64,000 nucleotides of DNA, from positions 93,000-156,999 of the forward strand of contig CAMHOY010000004.1 of the NCBI GenBank assembly GCA_946186915.1, written 5' to 3'. The notes beneath the pieces are model-generated. The model searched no databases. It saw nothing but the letters and a program-made list of their open reading frames with translations, and was not told where the DNA came from. This document shows, in pieces, positions 1-64,000 of the stretch. The first letter of the stretch is position 1, and every line of letters starts with the position of its first letter. Position numbers and translations under genes: made by a program. The stretch comes from an uncultured Bacteroidales bacterium. Lineage in GTDB: Bacteria; Bacteroidota; Bacteroidia; Bacteroidales; Paludibacteraceae.

Positions 1-812
1 TTGGCTGCCGTCTGGGAAGTGCCTACTTTAGACGGTCGCAAGGGTTCTATTATCTCCGAGGAAGGATGCTCCTTGCGCCATTCGTTCATCTTCAGATGTT
101 GCGCTACGGCAGGCATATCGGATGTCAGCGGACAATCGCTCCATGGCTTCTTGCCGGAGAGCATAGCAAAGAGAACCGCACCGATGGAGAAGATATCCGT
201 CATACCGGTGACCTTTTGCTTGCCCAACAGGTCGGAATGAGTGTAGAACGGGTTGAGCTTCTCAACCTGCTTGACGGAAGGGAGACGAAGTGCTCCGTTG
301 ACGTTATACTCGATGGTATGCTCCAAATCAAACAGTCTGGCGGTGAGTTTGCCATCCTCGTCGGACTCAAGGAGGATGTTTTGGGGCGTGATGTCAAGGT
401 GGCACAACTGATGGTCGTTCATATGCTGCACGGCATTGATAAGTCCGAGCGTGATATCCATTGCCTCCCGCGGGGACAAGGGACCTTTCTCGTCGATATA
501 TTGCGAGAGCAGTTTGCCTCGGGAGAGCGGAAAGACCATATACGTGATGTCGTAAGAGGTTTTTCTAATGCGGCTGAAAGACGTCATGTGCATGAGGTTT
601 GCACATGTACCCAGTTTGCGGTAAGCCCATACTTCTTTCGGCTCCTGGCTATGCAGCAGTTCTTTCGGCGTAGCCTTCATATCATAGAGCTTCATGAAGA
701 ACTGGTTGTTCTTCTCGTCTGCTACGCAGTAAGTCTGTGTGTATGCCTTAGCGGTGATGAGGTACAGCACGCTGTAGTCACCGATGTGTGATCCTTGTGT
801 AAATTCTATCAT
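1..812 (-). CDS. Ser/Thr protein kinase (Hanks-type), C-terminus cut by window edge
   Basis: Minus-strand translation from the ATG at 812: MIEFTQGSHIGDYSVLYLITAKAYTQTYCVADEKNNQFFMKLYD... with catalytic loop HLDITPQNILL and LFDLEHT in the DFG position. Not in the ORF track because it has no stop inside the window. Confidence 0.85.
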   Translation of the reverse strand, partial: MIEFTQGSHIGDYSVLYLITAKAYTQTYCVADEKNNQFFMKLYDMKATPKELLHSQEPKEVWAYRKLGTCANLMHMTSFSRIRKTSYDITYMVFPLSRGKLLSQYIDEKGPLSPREAMDITLGLINAVQHMNDHQLCHLDITPQNILLESDEDGKLTARLFDLEHTIEYNVNGALRLPSVKQVEKLNPFYTHSDLLGKQKVTGMTDIFSIGAVLFAMLSGKKPWSDCPLTSDMPAVAQHLKMNEWRKEHPSSEIIEPLRPSKVGTSQTAA

Positions 813-829
813 AAAGTATTATTGCTTTT

Positions 830-1351
830 TTATTCTTCGCCGCATATTTTGCGCCATTCAAATTCGCGGATATAACTGTCGAGGATGGCTTGGCAGGCGC
901 GGTAGATATCGTGGTAAGCCGTCTCGAAATTACGGGTGTACCACGGGTCGGAGACATCGCGCTGCTCGTCTGCCCACTGCATCATCAGTGACTCTTTCTC
1001 GCCCGGATCGTAATAGTCCATGACATCGTCATAATTGACATGTCCGATAGAGGGGAGATAGGTCAGATTATTGTAATCGGCACAGATAATCTTGTCGTAA
1101 TAATCATATTCCTCCCGCGTCATCTCGTGTGCCTTGTGCGGTCCGTAGGGGATACCATATTCGCGCAGTTTGAGTTTGGCAGGCGGGTAGATGTCATTGC
1201 CTTGTTCTTCGTCCGAGACACCGGCGGATGCGATCTCAAAACGGTCTTCCAGTCCGGCTTTGCGCACGAGGTGCTTGAAGATATACTCCGCCATCGGCGA
1301 ACGGCATATGTTACCGTGGCAGACAAATAATATGCGTTCCTTGCGTTTCAT
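830..1351 (-). CDS. low-molecular-weight protein tyrosine phosphatase
   Basis: N-terminal ILFVCHGNICRSPMAEYIF (CX5R[ST] P-loop) and DPWY-type C-terminal acid loop. Confidence 0.95.
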   Translation of the reverse strand: MKRKERILFVCHGNICRSPMAEYIFKHLVRKAGLEDRFEIASAGVSDEEQGNDIYPPAKLKLREYGIPYGPHKAHEMTREEYDYYDKIICADYNNLTYLPSIGHVNYDDVMDYYDPGEKESLMMQWADEQRDVSDPWYTRNFETAYHDIYRACQAILDSYIREFEWRKICGEE

Positions 1352-4300
1352 CTATGCGCCAAAACCGATACGGTGGTTGTTGAGTTTTTTCCATTTGATG
1401 GACTGCACGTCCTCTTTGGTGATCACGGGCTGCGGCGAAGAGCTCTGTCTTAGTTCCGCCGCGGAGGTGACAGCGATATAGATATGCTTGATAGTGCGGG
1501 CGTTGGCAAAACCGCTGCTGCGGTTATCGCACAGCGTCCGGATATGCCGGTCGAGTTCCGCGAGTGCCTCTTCGGTGATGCTGTAACCGCGTTTGTCGAG
1601 CCGCTGACACAAGATGGCTATCAGTTCCTCGGCGATATAATCTTCGAAATGAATGGTGGAAGTGCTGATAGGCACATCTATCGGCGAGGTCTGTAGCCGG
1701 TTGTCATCCACGGCGATGACGAACGCATACGAACCGGGCATCTCGGCCGTGAGCGATGTCAGTTTGCAACGGAACCACTGGACGTCGATATGACTGTTGG
1801 CAATATCGTCCAGATCGATGAAGAGAAGTCCTTGTCCCGACTGTTTCATAGTCTCGCGCAGGAGTTGGTCGATGTCGTAAGAGGTCCATGTGTTTGACGG
1901 TGTCTGCGGCATCCGCAGTTGCGTCATCTTGTCGGACGAGATGAGATGGCAGGCATGGAGCAGTTGCGCCAGAAGGCGTGCAACGGAACTCTTGCCGGTA
2001 CCTGTCGAGCCGGTGAAAGTCCATTGGAGAGGAATGGTGTCGCTCAGGTCTTCGCCGTTCGCCTGTTTGTTGCGTGCGAGGATGACGAGGTTATGCAGCG
2101 TGCGCTTCACCTCTTCGCGTCCCACCATCTCATCCAGCTGCTTGAGGATGCGGTTTACCTCCGCTTCATCGATGGTCATGTCGGCGTCCTGAACAGATGT
2201 CGGTATATCGGATGCTTCAATCAGCGACAGCTGCTGCGGCGTGGAAGCGACGGTAGCGGGCGAGAGAATACGGCGGCTCATGTTCGGAATGATACGCGAA
2301 GAGATAAGGCGCGTGATGAAACGCGCATTGCCGAAACGCTCTTTGTTACGTCCTTTGCCGCGCTCCATCTCGCGATGGATAAGGGTCTTGAGGCGCTTGA
2401 CGGCGTCCTCGGAGAACGTATAGCCGCTTTGTGCGGCCGTGCGGAGCGCGATCTCTAATAGTTCGTCCTCCGTATAATCCTCGAAATGGAAGGTATAGGG
2501 GAAACGCGACGAGAGCCCTTTGTTGGCCTGCAGCATCTTCTCCATCTCTTCGGGATAGCCGGCGAGGATGATGATCATGTCTGTCTGCTCTTTGCCTAAC
2601 TCTTCCAACAGGCAGTCCAGCACTTTCGGTCCGAAATCTTTCTTGTCATCCGGGTCTCCGACCAGCGTATAGGCTTCGTCAATCAGCAGGATATTGCCAT
2701 GCGCTTGCTGCAGTACCTGGCGGGTGTTGGCTTCGGTATCGCCGATATATTGTCCGACCAATTTCTTACGATCCACGGAGATCACCTTGCCGGTTTTCAG
2801 GATGCCGATGGACGCGTAGATCTCGCCCAAGAGGCTGGCGACGGTTGTCTTACCCGTACCCGGGTTGCCGGTGAAAATCATGTGGAGCGGCGGCATGGTG
2901 GCTTTTAAGCCGTTCTTCTGCCGTAACTGGGTGAAACGCACCAAGTTGAGATGGGACTCTATGTTATATTTCAGTTTGTTCAACCCGACGAGATTATTGA
3001 GTTTTTTCAGCGAGAGGTCGTACTGCCCGATCTTCGGCTGCGGCACGTCTTCTTCCCGCAACTCGCTCAGTGTTTTTGTATCCTGGAACAACTCCTGCGA
3101 AGCATTGATGACACGCATGGACATATTCATGATCATCTCGTCGATGAGCACATCGACATCTGTGGTCGTAGCGTTGGGGAGCGAAGAGAGATAAGAGGTC
3201 ATGTTGTTTCTCGCGCCGGGCGTGATGACGAATCCGCGCCTTTTGCAATCCCTCTCGGCGATCGCCATCATCTGCTCTATGTCCAGCGTCGGCAGTTTGT
3301 ATATCTGTCCGATACAGGACCGAAGGTCGGCGATGGAGAGCAGCATGGTGATGCGTTCAGGAGTATCGACCAAGATGACGGCGGTGTCGTTACTCTTTTC
3401 GCGCAGTCTGTTAGCCAGTGCCTCGACGACATAGTATTTGTTCACGCGCGAGTCAAAAGCAATCATAGAAGCGGCGTTCTCCACGTACAACATGCCTCCC
3501 GAGGCAAGCGAGAAATCGCTGTCCATAGAAGAGGTGTCCTCGTTGAGTCCTAACCAATGCCGCCCATCGACGATGTTCAGAAAACCGTCTTCCGGGATCA
3601 ACTTGTTCTGCGTATAGAAATCGAACAGCACTTGCGCGAAGGAGGTTTTTCCGGACCCTTTGTCACCCATCACGGCTGCATGCAGGTTAATCGGTGCCGG
3701 CTGGAGATTCATCGCCAGACGATTGTCGTTGAACATCTTCTGCTTGGCGAGCATGCTCATCTGCCGAAAGATACTGTCCATGCCCACCATATCCGACTCC
3801 ACTTGGAGCGTGTAGCTTTTGGAGGGCACGATATTGATATACTGAATATAAGGAGGACCGATATAGACACCCTTGCTCTTACGCAACCGAAAAGCTACGT
3901 AATACCGTCCGCATTCCATGGACTTGCGGTCTTTGCGCAGGATATGCAGGGTGCAGAACGTGCCGTTATGCGAATGCGTTATGCGAAAGGGGATTTCGTG
4001 CTCAAAATAATGCAACCTCCGGATGTCTCCCATGGCATCGCGGAAGAAGACAGATAACTCGAGGTTACAAGAGATCTCTTTTTTCTTGCCTTCAAACATA
4101 AGGATCCATAAGATCTCTTTGCCCTTTCCCTGTGGGTAAGAAGCCATTTCGCGTACATCATTATCTTCGGCTGTCGGCCGGCAGTATTTGAGTCCGGTAG
4201 CGCAAGAGATATCTTCACCTTCTATGTCGAAAGAAGGGCCGCCCCATTCCATCTTCTGCTCGAACTCAATCTTACTGATGGCTTGCAGGATCTGCTCATC

Positions 4301-4444
4301 GTCCTTCGGCTCATACATAAGAGCGTCCGTGTCCATGTCGGCATCATGCATCAAAGGATGCTCGGCAAGGCCTAATTCCAATTCAATGCTTTCTTCGTCT
4401 TTCTTCAGCGTGATGAACTTACTATAAAAGAGATGTTTTGCCAT
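1352..4444 (-). CDS. AAA+ ATPase with three P-loop modules, CbxX/CfqX-like
   Basis: Walker A GDKGSGKTS, GNPGTGKTT and GSTGTGKSS; central Walker B ILLIDEAYTL; SRFPYTFHF. Start placed at MAKHLFYSK (4444), downstream of a TATCTTTG promoter, rather than the ORF-track start at 4645. Confidence 0.85.
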   Translation of the reverse strand: MAKHLFYSKFITLKKDEESIELELGLAEHPLMHDADMDTDALMYEPKDDEQILQAISKIEFEQKMEWGGPSFDIEGEDISCATGLKYCRPTAEDNDVREMASYPQGKGKEILWILMFEGKKKEISCNLELSVFFRDAMGDIRRLHYFEHEIPFRITHSHNGTFCTLHILRKDRKSMECGRYYVAFRLRKSKGVYIGPPYIQYINIVPSKSYTLQVESDMVGMDSIFRQMSMLAKQKMFNDNRLAMNLQPAPINLHAAVMGDKGSGKTSFAQVLFDFYTQNKLIPEDGFLNIVDGRHWLGLNEDTSSMDSDFSLASGGMLYVENAASMIAFDSRVNKYYVVEALANRLREKSNDTAVILVDTPERITMLLSIADLRSCIGQIYKLPTLDIEQMMAIAERDCKRRGFVITPGARNNMTSYLSSLPNATTTDVDVLIDEMIMNMSMRVINASQELFQDTKTLSELREEDVPQPKIGQYDLSLKKLNNLVGLNKLKYNIESHLNLVRFTQLRQKNGLKATMPPLHMIFTGNPGTGKTTVASLLGEIYASIGILKTGKVISVDRKKLVGQYIGDTEANTRQVLQQAHGNILLIDEAYTLVGDPDDKKDFGPKVLDCLLEELGKEQTDMIIILAGYPEEMEKMLQANKGLSSRFPYTFHFEDYTEDELLEIALRTAAQSGYTFSEDAVKRLKTLIHREMERGKGRNKERFGNARFITRLISSRIIPNMSRRILSPATVASTPQQLSLIEASDIPTSVQDADMTIDEAEVNRILKQLDEMVGREEVKRTLHNLVILARNKQANGEDLSDTIPLQWTFTGSTGTGKSSVARLLAQLLHACHLISSDKMTQLRMPQTPSNTWTSYDIDQLLRETMKQSGQGLLFIDLDDIANSHIDVQWFRCKLTSLTAEMPGSYAFVIAVDDNRLQTSPIDVPISTSTIHFEDYIAEELIAILCQRLDKRGYSITEEALAELDRHIRTLCDNRSSGFANARTIKHIYIAVTSAAELRQSSSPQPVITKEDVQSIKWKKLNNHRIGFGA

Positions 4445-4471
4445 AGTATTATTGCACATAGAATAAGCGGG

Positions 4472-4504
4472 TGCAAAGATACGACAATTTTGCGAAATAC
4501 GCAA
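4472..4504 (-). promoter_or_regulatory. Bacteroidetes-type promoter for the AAA/PTP/kinase gene row
   Basis: Reverse complement CTTGCGTATTTCGCAAAATTGTCGTATCTTTGCAC: TTG at -33 and TAtcTTTG at -7. Confidence 0.65.
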
Positions 4505-4520
4505 GAAAAATGCAAAAAAT

Positions 4521-4552
4521 TTGCATATGTGCAATTTTTGTAGTAATTTTGC
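4521..4552 (+). promoter_or_regulatory. Bacteroidetes-type promoter for lipoprotein gene, divergent to the previous one
   Basis: TTGCATATGTGCAATTTTTGTAGTAATTTTGC, TAatTTTG about 10 bp before the ATG. Confidence 0.65.
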
Positions 4553-4559
4553 GTCCTGT

Positions 4560-5051
4560 ATGAGAAAAACATTTTTATTTTTGTGTGTCTTCGCGATGAT
4601 GGCGTGCAATAAGCCGTCGCGGGTGGAGCAGTACAAAGCCGACAAACATAAATCGGACAGTATTCATTTAGTGGAGCAGACAACGAGTCTGGCGTACTAT
4701 CAGGCGCAACTGGAGCAGTTGATGCCGGTGGCGGACAGTCTGTTGCCGTTCTTCGCGTATGAGAAGAACGAGAAATACCAGGACCATGGGTACTACGTGG
4801 TGAAAGGGGGAAGTTTGCGCATCTTGGTACGGGATGACGGACGGGATTTGTTAGTGTATAAAGAGGGGAAGCGACAAGCCTATCCAGACCATTCCCTAAA
4901 GGGAAGGGACAGAGAAATGGTAGAGCGGGCGGAGCATCTGCAGGTTACTATTCGCGACATCAAGGAATGCGAGAAACGTATCGCCCGTACCTCCCTTGAG
5001 AAGCAAAAATACGAGAAAAGGCTGCAAAATCAATTGAAAATTGAAAATTGA
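4560..5051 (+). CDS. putative lipoprotein
   Basis: MRKTFLFLCVFAMMAC|NK lipobox; ATG at 4560 follows the promoter (ORF-track start at 4521 lies inside it). Confidence 0.75.
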   Translation: MRKTFLFLCVFAMMACNKPSRVEQYKADKHKSDSIHLVEQTTSLAYYQAQLEQLMPVADSLLPFFAYEKNEKYQDHGYYVVKGGSLRILVRDDGRDLLVYKEGKRQAYPDHSLKGRDREMVERAEHLQVTIRDIKECEKRIARTSLEKQKYEKRLQNQLKIEN

Positions 5052-5061
5052 AAATTCAAAA
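5034..5061. repeat. heptad array (TTGAAAA)3 TTCAAAA
   Basis: Exact 7-bp period; contains the lipoprotein stop codon. Confidence 0.9.
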
Positions 5062-5062
5062 T

Positions 5063-5094
5063 TTGCATATATCAAAAAATTGTTGTATCTTTGC
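5063..5094 (+). promoter_or_regulatory. Bacteroidetes-type promoter
   Basis: TTGCATATATCAAAAAATTGTTGTATCTTTGC. Confidence 0.7.
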
Positions 5095-5117
5095 ACGCTT
5101 GATTGATAACAAAGCTT

Positions 5118-5549
5118 ATGTCAGAAAGTAAATACGAGAGTAAAATCACCTCCGCTCCCTGTTCGGCAGCACAGATATATCGTGTGTTGAGTAACATGGA
5201 GAATCTGGAGCGTGTACGGGAGTTTATCCCGCAGGACAAAGTGCAGGAGATGGAGGTCAGTGCCGATCGCGTGCGCCTGAAAGTGGACGGATTGGCTCAG
5301 AAAATCACCATCGCCATCGTGGACCGCATCGAGAACGATACGGTGAAGTTCGGCGCAGAAGGGATACCGATGGATGCGAACTTCTGGATTCAGTTGAAAG
5401 AAGTGAGTCCGGTGGACACACGTATCAAGTTGACTGTGAAGGCGGATATCCCGTTTATGTTCAAGATGATGGTGGACAAGAAGTTGCAACAGGGCTTGGA
5501 CCAAGCGGCAGAGATGCTTGCGCAGTTCCCGTATAGTCAGTGGAACTGA
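5118..5549 (+). CDS. SRPBCC/START-like small protein
   Basis: 144-aa ORF with SRPBCC-like pattern (start MSESKYESKITS). Confidence 0.6.
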   Translation: MSESKYESKITSAPCSAAQIYRVLSNMENLERVREFIPQDKVQEMEVSADRVRLKVDGLAQKITIAIVDRIENDTVKFGAEGIPMDANFWIQLKEVSPVDTRIKLTVKADIPFMFKMMVDKKLQQGLDQAAEMLAQFPYSQWN

Positions 5550-5586
5550 CGTGTAGGAGGTTTATAAGAGTTTAGAAGGTTTAGAT

Positions 5587-6288
5587 ATGAAAAGACCCAG
5601 AATACACAAAGAAGGCCGCGGATTGATCTGCGGAACAGTTCTTCTTCTGTTTATCATCAATGTGCCCATCTATCTGTATGTGCAGCCGCATTGGATAGTC
5701 GGCGTCACGCTCATTCTGACAGCCATGCTGTTGGTGTTTGTCACCTATTTCTTCCGCAACCCTGTGCGTGTGCTGGAGATAGATGACCCTAATTTTATTA
5801 TCGCGCCCGCGGACGGCCGCGTGGTGGTAGTGGAGCCGACGGAAGAGAATGAGTTCTTCCACGAGCCGAAACTGCAGGTGTCGATCTTCATGTCGCCTTT
5901 CAACGTGCATGCCAACTGGTATCCGATAGAGGGAACGGTGCTGGTAAGCGAGCATCAGAAAGGTCATCATAAAGGAGCGTGGTTACCGAAATCGAGCACG
6001 GAGAACGAGCGCTCACTCGTGGTCATCGAGACGCCAAACAAAGTGCAGATAGCCGTTCGTCAGATAGCCGGAGCGATGGCACGCCGTATCGTGACGTATG
6101 CCAAGCCCGGTCATCAGGCACACCGTAACACCCATCTCGGTTTTATCAAGTTAGGTTCCCGCGTGGACATGTACCTGCCGCTGAATACGGAGATGTTCGT
6201 GACGGTAGGCGAGCATGTACGCGGCAATGAGACGGTCATCGGACGCCTTCAGGATGACCCGGAGATCAATACGAATGAGGAAGTGTAA
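5587..6288 (+). CDS. psd: phosphatidylserine decarboxylase proenzyme
   Basis: FMSPFNVHANWYP and LGSRVDMYLP; contains the GS processing site. Confidence 0.93.
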   Translation: MKRPRIHKEGRGLICGTVLLLFIINVPIYLYVQPHWIVGVTLILTAMLLVFVTYFFRNPVRVLEIDDPNFIIAPADGRVVVVEPTEENEFFHEPKLQVSIFMSPFNVHANWYPIEGTVLVSEHQKGHHKGAWLPKSSTENERSLVVIETPNKVQIAVRQIAGAMARRIVTYAKPGHQAHRNTHLGFIKLGSRVDMYLPLNTEMFVTVGEHVRGNETVIGRLQDDPEINTNEEV

Positions 6289-6289
6289 G

Positions 6290-6328
6290 GTTGAAAGTTT
6301 AAAGTTTAAAGTTGAAAGAAAGTTTAAC
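6290..6328. repeat. heptad array GTTGAAA GTTTAAA GTTTAAA GTTGAAA (+GAAA) GTTTAAC
   Basis: Exact 7-bp period in the psd-deoC junction. Confidence 0.9.
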
Positions 6329-6346
6329 CCTTTAAATACCAAATGT

Positions 6347-7225
6347 ATGAATTTTGAAGAATTATTTGCGCAGTATCCCTGCCCATTTACAGACGAGCAA
6401 GTAAAAGCTCAAGTGGCTGACATCGAAGCAAAACATTTTGCGGAGAATAATAACGTAGAGGTTTGGAAAGAGTGTCTGCATCAGATTGACTATACCACGC
6501 TGAGTGCGGACGACACCATCGCCAAAGTGGAGAAGATGGCCAACGCTGTGAACACCTTCGAGGAGAAATTCCCGGGTATCCCCAACGTAGCCGCAATCTG
6601 TGTGTATCCCGCTATGGCGGAGTATGTGCGCAAGGCGCTCAAGGATCCGAAGTTCAATATCGCTTGCGTGAGCGGTGGTTTCCCTGCTTCGCAGACTTTC
6701 CTGGAGGTCAAAGTGGCAGAGACCGCAATGGCCCTCAAAGCGGGCGCAACGGAGATAGACATCGTATTGAGCGTCGGTAAGTTCCTGGAGGGTAACTATC
6801 AGGAGTGCTTCGACGAGATCAGCGAGCTCAAAGCCGTTTGCGGTGACAAACACCTCAAAGTGATCCTCGAGACCGGTCTGCTCAAGAGTGCAGAGAATAT
6901 CTGGAAAGCCTCCATCCTCTCGATGGCTGCAGGTTGCGACTTCATCAAGACTTCTACCGGTAAGATCGCTGTGAATGCTACTCCGGAGGCTACGTTCGTG
7001 ATGTGCCACGCCATCAAGGCATGGAAAGAGAAAGCAGGCATCAAGATGGGTTACAAGCCTGCAGGTGGTGTATCGACCACCGATGAGGCCGTACAGCATT
7101 TCACTCTTGTGAAAGAGATCCTCGGTGAAGAATGGCTCAACAACGAGTGGTTCCGCTTCGGTGCTTCCCGCCTCGCTAATAACCTCCTTTCCTCTATCGT
7201 AGGTAAAGAAACAAAACATTTCTAA
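6347..7225 (+). CDS. deoC: deoxyribose-phosphate aldolase
   Basis: EIDIVLSVGKFLEG, KVILETGLL, DFIKTSTG; start MNFEELFAQYPCPFT. Confidence 0.93.
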   Translation: MNFEELFAQYPCPFTDEQVKAQVADIEAKHFAENNNVEVWKECLHQIDYTTLSADDTIAKVEKMANAVNTFEEKFPGIPNVAAICVYPAMAEYVRKALKDPKFNIACVSGGFPASQTFLEVKVAETAMALKAGATEIDIVLSVGKFLEGNYQECFDEISELKAVCGDKHLKVILETGLLKSAENIWKASILSMAAGCDFIKTSTGKIAVNATPEATFVMCHAIKAWKEKAGIKMGYKPAGGVSTTDEAVQHFTLVKEILGEEWLNNEWFRFGASRLANNLLSSIVGKETKHF

Positions 7226-7246
7226 ATGTAATAATCGTTCTTTCGC

Positions 7247-9592
7247 ATGAAAGATAAGAATAGAATTCTTTCGAAAAGATTTTTCTCGGACAATGTAGCG
7301 GAGCTCGTAGTGGAAGCTCCGCTCATTGCGCGTAGCCGTAGAGCCGGCCATTTTGTGATCATCCGTGTGGATGCACAGTCAGAACGTGTTCCGTTGACCA
7401 TTGCCGGCGCGGATGTTGAAAAAGGTACTATCACTCTGGTGGTACAGCGTATCGGTGTTTCCACGCATAAACTGCTGGCTATGGAGCCGGGTGAATGTCT
7501 GCATGACATCGTTGGCCCATTAGGACGGGCAACACGCATCGAGAAGTACGGAACCGTTGTATGCGCTTGCGGCGGAGTGGGTGCTGCCCCGATGTTGCCT
7601 ATCGCTGAGGCTTTAAAGAAAGCCGGCAACAAAGTTATCACTGTGCTGGCGGCGCGTAACAAAGACCTGATCATCCTCAAGGACGAGTTGGCGCAATGGT
7701 CCGACGAGGTGATTGTCATGACGGACGACGGCTCAATGGGTAAGCAAGGCGTTGTGACCGTCGGCGTTGAAGAAGTGATCAACCGCGAGCAAGTGGATAA
7801 ATGTATCGCTATCGGTCCGGCCATCATGATGAAGTTCGTGGCGTTGACCACCGCCAAATACAACATCCCGACAGAGGCCTCGCTGAACACGATCATGGTC
7901 GATGGTACGGGAATGTGCGGTGCATGCCGTGTGACGGTAGGCGGCAAGACCAAGTTCGTCTGCGTGGATGGTCCGGAGTTCGATGCGCATGCCGTCGATT
8001 GGGACGAGATGCTGAGCCGTATGAGAGCCTTCAAGACCGAAGAGGCCGCTGCGATGGAGGAATATAAGACAGGTAAGCCTACCCCGTCCCTCCCTAAAGG
8101 GAAGGAGAAGGCTGTCAGCAATCAGCCCTCAGCAATCTGCTCTGTTCCTCCCTTCGAAGGCAAACCAAAAGACCGTGTAGCCATACCGCGTGTTCAAATG
8201 CCCGAACTGCGTCCTGAAGTGCGCGTGAAGAGTTTGCACGAAGAAGTTAACCAGGGTTTGACTTTCGAGCAGGCTATCACCGAGTCCCATCGTTGCCTCA
8301 ACTGCCCCAAACCTACTTGTGTGCAGGGCTGTCCGGTGAATATCAATATTCCGGGTTTCATCAAGACGCTTGAGAAAGGTGACATCCTCGGTGCGGCAGC
8401 AATTATCAAAGAGAGTTCGTCTCTGCCGGCAGTGTGCGGTCGTGTATGCCCGCAAGAGAAACAATGCGAGAGTCAGTGTATCCATCTCAAGATGGGTCAT
8501 CCGGCAGTAGCCATCGGTTACCTCGAGCGTTTCTGCGCAGACTATGCGAATGCGCAAGCGCAGTTAAACGTGCCGGAGGCACAGATAAACGCTCCGAAGG
8601 AGCAGTTAAACGCGGCTAAGCCGCAGTGTAAGATCGCGGTCGTCGGAAGTGGTCCTGCGGGCCTGACCTTTTCCGGTGACGCTGCAAAGTACGGCTATGA
8701 AGTACATGTGTTCGAGGCGCTGCATGAGATAGGCGGTGTACTCAAATACGGCATCCCCGAGTTCCGTCTGCCGAACAGCATCGTGGACACGGAGATAGAC
8801 GGCTTGCGTGCACTCGGTGTGCAGTTCCATGCCGACACGATCATCGGAAAGACCATCTCCGTCAAAGAACTCGAAGAGCAAGGCTTCAAGGGCATCTTCG
8901 TGGGTTCGGGAGCCGGACTGCCGCGCTTCATGAATATACCGGGCGAGAACCTGAATGGCGTGATGAGTTGCAACGAATACCTCACTCGCGTCAACCTCAT
9001 GGACGCTTCTAATCCTGCAACCGACACTCCGCTGCTGTACGGCAAGAACGTAGCCGTCATCGGTGGCGGTAACACCGCGATGGATGCAGTTCGTACTGCC
9101 AAACGTCTGGGGGCAGAGCACGCGATGATCATCTATCGTCGTTCGGAAGAAGAGATGCCGGCGCGTATCGAAGAGGTACATCATGCCAAACAAGAAGGCA
9201 TTGAGTTCATGACGCTGCATAACCCGATTGAGTACCATGCGGATGAGACCGGTCGTGTGAAGGAAGCGGTGCTGCAAGTGATGGAACTCGGTGAACCCGA
9301 TGAGAGCGGACGCCGCAGTCCTGTTCCTGTAGAAGGAAAGACCGTCACCCTTCCGGTGGACCTCGTGATAGTAGCTGTAGGTGTAAGTCCGAATCCGTTG
9401 ATCCCGTCCAGTGTCGAAGGACTGGAGATCAGCAAGAAAGGTACTATCGTGGTGAACGATGGCATGCAGTCGGCTATTCCAACGATCTTCGCCGGTGGCG
9501 ATATCGTTCGCGGAGGAGCCACTGTCATTCTTGCGATGAGTGACGGCCGCAAGGCTGCGGCTGCTATGCATGAGTACTTGGAGAAAGTTTAG
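7247..9592 (+). CDS. fused FAD/NAD-binding reductase subunit (NfnA/PyrK-like) and GltD-like NADPH glutamate synthase subunit (NfnB-like)
   Basis: N-terminal half with GTGMCGACRV Fe-S motif; C-terminal half with CLNCPKPTCVQGCPVNINIPGFI and VVGSGPAGLTF. Confidence 0.9.
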   Translation: MKDKNRILSKRFFSDNVAELVVEAPLIARSRRAGHFVIIRVDAQSERVPLTIAGADVEKGTITLVVQRIGVSTHKLLAMEPGECLHDIVGPLGRATRIEKYGTVVCACGGVGAAPMLPIAEALKKAGNKVITVLAARNKDLIILKDELAQWSDEVIVMTDDGSMGKQGVVTVGVEEVINREQVDKCIAIGPAIMMKFVALTTAKYNIPTEASLNTIMVDGTGMCGACRVTVGGKTKFVCVDGPEFDAHAVDWDEMLSRMRAFKTEEAAAMEEYKTGKPTPSLPKGKEKAVSNQPSAICSVPPFEGKPKDRVAIPRVQMPELRPEVRVKSLHEEVNQGLTFEQAITESHRCLNCPKPTCVQGCPVNINIPGFIKTLEKGDILGAAAIIKESSSLPAVCGRVCPQEKQCESQCIHLKMGHPAVAIGYLERFCADYANAQAQLNVPEAQINAPKEQLNAAKPQCKIAVVGSGPAGLTFSGDAAKYGYEVHVFEALHEIGGVLKYGIPEFRLPNSIVDTEIDGLRALGVQFHADTIIGKTISVKELEEQGFKGIFVGSGAGLPRFMNIPGENLNGVMSCNEYLTRVNLMDASNPATDTPLLYGKNVAVIGGGNTAMDAVRTAKRLGAEHAMIIYRRSEEEMPARIEEVHHAKQEGIEFMTLHNPIEYHADETGRVKEAVLQVMELGEPDESGRRSPVPVEGKTVTLPVDLVIVAVGVSPNPLIPSSVEGLEISKKGTIVVNDGMQSAIPTIFAGGDIVRGGATVILAMSDGRKAAAAMHEYLEKV
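8081..8111. repeat. small palindromic C/G-rich element inside the fusion linker
   Basis: ACCCCGTCCCTCCCTAAAGGGAAGGAGAAGG; shares TCCCTAAAGGGAAGG with 4893-4907. Confidence 0.6.
8115..8142. repeat. heptad array TCAGCAA TCAGCCC TCAGCAA TCTGCTC within CDS
   Basis: Exact 7-bp period. Confidence 0.85.
8561..8632. repeat. 21-bp tandem array of three hairpins within CDS
   Basis: CAGTTAAACGTGCCGGAGG / CAGATAAACGCTCCGAAGG / CAGTTAAACGCGGCTAAGC / CAGTGTAAG; CAG anchors at 8561, 8582, 8603 and 8624. Confidence 0.95.
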
Positions 9593-9614
9593 AGTTTAGA
9601 GTTTAGTGTTTAGA
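9587..9614. repeat. heptad array (GTTTAGA)2 GTTTAGT GTTTAGA
   Basis: Exact 7-bp period; first unit carries the TAG stop of the fusion gene. Confidence 0.9.
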
Positions 9615-9651
9615 GAAGTCTTCTAATTGATAGTTGACAATTAGTTGAAAA

Positions 9652-11043
9652 GTGAAAATCCTTCTTTCGCTTATATTATCGATTAACTTTCTGACGAGCC
9701 ATCCGTTAACCGGACAGGCGAATATGTCCGTGTTGGTGCAGAACCTGAATACGGGCGAGGTGATAGACAGTTATCGCGCAGACAAAGTGGTACCACCGGC
9801 ATCGGTGATGAAGTTACTGACGACCGGTGCTGCATTGGAGATGTTGGGTCCCGGCTATCGTTTTCCTACCGTATTAGAGTACACCGGATCGATAGAGAAC
9901 GGGGTGTTACGCGGTGACTTGTTTATTCACGGCAGTTGTGATCCTTCGCTGGGTTGGAAAGGCCGAACGGCTTTCTTGGACCAATGGGTGAAAGCGGTGC
10001 AGAAAGCCGGAATCAGAAAGATTGAAGGTGCCGTGATAGCCGACATGACGCTTCTGGACGGCGATGCGCAGAACCCCAACTGGCTCTGTGAGGACGCGGG
10101 AAACTATTATGCCCCGGGTATCTTTGGCGTCAATTACTACGGTAACACGATGAATATCGTGCTGCAGAGCGGTGAACCGGGCAGTGTAGCGAGAGTGATC
10201 AAGACCGAGCCGGAAGTAGAAGATATCGTCTTCATCAATCGTATCCGATGTGACAAGATCCAATACGACGGTGCTTTTGTAAGCGGTTTGCCATACAGCC
10301 GCGAGCGCTACCTGACAGGAGCCGTGCCGTCTAACTTGGGTACTTTCGGTGTGAAAGGAGACTTGCCGAACCCCGGATTGCTGTTGGCGCGTCATTTCAC
10401 GGCACGTCTGCGCGAAGCGGGAGTGGCGGTGAAGCGAGATGCCACTTTTGAAGCCGATTATAATCCGTTGTCGCCTCCTCGGACAGAATTGTATGTCCAT
10501 TATTCGGAACCGCTCTCGGAAATCATCAAAGAGACGAATGTCAATAGCAACAATCTGTATGCCGAGTCGCTTTTCCGCCATCTTGGAACACGCTATACCT
10601 TGCCGGGTACGATTCATAACAGTCAGGATCTACTGCGCGACTATTGGCGCCGCCGCGGTGTAGCTATTCAGAATGCGATCATCAAAGACGGCTGCGGTCT
10701 GGCTCCGCAAGATGCGGTGAGTGCACAGACGTTCGTACAAATGCTGACAGTAATGCTTCGCAGTCAGAATGTCGATGCATGGATGGCCTCGCTGCCGGTG
10801 AGCGGACAAAGCGGGACACTCAAGAGTCTTTGTCCGAAGACAGAACTGGAAGGACGTATTCATGCCAAGAGCGGAACGATAGCCGGCACGAAGAATTTCG
10901 CAGGATATATCGACATGCCCAACGGCGATACTTGGGTCTTTGCCATTCTCATCAATTCGGCACCTGGCAAAGCGAAGAATATACAGACGGTAATTCAGCA
11001 ATACCTGTTGGAGTTGGTAAAGAGTGAAAGAGTGAAAGAATGA
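9652..11043 (+). CDS. dacB: D-alanyl-D-alanine carboxypeptidase / PBP4 family
   Basis: PPASVMKLLTT (SxxK), TNVNSNNLYAE (SxN-like), HAKSGTI (KSG). Confidence 0.92.
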   Translation: MKILLSLILSINFLTSHPLTGQANMSVLVQNLNTGEVIDSYRADKVVPPASVMKLLTTGAALEMLGPGYRFPTVLEYTGSIENGVLRGDLFIHGSCDPSLGWKGRTAFLDQWVKAVQKAGIRKIEGAVIADMTLLDGDAQNPNWLCEDAGNYYAPGIFGVNYYGNTMNIVLQSGEPGSVARVIKTEPEVEDIVFINRIRCDKIQYDGAFVSGLPYSRERYLTGAVPSNLGTFGVKGDLPNPGLLLARHFTARLREAGVAVKRDATFEADYNPLSPPRTELYVHYSEPLSEIIKETNVNSNNLYAESLFRHLGTRYTLPGTIHNSQDLLRDYWRRRGVAIQNAIIKDGCGLAPQDAVSAQTFVQMLTVMLRSQNVDAWMASLPVSGQSGTLKSLCPKTELEGRIHAKSGTIAGTKNFAGYIDMPNGDTWVFAILINSAPGKAKNIQTVIQQYLLELVKSERVKE

Positions 11044-11046
11044 AAG
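11022..11046. repeat. octamer array GAGTGAAA GAGTGAAA GAATGAAA
   Basis: 8-bp period; supplies the dacB TGA stop and the birA ATG start. Confidence 0.9.
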
Positions 11047-11753
11047 TTGAACGGACAGAGAGCACCAACACCCTGCTCAAAGACCTGATCGCCAGTGGTC
11101 AACAGCCTGCGTTTATCTATGCGGATTACCAGACGGCAGGGCGCGGCCAGACTGGAAACGGATGGGAGAGTGAAGAGGGAAAGAACCTGTTGTGCTCGAT
11201 AGTGTTGCCGCCGAGGCAGAACCTCTTTGAGTTGAATGTGGTTGTTGCCGTCGCTGTGCGGCGTTTGTTAGGCGAGGGGTTTACCATCAAGTGGCCGAAC
11301 GATATCTATTGGGGCGATAAGAAAATAGCCGGGATACTGATAGAGAACGCTATCATCGGGAATGAACTCCGGTACTCGATTGCAGGGATAGGACTGAATG
11401 TGAACCAGACGGAATGGAGAAGCGATGCCCCGAATCCTGTTTCGTTAAAGCAGCTGACAGGCAAGACGTACTCCATCGACGAGATGATGCAAGGATTGTA
11501 CGCCGAAGTGCAAAAGGCATTGCAGGAGGAAGTATGGGAGGAGTATAAAACGCATTTATACAGAAGAGAAGGGTTCTGGCCTTTCGTAGAAAGAGCAGTG
11601 AGTGTCGCGCCGACGATGAATGCCGGAAAAGGAATAGAGGGCGTGTTCATGGCGCAAATCCAAGATGTCTTGCCGACAGGCGAGATCGTGTTAAGAGACG
11701 AAAACAACAAAGAACGAATATATCATTTTAAACAAATACGATACGTATTATAA
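11040..11753 (+). CDS. birA: biotin--[acetyl-CoA-carboxylase] ligase, lacking an N-terminal DNA-binding domain
   Basis: QTAGRGQTGNGWESEEGKNLLCSIVL; IKWPNDIYWGDKKIAGILIE. Confidence 0.93.
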   Translation: MKVERTESTNTLLKDLIASGQQPAFIYADYQTAGRGQTGNGWESEEGKNLLCSIVLPPRQNLFELNVVVAVAVRRLLGEGFTIKWPNDIYWGDKKIAGILIENAIIGNELRYSIAGIGLNVNQTEWRSDAPNPVSLKQLTGKTYSIDEMMQGLYAEVQKALQEEVWEEYKTHLYRREGFWPFVERAVSVAPTMNAGKGIEGVFMAQIQDVLPTGEIVLRDENNKERIYHFKQIRYVL

Positions 11754-11779
11754 TTTGTAATTTTAAATTTACTATCTAT

Positions 11780-12913
11780 ATGCAGACAATTATCATTACC
11801 GGCGGTGCCGGATTTATCGGAAGTCATGTGGTACGGTTGTTTGTGAACAAGTATCCGGACTATCGTATCATCAATCTGGATAAGTTGACGTACGCAGGTA
11901 ACCTGGCAAACCTGAAGGATATCGAAGACAAGCCGAACTACCGCTTTGTGCGCGCGGACATATGCGACTTTGACACGATTTATGCATTGATGCAAGAGGA
12001 ACATGTGACGGGTGTGATTCACTTGGCAGCAGAGAGTCATGTGGACCGCTCCATCAAAGATCCGTTCACTTTCGCGCGAACCAACGTGATGGGTACATTG
12101 TCGATGTTGCAGGCTGCAAAATTGTACTGGGAGAGCCTGCCGGAGAAATACGAAGGCAAGCGCTTCTATCATATATCCACCGATGAAGTGTACGGTGCCT
12201 TGGAGATGACTCATCCTGAAGGCATCGAACCGCCTTTCACCACCAAGGCCTCGTCCGGGGAACACCATCTTGCTTATGGTGAAGACTTTTTCTATGAGAC
12301 GACGAAATACAATCCTCATTCGCCCTATTCGGCATCGAAAGCATCGAGTGATCATTTCGTGCGTGCGTTTCATGATACCTACGGTATGCCGACGATCGTG
12401 ACGAACTGCTCGAACAACTACGGACCGTACCAGTTCCCAGAGAAACTCATTCCGTTGTTCATCAATAATATCCGTCATCGCAAACCACTTCCGGTGTACG
12501 GCAAGGGTGAGAACGTACGTGATTGGTTGTTCGTGGAGGATCACGCGCGCGCGATCGATATTATATATCATAAAGGAGTGATTGCCGAGACATACAACAT
12601 CGGCGGTTTCAATGAATGGAAGAATATCGATATCATCAAGACGGTGATCAAGACTGTTGACCGATTGTTAGGCCGTCCGGAAGGTGCGGACCTGGACCTC
12701 ATTACCTATGTCACCGATCGCGCAGGACACGACATGCGCTATGCGATTGACTCCACGAAGTTACAGCGCGAACTTGGTTGGGAACCTTCGCTCCAATTCG
12801 AAGAAGGCATCGAGCGCACCGTACGCTGGTATCTCGACAATCAGGAGTGGCTCGATAATATCACCTCCGGTGAGTACGAGAAATACTACGAAGACATGTA
12901 TAAAAACCGCTGA
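11780..12913 (+). CDS. rfbB: dTDP-glucose 4,6-dehydratase
   Basis: TGGAGFIGSHVVRLF, AAESHVDRSI, SPYSASKASSDHFVRA. Confidence 0.95.
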   Translation: MQTIIITGGAGFIGSHVVRLFVNKYPDYRIINLDKLTYAGNLANLKDIEDKPNYRFVRADICDFDTIYALMQEEHVTGVIHLAAESHVDRSIKDPFTFARTNVMGTLSMLQAAKLYWESLPEKYEGKRFYHISTDEVYGALEMTHPEGIEPPFTTKASSGEHHLAYGEDFFYETTKYNPHSPYSASKASSDHFVRAFHDTYGMPTIVTNCSNNYGPYQFPEKLIPLFINNIRHRKPLPVYGKGENVRDWLFVEDHARAIDIIYHKGVIAETYNIGGFNEWKNIDIIKTVIKTVDRLLGRPEGADLDLITYVTDRAGHDMRYAIDSTKLQRELGWEPSLQFEEGIERTVRWYLDNQEWLDNITSGEYEKYYEDMYKNR

Positions 12914-12927
12914 TTATAATATCCGGC

Positions 12928-12967
12928 GAATCAGAATCCGAATGCCTAAATGGCAGGCGATTCGCAG
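12928..12967. terminator. hairpin between convergent genes, possible bidirectional terminator
   Basis: GCGAATC ... TGCC-TAAAT-GGCA ... GATTCGC nested inverted repeat; no clear U tract. Confidence 0.45.
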
Positions 12968-12978
12968 CGCCAACTATC

Positions 12979-13824
12979 TCATCCGTTCCGATAAGCCTTA
13001 GGCGTGACACCTACGTGGCTCTTGAAGAATCGGTTGAAGAAGGCTACGTTGTCAAATCCCAAACTCAAAGCTATCTCTTTGATCTGCTGATTCGTTATCT
13101 TCAATTGCGACTTGGCGTCGGTGATGATGGCCTCAACGATAATATCTCCAGCTGTGCGGTCGCCGACAGACTTGATGGTGGAGCAGAGGTGGGGTAAAGT
13201 GAGACGCAGTGCATCGGCGTATTGGCTCACGTGATGCCATTCATGGTAATGTTGCAGTACGAGTTGGCAATAATCCTGGTATATCTCCGTCTTGCGGTCC
13301 ATCGGTTTGACGAGATACTCGTCTTGCTCATGCGCATACTTCGCGTAACTTGTCTGCAGCAGATTGAATATATGCACCATCTTCTCGGAGTCAAGCATGG
13401 TGGGCTCGGCATTCAGTGCCGCAACAATCGTATCATACATGGAGCATAGCACTTGGGCATGGTTCTCACTGATACTCAGTTTGGGAGAGTGCAGTTGAAG
13501 TGCTGAAAGCGACATGCGGTTGTTGATGGTATATTTCTCGAGGAACTTGCTTCCGAAAACAATCCAGTAAACCAGCGCATCGTCTGAGAACTCACGGATC
13601 AGCAAGAAACTGCCCGGCTCAAGGAGCAGTACATCGTTTGCTTTGAAATCGTATTCGGTAACATTAATCGTTGCATGCGCTGTTCCGCGAACGAGCAACG
13701 CATATACGCCGCACGTGATCTTACACGGATAACGACCATACTCATTCATCAGTTTACCACTGGCATCACCGATCATATAATCGCCGTACGGGCAGTCAAC
13801 AATAGGGATATTATTCTCTTTCAT
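12979..13824 (-). CDS. AraC family transcriptional regulator
   Basis: C-terminal IKEIALSLGFDNVAFFNRFFKSHVGVTPKAYR. Confidence 0.92.
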   Translation of the reverse strand: MKENNIPIVDCPYGDYMIGDASGKLMNEYGRYPCKITCGVYALLVRGTAHATINVTEYDFKANDVLLLEPGSFLLIREFSDDALVYWIVFGSKFLEKYTINNRMSLSALQLHSPKLSISENHAQVLCSMYDTIVAALNAEPTMLDSEKMVHIFNLLQTSYAKYAHEQDEYLVKPMDRKTEIYQDYCQLVLQHYHEWHHVSQYADALRLTLPHLCSTIKSVGDRTAGDIIVEAIITDAKSQLKITNQQIKEIALSLGFDNVAFFNRFFKSHVGVTPKAYRNG

Positions 13825-13849
13825 CTTAATAAAAGTATCAAAATCGCTT

Positions 13850-13882
13850 GCAAAGATAGTACTTTTTTTTGAACTATGCAAA
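13850..13882 (-). promoter_or_regulatory. Bacteroidetes-type promoter for araC-like gene
   Basis: Reverse complement TTTGCATAGTTCAAAAAAAAGTACTATCTTTGC. Confidence 0.65.
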
Positions 13883-13918
13883 TAAATCGTGTGTTTTTCA
13901 TAAAAAAGACAGCAGTAC

Positions 13919-13950
13919 TTGCATATATGCAAATTTTATTGTAATTTTGC
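13919..13950 (+). promoter_or_regulatory. Bacteroidetes-type promoter for OmpA-family gene
   Basis: TTGCATATATGCAAATTTTATTGTAATTTTGC. Confidence 0.7.
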
Positions 13951-13970
13951 ACCGCAAAATTCAGTTACAT

Positions 13971-15569
13971 ATGAGACGTGTTATAAGTTTGTGTATTTTT
14001 TTGCCAATGGCTTTCGGTGCATGGGGGCAAGTCAAGTTACCGCAAGTGCGGTCGTTGGAGAGTCAGGGCTGGCAAGTGCAGCACTCCGTGATGAGTTGGG
14101 ATTCTCTGAGCATCTATTTTTCCGCTAGAGGTCCGCAGGATCACAGTTATGAACTTTATATGCTGCGTGCCGAGGGTTTCCGGTGGGGTAGTCCTGAGCG
14201 TATTGTGGCGCTATGTACGGATGCAGATGAGTGCTGGCCAACGATTAGCAGTGATGAAGGGATGATACTTTACGTGGTGGAAAATCATATCTGGCGGGCA
14301 TGGTATCGCGGCGGCCAATGGACGGAGGCAGCGCCAATCATTATCACCAACGGGCATGATAACAAACCCCAACTGCTGGAGGATAACCATACGTTGCTTT
14401 TCGAGCGTCAAGAGGAGACCAAGAAAGGGAATGGACCTTGGCAATCTTGTACCGCTACTATGATAGATGATCACAACTGGACCTTTCCTCAGGTCTATAC
14501 CGAACGTCCTCAGGCAAGCCCCATTTTGGCTTTAAGCGGAACGATTATTGATGCGAAGAGCGGACGACCGTTATCGAAGGGTCGTGTGATGGTATATGAT
14601 GCCGTGAATGAGCAATTGAAGCAGACAGCACGCGTCCATCCGGCAACAGGACGTTGGCGTGTTGCCTTGGCAGCCAAACAGCAATATCGCATCGCGCTGA
14701 CTGCAGAAGGGTATTCATATCATTATATAGATGTACGTACGGACGCGCTCAGCGCGCGCGAAGAACGCGGAGTAGGAGAAATCACATTGAATAATAAGTT
14801 GGCACTGACGATTAACACGTACGATGCCGAGACACAGGATGTTCTCGCTTCCAAGAAGAGTGTGTTGCCGCTTCGCAAGATGCATGAGGTGGCGTTGGAG
14901 CATCCGGGCTATGCTGATACATCGTTGATGGTGAACACCCTTCGACCGACTGTTTTTACAGAGACGGAGTTGGATATACCCCTGCATCCGAAAAAAAGCC
15001 TGCATCATTTTCGTGTGTCCAATAGGCAAGATAATACACCTGTGCCGGAGGCGACGTTGCGATTGAACGGTCAGGAGACGACCTTAGATACAGCGTTGCG
15101 TATAGGTCGAGAGGCATCGCTGCAAGTATCTGCCCCCGGCTATCTTTTCTTCGACACATTGATTCACACAGGCAATGACACTCAGGAACGCATGGTTGAG
15201 GTAGGGTTGCAACCCTTGCAAAAAGACCTGGTGTTGCAGTTACGCAATATTCAATTTGAATACGCATCCTATGAATTGACAGAGAGTTCCAACACTGCTT
15301 TGGAAGCCTTGGCGCAATTGATGTTCATCAATCCCACACTCCGTATAGAACTCTCGGCTCATACCGACGATCAAGGTTCTGACCGTTATAACGATCGTTT
15401 GTCCACTTTGCGCGGGGAAGCGGTGACCAATTGGCTTGTTCAACGCGGCATAGATGGCCAACGAATGGAAGCTAAGGGATATGGTAAGCGTAAGCCATTG
15501 GTGCCTAATGATAGTGATGAGAACAGGGCATTGAACAGGCGAGTAGAGATTAAAGTGATTGAATTCTAA
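13971..15569 (+). CDS. OmpA-family outer-membrane protein with PD40-like N-terminal region
   Basis: Signal peptide MRRVISLCIFLPMAFGAWG; C-terminal IELSAHTDDQGSDRYNDRLSTLRGEAVTNWLVQRGI...NRRVEIKV. Confidence 0.9.
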   Translation: MRRVISLCIFLPMAFGAWGQVKLPQVRSLESQGWQVQHSVMSWDSLSIYFSARGPQDHSYELYMLRAEGFRWGSPERIVALCTDADECWPTISSDEGMILYVVENHIWRAWYRGGQWTEAAPIIITNGHDNKPQLLEDNHTLLFERQEETKKGNGPWQSCTATMIDDHNWTFPQVYTERPQASPILALSGTIIDAKSGRPLSKGRVMVYDAVNEQLKQTARVHPATGRWRVALAAKQQYRIALTAEGYSYHYIDVRTDALSAREERGVGEITLNNKLALTINTYDAETQDVLASKKSVLPLRKMHEVALEHPGYADTSLMVNTLRPTVFTETELDIPLHPKKSLHHFRVSNRQDNTPVPEATLRLNGQETTLDTALRIGREASLQVSAPGYLFFDTLIHTGNDTQERMVEVGLQPLQKDLVLQLRNIQFEYASYELTESSNTALEALAQLMFINPTLRIELSAHTDDQGSDRYNDRLSTLRGEAVTNWLVQRGIDGQRMEAKGYGKRKPLVPNDSDENRALNRRVEIKVIEF

Positions 15570-15573
15570 GCTT

Positions 15574-16980
15574 ATGAAACGATATTTTTTTCTATCTGTC
15601 TTTTGTTTTGCATGCTTGTGCGTGATGACACAAGAGAAATACAGTGTAGTATTGGAACAGAGCAAGCAACGAAGCCCCTACGAGGCTATTTATTTACTGA
15701 TGGATTACCAGCATTGGAAGCCGGAATTGCCGGCGGTGTACTATGAGATAGGTAATTATTGCTATGATTTGTTACCTACTCGCAACGCGTTGCATAACTA
15801 CGAGGAGTTGATGACCCTCCTCTATCAATCCCGTCTGTTTTATGGCAACTGTCTGCACTTTGCCAAAGACCAAAAACTGCCCGGATGGCAGTATAAAGAA
15901 ATAGCGGGAGATGCCAAGCGCATAGAGTATATCCAATTAGAACAATATATTCGTCCACGCTTGGCAGAGATTAAACGTCAACAGACGGCCTGCGACTCTA
16001 TTCACAATAGTTTCGTGCGGATGGCAGAGCGCTATAATAACTGTCAGTCTCTCTTTGCGAATTTCCTGACGCGTTATACTAGAGAAAAGACCGCGCACTT
16101 ACAGTTAAAGCCCGAAGAGCGTACGATGTTAGTGCGTCTTCAACAGACAGCAGACAGTTTGGAGCAGGACATAGAGACCTATCAACAGGCATTGGCCCTG
16201 CAGGCAATCGAAGGTTATACCCCTACTTTCCGAAAAGAGGAGATTGTGCTTTACCGTCTGGATGGCTTGACGCATACAGACTTTCTGCAAAATGACATTG
16301 CGCTATGGGATTATAGTCAATGGGTAAGTAAGTTCTTGGACGAGCAGGAAAACGTCTATGAGCGTTTGTATTCAGACTTGGCAAAAGAGAAAAAACAATT
16401 AGAGAAACAAACGGCGCGCTACCTCTCCGGTCAATCTATATCCGGGAAGACGGATGGATCTTTGATGGGACGTTGTGCTCGTTTAGGCCTACATACGCCG
16501 ATGACGGATTCTATTCAGTCAATGCAACAACTTGTGCGACACGGCGCTGCAGAACAGTCGATCGCCAAGACACCCCAACCACAGAATATCCGCGAGTTCA
16601 TTCCTGTTTTGCAAGTCGCAATGACCGCCTACTCGGCTATGCCGGACAGTGCACAACAGTTGATGATAAATCATATCATTGAGATGGCAGAGCCGTTGCG
16701 TATCCAGCATCAAGCGACCTATACTCATCCTGTCTCGGGAGAGGAGATGCACTACATGCCTCAAGGAGGCGAGAAGGTACTTTGTTTACTACCTGACGAT
16801 AACGCCTTCCGCTGTGTAGTGTATAATGAGCACGGAACACGGGTGTTGATGTTGACTCGTGAGATGGAATTTCAACGTGCACTCTTATGGATAGAGGCCG
16901 AGCAGCCGCTTGTGTGCACTAAGATCACCGGTGGTCAATGGGCACTTGTGACCGATAAAAACCTTTATTTCTTAGAATAA
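15574..16980 (+). CDS. hypothetical exported coiled-coil protein
   Basis: Signal-like N-terminus MKRYFFLSVFCFACLCVM; TAATG overlap with aroB. Confidence 0.65.
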   Translation: MKRYFFLSVFCFACLCVMTQEKYSVVLEQSKQRSPYEAIYLLMDYQHWKPELPAVYYEIGNYCYDLLPTRNALHNYEELMTLLYQSRLFYGNCLHFAKDQKLPGWQYKEIAGDAKRIEYIQLEQYIRPRLAEIKRQQTACDSIHNSFVRMAERYNNCQSLFANFLTRYTREKTAHLQLKPEERTMLVRLQQTADSLEQDIETYQQALALQAIEGYTPTFRKEEIVLYRLDGLTHTDFLQNDIALWDYSQWVSKFLDEQENVYERLYSDLAKEKKQLEKQTARYLSGQSISGKTDGSLMGRCARLGLHTPMTDSIQSMQQLVRHGAAEQSIAKTPQPQNIREFIPVLQVAMTAYSAMPDSAQQLMINHIIEMAEPLRIQHQATYTHPVSGEEMHYMPQGGEKVLCLLPDDNAFRCVVYNEHGTRVLMLTREMEFQRALLWIEAEQPLVCTKITGGQWALVTDKNLYFLE

Positions 16981-18005
16981 TGATTTGTACAGATCTTATA
17001 AAAGCCATTGAGTCTATTGCCGCGCGATATGAGGCGCAGCAGGTAGGCATCGTGTCAGATGCTGCAGTGGTGTTAGATGCAGTCACTTCGCGGTATCCTA
17101 CCCTTCGGATTGCGGTGAGCGAGGAGGATAAGTCTTTAGAGACAGTGCAACAGATATGGGATTTTCTCTTTGCGCACGGCATCACGCGCCGCGGATTGTT
17201 GATATGTATCGGTGGAGGCGTGTTGACGGATATAGGTGGTTTTGCGGCAGCTACGTACAAGCGAGGCATCGACTATGTGAATGTACCGACGACTTTATTG
17301 GCGATGATTGACGCTTCTTCAGGCGGAAAGACCGGTATCAACTACGGCGGGCTGAAGAATAGTATCGGTTGTTTTGCTCCACCGGTAGAGACACTAATAT
17401 GTCCGGATTGGCTAAAGAGTTTGCCTGCCAACCAATGGCTTAGTGGGTTCGGCGAAATGCTTAAGACGGGATTAGTGAGCGAATCCTCCCTATGGTACCA
17501 CTTGCTGCGGTATGACCTGGAAAATATGGATAGCGAGGCGTTGAAACCGCTGATAGCACAGTGCGTAGCGGCTAAAAAGCGCATCGTGGAGGCGGACCCT
17601 AAAGAGGAAGGTTTGCGTAAGGTGCTGAATTTCGGTCATACTTTCGGACATGCTCTGGAAGAAATCAGCATTCAGAAGTCAGATGTCAGTTCTCCGCCTC
17701 TTTTGCATGGATATGCCGTGGTGTACGGGATGATAGCGGAGTTATATTTGAGTGTGGTAAAACTCGGTTGTCCGAAAGAGCCCCTACAACAGTTGACGCA
17801 AGTCATGCTGCATTATTACGGCAAGCCGCAATGCAAGTGTTCCGATCGCGAGGCCCTGGTGGCATTGATGCAACAGGATAAAAAGAACGAGCGCACAGCT
17901 CAAATCAACTGCACGCTCATTCAGGATATAGGTTCACCCCTCATCAATCAGGTTATCACACCTGAAGAGGCGCACGAAGCCTTAGAGTATCTTTTCTCCC
18001 TGTAA
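16980..18005 (+). CDS. aroB: 3-dehydroquinate synthase
   Basis: GGGVLTDIGGFAAATYKRGI, SSGGKTGINYGGLKNSIG, NFGHTFGHALE. Confidence 0.94.
   Translation: MICTDLIKAIESIAARYEAQQVGIVSDAAVVLDAVTSRYPTLRIAVSEEDKSLETVQQIWDFLFAHGITRRGLLICIGGGVLTDIGGFAAATYKRGIDYVNVPTTLLAMIDASSGGKTGINYGGLKNSIGCFAPPVETLICPDWLKSLPANQWLSGFGEMLKTGLVSESSLWYHLLRYDLENMDSEALKPLIAQCVAAKKRIVEADPKEEGLRKVLNFGHTFGHALEEISIQKSDVSSPPLLHGYAVVYGMIAELYLSVVKLGCPKEPLQQLTQVMLHYYGKPQCKCSDREALVALMQQDKKNERTAQINCTLIQDIGSPLINQVITPEEAHEALEYLFSL
17665..17692. repeat. heptad array TCAGCAT TCAGAAG TCAGATG TCAGTTC inside aroB
   Basis: Exact 7-bp period. Confidence 0.85.
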
Positions 18006-19967
18006 GGTATAGTTCCCTTCTTCTGTCTGTACAATCACGACTCCTTCGCGCATGATGAGTCGTGCTTTGCGCCCGCTCTCTATATCTTCAATACCTTCCG
18101 AAGAATAGCGTTCCTGCTTGATGATATAGAGCGTGACGACATCATGATCGTAGCTGACGATGACGTAGGTGCGGGTAGGGATGTCCTTGTCGAAACCCGG
18201 CAGATGGAATTTGTTCTCCACGGCGTAGTGTTTGCCTTTATATGTCAAGTCAGTCCATCCATTGACCACCGCACTATCCAATACCATGTACCGGCACACA
18301 TCTGCGGAGTCGATGATTGCCTCCGCTTGTTCGGGCAACACCTCGGTATTTGTACCAATCTTAAACTGCTCGGTAGGGGCAATCTCCGGCACACCGTAGT
18401 AGTTGACAAAACGACCAACTACACCAGAGAGCGGATCGCCTGCTTTTACATCAGCGCCGTAGCGTTTGCCAGTAGCGCCGTCTCCGCGGTCGAAGAGCAG
18501 CATACTACCTGTCTCATCGCGGACGTAGATATAATTATCGTATTTCTTGGTGACCACAACATCCTTCAGATACACGGTAGCGTTGTCAATCGAGCGCACC
18601 GCCTCTTCTACGGACAGTGTGCGCTCTATATGCAAGAGGACTATCGACTCGGCGCGTACCTCACCGGAAGTGAAGACGATGGTGTCGGTGTAATGCCCGG
18701 GGGCTACATTCGAATACGCGATGGTCAGTTCGTCTCCATCACGGTCCAATAGTTTCGATGAAAGCGAGAAGAGCGTGTTGCTATGTGTGACGATGATGTC
18801 TTCCGTCAGTTTGTTGGCGTTGATTTGTATTGTGCGTGCATCAGCTGCCTTAAGCGTTGTACCGAAGTTCACCAACGGCGCAATAATAGCGGGTACGTCA
18901 CCCATGGCTTCTACGCGGCGGTAGAGGCAAACAGGCGTTTGCGATTGGCTCTCATAGCACGCGAAGAGCGTAGGGTTGTTCTGCGCATTGTATTGGATAA
19001 TCTTCGCTTTGCTGTTACCTTTGTTTGTAATGACAGCTTTGCCTCCGGCTTCAATAGCGATATCCCAATAACCGTAGTTACCATAAGTTTTTTCGTCCAC
19101 GACATCGGTCCAGACCGCCAGACGATTCTTGGTCTGACCACCGGAAGCCACGAGGTAGGCTTCTTCGTACCGCAACTCATCCTGGAAGATATACGCCTTC
19201 TGCCCCTTCAGTTCGGCGATGCGCAACGTGTAGATAGCGCGCTCATCCGCATCCACCATCATGCGATCCGAAGAATAACGTCCCTTGATAGCGTGGATGT
19301 TATTGACCGACTCCCATTCGTCGTAATAACCCATGATGTCGTTCACTCCGTCTTGCGCTACGCCGAAGATGACCTGGTCGGAGTCTTGCAGTTGATCGAC
19401 AGAGGTGACGAGTTGGTAGGTATCCATCGTGAATACCGAACTACCGCCGGAAGCCGAACGGATGGAAAGGGAGTTGATATAAATGGCATTCTCCGTGCAT
19501 TCTACCCAGAACTTGATCTTTCCGCTTTGCGGTGTCTCCAGGCTGATGATGGAATCGCGGTTATAGACTCCTTCGCCGCTGGCGGCGGGTTTGTTGACCT
19601 TGATGCTCAACGGCTCATTCTCTCCAATCTGTACATAGATAGTACCTCTGCCTTTGGAGCTGTTCTGGCAGAAATTAAAGGTGATACGTCGTACGTCTTC
19701 AAAAGCAATCACAGAAGTGGCGCCGGCTCCCGAAGTTCCTGTTTTTACGCCTACACCGCAGGAATAGAGTTTGCCCTGTGCATCCAAGCGTCCGGCATTG
19801 TACTCCGTAGCATCTTGATTACTGATCCATCCGTCGGTCGTACCGTCACAGACAGTTGCACCTACTTTCGACGCCCATTGGAGGGAGGTGAAGGTGTACG
19901 TGGTTACACCCGCGAAAAGCGGACATACACCAAAAGCCAATACAAAGGCTAAAAGAATTCTTTTCAT
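17982..19967 (-). CDS. large exported protein with short C-terminal tail (putative surface protein)
   Basis: Signal peptide MKRILLAFVLAFGVCPLFAG; C-term GIEDIESGRKARLIMREGVVIVQTEEGNYTLQGEKIL. Confidence 0.75.
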   Translation of the reverse strand: MKRILLAFVLAFGVCPLFAGVTTYTFTSLQWASKVGATVCDGTTDGWISNQDATEYNAGRLDAQGKLYSCGVGVKTGTSGAGATSVIAFEDVRRITFNFCQNSSKGRGTIYVQIGENEPLSIKVNKPAASGEGVYNRDSIISLETPQSGKIKFWVECTENAIYINSLSIRSASGGSSVFTMDTYQLVTSVDQLQDSDQVIFGVAQDGVNDIMGYYDEWESVNNIHAIKGRYSSDRMMVDADERAIYTLRIAELKGQKAYIFQDELRYEEAYLVASGGQTKNRLAVWTDVVDEKTYGNYGYWDIAIEAGGKAVITNKGNSKAKIIQYNAQNNPTLFACYESQSQTPVCLYRRVEAMGDVPAIIAPLVNFGTTLKAADARTIQINANKLTEDIIVTHSNTLFSLSSKLLDRDGDELTIAYSNVAPGHYTDTIVFTSGEVRAESIVLLHIERTLSVEEAVRSIDNATVYLKDVVVTKKYDNYIYVRDETGSMLLFDRGDGATGKRYGADVKAGDPLSGVVGRFVNYYGVPEIAPTEQFKIGTNTEVLPEQAEAIIDSADVCRYMVLDSAVVNGWTDLTYKGKHYAVENKFHLPGFDKDIPTRTYVIVSYDHDVVTLYIIKQERYSSEGIEDIESGRKARLIMREGVVIVQTEEGNYTLQGEKIL

Positions 19968-19974
19968 GGTATAG

Positions 19975-20898
19975 TTATTTATAGGCTGCCACGATTTGTT
20001 TTACCAAAGGGTGGCGTACAATATCTTTCTCGTTAAACTCAATAATACTGATATCTTTAATATAGCGGAACCGGTCCATGGCGTCCCTCAGGCCTGATTT
20101 CTGCGTAGGCGGAAGATCAATCTGCGTCATGTCTCCCGTGATAATCATCTTACTGCCGAATCCGAGACGGGTGAGGAACATCTTGAGTTGCAAAGCGGTG
20201 GTGTTCTGTGCTTCATCCAAGATGACAACAGCGTCGGAGAGGGTACGTCCTCGCATGAAGGCCAAGGGGGCGATTTGGATCGTACCTTTCTCCATGTATT
20301 CCGTCAGTTTTGTCGCAGGAATCATGTCCTGCAAGGCGTCATACAGGGGTTGGAGGTACGGGTCGATCTTCTCCTTCATGTCTCCGGGTAAAAATCCCAA
20401 TTTCTCTCCGGCCTCAACAGCTGGACGTGAAAGGATGATGCGGCGTACCTCTTTGTTCTTTAGTGCTCTGACGGCGAGAGCTATGGCGGTGTATGTTTTA
20501 CCGCTACCGGCGGGGCCTACGGCAAAAAGCAAATCATTCTCTTCGTATGCTTTGACGAGAGCCTGTTGGTTAGTAGAGCGGGCATAGATAGACTTACCGT
20601 TCACACCATGCAAGATGAGATTGTCTGTTGCTTGTTCCTGCGGTTTATCGCCATGAAGAAGCATGAGGATGTCTTGTTCCGTAAGGCGGTTATTGCGGAT
20701 ACAGAACTGTTCGCATAGCTGCAGTGATTTCTCAAAATTGGTAATCGCTTCCTCTGATCCGGTCACCTTCACCTGGTAACCTCGCGCTACCACACGCACA
20801 TCGGGGTGCTGGTTCTTGAGGCAAAGGATATTCTTGTTATTCACACCGTAAAAGGTCGGCGTATCGAGGGAGTCGTTGAGAGATAGTATTTGTTCCAT
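19975..20898 (-). CDS. PhoH-like ATPase
   Basis: GPAGSGKTYTAIALAVRAL, LSRPAVEAGEKLGFLPGDMKEKIDPYLQPLYD, VILDEAQNTT. Confidence 0.95.
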   Translation of the reverse strand: MEQILSLNDSLDTPTFYGVNNKNILCLKNQHPDVRVVARGYQVKVTGSEEAITNFEKSLQLCEQFCIRNNRLTEQDILMLLHGDKPQEQATDNLILHGVNGKSIYARSTNQQALVKAYEENDLLFAVGPAGSGKTYTAIALAVRALKNKEVRRIILSRPAVEAGEKLGFLPGDMKEKIDPYLQPLYDALQDMIPATKLTEYMEKGTIQIAPLAFMRGRTLSDAVVILDEAQNTTALQLKMFLTRLGFGSKMIITGDMTQIDLPPTQKSGLRDAMDRFRYIKDISIIEFNEKDIVRHPLVKQIVAAYK

Positions 20899-21268
20899 TC
20901 GGTTGTATAGTTACAAAAATAGTCTGCGGACCGTTGTGAAGTACCAAGTATGGTACATTCAGACAGCGGTTGTACGTAATAGCTTGATCCAGTGTCTTCT
21001 GTGTCAAGGGCACTGTTTCTGCTTTGCATTCGATAAGCATGAGTGGCGCCAAGGAACGATTATAGACGATGGCATCGCATCGTTTCTTGGCTTCTCCAAT
21101 GGAGATAGCAGCCTCCACTGCAATGAGTGGAGCGGGGTAGTCCATCTCCACTAAGCGGTGCAGTAATTGTTGCCTCACCCATTCTTCCGGAGTCAGGCGC
21201 ACCCATCGGTGGCGCCACTCACAGAAGATCTGTTCCTTGCCGTTGTAAATACGCGTCCTTAGACCCAT
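20837..21268 (-). CDS. HsdR N-terminal-like nuclease-fold protein (HSDR_N_2 type), solo
   Basis: KKRCDAIVYNRSLAPLMLIECKAE (D..ECK), no HsdM/HsdS nearby. Confidence 0.7.
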   Translation of the reverse strand: MGLRTRIYNGKEQIFCEWRHRWVRLTPEEWVRQQLLHRLVEMDYPAPLIAVEAAISIGEAKKRCDAIVYNRSLAPLMLIECKAETVPLTQKTLDQAITYNRCLNVPYLVLHNGPQTIFVTIQPNGTNTISQRLPRYADLLRCE

Positions 21269-21292
21269 TATTTTTTTTAGCCTTGGGTAGGG

Positions 21293-23014
21293 TTACTTAA
21301 GATAGTTGTCTTTAAGCGAACAGGTGCGGTTCAGCACAAGATGTTCGGACGTGGTGTCCGGGTCAACCACAAAGTACCCTTGTTTGAGCAACTGGTAGTG
21401 GTTTTCTTGTTCGATGCCATCCACCAATACCGGTGCGTGCAGTTCGCTGCGGAGCGAACCTTCCACTTTGATATTTTTTACTACAAGACTCTCGGGATTG
21501 AGCAAGTCACGGAAATCGCCTTCTTCGGCGGAGGGGTTTTCTACTGCGAAGAGACGGTCATATAGACGCACCTCGGCGTCAAGGGCTGAGTTGCATTCCA
21601 CCCAGTTGATCGTCGCTTTCGTCTTGCGGTTTCCTCCCTCGGTGCCCGATTTCGAATTGGGGTCGTAGGTAGCATAGACGGTAGTAATCTTTCCGGCAGC
21701 ATCTTTCTCGCAGCCAGTAGCTTGGATGATATACGATGCTTTGAGTCGCACCTCGCGTCCGCCCGGAGAGAGACGATAGAACTTATTATCTGCTTCTTCG
21801 AGGAAGTCTCCGCGTTCAATCCATAGCTCTTTGCCGAATTTCATTTCGCGCGTACCCAGTTCGGGATGCCCGTCGATGTTCTCAGCCACGAGTGTCTCTC
21901 CTTCGCCCTCATAATTGGTGATGATGAGTTTGACGGGATCGAAGATGGCGCACACACGCGGTGCGGTCTCTTTGAGGTCTTCGCGGATGGTGTGCTCGAG
22001 CAGTCCCTGGTCAATCATTCCTTCCACTTTGGTGTAACCGATCTTATCCATGAAAGTGCGGATTGCTTGCGGGGTATAACCGCGACGACGGAGACCACAG
22101 ACGGTCGGCATACGCGGGTCATCCCACCCTGCAACGAGACCTTCTTTAACGAGTTGGAGCATCTTACGCTTGGACATGACGGTATAGGTGATGTTCAGGC
22201 GGTTGAACTCGCGCTGTTTAGGCCGGTAGTTTGGTCCGTAAGGCGAGAGGCCACAGAAGTTAGGTCCACTGAACTGGTCGATGAAATAGTCGTAAAGCGG
22301 GCGGTGTACCTCGAACTCGAGCGTACAGATGCTATGGGTTACTCCTTCGAAGTAGTCGCTCTGTCCATGCGCGAAGTCGTACATCGGATATACGTTCCAT
22401 GTGTGACCCGTACGATGGTGAGGATGCGAGGTGATGATACGATACATGATTGGGTCGCGGAAATGCATGTTGGGGTTCGCCATGTCAATCTTGGCACGGA
22501 GCACCATCTTGCCTTCCTCAATCTCGCCGCGTTGCATGGCTTCGAAGAGCCGCAGGTTCTCCTCGATAGGACGGTCGCGGTAGGGTGAAGCGACACCGGG
22601 TTCGGTTGGTGTTCCTTTCTGTTCCGCAATCTGTTCGGCTGTCTGTTCGTCCACATAAGCCTTGCCTGCCTTGATGAAGCGGATAGCGAGGTCGTAGAGT
22701 TGCTGGAAATAATCGGAGGCATAGAAGATATGTCCCCATTGGAAACCTAACCAACGGATGTCTCGTTCAATCGTCTCTACATACTCTGTGTCCTCTTTGA
22801 CGGGGTTGGTATCGTCAAAACGAAGGTTACAAACGCCGTTGTATTTCTCGGCAATGCCGAAATCCATGCAGATAGCCTTGACGTGTCCTATGTGCAGGTA
22901 GCCGTTCGGCTCCGGCGGGAAGCGCGTCTGAATACGTCCGTCATTCACTCCTTCCGCTAAATCTTTCTCTACAATCTGCTCAATAAAATTGAGACTTCTT
23001 TCTAATTCTTCCAT
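21293..23014 (-). CDS. glnS: glutaminyl-tRNA synthetase
   Basis: RFPPEPNGYLHIGHVKAICMDF; VMSKRKMLQLV. Confidence 0.96.
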   Translation of the reverse strand: MEELERSLNFIEQIVEKDLAEGVNDGRIQTRFPPEPNGYLHIGHVKAICMDFGIAEKYNGVCNLRFDDTNPVKEDTEYVETIERDIRWLGFQWGHIFYASDYFQQLYDLAIRFIKAGKAYVDEQTAEQIAEQKGTPTEPGVASPYRDRPIEENLRLFEAMQRGEIEEGKMVLRAKIDMANPNMHFRDPIMYRIITSHPHHRTGHTWNVYPMYDFAHGQSDYFEGVTHSICTLEFEVHRPLYDYFIDQFSGPNFCGLSPYGPNYRPKQREFNRLNITYTVMSKRKMLQLVKEGLVAGWDDPRMPTVCGLRRRGYTPQAIRTFMDKIGYTKVEGMIDQGLLEHTIREDLKETAPRVCAIFDPVKLIITNYEGEGETLVAENIDGHPELGTREMKFGKELWIERGDFLEEADNKFYRLSPGGREVRLKASYIIQATGCEKDAAGKITTVYATYDPNSKSGTEGGNRKTKATINWVECNSALDAEVRLYDRLFAVENPSAEEGDFRDLLNPESLVVKNIKVEGSLRSELHAPVLVDGIEQENHYQLLKQGYFVVDPDTTSEHLVLNRTCSLKDNYLK

Positions 23015-23041
23015 ATATTTCGTTTATAAGATATTTATTCG

Positions 23042-23081
23042 AATCACGTATTAATCGCGTGTTAATCACGTGTTAATAGCC
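23042..23081. repeat. 11-bp period array AATCACGTATT AATCGCGTGTT AATCACGTGTT
   Basis: Direct read between lpxA and glnS. Confidence 0.85.
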
Positions 23082-23112
23082 TAATGAACCTCTCTTGCAG
23101 GGCTTATTTTTC

Positions 23113-23829
23113 TTAGGCTCTCACTATTCCCCTGGTGGAATTCCGTACAAACAGTACGATAGTATCCCTTTCCTTGGAGGCCGGCATGGTCGCTTCGATA
23201 TAGTCGAGCGCCTGGGTGATGTTCATACCATTTTGGTAAAGAAGGCGGTACACCTCCTGTATTATATGTATCTGTTCGGGTGTGAAGCCGCGGCGGTTGA
23301 GTCCTACAGAATTGATGCCGCAGAACGCTATCGGGTCGCGAGCGATGATGGCATACGGGGGTATGTCTTTGTTGATTTTCGATCCGCCTTGTATCATGAC
23401 GTGTGAAGCGATATGTGTGAACTGGTGCACCAGCGTGCCGCCGCCTATGATAGCGAAATCATCTACTTCTACCTCACCGGCCAACTGGGTGGCATTGGAC
23501 ATGATGATGTTATCATGCAGAATGCAATCGTGCGCTACGTGGCAGTAAGCCATAATAAGGTCGTTGCTACCGATGACGGTTTTGCCTTTGGAGGCGGTGC
23601 CGCGGTGAACGGTTACGAACTCACGGAGCACACAGTTGTCGCCGATAACGGTCCATGTCTCTTCTCCGCGGAACTTCAAGTCCTGCGGTACACAACCTAT
23701 GACGGCATGCGGGAACACATGGCAGTTATCGCCAAGAATCACGTTATCATCAATATACGCAAAGGCATCAATCGTTACATTTTTTCCGATTTGCGCTTTT
23801 GGGCTCACATATGCTAAAGGACTGATCAT
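23113..23829 (-). CDS. lpxA: acyl-ACP--UDP-N-acetylglucosamine O-acyltransferase
   Basis: Hexapeptide repeats, CHVAHDCILHDNIIMSNATQLAGEVEV, AFCGINSVGLNRRGF. Confidence 0.94.
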   Translation of the reverse strand: MISPLAYVSPKAQIGKNVTIDAFAYIDDNVILGDNCHVFPHAVIGCVPQDLKFRGEETWTVIGDNCVLREFVTVHRGTASKGKTVIGSNDLIMAYCHVAHDCILHDNIIMSNATQLAGEVEVDDFAIIGGGTLVHQFTHIASHVMIQGGSKINKDIPPYAIIARDPIAFCGINSVGLNRRGFTPEQIHIIQEVYRLLYQNGMNITQALDYIEATMPASKERDTIVLFVRNSTRGIVRA

Positions 23830-23833
23830 GCGG

Positions 23834-23868
23834 AATTAAAAATTAAAAATTAAGAATTAAGAATTTTA
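23834..23868. repeat. heptad array (AATTAAA)2 (AATTAAG)2 AATTTTA at the lpxC/lpxA junction
   Basis: Exact 7-bp period; includes the lpxC stop codon. Confidence 0.9.
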
Positions 23869-24768
23869 TTCACTCAATATCTGGTTACGGAGGCGACGCA
23901 CACATTGCGTATTGAATGTGTGTCCGGGTTTGTATGCGACAACGCGTCCCTGCAGTCGGAGTCCGAGCAAGGAGAGGTCACCAATGACGTCTAATAACTT
24001 ATGCCGTGCAGGTTCGTTGAGGTAGTTCAGCGGCGACAAGTAGCCGAGTTTTTTTGCATCCATGTGGGGTTGTCCCATCTTGTCGCAGAAATAATCCATA
24101 CCTTCCTGCGACATCTCTGTTTCGTAGATGACGAGCGCATTCTTGAGGTCGCCTCCTTTGATGAGTCCGACGCGGAGTAGTGGTTCTATCTCGCGCACGA
24201 AACAGAATGTACGTGCAGCGGCTACCTCTTTTGGGTAATCGGCGAGATTGTTGAGTGTTGCGTGTTGTTCGCGCAGTAAGTTCGATTGAAAGGCAATCGT
24301 CACATCGATCTCATAGTGGTCGCAAGGTTCGATACGCATGGAGTGTCCATGTTCGGAGATGTACTCAATGGGTTCTCGCACCACATAAACCTGTTGTTCC
24401 GCTTCCTGTTCCTCGAGCCCCACGCGTTCAATCTCGCGCACGAAGAACCGTGCACTACCATCCAAGATTGGCATTTCCGGTGCATCTACGTCAATGATGC
24501 AGTTATCGACTCCCATCGCATACAATGCACTCAAGGCATGCTCGACGGTACTAATCTTCCATTTGCCTCGCTCGAGTACGGTGCCCCGTTCCGTTCCGGA
24601 GACGTAGTCAGCCAATGCTTGGTGGCAGGGTTGTCCGGGCAGGTCTATACGCCGCAGGCAGACGCCGGTATTCGCCGGCGCTGGATTGAAGGTCGCCGTC
24701 ACATGCAGACCTGTGTGCAAGCCTACGGAACTGAGGGTAAAAGGTTCTTTTATCGTATGCTGTTTCAT
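23866..24768 (-). CDS. lpxC: UDP-3-O-acyl-N-acetylglucosamine deacetylase, not fused to FabZ
   Basis: SSVGLHTGLHVTATFNPAP, STVEHALSALYAMGVDNCIIDV, ARHKLLDVIGDLSLLG; ends ...VRRLRNQILSE. Confidence 0.93.
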   Translation of the reverse strand: MKQHTIKEPFTLSSVGLHTGLHVTATFNPAPANTGVCLRRIDLPGQPCHQALADYVSGTERGTVLERGKWKISTVEHALSALYAMGVDNCIIDVDAPEMPILDGSARFFVREIERVGLEEQEAEQQVYVVREPIEYISEHGHSMRIEPCDHYEIDVTIAFQSNLLREQHATLNNLADYPKEVAAARTFCFVREIEPLLRVGLIKGGDLKNALVIYETEMSQEGMDYFCDKMGQPHMDAKKLGYLSPLNYLNEPARHKLLDVIGDLSLLGLRLQGRVVAYKPGHTFNTQCVRRLRNQILSE

Positions 24769-25805
24769 TTCTTCTCCAATTCGTTAAGACGTTTAAGGAT
24801 GTCCGGCAGTTGTTTGAATCCAACCACGGAGCGTCGCCAGTTGCCGGCCTCGATAGCCGGATAGCCCTGGTACATGCCGGACTTGCGCACACTGTTGGCG
24901 ATACCCGACTGTGCTCCGAAGATACAGTTGTCGGTTATCTCGATATGTCCGGCTACACCCACCTGACCCGTGAGGATACAATGTTTGCCGATCTTCGTGC
25001 TTCCGGCGATACCTACTTGTGCGCAAAGGAACGTGGATTCTCCCACTTCTACATTATGCGCTATCTGCACGAGGTTGTCGATTTTCACGTTGCGGCGGAT
25101 AATCGTGGAGCCCATCATAGCCCGGTCGATGGTGGTGTTGGCACCTATTTCGACATCGTCTTCGATGATGACATTTCCTATCTGCGGAATCTTCTGGTTG
25201 ACCCCCTGTGCATCGGGTTCAAAGCCAAATCCGTCCGAGCCGATTACTACGCCGGCATGCAGGACGCAGTCGGCACCAATGACGCAGCGGTCGTAGATAC
25301 GAACGCCGGCGTAGAGGATGGTGTGGTCGCCAATGACCACATTATCGCCGATATAGGTGTTCGGGTATATCTGTACTCCTTTGCCCAGGCGCACGTTCTT
25401 GCCGATAACCGCAAAGGCACCGATGTACGCATCTTTCGGAATGGTCACTCCTTCGCTGATGAAGCACGGCTGCTCGATGCCGCGTTTGGCGGGATGCATG
25501 GCCTTCGACACTATCTGCAACAACTGCGCCATCGCTCCGCGGGCATTGTCTACCAGTATGACGGCTCCGCCGGCTTTTCCTTCTCCTTCGGGGAAGGTGA
25601 TTTTTCCTTCTATGACGCTGCGTGTGATGAGGATGACGCCTGCTTTCGAAGTGGTGATGAACGGCAGGTATTTGGCATCGGTGATGAAAGACAAATGCTG
25701 TGCTTGGGCCGTTTCTATCGGCGCGACATCACTTACCATGGCATTGGCGTTGCCATAGAGGGTTCCACCTAAAAGGGCTGCTATTTGTTGTGCACTAAAT
25801 TCCAT
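24765..25805 (-). CDS. lpxD: UDP-3-O-(3-hydroxyacyl)glucosamine N-acyltransferase
   Basis: Hexapeptide repeats, GSDGFGFEPD, ANTTIDRAMMGSTII; ATGA overlap with lpxC. Confidence 0.95.
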   Translation of the reverse strand: MEFSAQQIAALLGGTLYGNANAMVSDVAPIETAQAQHLSFITDAKYLPFITTSKAGVILITRSVIEGKITFPEGEGKAGGAVILVDNARGAMAQLLQIVSKAMHPAKRGIEQPCFISEGVTIPKDAYIGAFAVIGKNVRLGKGVQIYPNTYIGDNVVIGDHTILYAGVRIYDRCVIGADCVLHAGVVIGSDGFGFEPDAQGVNQKIPQIGNVIIEDDVEIGANTTIDRAMMGSTIIRRNVKIDNLVQIAHNVEVGESTFLCAQVGIAGSTKIGKHCILTGQVGVAGHIEITDNCIFGAQSGIANSVRKSGMYQGYPAIEAGNWRRSVVGFKQLPDILKRLNELEKK

Positions 25806-27025
25806 TATCGCATTTTGAATAAATATCGTTTGGTGGGTTTGCGGGTGAGAGCGGCGAGGTCGAGGATCTCACTTGCCTCTGCGATGTCGCGTACGGTGCC
25901 GTCGGAATAGAGGATGTCAATCGTGTCGGCTTTTTCCGAATAGGTGTTGCTGGTAGAGATATGTTCGCTCCAGCAGTAGGAGGCTTCGTTCTCGGATATA
26001 CCTAACTGCGCAGCATATTGTTTGTTCAGTTCCGCTTTTTGCGTATCTGTCAACGGGGCGGATAGTAATTCTCCTCGGAAGAGGCGTCGGTTGATAAAAC
26101 TCTCGCTCAAAGCACTCAATACTTTGTCCTCTCCGGAGATCCAGGCTTTGATTGCGGACAAGACATCGTTATCGTCGAGCAATGCATATTTCTCCAACGC
26201 CTCACTGGTGGGGCTAAACATATCGAACGTCACCGGCTGGTATAGGAAATACCGCAAGGCCGGCGAACAAAAGAGTTCTTTACCGCCCCTCGCCAACTCT
26301 TTGGCACGGCTGAGAATTTTTATCAAGTGCTGCTCTGCAGCTACAGATGTCTTATGCAGATAGACCTGCCAGTACATGAGTCGGCGTGCCACCAGGAATT
26401 TCTCCACGGAGTAGATTCCTTTGACCTGCACGACCAATCGGTCGTTGCGTACATCGAGCATTTTGAGTAGTCGTTCACTCGCTACGCGTCCTTCCTGCAC
26501 GCCTGTGAAGAACGAGTCGCGACAGAGATAATCCATGCGATCCACGTCCAGCTGACTGGAGATCAGTTGGTGCAGGAAATGCTTCGGGTACTCGTTTTTG
26601 AAGATTGCGATTGCGGTATCCAGTTGCCCGTTCAGGTCCATATTGATCCGCTCCATCATGAGGAGGGAGATATCCTCATGCGTGACACCCTCTACGAGCG
26701 TGTGTTCCAAGACGTGTGAGAATGGTCCGTGTCCGATATCGTGCAACAGGATGGCTATCATTGCAGCGGTCTCTTCGTGCTCTGTGATCTTGACATCCTT
26801 GAGCCGCAGCGAAGCGATGGCCTCATGCATCAAGTGCATTGCGCCTAACGAGTGTCCGAAACGGCTGTGCATGGCACCCGGGTACACGAGGTATGATAAT
26901 CCCAGTTGTCGAATACGGTTCAACCGCTGTACGTAGGGATGTTGCAGCACATCGTAAATCAGTTCATTGGGTATGGACAAGAACCCGAAAACAGGGTCGT
27001 TGATAATCTTTCTTTTATTCGGCAT
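25805..27025 (-). CDS. HD-domain phosphohydrolase
   Basis: HSRFGHSLGAMHLMHEAI, ILLHDIGHGPFSHVLEHT, SSQLDVDRMDYLCRDSF. Confidence 0.93.
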   Translation of the reverse strand: MPNKRKIINDPVFGFLSIPNELIYDVLQHPYVQRLNRIRQLGLSYLVYPGAMHSRFGHSLGAMHLMHEAIASLRLKDVKITEHEETAAMIAILLHDIGHGPFSHVLEHTLVEGVTHEDISLLMMERINMDLNGQLDTAIAIFKNEYPKHFLHQLISSQLDVDRMDYLCRDSFFTGVQEGRVASERLLKMLDVRNDRLVVQVKGIYSVEKFLVARRLMYWQVYLHKTSVAAEQHLIKILSRAKELARGGKELFCSPALRYFLYQPVTFDMFSPTSEALEKYALLDDNDVLSAIKAWISGEDKVLSALSESFINRRLFRGELLSAPLTDTQKAELNKQYAAQLGISENEASYCWSEHISTSNTYSEKADTIDILYSDGTVRDIAEASEILDLAALTRKPTKRYLFKMR

Positions 27026-27638
27026 CTTCTTTTCTTTTTCTAACGATGGCATATAGTCCGGCCATCACGGCAAGTACCAGTGGTGTACCCACCGGCGAAT
27101 GTTCAACTAATTGATCTTTCTCCTGCAAGTCGGTCGTCGTTGGCGGTCCTGGTGCCCGACGAGGGCCACTGGCGAGAGTGGCTATCTCCGGCGCACGCTG
27201 TGCTTCCGGTGCTGCCACTTGTCGATTCGCAGCAAAAGTGGCAAAGGTTGTCACAGTATTTGTGGTATAACTGATTCCACGTTGAGCGGACCCACCCGAA
27301 GTGGTGGCTATTCCGTGTCCTGCTCCGCCACCGACGGTCTGCACGTGTGCGCTACTCGTGGTGTACAGCCCGCGTGAAGGTTGCATGGCGGCTGTCGGTG
27401 CAGTAGTACGCGGTGTGATGGGAATAGAGTAGGGATGAACCGTGTTATGCAGCAACGAGTATGAACTCATGCGCATTGGTTGCACAGGCATGGAAACCGG
27501 CGAGGGCTTGGATACCACTACACCCGGGTTGACATATACTTCGGGTTTGCTGAAGACGATGTATATGATTCCCATCAGCGCTGTGCCGCATATCAAAACA
27601 AGCAGCGCGATCAGTATTTGGATGCGGAAGGCTTTCAT
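27015..27638 (-). CDS. small protein with N-terminal TM segment and C-terminal TM plus basic tail
   Basis: MKAFRIQILIALLVLICGTALMGIIYIVF...PVGTPLVLAVMAGLYAIVRKRKEDAE; ATGA coupling with the upstream gene. Confidence 0.65.
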   Translation of the reverse strand: MKAFRIQILIALLVLICGTALMGIIYIVFSKPEVYVNPGVVVSKPSPVSMPVQPMRMSSYSLLHNTVHPYSIPITPRTTAPTAAMQPSRGLYTTSSAHVQTVGGGAGHGIATTSGGSAQRGISYTTNTVTTFATFAANRQVAAPEAQRAPEIATLASGPRRAPGPPTTTDLQEKDQLVEHSPVGTPLVLAVMAGLYAIVRKRKEDAE

Positions 27639-30600
27639 GGTTGTGCCTCCCTTCTCTCACTAATGCGTTTTCCCAAGGCATCATAGATGATACCGCGGAG
27701 AAGGATGCGTAACTGACCTTCCTGAATGAATTTCTCTGCTCGCTGAACCCGCTCGGCGTCAATATTCTCCACATCGGTTGCCACACGCGGCGGATTAGCC
27801 GTGATAAGGAACCGTCTTTGAGGGGTCTTGTTCACCGCAGAAAAAGTATATGTGTTTCCCGTTTGGATAAGCGTTGCCTGTTCGGTGACTAAATCATACA
27901 GGTACATCTCGTCGCCTTCGTAGTTAAACGAGAAGGTGTACTCTATTTCGTCACCTGCTTGGAAGGAGAGATAGCGCCCTTCCAACGTAGGAATAGCAGC
28001 TACCGCCATTTCGCCGCCCGTTTTGAGAACTGCCAACTTAGGTGCTGCCGCGTCACCGTCTATCTTGCGTCCGTCCCAGCCGTCTTCGTACTCTTCGGAG
28101 AACCCGCCGCGAGCAAGCAGATGTACGCGGTCGCCATAGGAGTCACCGCTGACCGTTAGTTGCATCACCTCTATGCTCGAGCGGCGCGGAGCACGCATCG
28201 GTTGAGTGGAGGTCTTGAAATAGGTGGCGTCATATACCACGCGGTTATACACCAACTTCAACTTTGCATTCGCAGAAGTTGTCTGTACGAAGAATCCTTG
28301 CATGGATGGAATGACGGAATCCACTCCGATGTACGGTGAGGAGTGAATAGGTACGACGGCATACTGACCGGGAACAATCGGATTGCTGTTTATCTCGGTG
28401 TTGATGATCTCGTCTTTGTTGGTGTCCCATGCAGCATAGGAACCGGTATGATAGATGTAGATGGCTTTCTCGGTGTTGATAAAGTCGCCATCTTCCATCT
28501 GGGAGATCTTGATGGGTGCCGTCCAACTGTTGGCAACGAAAGCAAAGCCGTCTGCGTCGCGGTTGTCCAGAGACAAAGTCGTCGTTACTGGAGGATTGAG
28601 TTTTCCTGTGAAGTCATAGGTCTTACGTGACTCTTGTGTGATGCAATAGCCTTCGAATGGAAGCAACACATCTTCATTCTGTACCCACTGCCATAAGCCG
28701 CCTAAACTACCATCGGAGGCAGTGGTCCAACGGCACATCCATGCGTAGTGGTATAGGTTGATGGCTGTTTTACCGGGCTGGAACGGAATACCTATGTACT
28801 GCCAAATCGGCGAAGTGGTGGAAGAACCTTCTGCACGACTGTAGTATTCTACCGTGGCACGTACATCTGACTCTTTATTTCCGTACACAAATCCGCCATT
28901 ATGTGTCTCGTCTGATTCGATAATTAAATCTTCGGCTTTGATGGTAATCGGTGACGCGTAGCGTGTGTTGTGAACGGTGGTTACCATTCCGGCGATAGTC
29001 AATCCGCCGTATGGTTTGACAATAAGTTTGCCGTCTACGGGGTTGTTGTGCTCGTCACGACCTTTATTCACTTTCACACTACCGGCATGCGCATTGTCAA
29101 TGTTCACCCAGCACTCCGCAATGATACGTGTCGGGTGGTACGGTGTCGGGATAATGTTTCGACCCGGTGACCAGTTCTTCGGGTTGCTCCATAAGTGGTC
29201 ACCTCCTCCGGCTACTGTGGTGCCGGTTGATGAATCGAATCCGTTGTCGAAGATGAGCGAGCAGTCGGCGATCTTCGTCTCGTCCGTCATGAGCAGATAG
29301 TCAATCATCTGCCGCATGATGATTTTACCGGCTTTGGATAGATTGCCCATCTCGTAGAAGTTAATACCGTAGATGAGCAGACGGGCAGGGAAGACCATCT
29401 GCCTCTCGCAGCAGACAATCAGGTCGCGGTTGTTGTTTTCATCTCGTACGGTGGCCAGGAAGATGAAGTCCGGCGCCTCATTAATAGTGAACCCTTGGAG
29501 TCCTTTTGCTTTCTTTTCCGAACTTAATGCATCCAATACGTGTACCGTCGTATCGGTTCTAACGACCTCCGTTTCGGTTGCATCGCTCGGGTTGTATTTG
29601 GCGTCCTTGAAGATTGCATGCCCGGCACAGAGCACCTTCATGTCTTGTACCTTCGGCTTCGGGTCTTTCGGATTGGATCCGATATGCCAGTTAGACTGAT
29701 TAGCCACGTATGCCTCGAAACTCAGAATAGGCTTCTTGTCAATCAATGTGCCGATAGCGTTCGTGTACCCTTCGCCGGTGTTCAAGAAGTCGGTGACGAT
29801 CAGTAAGTCGTATTGTGCATAATAAGCGGCTAATGATGCTTCATCTTTGGTGGCATAGCCATTCACGTAAGTGATGTCAAAATAGGTGCTCAGATACGTC
29901 ACAAGGTCGTTACAGTCATCTGCGTCATCTGCGCTGTAGGCAGTAAATGCACCGTTTTTTGTGCCGGTGATGATGAAGGCAATCTTTGCTTTTTGGTTCT
30001 GGGGATAGATGCGTATTGTGGACGTGATGGTATAGGTATGCTCCGGGTTGCAATTGTTAGCGATGGTGAAGGTCACCGTGATGGTCTTCTCGGTCACATT
30101 CCCGAAGTCGGATGTACCCATCAGATGAATCTGCTCGTCGAAATACTCGAAATGCAAATCACCCGTGAGAGGTTCAGAAGGTACGGCGGACAGGAGCGAA
30201 TAACTGATTCCTGTAGTGTCATAGTCGCAGGTCAGCCGGACAACACCTTCGTCCACCTTCTTGCGGTCCCAAATGGTAACGATAGGTGTAATATTCGTCA
30301 GGGTGGGCACCAGGTCACAGGGCTCTAACCATTTCGCGTAGAGTGTCTCGGGGGAAGTGGTCTTGTCCCAGTTGCGCACACCGTTACCCAAACCAGTGTA
30401 GTATTGTGTACCGGCACCGTCCGGCGCATCGTAGTAACCGTCAAAGACGTACCCCGCGCGCAGCGGCAGAGTGGTAATCTCCGGCATGGGCTGCAAGTAG
30501 TATGCAACTACAGAAGAGGTGTACGCGTTGTACGCTCCGGTGGCGTTCAAGATAATAGTGGACTTAATGATCTCCTCCCATTGGGCGTAGAGGGTCACGT

Positions 30601-32980
30601 TCGTGAGCGTGCGGAAAGGCGCTTCGTCGGCATAGAGGGTACCTGTGCCGGAAGGGTTCTCTGCCCATCCTTTGAAAAGATAATCTGTCCGCGTAAAGAG
30701 ATTGAGGTCTAACGGCCAGGTGGCTCCTTTCGGGACAATCTGGTCGGGCATACTGCCGGTACCGCCGTTGTTGTTAAACGAGATAACCTGTTGAGGTACT
30801 TCGACAATAACCACCATCTTCGTATCTTTCGTGCCTCCGGCGATACTGAACTCGCCGGTGTAGGTGCTCCCTTCATACACATATTTATGCCATGTGTCTT
30901 TGCTTCCGGGAACAAAACTTTTGGTGGTAGTCGAGCCGTTTACGGTTAGATCAATCGAGTAGGCATCATTACTGTTCGGGAAGGCATAGAAGGTGATCTT
31001 GCAAGCCTCCATACCGTTCAGGTCAAAGGTCTGTGTCTTTCCTTTTGCAACGGTGAAAGCTTTGATGGCGCGGTTGTCTGTAGAGGAGGCTCCCCATGTG
31101 CCGGCAACATCCAATAAGGTCAGATCCTTTGAGTTAAAATAGGTGCCACCTTTGTCGGGAAGGTCAAAGAGAATATCTTCTGTCTCTTTGAGACTCTCTC
31201 CAACCGGCACATACTGCCAGGCTTTCATGGCACCGTCCGAACCCTGTATCCATTCGTGGTTCTTTACGTAGCAATAACCTAAAATATAGATGAAGGTGGG
31301 CGGTTTCTCTTCCCATACAGCCGTGAGAGTTATTTGCTTGTTGTATAACTGCTGTAGTGTCGCGCCGTCGTTTATCGGCTGACCCGCTGCAACAGTGACA
31401 CCTCCTATCTTGAGATCCACATTGGCAGTCCAGTGACTGAAGTTATAGCCCGACTTGACGAACGTGCATGCAGGCAGCGCCTGATCGGTCTTCGGACAGA
31501 TATGCGTGATGGCCGCCATCGATCCTTCTCCTCCGTTGTTGTTGAAGGTGATAGACGAGATGCCGAATGTCTTCCAGGAAGTGGTACTTTGTGCAAAATT
31601 AAAGTGATTGCCTAAACCGGCAGCGGTGTTCAGACTGTTCGACTGATGACCGTTGTCATCACGCCAGATGACATAATTGAAGAACGCCGGATATGCCGCG
31701 CAGTAATAATACGTAGTGTCGCAGATGGTCGCCGTCGTGGTGATGTACGGACTGCCGTTCCAGTCGGACATACGCATGGCGTCGCTTGTGTAGTTGTATA
31801 TGCGGACGCAGTTCCAGTCGTCCGGCTTGACAAAATACACGTAGTTCGCACAAGGGTGCTCTACTGTCGGGAAGATTACGGACACCTCGTGCGTTGTGGT
31901 GTTGAAGGTGATGGTATAATCCCCTTCCGGACCGGGGTATAAGACGCAGTTGGGACCGTCACCCATCGTTAAGGTAATGCCGGATCTGTCTGTGGGTATG
32001 GCTGCCCAGTTGGTGTATTTGTTTCCGTCTTTCTCCAGATGAAACTCACAACGACCGTTGGCATACATGTGAATCGTTGTTGAGGCGATGTCTCCGCTCT
32101 GTGTCATACCGGTAGGCAACGCGAACTCGTCTCCCTCTTTTTTGAAGAATTGTCCGACGATAGTCCAGTCGGAGAGAGGGTTGGTGATGGTGACATAAGC
32201 CGCTGAGGAGTAGTTAAAGGCCCAATCGTGATGAACGATGGCGTATACGTCATGCTCCGAGAAGGTGCCGTCGTACGAAGTGGCTGCGGCTTCTACAGAA
32301 GCGGTTACCAGGGTCCAGTGTCCGCTCTCATCCAAATCGCCTGCGGCGTAAACGCCCTGGTCGTTCAGCGTCAAGTCCTCATCCGTGCCGCTGGTCCGAT
32401 GCCATATGAGCGTGTTCTGTATGCCGGTGTTGTCGTCTGTGCCGTTCGTCCAGGAGATAGCGGTGGTGATGCCGCTGGCTGCTGTCGGCGCAGAGGGCTT
32501 GACAAGATCCACGGTTCCTTTGTAGTACACGATATCATCCACATATATCGTGCAGTTGGCACCGATAGAACAGGTCGCCTGGATATTCTTTCCCGTCTGC
32601 GTGCTGGCGGCCGTGAATTGCTTGTAGATGAGGGTCCAGGTGTCTGCCTCAATGTCGAAATCATTTCCACCTGCGGCGGCGACATTGATGCCTGCCTTAC
32701 CGGCCACATTCAACTTCATCCAGCACATCACGGTGTAGGTGTTGTCCTTGTCGTAGTTGACCGCTCCGCCTTTGATAAGGCGTCCGCCGCCCGCAGAGGC
32801 GGTAGCATAATGTCCTTGTGTTCCGGTGCGCTTGGCAGTCGCGTTCACGGCTCTGTTAGAGGTGCTTGTGCCGCCCCATGCAGTACCGGTTTCAAATCCA
32901 TGCGTCCAGGAAGTCGTCTCTGCTCCCCATGCAAGGGGGATAGCGAAAAAAATAGCGAATAAGAGGAGAATCTTTTTCAT
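27635..32980 (-). CDS. 1781-aa exported surface protein with InlB/Listeria-Bacteroides-type repeats
   Basis: Signal peptide MKKILLLFAIFFAIPLAWG; ISFNNNGGTGSMPDQIVPKGATWPLDLNLFTRTDYLFKGWAENPSGTGTLYADEAPFRTLTNVTLYAQWEE and related repeats. Confidence 0.9.
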   Translation of the reverse strand: MKKILLLFAIFFAIPLAWGAETTSWTHGFETGTAWGGTSTSNRAVNATAKRTGTQGHYATASAGGGRLIKGGAVNYDKDNTYTVMCWMKLNVAGKAGINVAAAGGNDFDIEADTWTLIYKQFTAASTQTGKNIQATCSIGANCTIYVDDIVYYKGTVDLVKPSAPTAASGITTAISWTNGTDDNTGIQNTLIWHRTSGTDEDLTLNDQGVYAAGDLDESGHWTLVTASVEAAATSYDGTFSEHDVYAIVHHDWAFNYSSAAYVTITNPLSDWTIVGQFFKKEGDEFALPTGMTQSGDIASTTIHMYANGRCEFHLEKDGNKYTNWAAIPTDRSGITLTMGDGPNCVLYPGPEGDYTITFNTTTHEVSVIFPTVEHPCANYVYFVKPDDWNCVRIYNYTSDAMRMSDWNGSPYITTTATICDTTYYYCAAYPAFFNYVIWRDDNGHQSNSLNTAAGLGNHFNFAQSTTSWKTFGISSITFNNNGGEGSMAAITHICPKTDQALPACTFVKSGYNFSHWTANVDLKIGGVTVAAGQPINDGATLQQLYNKQITLTAVWEEKPPTFIYILGYCYVKNHEWIQGSDGAMKAWQYVPVGESLKETEDILFDLPDKGGTYFNSKDLTLLDVAGTWGASSTDNRAIKAFTVAKGKTQTFDLNGMEACKITFYAFPNSNDAYSIDLTVNGSTTTKSFVPGSKDTWHKYVYEGSTYTGEFSIAGGTKDTKMVVIVEVPQQVISFNNNGGTGSMPDQIVPKGATWPLDLNLFTRTDYLFKGWAENPSGTGTLYADEAPFRTLTNVTLYAQWEEIIKSTIILNATGAYNAYTSSVVAYYLQPMPEITTLPLRAGYVFDGYYDAPDGAGTQYYTGLGNGVRNWDKTTSPETLYAKWLEPCDLVPTLTNITPIVTIWDRKKVDEGVVRLTCDYDTTGISYSLLSAVPSEPLTGDLHFEYFDEQIHLMGTSDFGNVTEKTITVTFTIANNCNPEHTYTITSTIRIYPQNQKAKIAFIITGTKNGAFTAYSADDADDCNDLVTYLSTYFDITYVNGYATKDEASLAAYYAQYDLLIVTDFLNTGEGYTNAIGTLIDKKPILSFEAYVANQSNWHIGSNPKDPKPKVQDMKVLCAGHAIFKDAKYNPSDATETEVVRTDTTVHVLDALSSEKKAKGLQGFTINEAPDFIFLATVRDENNNRDLIVCCERQMVFPARLLIYGINFYEMGNLSKAGKIIMRQMIDYLLMTDETKIADCSLIFDNGFDSSTGTTVAGGGDHLWSNPKNWSPGRNIIPTPYHPTRIIAECWVNIDNAHAGSVKVNKGRDEHNNPVDGKLIVKPYGGLTIAGMVTTVHNTRYASPITIKAEDLIIESDETHNGGFVYGNKESDVRATVEYYSRAEGSSTTSPIWQYIGIPFQPGKTAINLYHYAWMCRWTTASDGSLGGLWQWVQNEDVLLPFEGYCITQESRKTYDFTGKLNPPVTTTLSLDNRDADGFAFVANSWTAPIKISQMEDGDFINTEKAIYIYHTGSYAAWDTNKDEIINTEINSNPIVPGQYAVVPIHSSPYIGVDSVIPSMQGFFVQTTSANAKLKLVYNRVVYDATYFKTSTQPMRAPRRSSIEVMQLTVSGDSYGDRVHLLARGGFSEEYEDGWDGRKIDGDAAAPKLAVLKTGGEMAVAAIPTLEGRYLSFQAGDEIEYTFSFNYEGDEMYLYDLVTEQATLIQTGNTYTFSAVNKTPQRRFLITANPPRVATDVENIDAERVQRAEKFIQEGQLRILLRGIIYDALGKRISERREAQP

Positions 32981-32998
32981 GATAGAGGGAGTGGGGGA

Positions 32999-33613
32999 TT
33001 AGTGAATGAAATGGGTCCATTGACGCGGCTCTGCCTCGGGGCGTTCCTTGCCTTCCGTGGCTTTTAATAGATATGCCATATTTCGCGCTAAAGCGCGCAT
33101 GGTCTGCAAACCTTCGGCATCCAATGCCGCCTGACCTGCTTCACGACCATATACAATATTCCAATATTGGGATGTAACCAACGGCATGTTCATCATCTGA
33201 AAAGGCATCTGTAACGCCTGAAAAGCAGCTGTGGCACCGCCTCTCCTACATACCGCTACTGCTGCGGCTGGCTTGCCTTCGAAATACTTGCCCGCTGAAT
33301 AAAACATCCTTTGGATTAATGAGAGCACCGTTCCGTTCGGCTGCCCGTAATAGACCGGCGAACCTACAATCACGCCATCGCATTCTGCCATACGGGTGGA
33401 GATGTCATTGCAGATATCATCCTCGAAAATACAGCGATTCCCTCCAATCTCTTTACATTTCCCGCATGCAATACATCCGCGCACTGCGCGCGTGCCAATA
33501 CCCACGATTTCAGTCTCGATACCTTCTTGTTTTAATACCTTAGCAATCTCGCTCAATGCAAGAAATGTGTTTCCCTCACGACGGGGCGAACCATTAATCA
33601 GAAGTACTCTCAT
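32999..33613 (-). CDS. flavodoxin-family NAD(P)H-dependent oxidoreductase
   Basis: VLLINGSPRREGNTFLAL; CIACGKCKEIGGNRCIFEDD; GSPVYYGQPNG. Confidence 0.92.
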   Translation of the reverse strand: MRVLLINGSPRREGNTFLALSEIAKVLKQEGIETEIVGIGTRAVRGCIACGKCKEIGGNRCIFEDDICNDISTRMAECDGVIVGSPVYYGQPNGTVLSLIQRMFYSAGKYFEGKPAAAVAVCRRGGATAAFQALQMPFQMMNMPLVTSQYWNIVYGREAGQAALDAEGLQTMRALARNMAYLLKATEGKERPEAEPRQWTHFIH

Positions 33614-33746
33614 TGTTTGTTTTAAACGATTTGGGCGCAAAGATACAACTTTTTTTTTACATGAACAAGAAAAAACAAAGTTTTTTGATACATATACTAA
33701 ACTTTTGTTGTCTAATGGAAATTTTTACACATTTTTACGCAAAAAC

Positions 33747-33779
33747 TTGCATATATCATAAAAAAGCAGTACCTTTGCA
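33747..33779 (+). promoter_or_regulatory. Bacteroidetes-type promoter upstream of tRNA-Leu
   Basis: TTGCATATATCATAAAAAAGCAGTACCTTTGCA. Confidence 0.75.
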
Positions 33780-33800
33780 GCCGATTTTGAGAGAAATCAT

Positions 33801-33886
33801 GCCGCGATGGTGGAATCGGTAGACACGAAGGACTTAAAATCCTTTGGCCAGTGATGGCTGTGTGGGTTCAAGTCCCACTCGCGGTA
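33801..33886 (+). tRNA. tRNA-Leu (anticodon TAA)
   Basis: GCCGCGATGGTGGAATCGGTAGACACGAAGGACTTAAAATCC...GTGGGTTCAAGTCCCACTCGCGGTA; class II variable arm, TΨC GGTTCAAGTCC. Confidence 0.95.
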
Positions 33887-33894
33887 CATATTTT

Positions 33895-35235
33895 ATGCTG
33901 CCCGTTGATTTCATAGAAAGTATGCGACAGCAGCTGGGCAATGAAGCAGAACTGCTGTTACGGGCGCTGGAGACGGCGCCCGTAACGTCTATACGGCTTA
34001 ACTCCAAGTTGGATGTATTGACTTTTGAGTGCGACACGGATGAGGTGCCGTGGCATATCGACGGTTATTATCTGAGTGCGCGTCCACAGTTCACTTTGGA
34101 TCCTCTTTTCCATGCCGGTTGTTATTATGTGCAGGAAGCATCGTCGATGTTCATCCAGCAGGCTCTGGAGCAATATGTTGATCCATCGTCTATCGTATTG
34201 GATCTCTGTGCTGCACCGGGAGGTAAGTCCACGCTCATTAGTGAGTATCTCGGTCAGGACGGATTGTTGCTGAGTAACGAAGTGGTGCGGCAACGTGTGT
34301 TTGTCCTCAGCGAGAATATTCAGAAATGGGGGAATGGAAATACGATAGTGACCCATAACTCCGCAGCGGAATACGGAGAGCGCTGCAAGCATATCTTCGA
34401 CTGTGTTGTAGTAGATGCTCCGTGTTCGGGAGAGGGTATGTTCCGCAAGGACGCACAGGCGCGCAGTGAATGGAGTGTGCAAGCAGTACGTCAGTGTGCG
34501 GAGCGGCAGCGTTCCATTCTGATGGATGTGTGGGACGCGCTCAAGCCGGGTGGTGTGCTGCTCTATTCTACCTGTACGTTCAACGAGGAGGAGAACGAGA
34601 AAAACGTCGTATGGATGGCTGAGAGTCTCGGTGCAGAAGTGCTGCCGATTGATTATGATCCGTCATGGGGCATTGTAGAGGGGGCGGTAGGTTACCACTT
34701 TTATCCGCATAAGGTCCAAGGTGAAGGCTTCTATCTCTGCGCGCTGCGGAAGAACGACGAGCCGCTTCAACCGGCGAAGATCAAGGCCCCGAAGAAGGAA
34801 ACTGCTATGCCTCATCCGGAGTATCTACCGGTGATGCGTTCATGGCTTCAACATCCTGACAACTGGGCTATCCGTTACTCCGACCGTTTTGCGACCGCTT
34901 ATCCGCTCAAATACAAGGAGATCATCGATTGGTTCTCTACCCAGTTGACGTGTATCTCTACGGGTTTCGGTTTGGGCGAGGAACGTGGCAAAGGAATCGC
35001 GCCACAGCATAGTCTGAGTATGACGAAAGACTTCCGTAAGGAAGCCTTTCCATGTGTGTCCTTGACCCGCGAACAGGCTTTGTCTTACCTGCGTACCGAG
35101 GCCTTAACTCTTACCGATGTGCCCCTCGGTTTGCTCCTCGTGACTTACGAGGGTGTGCCGCTCGGTTTCGCGAAAAATGTCGGGAACCGGCAGAACAACC
35201 TTTACCCGAACGAATGGCGTATACGTCATCTTTAG
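33895..35235 (+). CDS. rRNA (cytosine-C5-)-methyltransferase, RsmF/NOL1-NOP2-Sun family
   Basis: LDLCAAPGGKSTLISEYL, VDAPCSGEGMFRKD, LLYSTCTFNEEENE; start placed after the tRNA. Confidence 0.93.
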   Translation: MLPVDFIESMRQQLGNEAELLLRALETAPVTSIRLNSKLDVLTFECDTDEVPWHIDGYYLSARPQFTLDPLFHAGCYYVQEASSMFIQQALEQYVDPSSIVLDLCAAPGGKSTLISEYLGQDGLLLSNEVVRQRVFVLSENIQKWGNGNTIVTHNSAAEYGERCKHIFDCVVVDAPCSGEGMFRKDAQARSEWSVQAVRQCAERQRSILMDVWDALKPGGVLLYSTCTFNEEENEKNVVWMAESLGAEVLPIDYDPSWGIVEGAVGYHFYPHKVQGEGFYLCALRKNDEPLQPAKIKAPKKETAMPHPEYLPVMRSWLQHPDNWAIRYSDRFATAYPLKYKEIIDWFSTQLTCISTGFGLGEERGKGIAPQHSLSMTKDFRKEAFPCVSLTREQALSYLRTEALTLTDVPLGLLLVTYEGVPLGFAKNVGNRQNNLYPNEWRIRHL

Positions 35236-36376
35236 GTCCTTCTCCGAGGGCTTCCGGCAGCGGTATTTTCTCTATTTCTTTTTTCAGGAATTGCTCAATG
35301 CGTAGCCAGTAACGCGCATCGTCCGGCGAGACGAGTGTGATGGCTTCGCCGCTGTTCTCTGCGCGTGCCGTACGACCGATACGATGCACGTAGTCTTCGG
35401 CATCATGCGGCACGTCGTAGTTGATTACCAGCGGCACATCCGTCACGTCAATACCACGCGACACGACATCCGTCGCCACCAACACATCCACCTTTCCGTT
35501 TCTGAAATCGAGCATCACTTGGTCTCGTTCGTTCTGCTCCAGATCGCTGTGCATTGCCCTGGCGTCAATCTTCAGCGTGCGCAGCGCCCGTGCCAAGTCC
35601 TTCACCCGTTGTTTCTTGCCGGCAAAGATGATCACTTTCTTGAGTCCTTTGCCTTGCAGCGCCAGTTGTATAAATCCGGGTTTCTGTGCTTCGAAGAGCC
35701 GTGCACACATCTGATGAATAGTCTCCGGCGGACGTGAGACGGCAATCTGTACCTCGACGGGATCATGCATGATGGCTTTTGCCATCTGACGAATCTTCGG
35801 CGGCATGGTAGCAGAGAACATGATGGTTTGTCTGTCCGGCGGTAACCGCTTGACGATGGTCATGATGTCCTCGTAAAATCCCATGTCGAGCATTCGATCC
35901 GCTTCGTCGAGGATGAAGTATTTCACGCCGGAGAAATCGACGTTGTAGATGTTCATCTGACTTAGCAACCGTCCCGGTGTGGCGATGACGATGTCTGCAC
36001 CTTTCTGCAAGCCGCTTACTTGGTTTCCCCACGAGCCGTTGGTGTCTTTGCCGCCGTAGATAGCGACGGACGAGAAGGGTACGTAAAACCCAAACCCTTC
36101 CATCTGCTGGTCAATCTGTTGCGCCAGTTCGCGTGTTGGCGCCATGATGATGGCGTTCAGTTTGTCCGGGTCGTGGTCATCGTACGCCAGATTGGTCAGC
36201 AGCGGTAGTATGTACGCGGCTGTCTTACCGGTGCCTGTCTGGGCGCATGATATCACATCGCGCCGGTCCAGAATCACCGGTATAGTCTCTGCCTGAACGG
36301 GCGTGCATTCATCAAAATGCATGTCCCATAAGGCATCCAACACCTCGTCCGATAATGCTAATTCGTCAAAATACAT
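35111..36376 (-). CDS. DEAD-box RNA helicase (RhlE-like)
   Basis: AQTGTGKTAAYILPLL, ILDEADRMLDMGF, SATMPP, HRIGRTARA. Confidence 0.95.
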   Translation of the reverse strand: MYFDELALSDEVLDALWDMHFDECTPVQAETIPVILDRRDVISCAQTGTGKTAAYILPLLTNLAYDDHDPDKLNAIIMAPTRELAQQIDQQMEGFGFYVPFSSVAIYGGKDTNGSWGNQVSGLQKGADIVIATPGRLLSQMNIYNVDFSGVKYFILDEADRMLDMGFYEDIMTIVKRLPPDRQTIMFSATMPPKIRQMAKAIMHDPVEVQIAVSRPPETIHQMCARLFEAQKPGFIQLALQGKGLKKVIIFAGKKQRVKDLARALRTLKIDARAMHSDLEQNERDQVMLDFRNGKVDVLVATDVVSRGIDVTDVPLVINYDVPHDAEDYVHRIGRTARAENSGEAITLVSPDDARYWLRIEQFLKKEIEKIPLPEALGEGPKDDVYAIRSGKGCSAGSRHFSRNRAAHPRKSRGANRGAHR

Positions 36377-36394
36377 TTACCATTTATCATTTAT
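36374..36394. repeat. heptad array CATTTAC CATTTAT CATTTAT (reverse: ATAAATG ATAAATG GTAAATG)
   Basis: 7-bp period; carries the TAA stop of the epimerase gene and the ATG of the helicase. Confidence 0.85.
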
Positions 36395-37935
36395 TTCTCC
36401 CATCCTTCGAAAATCTCGGGGCCGAAAACGTTATCTTCGTCTGCATCATGCAGGGGAGCCCATAACTGAGCAAAGAATGGGTTCTGTTTGGCTACACGGT
36501 CCCAATGCCAGGGTACTTGCTTCTCTTTCGGCTCGCTTGCATACGGATAAGGCATGTCGAAGGGACTCCAGTGTCCACCGAGTAAGATCAGTCGTGGCGA
36601 AGCCTTGAACGTGTTTCCGTTTGCGTCTTCCCATTCCAGTTGGGTGTCCAGATCGCCTTTCGTCATCTTCTTGCTCAGACATTTACCTCCGCGGAAAACG
36701 GCTGCAGCTTTCATGTCCTGAAGGGTCAGTTCACTCAGCGGCTTGGATTCGTCGTAGCCGTGATCCAATTTGACAATCTCTTCGCTGTTGTGACTTACAT
36801 CAAAATGCTCCCAGTCAGGAATGGCTTTGTATGCCTCGAGACTGCCGTAATACGCGTGTATGCGCGGTTCAATATTATTCTTGATCCACCATTGTGTGCC
36901 ATGCTCTTTGCTGTTGGCCATGAACCACATAGCTGCTTTTACGCAGTGGGGGAAGAGTTTGGCGATGCGGGTCTTGGCTGCGAACTTGATGCCGCCGGGA
37001 AGTGATTTAGCCTGTGCCATCTTGGCGAAATATTCCTTCACCGGTACATTGGCGCGGAAATGCAGCAAGTCTTCCAAACGATCACCGTCAATATACCACA
37101 TACCGTGGAAATTACGGGTAGTGAACCAATTGGCATTGAATATCTTCTCAGGTTTCGGACAGCCTACGGCTTCCAAAATCAGGCACTCGAACTCGTAGTT
37201 CGACAGACGGTATTCCTTACCGGAACCGATATTATAATAGTTTTTCCAGAATTCTTCCGGTACGTCAGGACGGCACACGCGCTCCAGAAGGCGACCGCTA
37301 TCCTCTACTGTTGCCCATTCCAATACACCGCGGATGGGTACGTGGAACATGATGGGGTCAAAGTTCTTCAAGATAGCCGGATACAAGATGCCTGATTGGC
37401 GCAGACTGGCCCAGGTCTTGATGCCTGAGTCGGTGATGATGCGTTCCGCTTGCGCTTTGGTGAGTCCATAATGGTCATATGCCGATACACAGATAGGATC
37501 ACCTGCGCGTCCCCAATGGAGAGGCTCGCGACGGTCACCCATCTGCGCAACAGAGCCGATATAAACTACTTTCGGTTGTTGGTCTTCCGGTTGTGCCAAC
37601 ACTGCTTTGGTGATGTTCTTTGCGGCAGTGATATTTGTGCGCAAGGTCGCTTTCGGCCGATAGTCCGCCTGCGGCGATACCATGCCTCCTACGTGCAATA
37701 CGATATCTGCACTTGAGACCCCTTTCAGTACATCTTCATAGTTGGTGAGGTCTCCCCAGATGACGTGCAGGGCCTTGTGCTGTTCCAGAAGGGGAGCGAG
37801 TAACTCTTTGTTTTTCTTACTCGGACGAGCGAGAATACGGAGTTCGTACTTGTCCGGATACCGCAAGATTTCCGTCATGCCTGCGTAGCCCATCGTACCG
37901 GTAGCACCGGTTAAAAAAACTGTTGTTTTTGCCAT
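36391..37935 (-). CDS. NAD-dependent epimerase/dehydratase family protein
   Basis: VFLTGATGTMGYAGMTEIL, VVYIGSVAQMGDR; start at MAKTTVF. Confidence 0.85.
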   Translation of the reverse strand: MAKTTVFLTGATGTMGYAGMTEILRYPDKYELRILARPSKKNKELLAPLLEQHKALHVIWGDLTNYEDVLKGVSSADIVLHVGGMVSPQADYRPKATLRTNITAAKNITKAVLAQPEDQQPKVVYIGSVAQMGDRREPLHWGRAGDPICVSAYDHYGLTKAQAERIITDSGIKTWASLRQSGILYPAILKNFDPIMFHVPIRGVLEWATVEDSGRLLERVCRPDVPEEFWKNYYNIGSGKEYRLSNYEFECLILEAVGCPKPEKIFNANWFTTRNFHGMWYIDGDRLEDLLHFRANVPVKEYFAKMAQAKSLPGGIKFAAKTRIAKLFPHCVKAAMWFMANSKEHGTQWWIKNNIEPRIHAYYGSLEAYKAIPDWEHFDVSHNSEEIVKLDHGYDESKPLSELTLQDMKAAAVFRGGKCLSKKMTKGDLDTQLEWEDANGNTFKASPRLILLGGHWSPFDMPYPYASEPKEKQVPWHWDRVAKQNPFFAQLWAPLHDADEDNVFGPEIFEGWEK

Positions 37936-37964
37936 AATTATAGAATGTCCAATTTCAAATTTTC

Positions 37965-39578
37965 TCACTTTTTTCTCATCCACTGTGTAGCGCGGATCCA
38001 GCGTGTTCTGGCTTTTTCCCTCATCTCTGCCCGCCATAATGCCTCTTCTTCCGCCTCATTTGTCATCTGTTTATACGAAGCCTCCGCATCTTTGTCGCGA
38101 ATGACAAGCAACTGGTCTCCCACTTCCAATCGGCTGGCGCCGGTAGGAATAAAGAAGTCTTCTCCTCTGCGTACCATGATGATGAGCGTGCGCGGAGGAA
38201 TAGAGATGTCGCGCAAGGTATTACCTTTGTCAAGGAGTTTCTCTGTCACCTCTACTTCGCGGGCCGAAGACTGGATCTCATCCGGCAGGTCCATGTCGAA
38301 ATGTTCCAAGGTGCGCTGTTCCTCCGGCGGGGTGTCTAACTTCAGTTTTTTTGCCACCAGTGTGATGGTCGTACCTTGTACGAGTAGCGAGATGAGGGTG
38401 CAAAGGAAGACGACATTAAAGAGCAAGTCGGCATAAGGTACTCCGCTCGCTTTGCACATCACCGCGAAGATGATGGGGACGGCTCCTTTTAGACCAACCC
38501 AACTCAGCAGGATCTTGTCCCGCTGATGGTATTGCGGGAAAGGAAGCATACAGAGCCATACGGCCAGCGGTCGCGAGATGAAGATCATCACAATGCTGAT
38601 AATCAGGCAGGGTAGCCATACATGGTAGTCCAATAACTCCTTCGGCTCCACCATAAGACCTAACATGAGGAACATCATTAACTGGCTGAGCCAAGTCAGG
38701 CCATTGAAGAAGGACTTCGTCTGCCGCTTGCGCGTAAACTTGTTGTTGCCGATAACCAGACCTCCTACATATACCGCGAGGTAGGTGTTGCCTTGAAGGT
38801 AGTAAGTGATGGAAAAAATGAAGATACAAGCCGTCAGTACCATGACCGGGTAGAGGGCTTCGTTGCCTAACTTCACGCGTCGCATCAGCGCCACCAGCCC
38901 CAAACCAAAAGCCAAACCGATAACCGTACCCATGACGAGTTGGATAACAATCGTTTGGATAATAGGTAGAGCTTCTACGGGCTCTGTCAAGCCCACGAAG
39001 GTCTGTAATTTAATCACCACCCCGATAAGCGTCGTTGTCAGCACATACGCCATCGGATCGTTCGCACCGGACTCCAACTCCAATAGCGGCCTCAGGTCAT
39101 GTTTTAACCCGATTCCATGGGTGCGTAAAATAGAGAAAACACTCGCGCTGTCGGTACTCGACATGGTAGCCGCCATCAACAATGAGAACCATATGGAGAG
39201 TGTCGTCACTGCTTGTATCCAGCCGAAAATATAATAAATGAGTACGCCCGTGATAGCGCAAGTGAGAAGGACTCCCAGGGTGGCTAAAGTAATACCCGGT
39301 GCTAATACCGACTTGATGTCACTCAGCTTCGTATCCATACCACCCGAGAAAAGGATGATACACATCGCCAAGGTACTCAGCGCTTCCGCCGTGCTCGTCT
39401 TGATGGCAATACCGCCCGGATCGCCGAAGAGCCCCCCGATACCGTGCGGGCCGAAGAGCATACCGACAATGAGGAAGAGTAACAAGGCCGGAACGCCGAA
39501 CTTATAACCGATCTTATCGGCAAAGATACTAATGAAGAAAAGTAATGATAATATGAGTAATACGAGTTCTACTTGCAT
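37965..39578 (-). CDS. potassium/proton antiporter (CPA1/NhaP2-like) with TrkA-C domain
   Basis: Multiple TM helices, SSTDSASVFSIL, ELESGANDPMAYVLT; C-terminal RGEDFFIPTGASRLEVGDQLLVI. Confidence 0.9.
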   Translation of the reverse strand: MQVELVLLILSLLFFISIFADKIGYKFGVPALLLFLIVGMLFGPHGIGGLFGDPGGIAIKTSTAEALSTLAMCIILFSGGMDTKLSDIKSVLAPGITLATLGVLLTCAITGVLIYYIFGWIQAVTTLSIWFSLLMAATMSSTDSASVFSILRTHGIGLKHDLRPLLELESGANDPMAYVLTTTLIGVVIKLQTFVGLTEPVEALPIIQTIVIQLVMGTVIGLAFGLGLVALMRRVKLGNEALYPVMVLTACIFIFSITYYLQGNTYLAVYVGGLVIGNNKFTRKRQTKSFFNGLTWLSQLMMFLMLGLMVEPKELLDYHVWLPCLIISIVMIFISRPLAVWLCMLPFPQYHQRDKILLSWVGLKGAVPIIFAVMCKASGVPYADLLFNVVFLCTLISLLVQGTTITLVAKKLKLDTPPEEQRTLEHFDMDLPDEIQSSAREVEVTEKLLDKGNTLRDISIPPRTLIIMVRRGEDFFIPTGASRLEVGDQLLVIRDKDAEASYKQMTNEAEEEALWRAEMREKARTRWIRATQWMRKK

Positions 39579-39580
39579 TG

Positions 39581-40033
39581 TTACTTCGCCTCCTTCTTTC
39601 CTAACAAAAACTCGTCAATGATGCGTACAATATCGTCTTTTGGATAGAGCCCCTTCAATAACATGGGTTTACCTTCAGTCGGAATATACAACACTTGCGG
39701 GATGGAGTTGATTCCGAAGATATATGCTAACTCGCGTTCGCGCTCCGTGTCGGCTTTGTAGAACACCACCTGATCGCAGTATTTTTGACTCATCTCTTCC
39801 ATGATAGGTGCCAGGCGCTTGCAGGGACCGCACCAGGTCGTGTAGAAATCAATTACGCAGGGTTTGTCTCCTTTGTACTTCCAGTCTTTTTCCGTCTTGT
39901 AGTCAAAAATACGCTCGCGGAATTGTTCCGTGGTCAGATACACGACATCATCAGCCATTAGCGGCATTGCCAAAAGCATCCAGAATCCGGCCAACCAGGC
40001 TTTCATTTTTGCTGTATGTTTCGTATGATACAT
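39581..40033 (-). CDS. exported thioredoxin-fold protein
   Basis: DFYTTWCGPCKRLAPIMEEM; signal-like N-terminus; exact start uncertain (40033 or 40006). Confidence 0.85.
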   Translation of the reverse strand: MYHTKHTAKMKAWLAGFWMLLAMPLMADDVVYLTTEQFRERIFDYKTEKDWKYKGDKPCVIDFYTTWCGPCKRLAPIMEEMSQKYCDQVVFYKADTERERELAYIFGINSIPQVLYIPTEGKPMLLKGLYPKDDIVRIIDEFLLGKKEAK

Positions 40034-40116
40034 ATTACGCCAATTTAAAATCGTGTGCAAAGGTACTACTTTTTTTCAACAAAACAAAGAAAAAAATGCA
40101 TTTATTCTTAAAAAAC

Positions 40117-40149
40117 TTGCATAAATCCAAAAATATTTGTACCTTTGCA
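40117..40149 (+). promoter_or_regulatory. Bacteroidetes-type promoter for mdh
   Basis: TTGCATAAATCCAAAAATATTTGTACCTTTGCA. Confidence 0.7.
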
Positions 40150-40223
40150 CGCTTTTTACTAAAGTTTTAGTAAATTAAGTCAAGAAATGCATAGCGAACA
40201 ATATCTAAAAATTCTATACAATT

Positions 40224-41165
40224 ATGTCTAAAGTTACAGTTGTAGGCGCAGGAAACGTAGGAGCTACGTGCGCTAATGTGTTGGCCGTCAATGAGGTGGC
40301 TAACGAGGTATGTCTGATCGACATCAAAGAGGGTTTTGCTGAGGGCAAAGCCATGGATATCATGCAAACGGCCCAACTTATGGGTTTCGACACCGTTGTA
40401 GAGGGTGTTACCAATGATTACAGCCGTACTGCGGGTTCGGATGTAGTGATCATTACTTCCGGTCTTCCCCGCAAACCGGGTATGACCCGCGAGGAGTTGA
40501 TTGGCGTGAATGCCGGTATCGTGAAGTCCGTTTGTGACCAGGTGCTCAAATACAGCCCGAATGCTATTCTTGTGGTTGTTTCCAACCCGATGGATACGAT
40601 GGCTTATCTAACGCTTCACGCACTGAAGTTGCCGCGTAACCGTGTCATTGGCATGGGTGGCGCGTTGGATAGCGCCCGTCTGAAATATTTCTTGAGTCAG
40701 GCTTTGAAGTGCAACGCGAATGACGTGGACGGTTTCGTAATCGGCGGTCATGGCGACACAACGATGATTCCTCTGACCAGTTACACAACCTATAAAGGTA
40801 TCAATGTTTCGGAGTTTCTGAGTCCGGAAGAGTTGGAGAATGTCGTTAAATCGACTATGGTTGGCGGCGCTACGCTGACAGGCTTGCTCGGCACGAGTGC
40901 ATGGATGGCTCCGGGTGCTGCGGCTGCATCGGTAGCTGAGGCGATTATCAAGGATCAGAAGAAGATGATACCTTGCTCTGCTGCTCTTGAAGGCGAGTAC
41001 GGAATGAAGGACATCACTATCGGTGTTCCTTGTATCATTGGCAAGAACGGTATAGAGAAGATTCTGGAGCTCAACATCAGCGACGAAGAGCGCGCTAAAC
41101 TTCATGAGTCCGAGGCAGCCGTTCGTAAGACCACCGCAATCCTTAAGGATCTCAACGTCCTTTAA
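40224..41165 (+). CDS. mdh: malate dehydrogenase
   Basis: VVGAGNVGATCANVLA, VIGMGGALDSARLKYFLSQ, GGHGDTTMIPL. Confidence 0.95.
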   Translation: MSKVTVVGAGNVGATCANVLAVNEVANEVCLIDIKEGFAEGKAMDIMQTAQLMGFDTVVEGVTNDYSRTAGSDVVIITSGLPRKPGMTREELIGVNAGIVKSVCDQVLKYSPNAILVVVSNPMDTMAYLTLHALKLPRNRVIGMGGALDSARLKYFLSQALKCNANDVDGFVIGGHGDTTMIPLTSYTTYKGINVSEFLSPEELENVVKSTMVGGATLTGLLGTSAWMAPGAAAASVAEAIIKDQKKMIPCSAALEGEYGMKDITIGVPCIIGKNGIEKILELNISDEERAKLHESEAAVRKTTAILKDLNVL

Positions 41166-41195
41166 ATCTATAAACCATAAAACGTACATTCCTTT

Positions 41196-42380
41196 ATGGA
41201 TCTATTTGAAAAATGCGATCACTTTGAGACCCTCAAACTGGCGCGCAAACTACAAGTCTATCCTTATTTCCACGAGTTGGAGAGCCGTCAGGCGCCGGTG
41301 GTGCAAATGGAGAACCACCGCGTTATCATGCTGGGCTCCAATAACTACCTCGGCTTTACAGAGAATGAGGCTGTCATTGCGGCCGGGCATGCTGCACTGG
41401 ATAAGTACGGAACAGGTGTCTCCGGTAGCCGTTTCCTCAATGGTACGCTGGATCTGCACCTGCAATTGGAGAAAGAGTTGGCGGAGTTCACCGGTTACGA
41501 GGAGTGTATGACCGTCTCGACGGGCTTCCAGACCAACCTCGCTATCATCTCTGCTATCTGCGGAAAAGACGACTATATCCTCAATGACCGCGAAAACCAT
41601 GCCTCTATCTATGACGCATGCCGTCTTAGTTACGCGAAGGTGCTCCGCTATCGTCATTCGGATATGGAAGATTTAGAGCGTCAACTCAAATCGATTCCCG
41701 AGAATGCAGGCAAACTGATTGTTACAGATGGCGTCTTCTCCATGCGCGGAGATATTTGCAAACTGCCGGAGATCTGTGCGTTGGCGGAGAAATATGGTGC
41801 CCGTGTAATGGTGGATGATGCCCATGGCTTCGGTGTCCTCGGACCCGGAGGACGTGGCACGGCAGCCCATTTCGGTCTGACAGACAAAGTGGACATCACG
41901 ATGCTCACCTTCTCTAAATCGCTGGCGTCCATTGGCGGATGTATGCTCACCAGCCACCGCGTAGCGGACTGGCTGCGCCATGTGAGCCGCCCCTTCATCT
42001 TCTCCGCCGCCATTACGCCCTGCTCTACAGCTACGGCGCTGGAAGCACTCCACCAGTTGATCCTGGATCCCGAGCGGCCGACACGGCTGATGAATATCGC
42101 GCGCTATTTCCAGAAACAACTGATATCCAATGGTATTCGTATCATCGAGGCACCGACACCTATCGTGCCGATATTTACATACAAGACGCTTGATACGCTC
42201 TATTTCGGCAAGAAGATGTTTGAGGAAGGTGTGTACGTTAATCCGGTAATCGCTCCGGCTTGTGTAGAAGGAGAATGTCTCCTGCGTACTACCCTCATGG
42301 CTACGCATACCGAACCCGTCATCGATGAGGCCGTGGAGATCATCGCGCGTGTGCTTCGTGAGGGAGCACCGAAGATGTAA
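41196..42380 (+). CDS. spt: serine palmitoyltransferase-like alpha-oxoamine synthase
   Basis: MLGSNNYLGFT, GVSGSRFLNGTLDLHLQLEKELAEF, DDAHGFGVLGPGGRG, TFSKSLASIGG; resembles Bacteroides SPT. Confidence 0.85.
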   Translation: MDLFEKCDHFETLKLARKLQVYPYFHELESRQAPVVQMENHRVIMLGSNNYLGFTENEAVIAAGHAALDKYGTGVSGSRFLNGTLDLHLQLEKELAEFTGYEECMTVSTGFQTNLAIISAICGKDDYILNDRENHASIYDACRLSYAKVLRYRHSDMEDLERQLKSIPENAGKLIVTDGVFSMRGDICKLPEICALAEKYGARVMVDDAHGFGVLGPGGRGTAAHFGLTDKVDITMLTFSKSLASIGGCMLTSHRVADWLRHVSRPFIFSAAITPCSTATALEALHQLILDPERPTRLMNIARYFQKQLISNGIRIIEAPTPIVPIFTYKTLDTLYFGKKMFEEGVYVNPVIAPACVEGECLLRTTLMATHTEPVIDEAVEIIARVLREGAPKM

Positions 42381-42383
42381 AAA

Positions 42384-43253
42384 ATGACCCATATTCGTAT
42401 TATATCCCCCTCGGGCGTGATAGACCCCTCGTATATCGACGGGGCTGTCACTCGCCTACGCGGGTGGGGATTTATAGTGAGCGAAGGTGGGCACGCGCGT
42501 GACGCATGGGGACGGTTCGCAGGAAGGGATGAAGACCGGCTGTCCGATATCATCGCTGCGCTCCAAGATTCTTCTGTCGATGCCATCCTTTGTACGCGCG
42601 GCGGTTATGGACTCCAACGGATTATCGACCGCGTTCCTCCGATTACTAAACCTATCATAGGTTTCAGTGATATCACTGCCTTGCATCAGGCGGCAGGTCT
42701 CGTGCAACAACCCTCTCTTCATGGCATCATGTGCAAGCACATAGCCACTTTACCGGAAGAGAGTGAGGAGATACAATTTTTCCGCAAAGCCCTTGCGGGT
42801 GAGAAACTCGAGTACCGATTATCGAACCATTCTCTTAACCGATTCGGCGAGGCATATGCGCCTGTCGTCGGAGGAAACTTATCAGTCCTCTACGGCCTTC
42901 AGGGCACACCCTTTGGCCTCGCTAAGTTCAGTTACCAGTTTCCTATCCTTCTGATAGAAGACATCGGTGAGCGTCATTATCATATTGACCGCATGATTCG
43001 TAACCTTCGGATGAGCGGGGTGTTGGCTCATCTGAGCGGACTAATCGTCGGACAGTTCACTGACTGCGAAGAAGACCCATTAATGCAACAAACGGTCTAT
43101 GAGACAATAAAAGAGGCAGTCGCCGACTGCGACTACCCCGTTGTCTTCGATGCACCTTTCGGGCATGTAGAGCATAACTTGCCACTATGGCAACATGGTC
43201 ATGCGTCCATCCACTGCGGCGCGGATGGTGTCCTGCTCACGAACAGCCTCTAA
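42384..43253 (+). CDS. LD-carboxypeptidase (peptidase S66)
   Basis: ILCTRGGYGLQRIID, PIIGFSDITALHQA, GGNLSVLYGLQGTPF. Confidence 0.92.
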   Translation: MTHIRIISPSGVIDPSYIDGAVTRLRGWGFIVSEGGHARDAWGRFAGRDEDRLSDIIAALQDSSVDAILCTRGGYGLQRIIDRVPPITKPIIGFSDITALHQAAGLVQQPSLHGIMCKHIATLPEESEEIQFFRKALAGEKLEYRLSNHSLNRFGEAYAPVVGGNLSVLYGLQGTPFGLAKFSYQFPILLIEDIGERHYHIDRMIRNLRMSGVLAHLSGLIVGQFTDCEEDPLMQQTVYETIKEAVADCDYPVVFDAPFGHVEHNLPLWQHGHASIHCGADGVLLTNSL

Positions 43254-43922
43254 ATACAACTCCCGAATCAGCAATTCGCTATTCCAATATTCCACATAAT
43301 GCGTCAAAGCATCCATGTGATCCGTTCCTCCGGCTAAATAGTCGCTGGTAGCTACTGTGTATAATGCGTCCGGATCAACAGGCTTGCCTGCTATTTGTAC
43401 ATCCGCTAAATGCTCGTCTATGGTCTTCACGCGCATGCCGGCAACACCCTGTCCTCCATAATGGGCGAAAGACTCGCATAACTCAATCACATCGCGGCCT
43501 TTCAATGTCAGAACGACTAATTGGTTATCAAACGGCATGAGTTCGAACACATTTCCTTTGGTGATCGGACCTGCCGGCCATTCGCAACGCATGCCGCCCA
43601 TGTTGACGATGGCGATGTCCACCCGACCGTCATACACTTTCTTCGCCGCCTCCCATAAGGCATCGCTCGCCCAATTAAGCATCGGGCACTCGGGAGAGTT
43701 CACCCACAATCGTTCCGGTGCATAACCGATTTGCACATTCATCTCGCGCTCCAAGGCCGCCTTTGACGGGGCAAGTTGGGCTAAGTAATCGGTGTCTTGT
43801 ATCGCATCCAACGAGGCATCTACAGGCAGTGCCTCTGTCGTGGCACGAATGACATGTACGGCAGAACGCTGGCAAGCACATAAAGCGAGTACTGTAAATA
43901 AGATAAAGAAACTTTTTCGCAT
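43185..43922 (-). CDS. 5'-nucleotidase C-terminal-domain lipoprotein
   Basis: Lipobox LALCAC|Q; VDIAIVNMGGMRCEWPAGPITKGNVFELMPFDNQLVVLTLKG; YTVATSDYLAGGTDHM. Confidence 0.88.
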   Translation of the reverse strand: MRKSFFILFTVLALCACQRSAVHVIRATTEALPVDASLDAIQDTDYLAQLAPSKAALEREMNVQIGYAPERLWVNSPECPMLNWASDALWEAAKKVYDGRVDIAIVNMGGMRCEWPAGPITKGNVFELMPFDNQLVVLTLKGRDVIELCESFAHYGGQGVAGMRVKTIDEHLADVQIAGKPVDPDALYTVATSDYLAGGTDHMDALTHYVEYWNSELLIRELYLEAVREQDTIRAAVDGRMTMLP

Positions 43923-43961
43923 GGTATTTGGTGTTTTATGCCGCAAAATTACAAAAAGTTT

Positions 43962-43992
43962 TTGATATACGCAAAAAAAGTTGTAACTTTGT
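43962..43992 (+). promoter_or_regulatory. Bacteroidetes-type promoter; minus-strand TAATTTTG promoter at 43941-43970 overlaps it
   Basis: TTGATATACGCAAAAAAAGTTGTAACTTTGT. Confidence 0.6.
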
Positions 43993-43999
43993 GCCCGAA

Positions 44000-45403
44000 A
44001 TGTACTCGTTTTCCGCATATTGGCCGTATTACAAGCGCAACCTGAAGGTGGCGTTCCCAGTCATGCTGACCCAGTTCGGAGCCGCATTGGTGGGCTTGGC
44101 GGATTCCATCATGGTGGGGCATTATAGTACAGCGGACTTGGCGGCCGTCTCCTTCTCCAATGCCATTTTCTTTACCGTCATGGTCTTCTCTATGGGCGCG
44201 GTTATGGGGATCACGCCGCTCGTTGGACAAGTACACGGACGCTTGGAAAGCTTGCTCGCTGAAGGGACATCGGACGAAGAGATCGCTCATAAACATGAGC
44301 AGATTGCTTCCTATGTAGTCAACGGACTGCTCTTCACCGCCTTGGTTTGTACCTTGTCTTTGCTACTTCTCGCCCCCTGCATTCCTTATTTGGACCAGTT
44401 TGGGCAGGAACCCGAAGTTGTCTCGTGCGCGCGCCCGTACTATATATTAATAGTGCTCTCCATCATTCCCTTTCTTCTTTTCTGCTTTTTCAGGCAGTTT
44501 ATGGAGGGACTCGGGAATACCTTTGTGGCGATGATTATTACGGTTGGATGTAACCTCCTCAATATTGTTCTCAACTGGGTGTTTATCTTCGGCCATTGGG
44601 GCTTTCAGCCGATGGGTGCAGAAGGCGCCGGGTGGGCGACGCTTATTGCGCGACTTATCATGCCGGTCCTTTTCTTTATGGCGATGATCTGCAAGACAGA
44701 GTGGCGCCGTTATCTTACTACCGCACGCCGGTGGATGGTAACGCGGCGTGAAGTGGAGCACCTGATTGCTATAGGTACGCCTATCGGTTTGCAGTCCTTC
44801 TCGGAGGCCTTTCTCTTCACGGCGTCCTTCGTCATCATCGGATGGATCAGCAAAGAGGCACTCGCAGCTCATCACATAGCCAACCAGATGTGTGACTTGA
44901 CCTTCATGCTCGCATTGGGTATAGGATCGGCTACTACCATCCGTGTCTCGCATCAATTAGGGAAAGGAGATTTGAAGGCGGTACGCATGGCGAGTCATGC
45001 CTCCGTGCATCTGTGCCTGCTGATGAATACCATCGGAGCAGCAATCATGATATTCGGACGACACTATATCCCGTATATCTTCACCAATGACCCGGAGGTC
45101 ATGTCAATTGCCTCTACGCTGTTACTCATCGGTGGTCTGTTCCAATATGCGGACGGACTCCAGTGTATCGGTGCGGCGATGCTTCGCGGCATACAGGATG
45201 TACGTGTACCAATGCGTATTGCCCTCGTATCTTATATCGGCATTGCTTTGCCGCTGGGCCTGACGCTCACCTTTTATTTCGAACTCGGCGCCAAAGGTAT
45301 GTGGCTGGCGTTCATCATCGCCCTCGCCATCCCTGCCGTCTTTTTCCATATCCGATTTAATAGACAACTAAAACGACTGAAATATGACCCAAAAAGTGTT
45401 TGA
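44000..45403 (+). CDS. MATE family efflux transporter
   Basis: PVMLTQFGAALVGLADSIMVGHYSTADLAAVSFSNAIF; 12-TM pattern. Confidence 0.93.
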   Translation: MYSFSAYWPYYKRNLKVAFPVMLTQFGAALVGLADSIMVGHYSTADLAAVSFSNAIFFTVMVFSMGAVMGITPLVGQVHGRLESLLAEGTSDEEIAHKHEQIASYVVNGLLFTALVCTLSLLLLAPCIPYLDQFGQEPEVVSCARPYYILIVLSIIPFLLFCFFRQFMEGLGNTFVAMIITVGCNLLNIVLNWVFIFGHWGFQPMGAEGAGWATLIARLIMPVLFFMAMICKTEWRRYLTTARRWMVTRREVEHLIAIGTPIGLQSFSEAFLFTASFVIIGWISKEALAAHHIANQMCDLTFMLALGIGSATTIRVSHQLGKGDLKAVRMASHASVHLCLLMNTIGAAIMIFGRHYIPYIFTNDPEVMSIASTLLLIGGLFQYADGLQCIGAAMLRGIQDVRVPMRIALVSYIGIALPLGLTLTFYFELGAKGMWLAFIIALAIPAVFFHIRFNRQLKRLKYDPKSV

Positions 45404-46826
45404 CATCTTTGCTGAGATATGCAAAGTACCGAGACCCTCTAAGCATGAGGAACAGATTAGTAAATGGTTGCAGGATTTCGCAGCAACCCATCATATTGAG
45501 TGCGTGGCGGACGAGGCCATGAATGTCATCATGCGCGTTCCTGCCACACCGGGATACGAAGACCATGAAGGCGTCATCCTTCAAGCGCACATGGACATGG
45601 TATGCGAGAAGAACGGTGATGTGACCCATGATTTCATGACCGATTCGATTGAGACCTATATTGACGGCGAATGGCTTAAAGCCAAAGGCACTACCCTCGG
45701 AGGAGATGACGGAATAGGTATCTCTATGGCGCTGGCTGCTATCACCGATCCCGAACTTCAACACCCGGCTATCGAATGCCTTTTCACCGTCGATGAAGAG
45801 ACAGGACTCACCGGCGCCATGAAATTGAAAGACGGAATGCTTCGTTCCAAACGACTCATCAACCTCGACTCCGAAGATGACGGCCAGATATTCATCGGTT
45901 GTGCCGGTGGCATCGATACCCTCGCCAAGATGCACTATGAACCGCTTGACAAATCGCAAATTTCAAATCTCAAATCACAAATCGCCATTAAACTGAAGGT
46001 TTATGGCTTATTGGGCGGTCACTCCGGCGATGATATTAACAAAGGTCGCGCCAACGCCAACCAGATCCTTGTCTGGTTCCTCGCGCGTATATGGCCGCAG
46101 GCGGAAATACAACTCGCCTCCATCAACGGCGGTAATCTCCGCAATGCCATTGCACGCGAAGCGGAAGCCGTCATCGCTGTCCCAATGGCATACAAAGAGC
46201 AGATTCGTATTGAGTGGAACCATTTCGTCGCGCAGATGGAAGGTGTCTTCGGAGAGGTCGAAAAAGACATGCGCCTGGATCTTGAGACATGCGACATGCC
46301 GGACTCGTTCATTCCGGCGGAAAAAGCCTATCGCCTCATCATGGCACTCTGCGAATGTCCGCATGGCATGATCGCTATGAGTCAAGACATGCCCGGACTC
46401 GTCGAGACATCCACCAACCTCGCCTCCATCAAAATGCGCGACGGTTATATAGAAGTCAACACCTCCCAGCGTTCTTCAAAAGAAGCCTCGAAGCATCATC
46501 TCAAATGGGCGGTGGAGCAAGCTCTCTCTCTGGCGTGCGATGAAGTTACTCACGGCGATGGTTATCCTGGATGGGCACCGAATCCCAACTCACCGCTGCT
46601 CACGGTAGTGAAGAAAGCATATATAGACCTCTTCAAAACGGAACCCAAAGTGTTGGCGATTCATGCCGGACTGGAGTGCGGATTATTCCTTGAGAAATAC
46701 CCGTACCTCGACATGGTATCAATCGGCCCGCAGATGTATGGCGTTCACTCCCCGCAGGAACGCCTCTCCATCCCATCTACTGAACGCTGTTACCGCTGGC
46801 TATGCCAAACACTCAGTTCGTTATAA
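45384..46826 (+). CDS. pepD: aminoacyl-histidine dipeptidase
   Basis: VILQAHMDMVCEKN, GDDGIGISMALA, LINLDSEDDGQIFIGCAGG, GLLGGHSGDDINKGRANAN. Confidence 0.95.
   Translation: MTQKVFDIFAEICKVPRPSKHEEQISKWLQDFAATHHIECVADEAMNVIMRVPATPGYEDHEGVILQAHMDMVCEKNGDVTHDFMTDSIETYIDGEWLKAKGTTLGGDDGIGISMALAAITDPELQHPAIECLFTVDEETGLTGAMKLKDGMLRSKRLINLDSEDDGQIFIGCAGGIDTLAKMHYEPLDKSQISNLKSQIAIKLKVYGLLGGHSGDDINKGRANANQILVWFLARIWPQAEIQLASINGGNLRNAIAREAEAVIAVPMAYKEQIRIEWNHFVAQMEGVFGEVEKDMRLDLETCDMPDSFIPAEKAYRLIMALCECPHGMIAMSQDMPGLVETSTNLASIKMRDGYIEVNTSQRSSKEASKHHLKWAVEQALSLACDEVTHGDGYPGWAPNPNSPLLTVVKKAYIDLFKTEPKVLAIHAGLECGLFLEKYPYLDMVSIGPQMYGVHSPQERLSIPSTERCYRWLCQTLSSL
45950..45984. repeat. heptad array CAAATCG CAAATTT CAAATCT CAAATCA CAAATCG inside pepD
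   Basis: Exact 7-bp period, five units. Confidence 0.92.
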
Positions 46827-46848
46827 ATCAAATACCAACAAATAGGTA

Positions 46849-46880
46849 TTGTGTATGTCAAAAAATAGCAGTAATTTTGC
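46849..46880 (+). promoter_or_regulatory. Bacteroidetes-type promoter for feoB-like gene
   Basis: TTGTGTATGTCAAAAAATAGCAGTAATTTTGC. Confidence 0.7.
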
Positions 46881-46898
46881 AGCGCAAAATTGAGCGAA

Positions 46899-48572
46899 AT
46901 GAGTGAACTGCATAAAATAGCTGTCATTGGTTTGCCGCAGAGCGGGAAGAGCTCGTTGACGAAATCCCTGCAAGCCCTGACCACCCCTCATAATATAGAG
47001 TTCGTTGAGGTGCATCACCCCGATGAACTGCACGGACATACCTATGACGTGGTGTTGCAGGTGGTGGACGCTACCCGGTTGGAGGAGTCGTTGATGCTCA
47101 CACCGCATATCATTGACGAGCAGGAGAAGATCGTGCTGGCTATTGGACGCTATGACTTGCTGCAACAAACGGATCACTCCTTGGATATTCCGAAGTTAGA
47201 GCAACTGATAGGTGTTCCGACCTGCCGCGTGTCGGTGCGGTTGAACTACGGCTTGCAGGAATGTCTGGACATCATTGAGCGTACCATCCATAAACCCGCC
47301 TCCACCGCACACCCTATCTACCACCTGCGTGACCAGGAAGACGAGGATACCTACCGCGCGTACGTGCACGGTATACTGACGGAGACGCTCACGCATGCGA
47401 AGAACGACCAGCACCAGACACGGTTGGAGCGCATCGATAAAGTACTGACAAATCCTTGGCTCGGATTCCCCATCATGATGGCGATTCTTTATTTCGTCTT
47501 CTGGTGTACCTTTACCCTCGGTGCTTATCCGCAAGAGTGGATTGAGACGGGCATCGACGCGCTGGGCGACATGTTACGCAACGTGATGACACCGAGTTGG
47601 TGGTCTTCGCTGCTCATTGACGGCGTGTTGGCGGGAGTGGGGGCTGTTCTGGCGTTCCTCCCGAACATCATCATCCTTTTCTTCTTCATCTCACTCATGG
47701 AGGACTCGGGATACATGGCCCGCGAGGCGTATATTATGGATGCCATCATGCACCGAATCGGGCTGCATGGACGTAGTTTCGTCCCTATGCTCATGGGCTT
47801 CGGATGCAACGTGCCGGCGATCATGGCGGCGCGCGACATACAGAATCCGAAGGACCGTGTGCTCACCATGCTCATGGTGCCGTTCATGTCTTGTTCCGCA
47901 CGCCTGCCGGTATATATGCTTTTTGTTAATGCCTTTTTCGAAGACCATAAAGCCCTCGTCATGATTTCCCTGTACACTATAGGAATATGTCTATCCGTGC
48001 TCTTTGCTTTGGTGATGAAGCGCACAAGATGGTTCCGGCAGGAGGCGGACGACACGGTCAACGAGTTGCCGGTATTCAAGATGCCTAAGTTACGCATCGC
48101 CGCAGCACATATCTGGGAGCGTGTAGCGGATTACCTGCAAAAAATCTGTACGGTCATCCTTTGGGCGTCCGTCATCATCTGGGCACTCGAGTATTTCCCG
48201 ACGCAAGACCTGAATGACCTCGAGCATTCTTATCTGGCATCTATCGGACAGTTCATCTCACCCCTCATGGAGCCTTTAGGCTTCGACTGGAAGATGTCCG
48301 TATGTCTCATCACGGGACTGCCGGCGAAGGAAGCCATCGTCTCCACACTCGCTATCCTCTATGGAGGAGACATCTCAGCTGCAGGCTTTACACCGCTGAC
48401 TGCCTTCTGTTTCATGCTCTTCGTGCTCCTCTACTTCCCTTGTGTAGCAACAGTCATGACGCTCCGACGCGAGGCGGGCAGACAATGGGCGTGGTTCACA
48501 GTATTCCATTCCCTCTTCCTCGCCTGGTTTATATCCTTCTTTGTCTATCAGATAGGAAGCCTGATTATCTAG
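46899..48572 (+). CDS. feoB: FeoB-family iron transporter with degenerate, shortened G domain
   Basis: GFGCNVPAIMAARDIQNPKDRVLTMLMVPFMSCSARLPVYMLF; LITGLPAKEAIVSTLAILY; G1 GLPQSGKSS present. Confidence 0.88.
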   Translation: MSELHKIAVIGLPQSGKSSLTKSLQALTTPHNIEFVEVHHPDELHGHTYDVVLQVVDATRLEESLMLTPHIIDEQEKIVLAIGRYDLLQQTDHSLDIPKLEQLIGVPTCRVSVRLNYGLQECLDIIERTIHKPASTAHPIYHLRDQEDEDTYRAYVHGILTETLTHAKNDQHQTRLERIDKVLTNPWLGFPIMMAILYFVFWCTFTLGAYPQEWIETGIDALGDMLRNVMTPSWWSSLLIDGVLAGVGAVLAFLPNIIILFFFISLMEDSGYMAREAYIMDAIMHRIGLHGRSFVPMLMGFGCNVPAIMAARDIQNPKDRVLTMLMVPFMSCSARLPVYMLFVNAFFEDHKALVMISLYTIGICLSVLFALVMKRTRWFRQEADDTVNELPVFKMPKLRIAAAHIWERVADYLQKICTVILWASVIIWALEYFPTQDLNDLEHSYLASIGQFISPLMEPLGFDWKMSVCLITGLPAKEAIVSTLAILYGGDISAAGFTPLTAFCFMLFVLLYFPCVATVMTLRREAGRQWAWFTVFHSLFLAWFISFFVYQIGSLII

Positions 48573-48606
48573 TTTCTCCAGTTTTTATAGTTTGTCTAGT
48601 TTAAAA
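48571..48606. repeat. 9-bp period array (AGTTTNNNN)4
   Basis: AGTTTCTCC AGTTTTTAT AGTTTGTCT AGTTTAAAA; overlaps the TAG stop of feoB. Confidence 0.85.
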
Positions 48607-48616
48607 TTATACTACT

Positions 48617-48979
48617 ATGCGTAAATATCTTTTTATTATCATCTGCCTATTATTCTCCTTCCCCTTTCAGGGGGAAGGCCGGGAAAGGGGCTCTAACCGC
48701 CAAACAGTGGTCCTCTCTTGCGACCTGCATTGCCAGGGATGTTGTGATAAGGTCATGAAGAATATCGCCTTCGAGAAAGGTGTCAAGGACCTCGTCTGTG
48801 ATCTCAAAAACAAAACCGTCACGGTCACTTATGACGCCAACAAGACGGATGTCCCGACATTGCTGAAAGCTTTCGAAAAAATAAACAAACCAGCAACCGT
48901 AAAGGAACCAGCGGGTCAAGAGACGAAAGCCAAAACTCAAGAAACGGACGCCAACTCCGGCGCCTCCACTCCTTATTGA
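48617..48979 (+). CDS. exported heavy-metal-associated (HMA) domain protein
   Basis: Signal peptide MRKYLFIIICLLFSF; SCDLHCQGCCDKVMKNIAFEKGVKDLVCDLKNKTVTVTYD. Confidence 0.82.
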   Translation: MRKYLFIIICLLFSFPFQGEGRERGSNRQTVVLSCDLHCQGCCDKVMKNIAFEKGVKDLVCDLKNKTVTVTYDANKTDVPTLLKAFEKINKPATVKEPAGQETKAKTQETDANSGASTPY

Positions 48980-49007
48980 ATACATGCGCACATGTGCGTA
49001 TAATAAA

Positions 49008-49036
49008 AACAGACGCCCGTCGGACGTCTGTTTTTT
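49008..49036. terminator. bidirectional intrinsic terminator between convergent HMA and gap genes
   Basis: AACAGACG-N9-CGTCTGTT followed by TTTT; preceded by AAAA on the other strand. Confidence 0.8.
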
Positions 49037-49070
49037 GTTTGGGGTCTCCGAGGTAACTCGAAGATTAAAC

Positions 49071-50138
49071 TTACTTCAGCTCTGCGAGGTACTTGATCGT
49101 ACGTACCATTTGGCTGGTGTAGCTGTTCTCGTTGTCGTACCAGCTAACTACCTGTACCTGATAGGTATCCTCGTCGATCTTCGCTACCATGGTCTGGGTA
49201 GCATCGAAGAGCGAACCGAACTTCATACCGATTACATCGCTGGAAACGATCTCATCCTCGGTATAACCGAAACTCTCAGTCTGAGCAGCCTTCATTGCTG
49301 CGTTGATGCCCTCTTTGGTGATGTCTTTACCTTTAACAACAGCAACGAGAATAGTGGTCGAACCCGTAGGAGTTGGAACGCGCTGTGCGCTACCGATCAA
49401 CTTGCCGTTCAGCTCCGGAATAACGAGACCGATAGCTTTTGCAGCACCGGTGCTGTTCGGAACGATGTTCTGAGCACCTGCACGGCTACGACGGAGGTCA
49501 CCCTTACGTTGCGGACCGTCGAGAATCATCTGGTCGCCGGTGTAAGCGTGGATAGTGCTCATAATACCGCTCTGAATCGGAGCGTATTTGTGAAGAGCTG
49601 CTGCCATCGGAGCGAGGCAGTTGGTCGTACAAGAAGCTGCGGAGATAATCTTATCAGCCGGAGTCAGAGTCTTGTGGTTCACGTTGTATACGATGGTCGG
49701 AAGGTCGTTTCCTGCAGGAGCAGAGATAACTACTTTCTTTGCACCAGCCTGGATATGAGCCTCTGCTTTAGCTTTGCTGGTGTAGAAACCGGTGCACTCG
49801 AGAACTACGTCGATGCCCAGCTCGCCCCAAGGCAGCTCAGCTGCGTTCGGCTTAGCATAGATAGTGATCTCCTTGCCGTCAACAGTGATCGAACCCGGAG
49901 TTACAACGGTCTTGCCGTCCTCTGCGAGAACTGCGTCCTTGTATGCTACAGTGTGCTTGCCCTCACCGAACTTGCCTGCGAAACCACCCTGAGCGGTGTC
50001 GTATTTCAGAAGGTGTGCCAACATTTTCGGGCTGGTCAGGTCGTTGATTGCAACTACCTCATAACCCTCAGCTTCGAACATCTGACGGAATGCCAGACGA
50101 CCAATACGGCCAAAGCCGTTAATTGCTACTTTTGTCAT
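49071..50138 (-). CDS. gap: glyceraldehyde-3-phosphate dehydrogenase
   Basis: [49 protein letters not shown]. Confidence 0.97.
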
Positions 50139-50272
50139 AATTGTTAATTGATTTATTGAATTGTTTATTGTGTTTATTTGTCTTTCAACCTTTGCGGGTG
50201 CAAAGGTAATATAAATTTTTTATATACGAAAATAATTCGTTCAAAAATCTTATTTTTGCAATCTGTCTTTGT

Positions 50273-50332
50273 CAAAAACCCCTTTTACGCTTTCACCTTT
50301 CACCTTTTACGCTTTCACCTTTCACCTTCCCC
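50273..50332. repeat. CTTTCAC / CTTTTACG word array
   Basis: CTTTTACG CTTTCAC CTTTCAC CTTTTACG CTTTCAC CTTTCAC CTTCCCC, mixed 7/8 period. Confidence 0.8.
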
Positions 50333-50746
50333 TCACTTTCTCCCGAAGTCAGCGGGGATTTCCCCCCATGCCTTCGTGTCCCATTTGTAAATAGGCGTGG
50401 TCCAGGTGTTGTCATGCAGCCATAGTTCGGCTTTGCGCACCATGAAGAAAAGATCCTGGTTCTTTGCATTCCATTCGATCTTTGTCTTGCATCGTTTCTC
50501 GCGCACCCATGCCAATGCGGTGACGCTATCCGTATAGATAACCCAATTGAGATTATACTTCTTGATATACGCCAGTCCTAACACGAGTGCCAGAAACTCG
50601 CCGATGTTGTTTGTGCCTTGCTCAAACGGTCCACGGTGAAAAACCTCGGTGCCTGTGTCAGCTATCACCCCGCGGAATTCCATCACCCCGGGGTTGCCGC
50701 TACATGCTGCGTCGACGGCCAAGGCCGGTAAGATAGGTTTACTCAT
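50333..50746 (-). CDS. RNase HI-like protein
   Basis: LAVDAACSGNPGVMEFRGVI, GTNNIGEFLALVLGLAYI, VIYTDSVTALAWV. Confidence 0.85.
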   Translation of the reverse strand: MSKPILPALAVDAACSGNPGVMEFRGVIADTGTEVFHRGPFEQGTNNIGEFLALVLGLAYIKKYNLNWVIYTDSVTALAWVREKRCKTKIEWNAKNQDLFFMVRKAELWLHDNTWTTPIYKWDTKAWGEIPADFGRK

Positions 50747-53700
50747 AGACGGTTATTTTGTGTGTACGTATCTCGCCGTTCTCTAATTCCTCCATGACAA
50801 TGTAGATACCATTATGCGGCGTGCCTTTGATGACACGGCCCATGGTGTCGTACAGCGTAGTCGCTTTCACCTTGTTAGGCGTGGTATCAACCGTGCGGCT
50901 CGGCGTCACATCGTCGAACGTCTGCGGACAGGTGTATAACGTCTTGCCGTCGGTGGTCGTCAGGCGGCAGTGATACAGGATAGTCGAACCACTCAAACCA
51001 TTCGGGTCATAAAGATGCTGCAAACTCTCGCCGCTCATCGCTACGCCGTCCGCAAACCATTGGTAAGAGGTGAACCGGCCTTCCTTGTTGCCGATGAACA
51101 GCACATCGGTCCACTTGCTGTACATCTGACCCGAGAGGGCGATGGTGAAGTGAATATCCACCATGGATGTACACGGGACATCCGTCTCGCCAACCGTCAC
51201 ATGCGCAGTGTAGTCGCCTGCTTCCATCGTTGTCGGCGAGAAGACAAACGCGGTGTCGGTGCCTACGATATCCAGCGTACCGGAAAAATGATTACCAACG
51301 ACGTCGATGTCAAACTGATCCGGATCACCTTTCGCTGCCGAGAAAGGAATACGTATCTCGTTCGCTTCGTCACAAGTCATGGCGATCGTACCGATGGTCA
51401 CTGTCGGTTTCTCTTTCACGAAGAGATAGAGAGAATCGGAACCGTCTTTGAAACGGTTTTCACCGACAGGTCCTGTGCGGTACGCTTCATGCCACCAGTA
51501 ACTCTCGCCTTCGCAGATCGTCGCGCTGTCGCGGTCGCAAGTCTCGCGTGCCGGCGCATCATATGTTGTCTCCGTCTTGCAATCAACGGCATCAGCAAAA
51601 GCTGCGAAGATGGAATGGCTGCCATTGGCGATATTAAATACAATCAGGTTGTACGGGAAGTTCGTCAGGGCTATAGGGGCCGTCGTCTTCGTCTCACCGA
51701 TAGAGTCATACGTGAGCACAATCTGCTTGCCTGCCGGGACGGGCGTGAAATGAGAGGTGAAAGAGACGGTGATCTCATAAGCCGTCGCATCGCATGGAAC
51801 AAGTGTCGGCACTGCTGTGAGGGTCACGGCATCGATGACCGGCGAGAACGGAACTTGCGGCAATGCGAAGTCCTTGACACAACTGTTCGGCCCGTCAAAG
51901 GACACATGCAGCACGTGGTTATCCTTGCCGTCCGCCGGAATATCTGCGAAGGTCAAATCCGTCAGGGTCAATTTGGAGCGATCCTGCGGCGTGAAGGTAG
52001 CCGTTTGAACCGTCATGTCATCTACCCAATAGGTGAGGTTGCCTTGCTGATAGGTATAGTCCAAATCGAAGGTCAGCGTAGTCTTCAAGGCGCAATCCGG
52101 CGTCGGGTTGCTGAAACGGAAGTTCCTTGCCTCAATGGCAGGTACTACCGGTGCGGCCTCCGGGATAACATGGTCAACGATGGCACATCCGTGCGAACCG
52201 TCGAAGTTCACATTCAGCAAGTGTCCGTCCAAACCGTCCGCGGTGATACCCGGGATAACCAATGTCACTTGTAAGGTATCATCACTTTCAGCAGTATACG
52301 TTGCGGCATTCGCCGGATGACCATCTACATTCGCTGTGAGGCTACCATTCTGGTTGGTATAATTGATGACTGCCGTCAAAGTGACCGTAGGTACATCACA
52401 TGCTACTGTTCCCCAAGTCAGGCTCTTCACGCTGATTTCCGGTATATTCTTCGCATTATAGATATAGGTCGTCGGCGCATCGGTTTTTACGTGCCCGTCA
52501 TCGAAATAAATGGTCAACTCATGATTTTTGTTATCTACAGGACGGTTGAGCAACACGCCTGTATACGAGGTCGTCTCGTCGCCAATTTCGGAATGCGGAA
52601 TGTGCGCAAGAAGTTCCGTGCCCTCGTAGATATACAAGTCTCCGCGCGGATGAGTAAAGTTCACCGTGAAGTCCACATCGGCTACCGTAGTACCGCAACC
52701 GATTGGTTGGCGCTGCTCGAACGTAGCAGAGTTAATGACGCACTTGAGATAAGTGACAGGGAAACTCTCGTAACCCGCGATATTGGACGAACTGGCGGTG
52801 ATAGCCTCAAAACGGATGTTATCCAGTGCGAAATCATTACCGATATTCTTCGAACTCTTGTTTTGATTGATTACGCGCAGAGCAACGTTCTCACTGGACA
52901 CAGTCGGCGTCACGATGGACGACATACCATGCCAGCGGCTGTCGATATAGCTGTTCAGATTGATCTCTTTGCCGAGGTTGTTCCATGTAGTACCTCCGTT
53001 GTAACTGATCTGGAACTGCAGACGCGCGCCGTTGTTCATTTGATAGTAGGCATTGATGTTCGCTACCCAGAAAGAGAATAGATAACTAACGCCCTTGCGT
53101 ACTTTCAGTTTCGGGTTCTTGGTTCCGGTGCGGGCAATCCATGCCGCTTGGTCCGTGCCATCGTAAATCTTCGAATCAAACAAACCGAAATGGGTGCCTT
53201 CATGCGCTTTCACAGGCTGGTATTCATGCCAGAAGACATTGGCATTAGCGGTGATCGCATAACCTCCGGAGGCATCATGATGCGCATCGTAGTAATTCGT
53301 TAAATCACGTCCCCAGAAATCGTAGTTGCTCTCCAGATTACCATCTCCTTGCTCCTCTTCAAACGTACCATTGGTAATGAGGTTGCCTTCCGGTGCCGGC
53401 GGGTCATTGGTGGCAAGGAAATAATAGGTCACTTGCTGTGCATCTGTCGGTGCTGTAAACGTATGGTTTCGTGCGCCGGTAGTGACGGAGTCTTCGTTCG
53501 CCGTGTTGGTCCATAGGAAATAGGTGGAAGTCTGATTGTCCGGTGTGAGCGTCACATCTTCTTCAGTGAAACGAACCAGTCGTTCATCGCTCGCTGTACC
53601 GGTGGTCGTATGTACGGTCGGAGTTGCAGAGGGAGGAGTGACGGAAACAGTGCAAGTCGCGTCGCAACCCTCGCCGCTCAGGAACTTGGCATACAACGTG

Positions 53701-54737
53701 TAGGTCTTCGCTTTCGAGGCATCCAGACCGTGTAACTTGAATGTCTGCGGTGTCTGGATATTCTCGTTCTCGATCGTCACGGTATCTACGTTCGGGCACC
53801 AAATCTGCAACTTGCCGGCATTCTTCTTGTCGTCAAACGCTACCACACCGTTCACGGCGGTCGTCTTGTCGGTCACGTTGGCATCGGATGCCACCGCCAC
53901 GAAAGAGGTGATCTTGCATGCTCCCGGCTTGCCTTCCGAACAATCCTGGTTAATACGGACACGAAGCAAACGGCACATCGACGGACGGCTTGCGTGCAGG
54001 AAATAATACACATCCGAATTGACGCCGCCGAGCGTGACTGTATATACTTTATCGCCTTCGCTCGTACGCCATTCCGCTCCGTCAAGACGCGTCCAGGTGT
54101 TACTCTCGTATTTGAACCACGCGTGAGCATACGTGTTGTCGTAGTCGTAGTTCTTGGCTTGAAGTATGTATTTTGTTCCGGCTGCGTCTGTACAGATCTG
54201 CTCGTCCTCATACTCCCATGTGGCCGGACTGCCCGAAGGAGCAGGGGCTACATATTCCCAGTTGGCGCCGTTTTTGTCTCCGCCGTCGTTATAGTAGAAG
54301 TTCTGGATGTAGTTCTGCTCGCGCATCTTCTTCGTGCTGCCATCCATGTAGTAGAACCATATATCTCCCGTCTGGGTGATCTTGGTGTCCCAACTCGGAT
54401 TGGCGGAGTTATGCCGCGTGAGGATGACGTACTCCCAATCGCCGGCGGGTGCCTCTACATACCAAACAGTCCCCTTGTATTGATTCACCTGCGTACTCCA
54501 GGCACCGGTAGTGCTATTGAAGAAATACGCGTAGTTATAATTGTTGGTGGTGGAATACCAGCCATATTTCAAATCGCCTCCGGCCTCTTTCACGCTTGGT
54601 GCCTCCATGTTGATATACAACCGCTCGCCTTTGTCGAAGATACGGGCTTGCAGACCACCGGCGGTCAATAAGAGAGCTAATGCTATATATATTCGTGTTG
54701 TCTTTGCCATAAGGGCACGATTAACTTCGTTTTTCAT
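50739..54737 (-). CDS. 1332-aa exported surface protein with Ig-like repeats and C-terminal T9SS-type tail
   Basis: N-term MKNEVNRALMAKTTRIYIALALLLTAGGLQA; C-term ATTLYDTMGRVIKGTPHNGIYIVMEELENGEIRTHKITVYE. Confidence 0.8.
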   Translation of the reverse strand: MKNEVNRALMAKTTRIYIALALLLTAGGLQARIFDKGERLYINMEAPSVKEAGGDLKYGWYSTTNNYNYAYFFNSTTGAWSTQVNQYKGTVWYVEAPAGDWEYVILTRHNSANPSWDTKITQTGDIWFYYMDGSTKKMREQNYIQNFYYNDGGDKNGANWEYVAPAPSGSPATWEYEDEQICTDAAGTKYILQAKNYDYDNTYAHAWFKYESNTWTRLDGAEWRTSEGDKVYTVTLGGVNSDVYYFLHASRPSMCRLLRVRINQDCSEGKPGACKITSFVAVASDANVTDKTTAVNGVVAFDDKKNAGKLQIWCPNVDTVTIENENIQTPQTFKLHGLDASKAKTYTLYAKFLSGEGCDATCTVSVTPPSATPTVHTTTGTASDERLVRFTEEDVTLTPDNQTSTYFLWTNTANEDSVTTGARNHTFTAPTDAQQVTYYFLATNDPPAPEGNLITNGTFEEEQGDGNLESNYDFWGRDLTNYYDAHHDASGGYAITANANVFWHEYQPVKAHEGTHFGLFDSKIYDGTDQAAWIARTGTKNPKLKVRKGVSYLFSFWVANINAYYQMNNGARLQFQISYNGGTTWNNLGKEINLNSYIDSRWHGMSSIVTPTVSSENVALRVINQNKSSKNIGNDFALDNIRFEAITASSSNIAGYESFPVTYLKCVINSATFEQRQPIGCGTTVADVDFTVNFTHPRGDLYIYEGTELLAHIPHSEIGDETTSYTGVLLNRPVDNKNHELTIYFDDGHVKTDAPTTYIYNAKNIPEISVKSLTWGTVACDVPTVTLTAVINYTNQNGSLTANVDGHPANAATYTAESDDTLQVTLVIPGITADGLDGHLLNVNFDGSHGCAIVDHVIPEAAPVVPAIEARNFRFSNPTPDCALKTTLTFDLDYTYQQGNLTYWVDDMTVQTATFTPQDRSKLTLTDLTFADIPADGKDNHVLHVSFDGPNSCVKDFALPQVPFSPVIDAVTLTAVPTLVPCDATAYEITVSFTSHFTPVPAGKQIVLTYDSIGETKTTAPIALTNFPYNLIVFNIANGSHSIFAAFADAVDCKTETTYDAPARETCDRDSATICEGESYWWHEAYRTGPVGENRFKDGSDSLYLFVKEKPTVTIGTIAMTCDEANEIRIPFSAAKGDPDQFDIDVVGNHFSGTLDIVGTDTAFVFSPTTMEAGDYTAHVTVGETDVPCTSMVDIHFTIALSGQMYSKWTDVLFIGNKEGRFTSYQWFADGVAMSGESLQHLYDPNGLSGSTILYHCRLTTTDGKTLYTCPQTFDDVTPSRTVDTTPNKVKATTLYDTMGRVIKGTPHNGIYIVMEELENGEIRTHKITVYE

Positions 54738-54749
54738 AGTGCGTCCTCC

Positions 54750-56345
54750 TTATTGTATTTCACTCTGTTTTTGAACCACTTTCACTTCTGCACGACGGTC
54801 CAGAGGCAACTCATGGTTGATGTTCTCCTCGTTAGGAATGAGCGATCCGTGACCGATGACAATCACACGCTCTTTGTCTATGCCTTGACTGACAAGGAAC
54901 TTGGCGACAGCTTTCGCGCGGTTATATGCCAGTTTCTCGTTATGACGCCGTTGACCCTCCTCTGACGCGTGACCGTCGATGGCGATCTTCGCATCCGGCA
55001 CTTTGTTCAGCACACCTACAATCGATGCCAGGTAGTTCTTCGACTCCTCGCTTAACTGATGACTGTCGAAGTCGAAATAAATCTTATTGAATTTCTCCAC
55101 TTCTTCCGCCGCCTTTGCGATGTGCGCACGGGTCAGCGTGTCCACGCGTTCTGTAATAATGGTGTCATGACGCGGCAAGGTCTCCACCGTTGTGTCCTGA
55201 CGCGTGAAATAATCGAAATAATCGACGATCTCATGCTTGTCCGGCTTGATATAATGCCAGTGAACACCTACTTTGACACCCACCTCGAAAGGATGTGAAG
55301 CGGACGCGTTCGTAGTGGCGTACGCACCGGCGTACTCATCCATGAAATCGAATCGTGTGTCGCGCCATCCGATGTCGCGGCGCTCGGAGCTATTCGCGTT
55401 ATTCGCAACCACGTTGAAATAAGCACCCAGGAATAAATCAATCTGAGGTGTCAATGGCAGTAACCCTCCGAAATCCGCGAAGATAGCTACTTGCGGACGA
55501 ACACTTAAGGTCCCCTTCGACTGGGGTTCGTTGCGATAGTCCTTCGTGCCGAACTCATGCATGTTATTCAATGTCAAATCCCAGGCAGGGTAATAAGCCG
55601 AGTGCGTAATCTCACCTTCCAATACACGGTATTTCTTTGATACCGAGAACGAAGGTGCAACACCGACAGCCATGAAGATACGACCCTTCCAGTCGTCTTC
55701 TTTGTATTGGAACTGCAGCGAGATAGGAATGCCTAAGTTATGAATGGTCTCGCGCTCACGCCACCTGCGGACCGATGCCGTATGATAGTAGTTCTGCTCG
55801 GTGTCCGAGTCCACTAACGGATTGCCGTTAGCGTACTGTGTCCATACATAATCACCGCCTATGTGCGCCATCGACGTGTAGTTGGTGAACCATAAACCGG
55901 CGCCTACACCGAAGTTAGGATGGAAGAAATACGCGTATTGTAACTGCAGCAACGCACTGAACGAACCGTTCACGTGGTTCTCTGCTCCGCGTAACTGATA
56001 ACCCAGACTACCGTAACCCAAACCGACATGCGCCTCGATATAATGCCAGCGGCGGTCGGTGGAGTCGGTCTTGATAACCTCCTCACGCTGCTTCGCTACG
56101 CTGTCCGGAGTGTACGCAATACTCGTCAGGGTGTCCGTGAAATAATGAATGGTGGTAACTTCAACGCGAACCAGACTGTCCGGCGTCTTCTGTAATTCAG
56201 GCGTGTCTTCCGTGGCAAAACGCTGTTCCCTCACTTCCGTGCGTTCCGGTGCCTCACTCGTACGCAATATACGAACGGTGTCTGTCTGCGCCATGAGTGC
56301 AAGAGGAAAACAAAAAGCCACTGCCAATGACCATAAGTGTTTCAT
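54750..56345 (-). CDS. OmpA-family outer-membrane protein
   Basis: IYFDFDSHQLSEESKNYLASIVGVLNKVPDAKIAIDGHASEEGQRRHNEKLAYNRAKAVAKFLVSQGI. Confidence 0.93.
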   Translation of the reverse strand: MKHLWSLAVAFCFPLALMAQTDTVRILRTSEAPERTEVREQRFATEDTPELQKTPDSLVRVEVTTIHYFTDTLTSIAYTPDSVAKQREEVIKTDSTDRRWHYIEAHVGLGYGSLGYQLRGAENHVNGSFSALLQLQYAYFFHPNFGVGAGLWFTNYTSMAHIGGDYVWTQYANGNPLVDSDTEQNYYHTASVRRWRERETIHNLGIPISLQFQYKEDDWKGRIFMAVGVAPSFSVSKKYRVLEGEITHSAYYPAWDLTLNNMHEFGTKDYRNEPQSKGTLSVRPQVAIFADFGGLLPLTPQIDLFLGAYFNVVANNANSSERRDIGWRDTRFDFMDEYAGAYATTNASASHPFEVGVKVGVHWHYIKPDKHEIVDYFDYFTRQDTTVETLPRHDTIITERVDTLTRAHIAKAAEEVEKFNKIYFDFDSHQLSEESKNYLASIVGVLNKVPDAKIAIDGHASEEGQRRHNEKLAYNRAKAVAKFLVSQGIDKERVIVIGHGSLIPNEENINHELPLDRRAEVKVVQKQSEIQ

Positions 56346-56389
56346 GGTGGTATGTTATTTATTGTTTGTTAAGTTTGTCTTTTTTTTAG

Positions 56390-56461
56390 TGACCCGCCCG
56401 AGAATCGAACTCGGATTTGAGCTTTAGGAGAGCCCCGTTCTATCCATTGAACTAGCAGGTC
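56390..56461 (-). tRNA. tRNA-Arg (anticodon CCT)
   Basis: GACCTGCTAGTTCAATGGATAGAACGGGGCTCTCCTAAAGCTCAAATCCGAGTTCGATTCTCGGGCGGGTCA; 7-bp acceptor GACCTGC/GCGGGTC; loop CTCCTAA. Confidence 0.92.
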
Positions 56462-56472
56462 CTTTCATTCTT

Positions 56473-57189
56473 TCACCTTTCGCACCTGCTCGGGAACTCC
56501 CCGTACTCTTCGAACGTGTAGTTCAAAAAGTCATTCATCGGTTTGCCCGCTGCGGCGATCTCGGTGATACGGTCGATAAAATCAGGTGCGCTCACCTCTT
56601 TGTCCGTCAGCGGTGTGCTGAACGTGTACGTCTTATGCTTCAACCAATCGGCATGCACGAAGTTCGGATCAAAACCTGCCGGCACTTTCTTCAAAGCACC
56701 CCACATGTAGTCAAAGTCCTGCCCGAAATACTTCTGCCACCTCGGCGCGGCCATGATTGCCTCTACCTCCTCGTAGTTGGCTTCTATCTCCTTCCGCAAT
56801 GCGTCTAACAACTCTTTTCCCGGATCCCATATACCTCCGGCGAACATGCACTGACCGGGTTGGATATGTACGTAATAACCGCCGCGCATCGATTTCTTAC
56901 CCCATGTCTTCGGCTTACCCGGCACTCCTGCCGCAGGAAAGACACCGAACCACTCTTTATACGGACGCTTGTCATGCGAAAAGCGCACGTCGCGGTAGAT
57001 ACGCCAGATACAGTCTTTGGGTTGCAACACCGCCAGACTCGGATCCAACTCAGACAGACGCTTGATATACTCCGCACTGAATTCCACGAAACGGGCATGG
57101 CACTCCTGGTACCAGGCTTTGTTTTCGGTAAACCACTCGCGGTTGTTATTCACCGCCAACTCCTTCAAAAATCGTAGTATCTCCTTCAT
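56473..57189 (-). CDS. DUF2461-family protein
   Basis: FLKELAVNNNREWFTENKAWY, RIYRDVRFSHDKRPYKEWFGVF, GGYYVHIQPGQCMFAGGIW. Confidence 0.88.
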   Translation of the reverse strand: MKEILRFLKELAVNNNREWFTENKAWYQECHARFVEFSAEYIKRLSELDPSLAVLQPKDCIWRIYRDVRFSHDKRPYKEWFGVFPAAGVPGKPKTWGKKSMRGGYYVHIQPGQCMFAGGIWDPGKELLDALRKEIEANYEEVEAIMAAPRWQKYFGQDFDYMWGALKKVPAGFDPNFVHADWLKHKTYTFSTPLTDKEVSAPDFIDRITEIAAAGKPMNDFLNYTFEEYGEFPSRCER

Positions 57190-57232
57190 CCTCAAATTAT
57201 AGTATATCTCTTAGCGCAGCATGCAAGCCCTT

Positions 57233-58096
57233 TCACCCGTTCAACTTTACCATGCATCGTTCCAACGATGCCATCCAATGCGGTATCTCCACGCCGAATG
57301 TCTTCTTGAACTTCGACTTGTCCAGCACGCTGTAATGCGGGCGCGGAGTCTTGTACGGATATTCTTCCGATAGTATCGGCCGAACATGACAACTCTCGAT
57401 ACCCGCCATCTCATGAATGGCTATCGTGAAATCATACCAGGAACAAACACCCTCGTTCGTGAAATGATAGATACCCGGGTGCCATACGGGCGACTCGATC
57501 ACCGTGAAGATGGCCCATGCCAAGTCCGCCGCGTAGGTCGGTGTACCGATCTGGTCAAACACTACTCCCAACTGCTCTTTCTCACGACCTAACTTGATCA
57601 TCGTCTTCACGAAGTTATTGCCGAAAGACGAGTACAACCATGCCGTGCGTAATATCACCGCTTCCGGACAAGCCGCCAAAAGACGTTTCTCGCCTTCATA
57701 CTTAGTCCGGCCGTAAGCCGTGCGCGGAGCTACAGGGTCGGTCTCGCGGCAAGGAACATGCTCGTCACCCGCAAAGACATAATCGGTGCTCACATGGATG
57801 ACTTTCACTCCCTGATTGCCTAACACGCCTAAGGCGTCCGCATTGATCTTCATCGCCGTCGCCTCGTCCTCTTCCGCCTTGTCAACATTCGTGTACGCCG
57901 CGCAGTTGACAATCAGGTCGATGCCGTGCGCCTCAATGAAAGCACGCACTGCCGCCGCGTCGGTGATATCCAGCACTTGGGTGTCAGCTGACTCGATCAC
58001 GTCCGTGAAGCAATACCGATGTCTCGGGTGCTCCTTACTCAGCACTCGCATCTCATTGCCCAACTGGCCATTACTCCCTGTTACTAAGATATTCAT
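57233..58096 (-). CDS. rfbD: dTDP-4-dehydrorhamnose reductase
   Basis: ILVTGSNGQLGNEMR, NCAAYTNVDKAEED, VSTDYVFAG. Confidence 0.95.
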   Translation of the reverse strand: MNILVTGSNGQLGNEMRVLSKEHPRHRYCFTDVIESADTQVLDITDAAAVRAFIEAHGIDLIVNCAAYTNVDKAEEDEATAMKINADALGVLGNQGVKVIHVSTDYVFAGDEHVPCRETDPVAPRTAYGRTKYEGEKRLLAACPEAVILRTAWLYSSFGNNFVKTMIKLGREKEQLGVVFDQIGTPTYAADLAWAIFTVIESPVWHPGIYHFTNEGVCSWYDFTIAIHEMAGIESCHVRPILSEEYPYKTPRPHYSVLDKSKFKKTFGVEIPHWMASLERCMVKLNG

Positions 58097-58102
58097 TTTA
58101 TT

Positions 58103-58134
58103 ACGATATAACGATATTACGTAATTACGATATT
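58103..58134. repeat. octamer array ACGATATA ACGATATT ACGTAATT ACGATATT
   Basis: 8-bp period, fills the rfbC-rfbD gap. Confidence 0.88.
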
Positions 58135-58683
58135 TCAAAATGGCGAATCAAATTCTGCCATTTTAGGATGTCTTTTGTCCTTCTCGCTGATAATGCGCAA
58201 CTCTGCCGGTATTTGCCAATCAATCGCCAGGTCCGGATCGCTCAGCAATAGGCCGCCGTCCGCTTCCGGATGATAGAGGTTGTCGCATTTATACGTGAAG
58301 ATAGCCTGGTTGCTCAGCACCGAGAATCCGTGCGCAAAACCGCGCGGAATGAAGAACTGCCGTTTGTTCTCTTCGCTCAACTCCACGCTGTACCACTGTC
58401 CGAAAGTGGGACTGCCTTTTCGTAAATCTACGGCAACATCCAATACGCGCCCTACTGTGCAGCACACTAATTTCGCCTGGCTGTAAGGGGGGAGTTGAAA
58501 ATGCAGACCGCGCACTACACCATACGTGGAGCAGGACTGGTTGTCCTGAACGAAATGGGCATCGATACCGGCCTCAAGATAACGCTGCTCGTTGTACGTC
58601 TCCACAAAATATCCGCGCGCATCGCGAAAAACCTGGGGCTCCAGAATCAGTAATCCCTCAATAGGTGTTTTGATGATCTTCAT
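58135..58683 (-). CDS. rfbC: dTDP-4-dehydrorhamnose 3,5-epimerase
   Basis: GLLILEPQVFRDARGYFVETYN, QDNQSCSTYGVVRGLHFQLPPYSQAKLV. Confidence 0.95.
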   Translation of the reverse strand: MKIIKTPIEGLLILEPQVFRDARGYFVETYNEQRYLEAGIDAHFVQDNQSCSTYGVVRGLHFQLPPYSQAKLVCCTVGRVLDVAVDLRKGSPTFGQWYSVELSEENKRQFFIPRGFAHGFSVLSNQAIFTYKCDNLYHPEADGGLLLSDPDLAIDWQIPAELRIISEKDKRHPKMAEFDSPF

Positions 58684-58703
58684 AGTGTAAATTTAAAAAA
58701 GCG

Positions 58704-58737
58704 GACAAATGTACTGCTTTTTTTTGATATATGCAAG
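58704..58737 (-). promoter_or_regulatory. Bacteroidetes-type promoter for rfbC
   Basis: Reverse complement CTTGCATATATCAAAAAAAAGCAGTACATTTGTCC. Confidence 0.75.
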
Positions 58738-58758
58738 TATTTGTATATTTTTATACAA

Positions 58759-58793
58759 AAAAGTCCCGCAAATACAGTGATCTGCGGGACTTT
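58759..58793 (-). terminator. intrinsic terminator downstream of LRR genes
   Basis: AAAGTCCCGCA...TGCGGGACTTT stem; minus-strand T tract. Confidence 0.85.
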
Positions 58794-58810
58794 CTTTCTG
58801 AAATAAATGC

Positions 58811-60838
58811 TTATCGGATCTCTTGTCCGGTTAACGTAAACACGCTATCTCCGCGGCGAATCAGAAGTTGGCCATTAAGGAGATATTTCGTTTCGGAATG
58901 ACCGGAAACATCGGTGTCTTCTATTCCTGCCGGCTTCGCTTCGGGATTGTCCGGAATGATGGGCGGCGTGGGGATGATTTCATTACCTCCGCCTTTGACA
59001 TCGTCTCCCGGGTAACCCGTCGTCGCAAAGTCTCCGAAATAGACATGTATAGGTTTCTGCTCTTCGTCCAATGCACATAGTACATAGTTGTAACGCGAGG
59101 CCTTTTCAAGGCCTGTGACCAGGAAACTCAGCGTAAACGGCAGGCTGCTTTCCGATTGACTTGACGGTGCTTTTCTGCCCGGCATAGAGAAAGCAATTCC
59201 GAGAAGCTGCCCCGTTGGACCCAGAGTTAACTTGCAGAACACCGCGCCGTCCTTATAGATATCTATCTGATAACTGTGCGCCGCGCTGTCCGTCGGCCAT
59301 GTGAATGTGGCGGTCGTCTGTCCCGGATCGACCGTCACTGTTTTCTGTATCATAGCCGAGTCGGGTACATCGCTCATGCGGAACCTGCCCCAATAGGGGT
59401 GCTCGCTGTACAACTTGCGGCTGTCCGGTAATACACTCAGCCATGCACTGTCCGGGATATCCGCCAGTGTTCCTTCGCTTACCGCCGGAGGGGTAGCTGC
59501 CCATACTACGATATGCGTGACGGCGCTGTCACCCTTGAAGGCATTATCTCCGATGAGAACGACGTTTTTACCGATACTCAACTCCTTGAGACCGCTCCAG
59601 TTCTCAAACGCATTCGTGCCGATGGAGATTACCTTGTCGGGAATAACGAGGCTGTCCTGCAACTTAATCCCCGAAAAAGCACTACCGCCAATCATCGTCA
59701 GTTCGGTCGGCAACACGACCGAGTCTAAGTTTGAGCATCCTGCGAAAGCATTATCCCCGATCGTGGTGATACCCTCAGGCATCTCTACCCGCGTCAGCGC
59801 TGAACATCCGCTGAAGGTGGAAGAATTGATGGCTTTCACTTTCTCCGGAATGGTGATATGCTTGATTTTCGTGCAGCCCTTGAAGGCCTCCTGGTGAATA
59901 GCCGTCAGCGTGGAGGGCAGGAGTACCGTGTCCAGTTGGTTGTTTCCCGAGAAAGCACCCGCGCCGATATATTGGCACCCTTCCGGCAGTTCCACTTTCT
60001 TCATCCGTACCTGCTGGCACAGCTTGGCGGGCACAAACTCCACATCCGGGCCGAAGATAAAATCGCCCCTCCAGTAGCAGTAGTTATTATAAAACACGGA
60101 CGAAGAAGCCGGCGGGTTTTTGGCGTTCCAGACAATCACAGGGCTATTGTGGAGACACCACGAGATCTGTTTGCTGGACCGGAATGTGACCGGGAAGAAC
60201 AACGTGTCCCTAAGCGGAATAGTGGCTACATCGTTCGGATCGTAAGCTTCAGGGCTGCCGTCAAAAATGCTGCCGTCGATCACCTCCAGACAATCCGACC
60301 AGCGGACAGAATTTAAGCGATAGCAGTTCTGGAAGGCCATCTGACCGATATACTTGACCCCTTTGCCCAAATCGCACTTCACCATCGTCGTACAATTACT
60401 AAAAGCGAATTGTTCAACCGTATCTACCGAGTTAGGCAACTTGACCTCTTTCAGCTTGTAGCATTTCTCAAACATATACTCAGGTATCTTCGTCACGCCT
60501 TCCGGTATCTCGCATTCCGTCAGGTTCCACCAGTCGCGGAATATCGCACCGCTGAACCCCGTCAACCCTTCCGGCAACGAAATCGTCTTGGCGGAATTGT
60601 ACGGATAGTACGTCTTGTAATCCGTGGACCACGACGAAGCCTGCAGCACCTGTTTGTTCCACCAGAGGCTGTCCACTGTGTTCTTCAACTCGCCGTACCC
60701 CTCAATGGTCATGTGAGCCGTTTCCGTGTCATAACTCCACGTCAGATGTTCCCCGCACACACCCTCATACACGGTTGCACGGCTCATTCCGGCTATAAAC
60801 ACCAGACATACAATCAATAATAAGTACTGCCTTTTCAT
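58811..60838 (-). CDS. BspA-like leucine-rich-repeat (LRR_5) surface protein
   Basis: CGEHLTWSYDTETAHMTIEGYGEL; repeated IGDNAFAGCSNLDSVVLPTELTMIGGSAFSG; C-term GIEDTDVSGHSETKYLLNGQLLIRRGDSVFTLTGQEIR. Confidence 0.92.
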   Translation of the reverse strand: MKRQYLLLIVCLVFIAGMSRATVYEGVCGEHLTWSYDTETAHMTIEGYGELKNTVDSLWWNKQVLQASSWSTDYKTYYPYNSAKTISLPEGLTGFSGAIFRDWWNLTECEIPEGVTKIPEYMFEKCYKLKEVKLPNSVDTVEQFAFSNCTTMVKCDLGKGVKYIGQMAFQNCYRLNSVRWSDCLEVIDGSIFDGSPEAYDPNDVATIPLRDTLFFPVTFRSSKQISWCLHNSPVIVWNAKNPPASSSVFYNNYCYWRGDFIFGPDVEFVPAKLCQQVRMKKVELPEGCQYIGAGAFSGNNQLDTVLLPSTLTAIHQEAFKGCTKIKHITIPEKVKAINSSTFSGCSALTRVEMPEGITTIGDNAFAGCSNLDSVVLPTELTMIGGSAFSGIKLQDSLVIPDKVISIGTNAFENWSGLKELSIGKNVVLIGDNAFKGDSAVTHIVVWAATPPAVSEGTLADIPDSAWLSVLPDSRKLYSEHPYWGRFRMSDVPDSAMIQKTVTVDPGQTTATFTWPTDSAAHSYQIDIYKDGAVFCKLTLGPTGQLLGIAFSMPGRKAPSSQSESSLPFTLSFLVTGLEKASRYNYVLCALDEEQKPIHVYFGDFATTGYPGDDVKGGGNEIIPTPPIIPDNPEAKPAGIEDTDVSGHSETKYLLNGQLLIRRGDSVFTLTGQEIR

Positions 60839-60878
60839 AAGTGTATATATTTAATTCGTTTTTCGCGATCCGTAATTC

Positions 60879-63146
60879 TTATTGGGCGATTTTATTCCCT
60901 CGTACATCGTACATCCGTCCTTCGTAAATCAGATAAATCTGTCCGTCGCGGATGATTTTCGTACAGGGTACATGGTCACTTTGTATATTTTCCATTCCTG
61001 TCGGTGTTGGATTGCCGAGCGTCTTGAACGAACCGGAAGTGGAATAAAGCTCGGTTTCATCGGCATCGGAAGCCGTGAGAGTGAACCAGTAATCGGTGTT
61101 TTCATCCAAGCCGTTGTACCGGAAAGAGAAAGAGTCGCTTTCCTTCTCTTGCGGCAGACGCGCAGGGGCATGTTTAGAGAAGTTGATCTCAACGAGCTGG
61201 CCCATGGTATTGAATGTCAGCGTACAAATCTTCTCCGTCCGCTCCTCGTTCGCCCAGATGATGAGAGTATAGTAAGTGGCACCTTCCACGGCCGGCCATG
61301 TGAACTGCACGCTGTGCTCATCTGGTTCTGTGGTCACTTCCTGATTCTGCTCATCTTGCTCCATCAAAGTATTGTCCACTTGGATGTTAAAGCCCCTCCA
61401 GATGCTGTTGGCACGGTAGATTTCCGCCAGCGAATCACAGGGCACCAAAAGGACTGTTTGCGCTTGATTGAGCAGATTGAAAGGATTGCCCTGCGTCGCA
61501 GGAACCGACATCATCGGCGCTACGATCGTATCAAGCAGCGGGGTGTCATCGTTCCCCAAGTAATAGCCGCCGAACAACTCGTTCTCAATTTGACTCAATC
61601 CTTTCGGCAATACCAGTTTACGAAGATTCACCGCTCTGAGCGAAGAAGAACGCAAGGTGTTTACTTCTTCCGGTAGCACGAACTCCTCTCCGTCATGCTT
61701 GCACGGATAGAGCGCCAACGCCGTCGTGTCTGCCGAATAGAGCACCCCGTCTATCGCGCGGAAATGCGCGTTGGCTTTCGGCATCCGGATGTACCATAGT
61801 GCGGGACATTTATGGAAAGCATAAGCGCCTATCTCTCTGAGATTGTCGCCTATCTCAATGATTTCCAGGTTATTGCAGATTCGGAATTGTCCTTTACCGA
61901 TCATGTGACTGTTGATGACCGCCTTCTTGAGTTTCGGACTGTCGGCAAATACCTGTTCACCCATCTGTTTAAGCGAGGAAGGTATCGTTACCTGCTCCAT
62001 GGAATAAGAGCGGTAGAATGCCTCGTCGCCTATTTCTTCCACCGTTTCAGGTATGACATAATGTCTGTTGCTGTCATACTTCCCAAGGCTGTTGGCCTCG
62101 AAAGCGTATTCGCCGATAGAGCGCACGTTGGTCATGGTCAGATCAACTGCGGAAACAGAGAAAGCACTGGCAGCAACATGCACGACACTTTCCGGCAAAG
62201 TGTAAGCGGCATTTATTGCCGCCGGACAACATATTACGGTATCCATGTTGATACTCATAAGCATGTTGTTCCATGTAGTGTAGTGCGTGTTGCCTTCCGC
62301 AACGGAGATTTTCCGTAATGATCCACCAAAAATTGCCCCGGGAGTAACATATTCCAACGAAGCCGGTAGATGGAGCGTTTTAATAACAGCATTGAGACTG
62401 AACATCAGTCCGTAGTGTTCAATACGCTTCACGCCTTCCGGGATGGTAAGGCTCGTAATTTTTGTACAGCCGTAGAATGCACTCTTGTAAATCACCTGAA
62501 TGCCCGCAGGTATCGTGTAGGCACCTTGGTAACTATCCGGCATCAACACAAACAGGCTGTCGTTGTAAATGGGATCTTGAAGTGCAGGTAGGTTATAGAA
62601 AGACCACGAGGTCAGCGACTTCACCGAATTAGCAAGGTGTACGCGTTGCAAATTGGGCATCTGTTCAAATGAACGTTGCTCAATATACGTCACGCCTTCC
62701 GGCACGCGGAACTCAATGAGTCCTGCCTTCAAGAACGCCTCAAAAGGAATCTCTGTAATCGTACTGTCCGGAATGATACAGGAGGTAAGCATCGTGCATC
62801 TAAGAAATGCATTTTTGCCTAAATTACGCAGGGTTTGTGGCAAGACAATAGATGTCAGTTGATTGCAATCGGCAAAAGCATCGTCTGCCATACTCGTAAC
62901 CGCGTAATTCGAGCCCTCGTACGTCACTGTGTCAGTAATAACGATGTCACCAACGGCGGTACTACTACTCTGTACCGCTATTTGTGCCGTCATGGCTGTG
63001 TTGTCCAGCGTATAATAAACGCTGTCAACAAAAACCTTTTGCGCGTAGGCGCACGTTCCTTTTAATACTAACGCTGCGAAAAGCAGAACGAAAAACGTGA
63101 TTTTTCCCTTAGCCGCAAGGGCACGATTTAGTAAAAACTTTTTCAT
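60879..63146 (-). CDS. BspA-like leucine-rich-repeat (LRR_5) surface protein (paralog)
   Basis: LRR_5 repeats (ADDAFADCNQLTSIVLPQTLRNLGKNAFLRCTML); C-term GMENIQSDHVPCTKIIRDGQIYLIYEGRMYDVRGNKIAQ. Confidence 0.92.
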   Translation of the reverse strand: MKKFLLNRALAAKGKITFFVLLFAALVLKGTCAYAQKVFVDSVYYTLDNTAMTAQIAVQSSSTAVGDIVITDTVTYEGSNYAVTSMADDAFADCNQLTSIVLPQTLRNLGKNAFLRCTMLTSCIIPDSTITEIPFEAFLKAGLIEFRVPEGVTYIEQRSFEQMPNLQRVHLANSVKSLTSWSFYNLPALQDPIYNDSLFVLMPDSYQGAYTIPAGIQVIYKSAFYGCTKITSLTIPEGVKRIEHYGLMFSLNAVIKTLHLPASLEYVTPGAIFGGSLRKISVAEGNTHYTTWNNMLMSINMDTVICCPAAINAAYTLPESVVHVAASAFSVSAVDLTMTNVRSIGEYAFEANSLGKYDSNRHYVIPETVEEIGDEAFYRSYSMEQVTIPSSLKQMGEQVFADSPKLKKAVINSHMIGKGQFRICNNLEIIEIGDNLREIGAYAFHKCPALWYIRMPKANAHFRAIDGVLYSADTTALALYPCKHDGEEFVLPEEVNTLRSSSLRAVNLRKLVLPKGLSQIENELFGGYYLGNDDTPLLDTIVAPMMSVPATQGNPFNLLNQAQTVLLVPCDSLAEIYRANSIWRGFNIQVDNTLMEQDEQNQEVTTEPDEHSVQFTWPAVEGATYYTLIIWANEERTEKICTLTFNTMGQLVEINFSKHAPARLPQEKESDSFSFRYNGLDENTDYWFTLTASDADETELYSTSGSFKTLGNPTPTGMENIQSDHVPCTKIIRDGQIYLIYEGRMYDVRGNKIAQ

Positions 63147-63171
63147 GCGATTTTAAGTTTTAAAATTCGAT

Positions 63172-63205
63172 GCAAAATTACTGCTTTTCTTCGACATGCA
63201 CAAAT
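63172..63205 (-). promoter_or_regulatory. Bacteroidetes-type promoter embedded in the 3' end of the upstream CDS
   Basis: Reverse complement TTTGTGCATGTCGAAGAAAAGCAGTAATTTTGC. Confidence 0.65.
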
Positions 63206-63900
63206 TTGTCAGTTGTACGAGGAATTTTTGGCGGATTTGTAACTTCTTGAATATCAGGTGGTTGCAAATCTTGATTTTCAAAATAGTTGTACGCTCTCCG
63301 AAGAGGACTTGCGAACTCCCTCAAACGGGGACGAAAATCTATCGGTTCGAAGCTGATTTCCTCTATTTCGACCTCTTTTTCATTCGCTTTTTGTGCCTCC
63401 TCTTTTAACTGCCGATAAATAGCTACATACGTATATTGATAGAACCGCGAATAGGCCTTGAAACCTTCCTCCGGCTTGCCGCCGCACTTGAACACACGGA
63501 AATAATGCTGAAAGAACCGAATCCGCCATTCCAATCCCTCCGGGCTGTAATCCTTCTCCAACGCGTGAGCACGACGCTGAGCCGCCTTGATCATCTCACG
63601 GTTCGCCACACATGCCTCTGACCATTTCTTCGGAAAATGATACGTATATAACTCAAATAATCCGTCTCTAAATCGTGCCGGACGAACCACTATACGCTTC
63701 TTATATTTCTGACCCTCTTTCTCCAAATCCATAGCACCCCAAATCATGTCTATTCCAAGGTCTGCACGGAAATACTTCACACCCCGGGCATGAGGCGTGG
63801 AACCCGCAGGAAGAGACTCAAAAACAAATCCGCATCCCTTCATCCTGTCCATAATCCGACTTTTTAAATACTTTTCCATCTTTCTCTTCTCGCGCATCAT
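63178..63900 (-). CDS. hypothetical protein (no family recognised)
   Basis: 240-aa ORF MMREKRKMEKYLKSRIMDRMKGCGFVFESLPAGSTPHARG... Confidence 0.6.
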   Translation of the reverse strand: MMREKRKMEKYLKSRIMDRMKGCGFVFESLPAGSTPHARGVKYFRADLGIDMIWGAMDLEKEGQKYKKRIVVRPARFRDGLFELYTYHFPKKWSEACVANREMIKAAQRRAHALEKDYSPEGLEWRIRFFQHYFRVFKCGGKPEEGFKAYSRFYQYTYVAIYRQLKEEAQKANEKEVEIEEISFEPIDFRPRLREFASPLRRAYNYFENQDLQPPDIQEVTNPPKIPRTTDKFVHVEEKQ

Positions 63901-63908
63901 TGCGCGAG

Positions 63909-64000
63909 CTCTTTCACTCTTTCACTCTTTCATTCTTTCATTCTTTCACTCTTTCATTCTTTCATTCTTTCACTCTTTCATTCTTTCACTCTTTCATTCT
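63909..64000. repeat. octamer array (YTCTTTCA)n, at least 11 units, runs off window edge
   Basis: Alternating CTCTTTCA and TTCTTTCA units with exact 8-bp period. Confidence 0.93.

Follow-up and report, generated by a model that had tools for sequence, protein, structure and literature searches.

In Gram-negative bacteria, FAS II is deemed hard to bypass, because the cycle supplies the beta-hydroxy fatty acids that lipid A requires; the substrate of both LpxA and LpxD is (R)-3-hydroxyacyl-ACP, the product of FabG. The beta-hydroxy fatty acid has been described as essential (PMC11271967). Two forms of LpxC are relevant here: the bifunctional LpxC/FabZ protein of Bacteroidetes/Chlorobi (NCBIfam model NF009667), a fusion also carried by Chlorobium (PMC516016), and stand-alone LpxC (TIGR00325), represented by the Pseudomonas aeruginosa structures. 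In this study, we report the characterisation of an unfused lpxC gene from an uncultured Bacteroidales bacterium and follow the fate of its FabZ half. The gene lies in a window of 64,000 nucleotides, the whole stretch of DNA that was analysed (C4:93000-156999), in a genome (G000) of 2.13 Mb in 37 contigs that is 98.7% complete. By record label, the neighbours of this genome are Paludibacteraceae, most of them recovered from rumen and gut samples of ruminants (cattle, sheep, goat, yak and deer). The closest named record is the uncultured Bacteroidales MAG RUG14329, which has an identical LpxC.

The genes at the locus are arranged in the order HD-lpxD-lpxC-lpxA, as in Bacteroidales (Table 1), and lpxA, lpxC and lpxD are all intact. 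The best NCBIfam match of LpxC is the bifunctional model NF009667, which is matched at positions 3-302 of 464 only and with 364 bits, short of its cutoff of 465, while the cutoff of the lpxC model TIGR00325 is passed (226 versus 187). This bears out the original prediction that LpxC lacks the FabZ half, with the gene order kept and lpxA beginning 36 bp further on. The alignment with P. aeruginosa LpxC reaches query residue 293, the catalytic residues are conserved (E and H in TVEH, H and D in HKLLDVIGD, and H in GHTFN), and the protein terminates as ...FNTQCVRRLRNQILSE before the stop codon. LpxC is thus a whole deacetylase, predicted to be catalytically intact, without the FabZ half. With the bifunctional proteins it shares an LpxC half aligned over its full length and the lpxD-lpxC-lpxA order, but it stops at the end of the LpxC domain. 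With stand-alone LpxC it shares the length, domain end and catalytic residues, but it would be derived from the fusion and not ancestrally separate.

Table 1. Position of the features at the lpxC locus within the window
Feature	Position	Strand	Description
HD-domain hydrolase gene	25805-27052	-	Upstream of lpxD
lpxD	24765-25805	-	346 aa; 4-bp overlap with lpxC start
lpxC	23866-24768	-	300 aa; unfused; deacetylase domain complete, with its end at the natural domain boundary
lpxC-lpxA spacer	23830-23865	-	36 bp, where fused relatives have the FabZ half; no FabZ remnant
AATTAAA/AATTAAG heptad array	23834-23865		TRF: period 7, 4.6 copies, 96% matches
lpxA	23113-23829	-	238 aa; start (23829) 36 bp past lpxC

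In the neighbouring LpxA, a stretch of exactly 18 residues is missing after VILGD, equal in length to a single coil of the left-handed beta-helix. Three other genomes share this deletion (G002, G004 and G018; clade bootstrap 99), and the coil is retained in sister congeners and most relatives. The deletion may alter the acyl-chain ruler or the trimer.

The spacer had been described as consisting entirely of the heptad array, which was thought to carry the new stop codon and to mark the breakpoint of the fusion. The array is real; it covers 32 of the 36 spacer bases, and the TAA stop codon of lpxC (23866-23868) directly precedes the array called by TRF and is not part of it. That the repeat caused the break in lpxC/fabZ, as its filling most of this junction might imply, is extremely improbable, because the same LpxC end is found with spacers of 0-2 bp in close relatives, including MAGs with 96-97% identical LpxC, a near-identical C-terminal end and a 1-bp spacer. 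Moreover, other relatives have unrelated AAATCGT-, AAATGGT- or AAATCTG-like arrays at the same site, and the fused outgroup G034 (locus L040) has ATTGTTA heptads past its stop. At locus L193, where LpxC is 100% identical, there is one heptad fewer than in G000. Over 41 distinct lpxC-lpxA spacers, for some of which the start calls are rough, lag-7 identity was 0.52 versus 0.32 after shuffling (z 16.5). As heptads are absent, different, or present after a fused stop in the relatives, 7-bp arrays seem to arise repeatedly at this junction, independent of the state of LpxC, and the array of G000 is best read as a late, lineage-specific insertion downstream of the stop. AT-rich 7-bp tandem arrays are also present elsewhere in the window, at 5032-5063, 6281-6318, 9586-9615, 36374-36394, 45950-45983 and 50138-50171. 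At 63909-64000, an 8/24-bp array of 11.5 copies, CTCTTTCA, runs off the end of the window, which is the contig end.

The history of the FabZ half was followed in a comparison set of 41 genomes, including congeners and 16 order-level relatives. Canonical matches to PF07977 (FabA/FabZ) were found in a single congener, G011, where the protein is fused (460 aa), and in 14 of the 16 order-level relatives, nearly all in frames of about 460-490 aa (cut to 416 in G035). Among these relatives, G032, from another family of the order, has an unfused LpxC and a stand-alone FabZ of 147 aa. G011 aside, the frames of the congeners with an LpxC match end at the LpxC domain; in this survey the best copy of G012 was cut by a contig end, and G005 and G021 were without an LpxC match. 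Every one of the 80 named loci that is readable to the gene end is unfused. When LpxC, LpxA and LpxD were used to build a tree, the unfused congeners grouped in a single clade with a bootstrap of 98, G011 was placed as its sister, and support for the genus was 100. The fusion is present in this basal congener and in the 11 outgroup genomes of the tree, which supports a fused ancestor, in agreement with the domain loss originally suggested, and the fused form expected among sister genomes is present within the genus itself. The simplest history is that the FabZ half was lost once, after G011 split off: the ancestral LpxC-FabZ would have been shortened by its deletion in the ancestor shared by most members of this rumen Paludibacteraceae genus, and LpxC would have persisted as a stand-alone enzyme.

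An assembly in 37 contigs and short of full completeness could, in principle, have produced an assembly or binning artefact, with either a deletion at 23830-23870 or fabZ left on a missing contig. About 100 loci, from mostly independent MAGs, share the unfused architecture, which excludes a deletion of this kind, and FabZ is also missing in the unfused congeners, several of which are 95-98% complete; an artefact is thus barely credible. Fission, the other origin first proposed, in which FabZ would have become a gene of its own at another site, has a parallel in the stand-alone FabZ of G032. A search for such a gene gave no PF07977 match in the G000 genome, and no stand-alone FabZ of canonical strength was found in the unfused congeners. 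The weak PF07977 matches of the congeners were rejected as housekeeping FabZ, being divergent hotdogs of about 120 aa which, in the examined cases, lie in ketosynthase-rich clusters and which are absent from G000. Fission is therefore very improbable, and FabZ has not been relocated within the genome.

Other dehydratase families were also searched in G000. MaoC (PF01575) gave no match in the genome, and the one match to the ApeI-type family (PF22818) was dismissed as spurious (E 0.09, in a 44-aa frame with four in-frame stops). The genome is accordingly without a match to PF07977 or PF01575 and without a credible match to PF22818 for the 3-hydroxyacyl-ACP dehydratase (FabA/FabZ) step of FAS II, and it is nearly certain that the FabZ half was lost without a recognisable replacement. 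The clusters of the congeners are ketosynthase-rich and aryl-polyene- or flexirubin-like (L043, L044, L045, L046, L047, L330 and L331). They contain the divergent hotdog and sometimes FabI, FAS-like parts which are missing from G000.

The enoyl-ACP reductase was looked for as FabI, with a query from G011, and as FabK (PF03060), and neither is present in the G000 genome. Among the 41 genomes, FabI was found in 13 of 15 with a canonical FabZ and in 5 of 26 without one (Fisher p 4e-5, kinship ignored); in the better genomes only, the corresponding figures are 10/12 and 2/12 (p 0.003, kinship again ignored). One of the two genomes with FabZ and without FabI is G032, in which FabK lies beside FabZ. 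FabI follows pheS in G011 and G013, and it adjoins ketosynthase or hotdog genes in G001, G002, G010 and G012. Four of the five FabI copies in genomes without canonical FabZ have such genes as neighbours, in clusters absent from G000. FabI would likewise have been lost in most lineages of the genus, including G000, and with FabZ and FabI both lost, the FAS II cycle could no longer dehydrate and saturate.

A housekeeping FabH was also missing from G000. Its sole KAS III falls below the fabH cutoff (217 versus 292) and lies in a surface-polysaccharide cluster; this FabH-like gene, at C12, was rejected as the housekeeping enzyme on account of the surrounding glycosyltransferase, FkbH-like and sugar-epimerase genes. 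In most congeners, KAS III is absent or within accessory clusters. No KAS III match was found in G011 either, so that its loss may date back further. FabF-type enzymes can substitute for FabH (PMC8204192). The losses look ordered, with KAS III gone or accessory in most congeners, FabZ lost after the split of G011, and the pheS-linked FabI still present in G013. Outside the genus, LpxC is unfused in G025 and G027, from two other families of the order, and both are without canonical FabZ or FabI, which is likely to reflect parallel FAS II decay. In G032, a fabZ-fabF-fabK-fabH run (L328:3649-7316) looks like a replacement of the ancestral FAS genes.

Four components of FAS II are kept in G000. 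FabF (597 bits), FabG (330 bits) and FabD (328 bits) all score above the curated NCBIfam cutoffs, and the ACP, identified by Pfam, adjoins FabF. This FabF is the one ketosynthase of the genome, which indicates that there is no second synthase system. Additionally, G000 encodes three AMP-binding acyl synthetase paralogues of about 550 aa (FadD/AasS-type), two of which form a tandem pair close to genes for a TetR-like protein and a patatin-like phospholipase; all three match acyl-CoA ligase models below the cutoff, and their specificity for ACP or CoA is not readable from sequence. The fabG gene is located in a block, acyl synthetase-coaX-OMP-TPR-lptC-fabG, which is also found in G004, G011 and G017, and which was not found around fabG in G014 or four outgroups. 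At loci L324:709-4438 and L169:4804-7640, this block links fatty-acid activation, LPS export and FabG. The acyl synthetases are already present in G011, which has FabZ, and so did not arise in response to FabZ loss; as the fabG block is present there too, the capacity for scavenging would have come first, in keeping with a later evolution of dependence.

Replacements of the FAS II dehydratase and reductase are known, and the intact FabD, FabF, FabG and ACP could belong to a cycle that is still complete, in which FabZ gave way to a dehydratase that is unrelated or went unrecognised, and FabI to a reductase such as FabV. The exchange of the fusion for the fabZ-fabF-fabK-fabH run in G032 is a precedent within the order. 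Such a reading is nevertheless unlikely, because G000 has no FabA/FabZ, credible ApeI, MaoC or FabK match, and two successive steps would need unseen replacements across many lineages. Elongation on CoA instead of ACP, by reversed beta-oxidation (thiolase, crotonase and TER), would account for the joint loss of FabZ and FabI, and acyl synthetases are present. Crotonase-type hydratases, however, yield the (S) isomer, which LpxA and LpxD do not use, and we regard this route as quite improbable.

Instead, the FAS II elongation cycle has probably decayed, with acyl chains scavenged and a half-cycle of FabD, FabF and FabG feeding lipid A, a proposal drawn from MAGs of uncultured bacteria. Acyl chains would be taken from the environment and activated, most likely by the FadD/AasS-type synthetases. 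FabF would then join malonyl-ACP to the scavenged acyl-ACP, adding one two-carbon unit to give 3-ketoacyl-ACP, which FabG would reduce to (R)-3-hydroxyacyl-ACP. With no dehydratase present, this product would pass to LpxA and LpxD, and one such round would suffice for lipid A. FabD, FabF and FabG may thus have been kept without a dehydratase or enoyl reductase because LpxA and LpxD need (R)-3-hydroxyacyl-ACP. A precedent for such a route is soluble AasS, through which fatty acids supplied from outside reach both phospholipid and lipid A; two acyl-ACP synthetases are known from Alistipes finegoldii (PMC11271967). Neisseria possesses an acyl-ACP synthetase, yet its FAS inhibition is not relieved by supplying fatty acids (PMC12208996); possession of a synthetase alone is thus not enough, and this counts against the half-cycle.

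On balance, we lean towards the view that an LPS-bearing, free-living gut bacterium has dropped iterative fatty-acid synthesis, and that a one-step conversion of scavenged acids by FabD, FabF and FabG supplies the 3-hydroxyacyl chains of its lipid A. If true, this runs against the usual view that lipid A binds Gram-negatives to a complete FAS II, and it predicts lipids to feed for growing the uncultured rumen bacteria of the genus. A natural lineage that keeps lipid A synthesis without FabZ and FabI would show how the link between lipid A and FAS II can be cut. We found no report of such a FabZ loss in Bacteroidales in the open-access literature. Because G025 and G027 pair an unfused LpxC with the absence of canonical FabZ and FabI, and G032 has the fabZ-fabF-fabK-fabH run in place of the fusion, our results suggest that an unfused LpxC can act as a genomic flag of FAS II remodelling in Bacteroidales.

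Among known systems, Alistipes finegoldii (AfAas1/AfAas2) resembles G000 in belonging to the Bacteroidales and in having several acyl synthetases, which in G000 may likewise pass scavenged acids on to lipids, but it elongates via its own FAS II, whereas G000 is without a recognised dehydratase or FabI/FabK enoyl reductase. The route of Vibrio harveyi AasS into E. coli lipid A is similar to the proposed one in that an exogenous acid becomes acyl-ACP and then an elongated 3-hydroxyacyl chain for lipid A; E. coli, however, has the full cycle, and in G000 these chains would come from the half-cycle alone. Scavengers without FAS II, such as fatty-acid auxotrophic lactobacilli and mycoplasmas, would share with G000 a reliance on external fatty acids after the loss of FAS. 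Those organisms are without lipid A, whereas the group of G000 keeps lpxA, lpxC and lpxD together with the enzymes for 3-hydroxyacyl-ACP.
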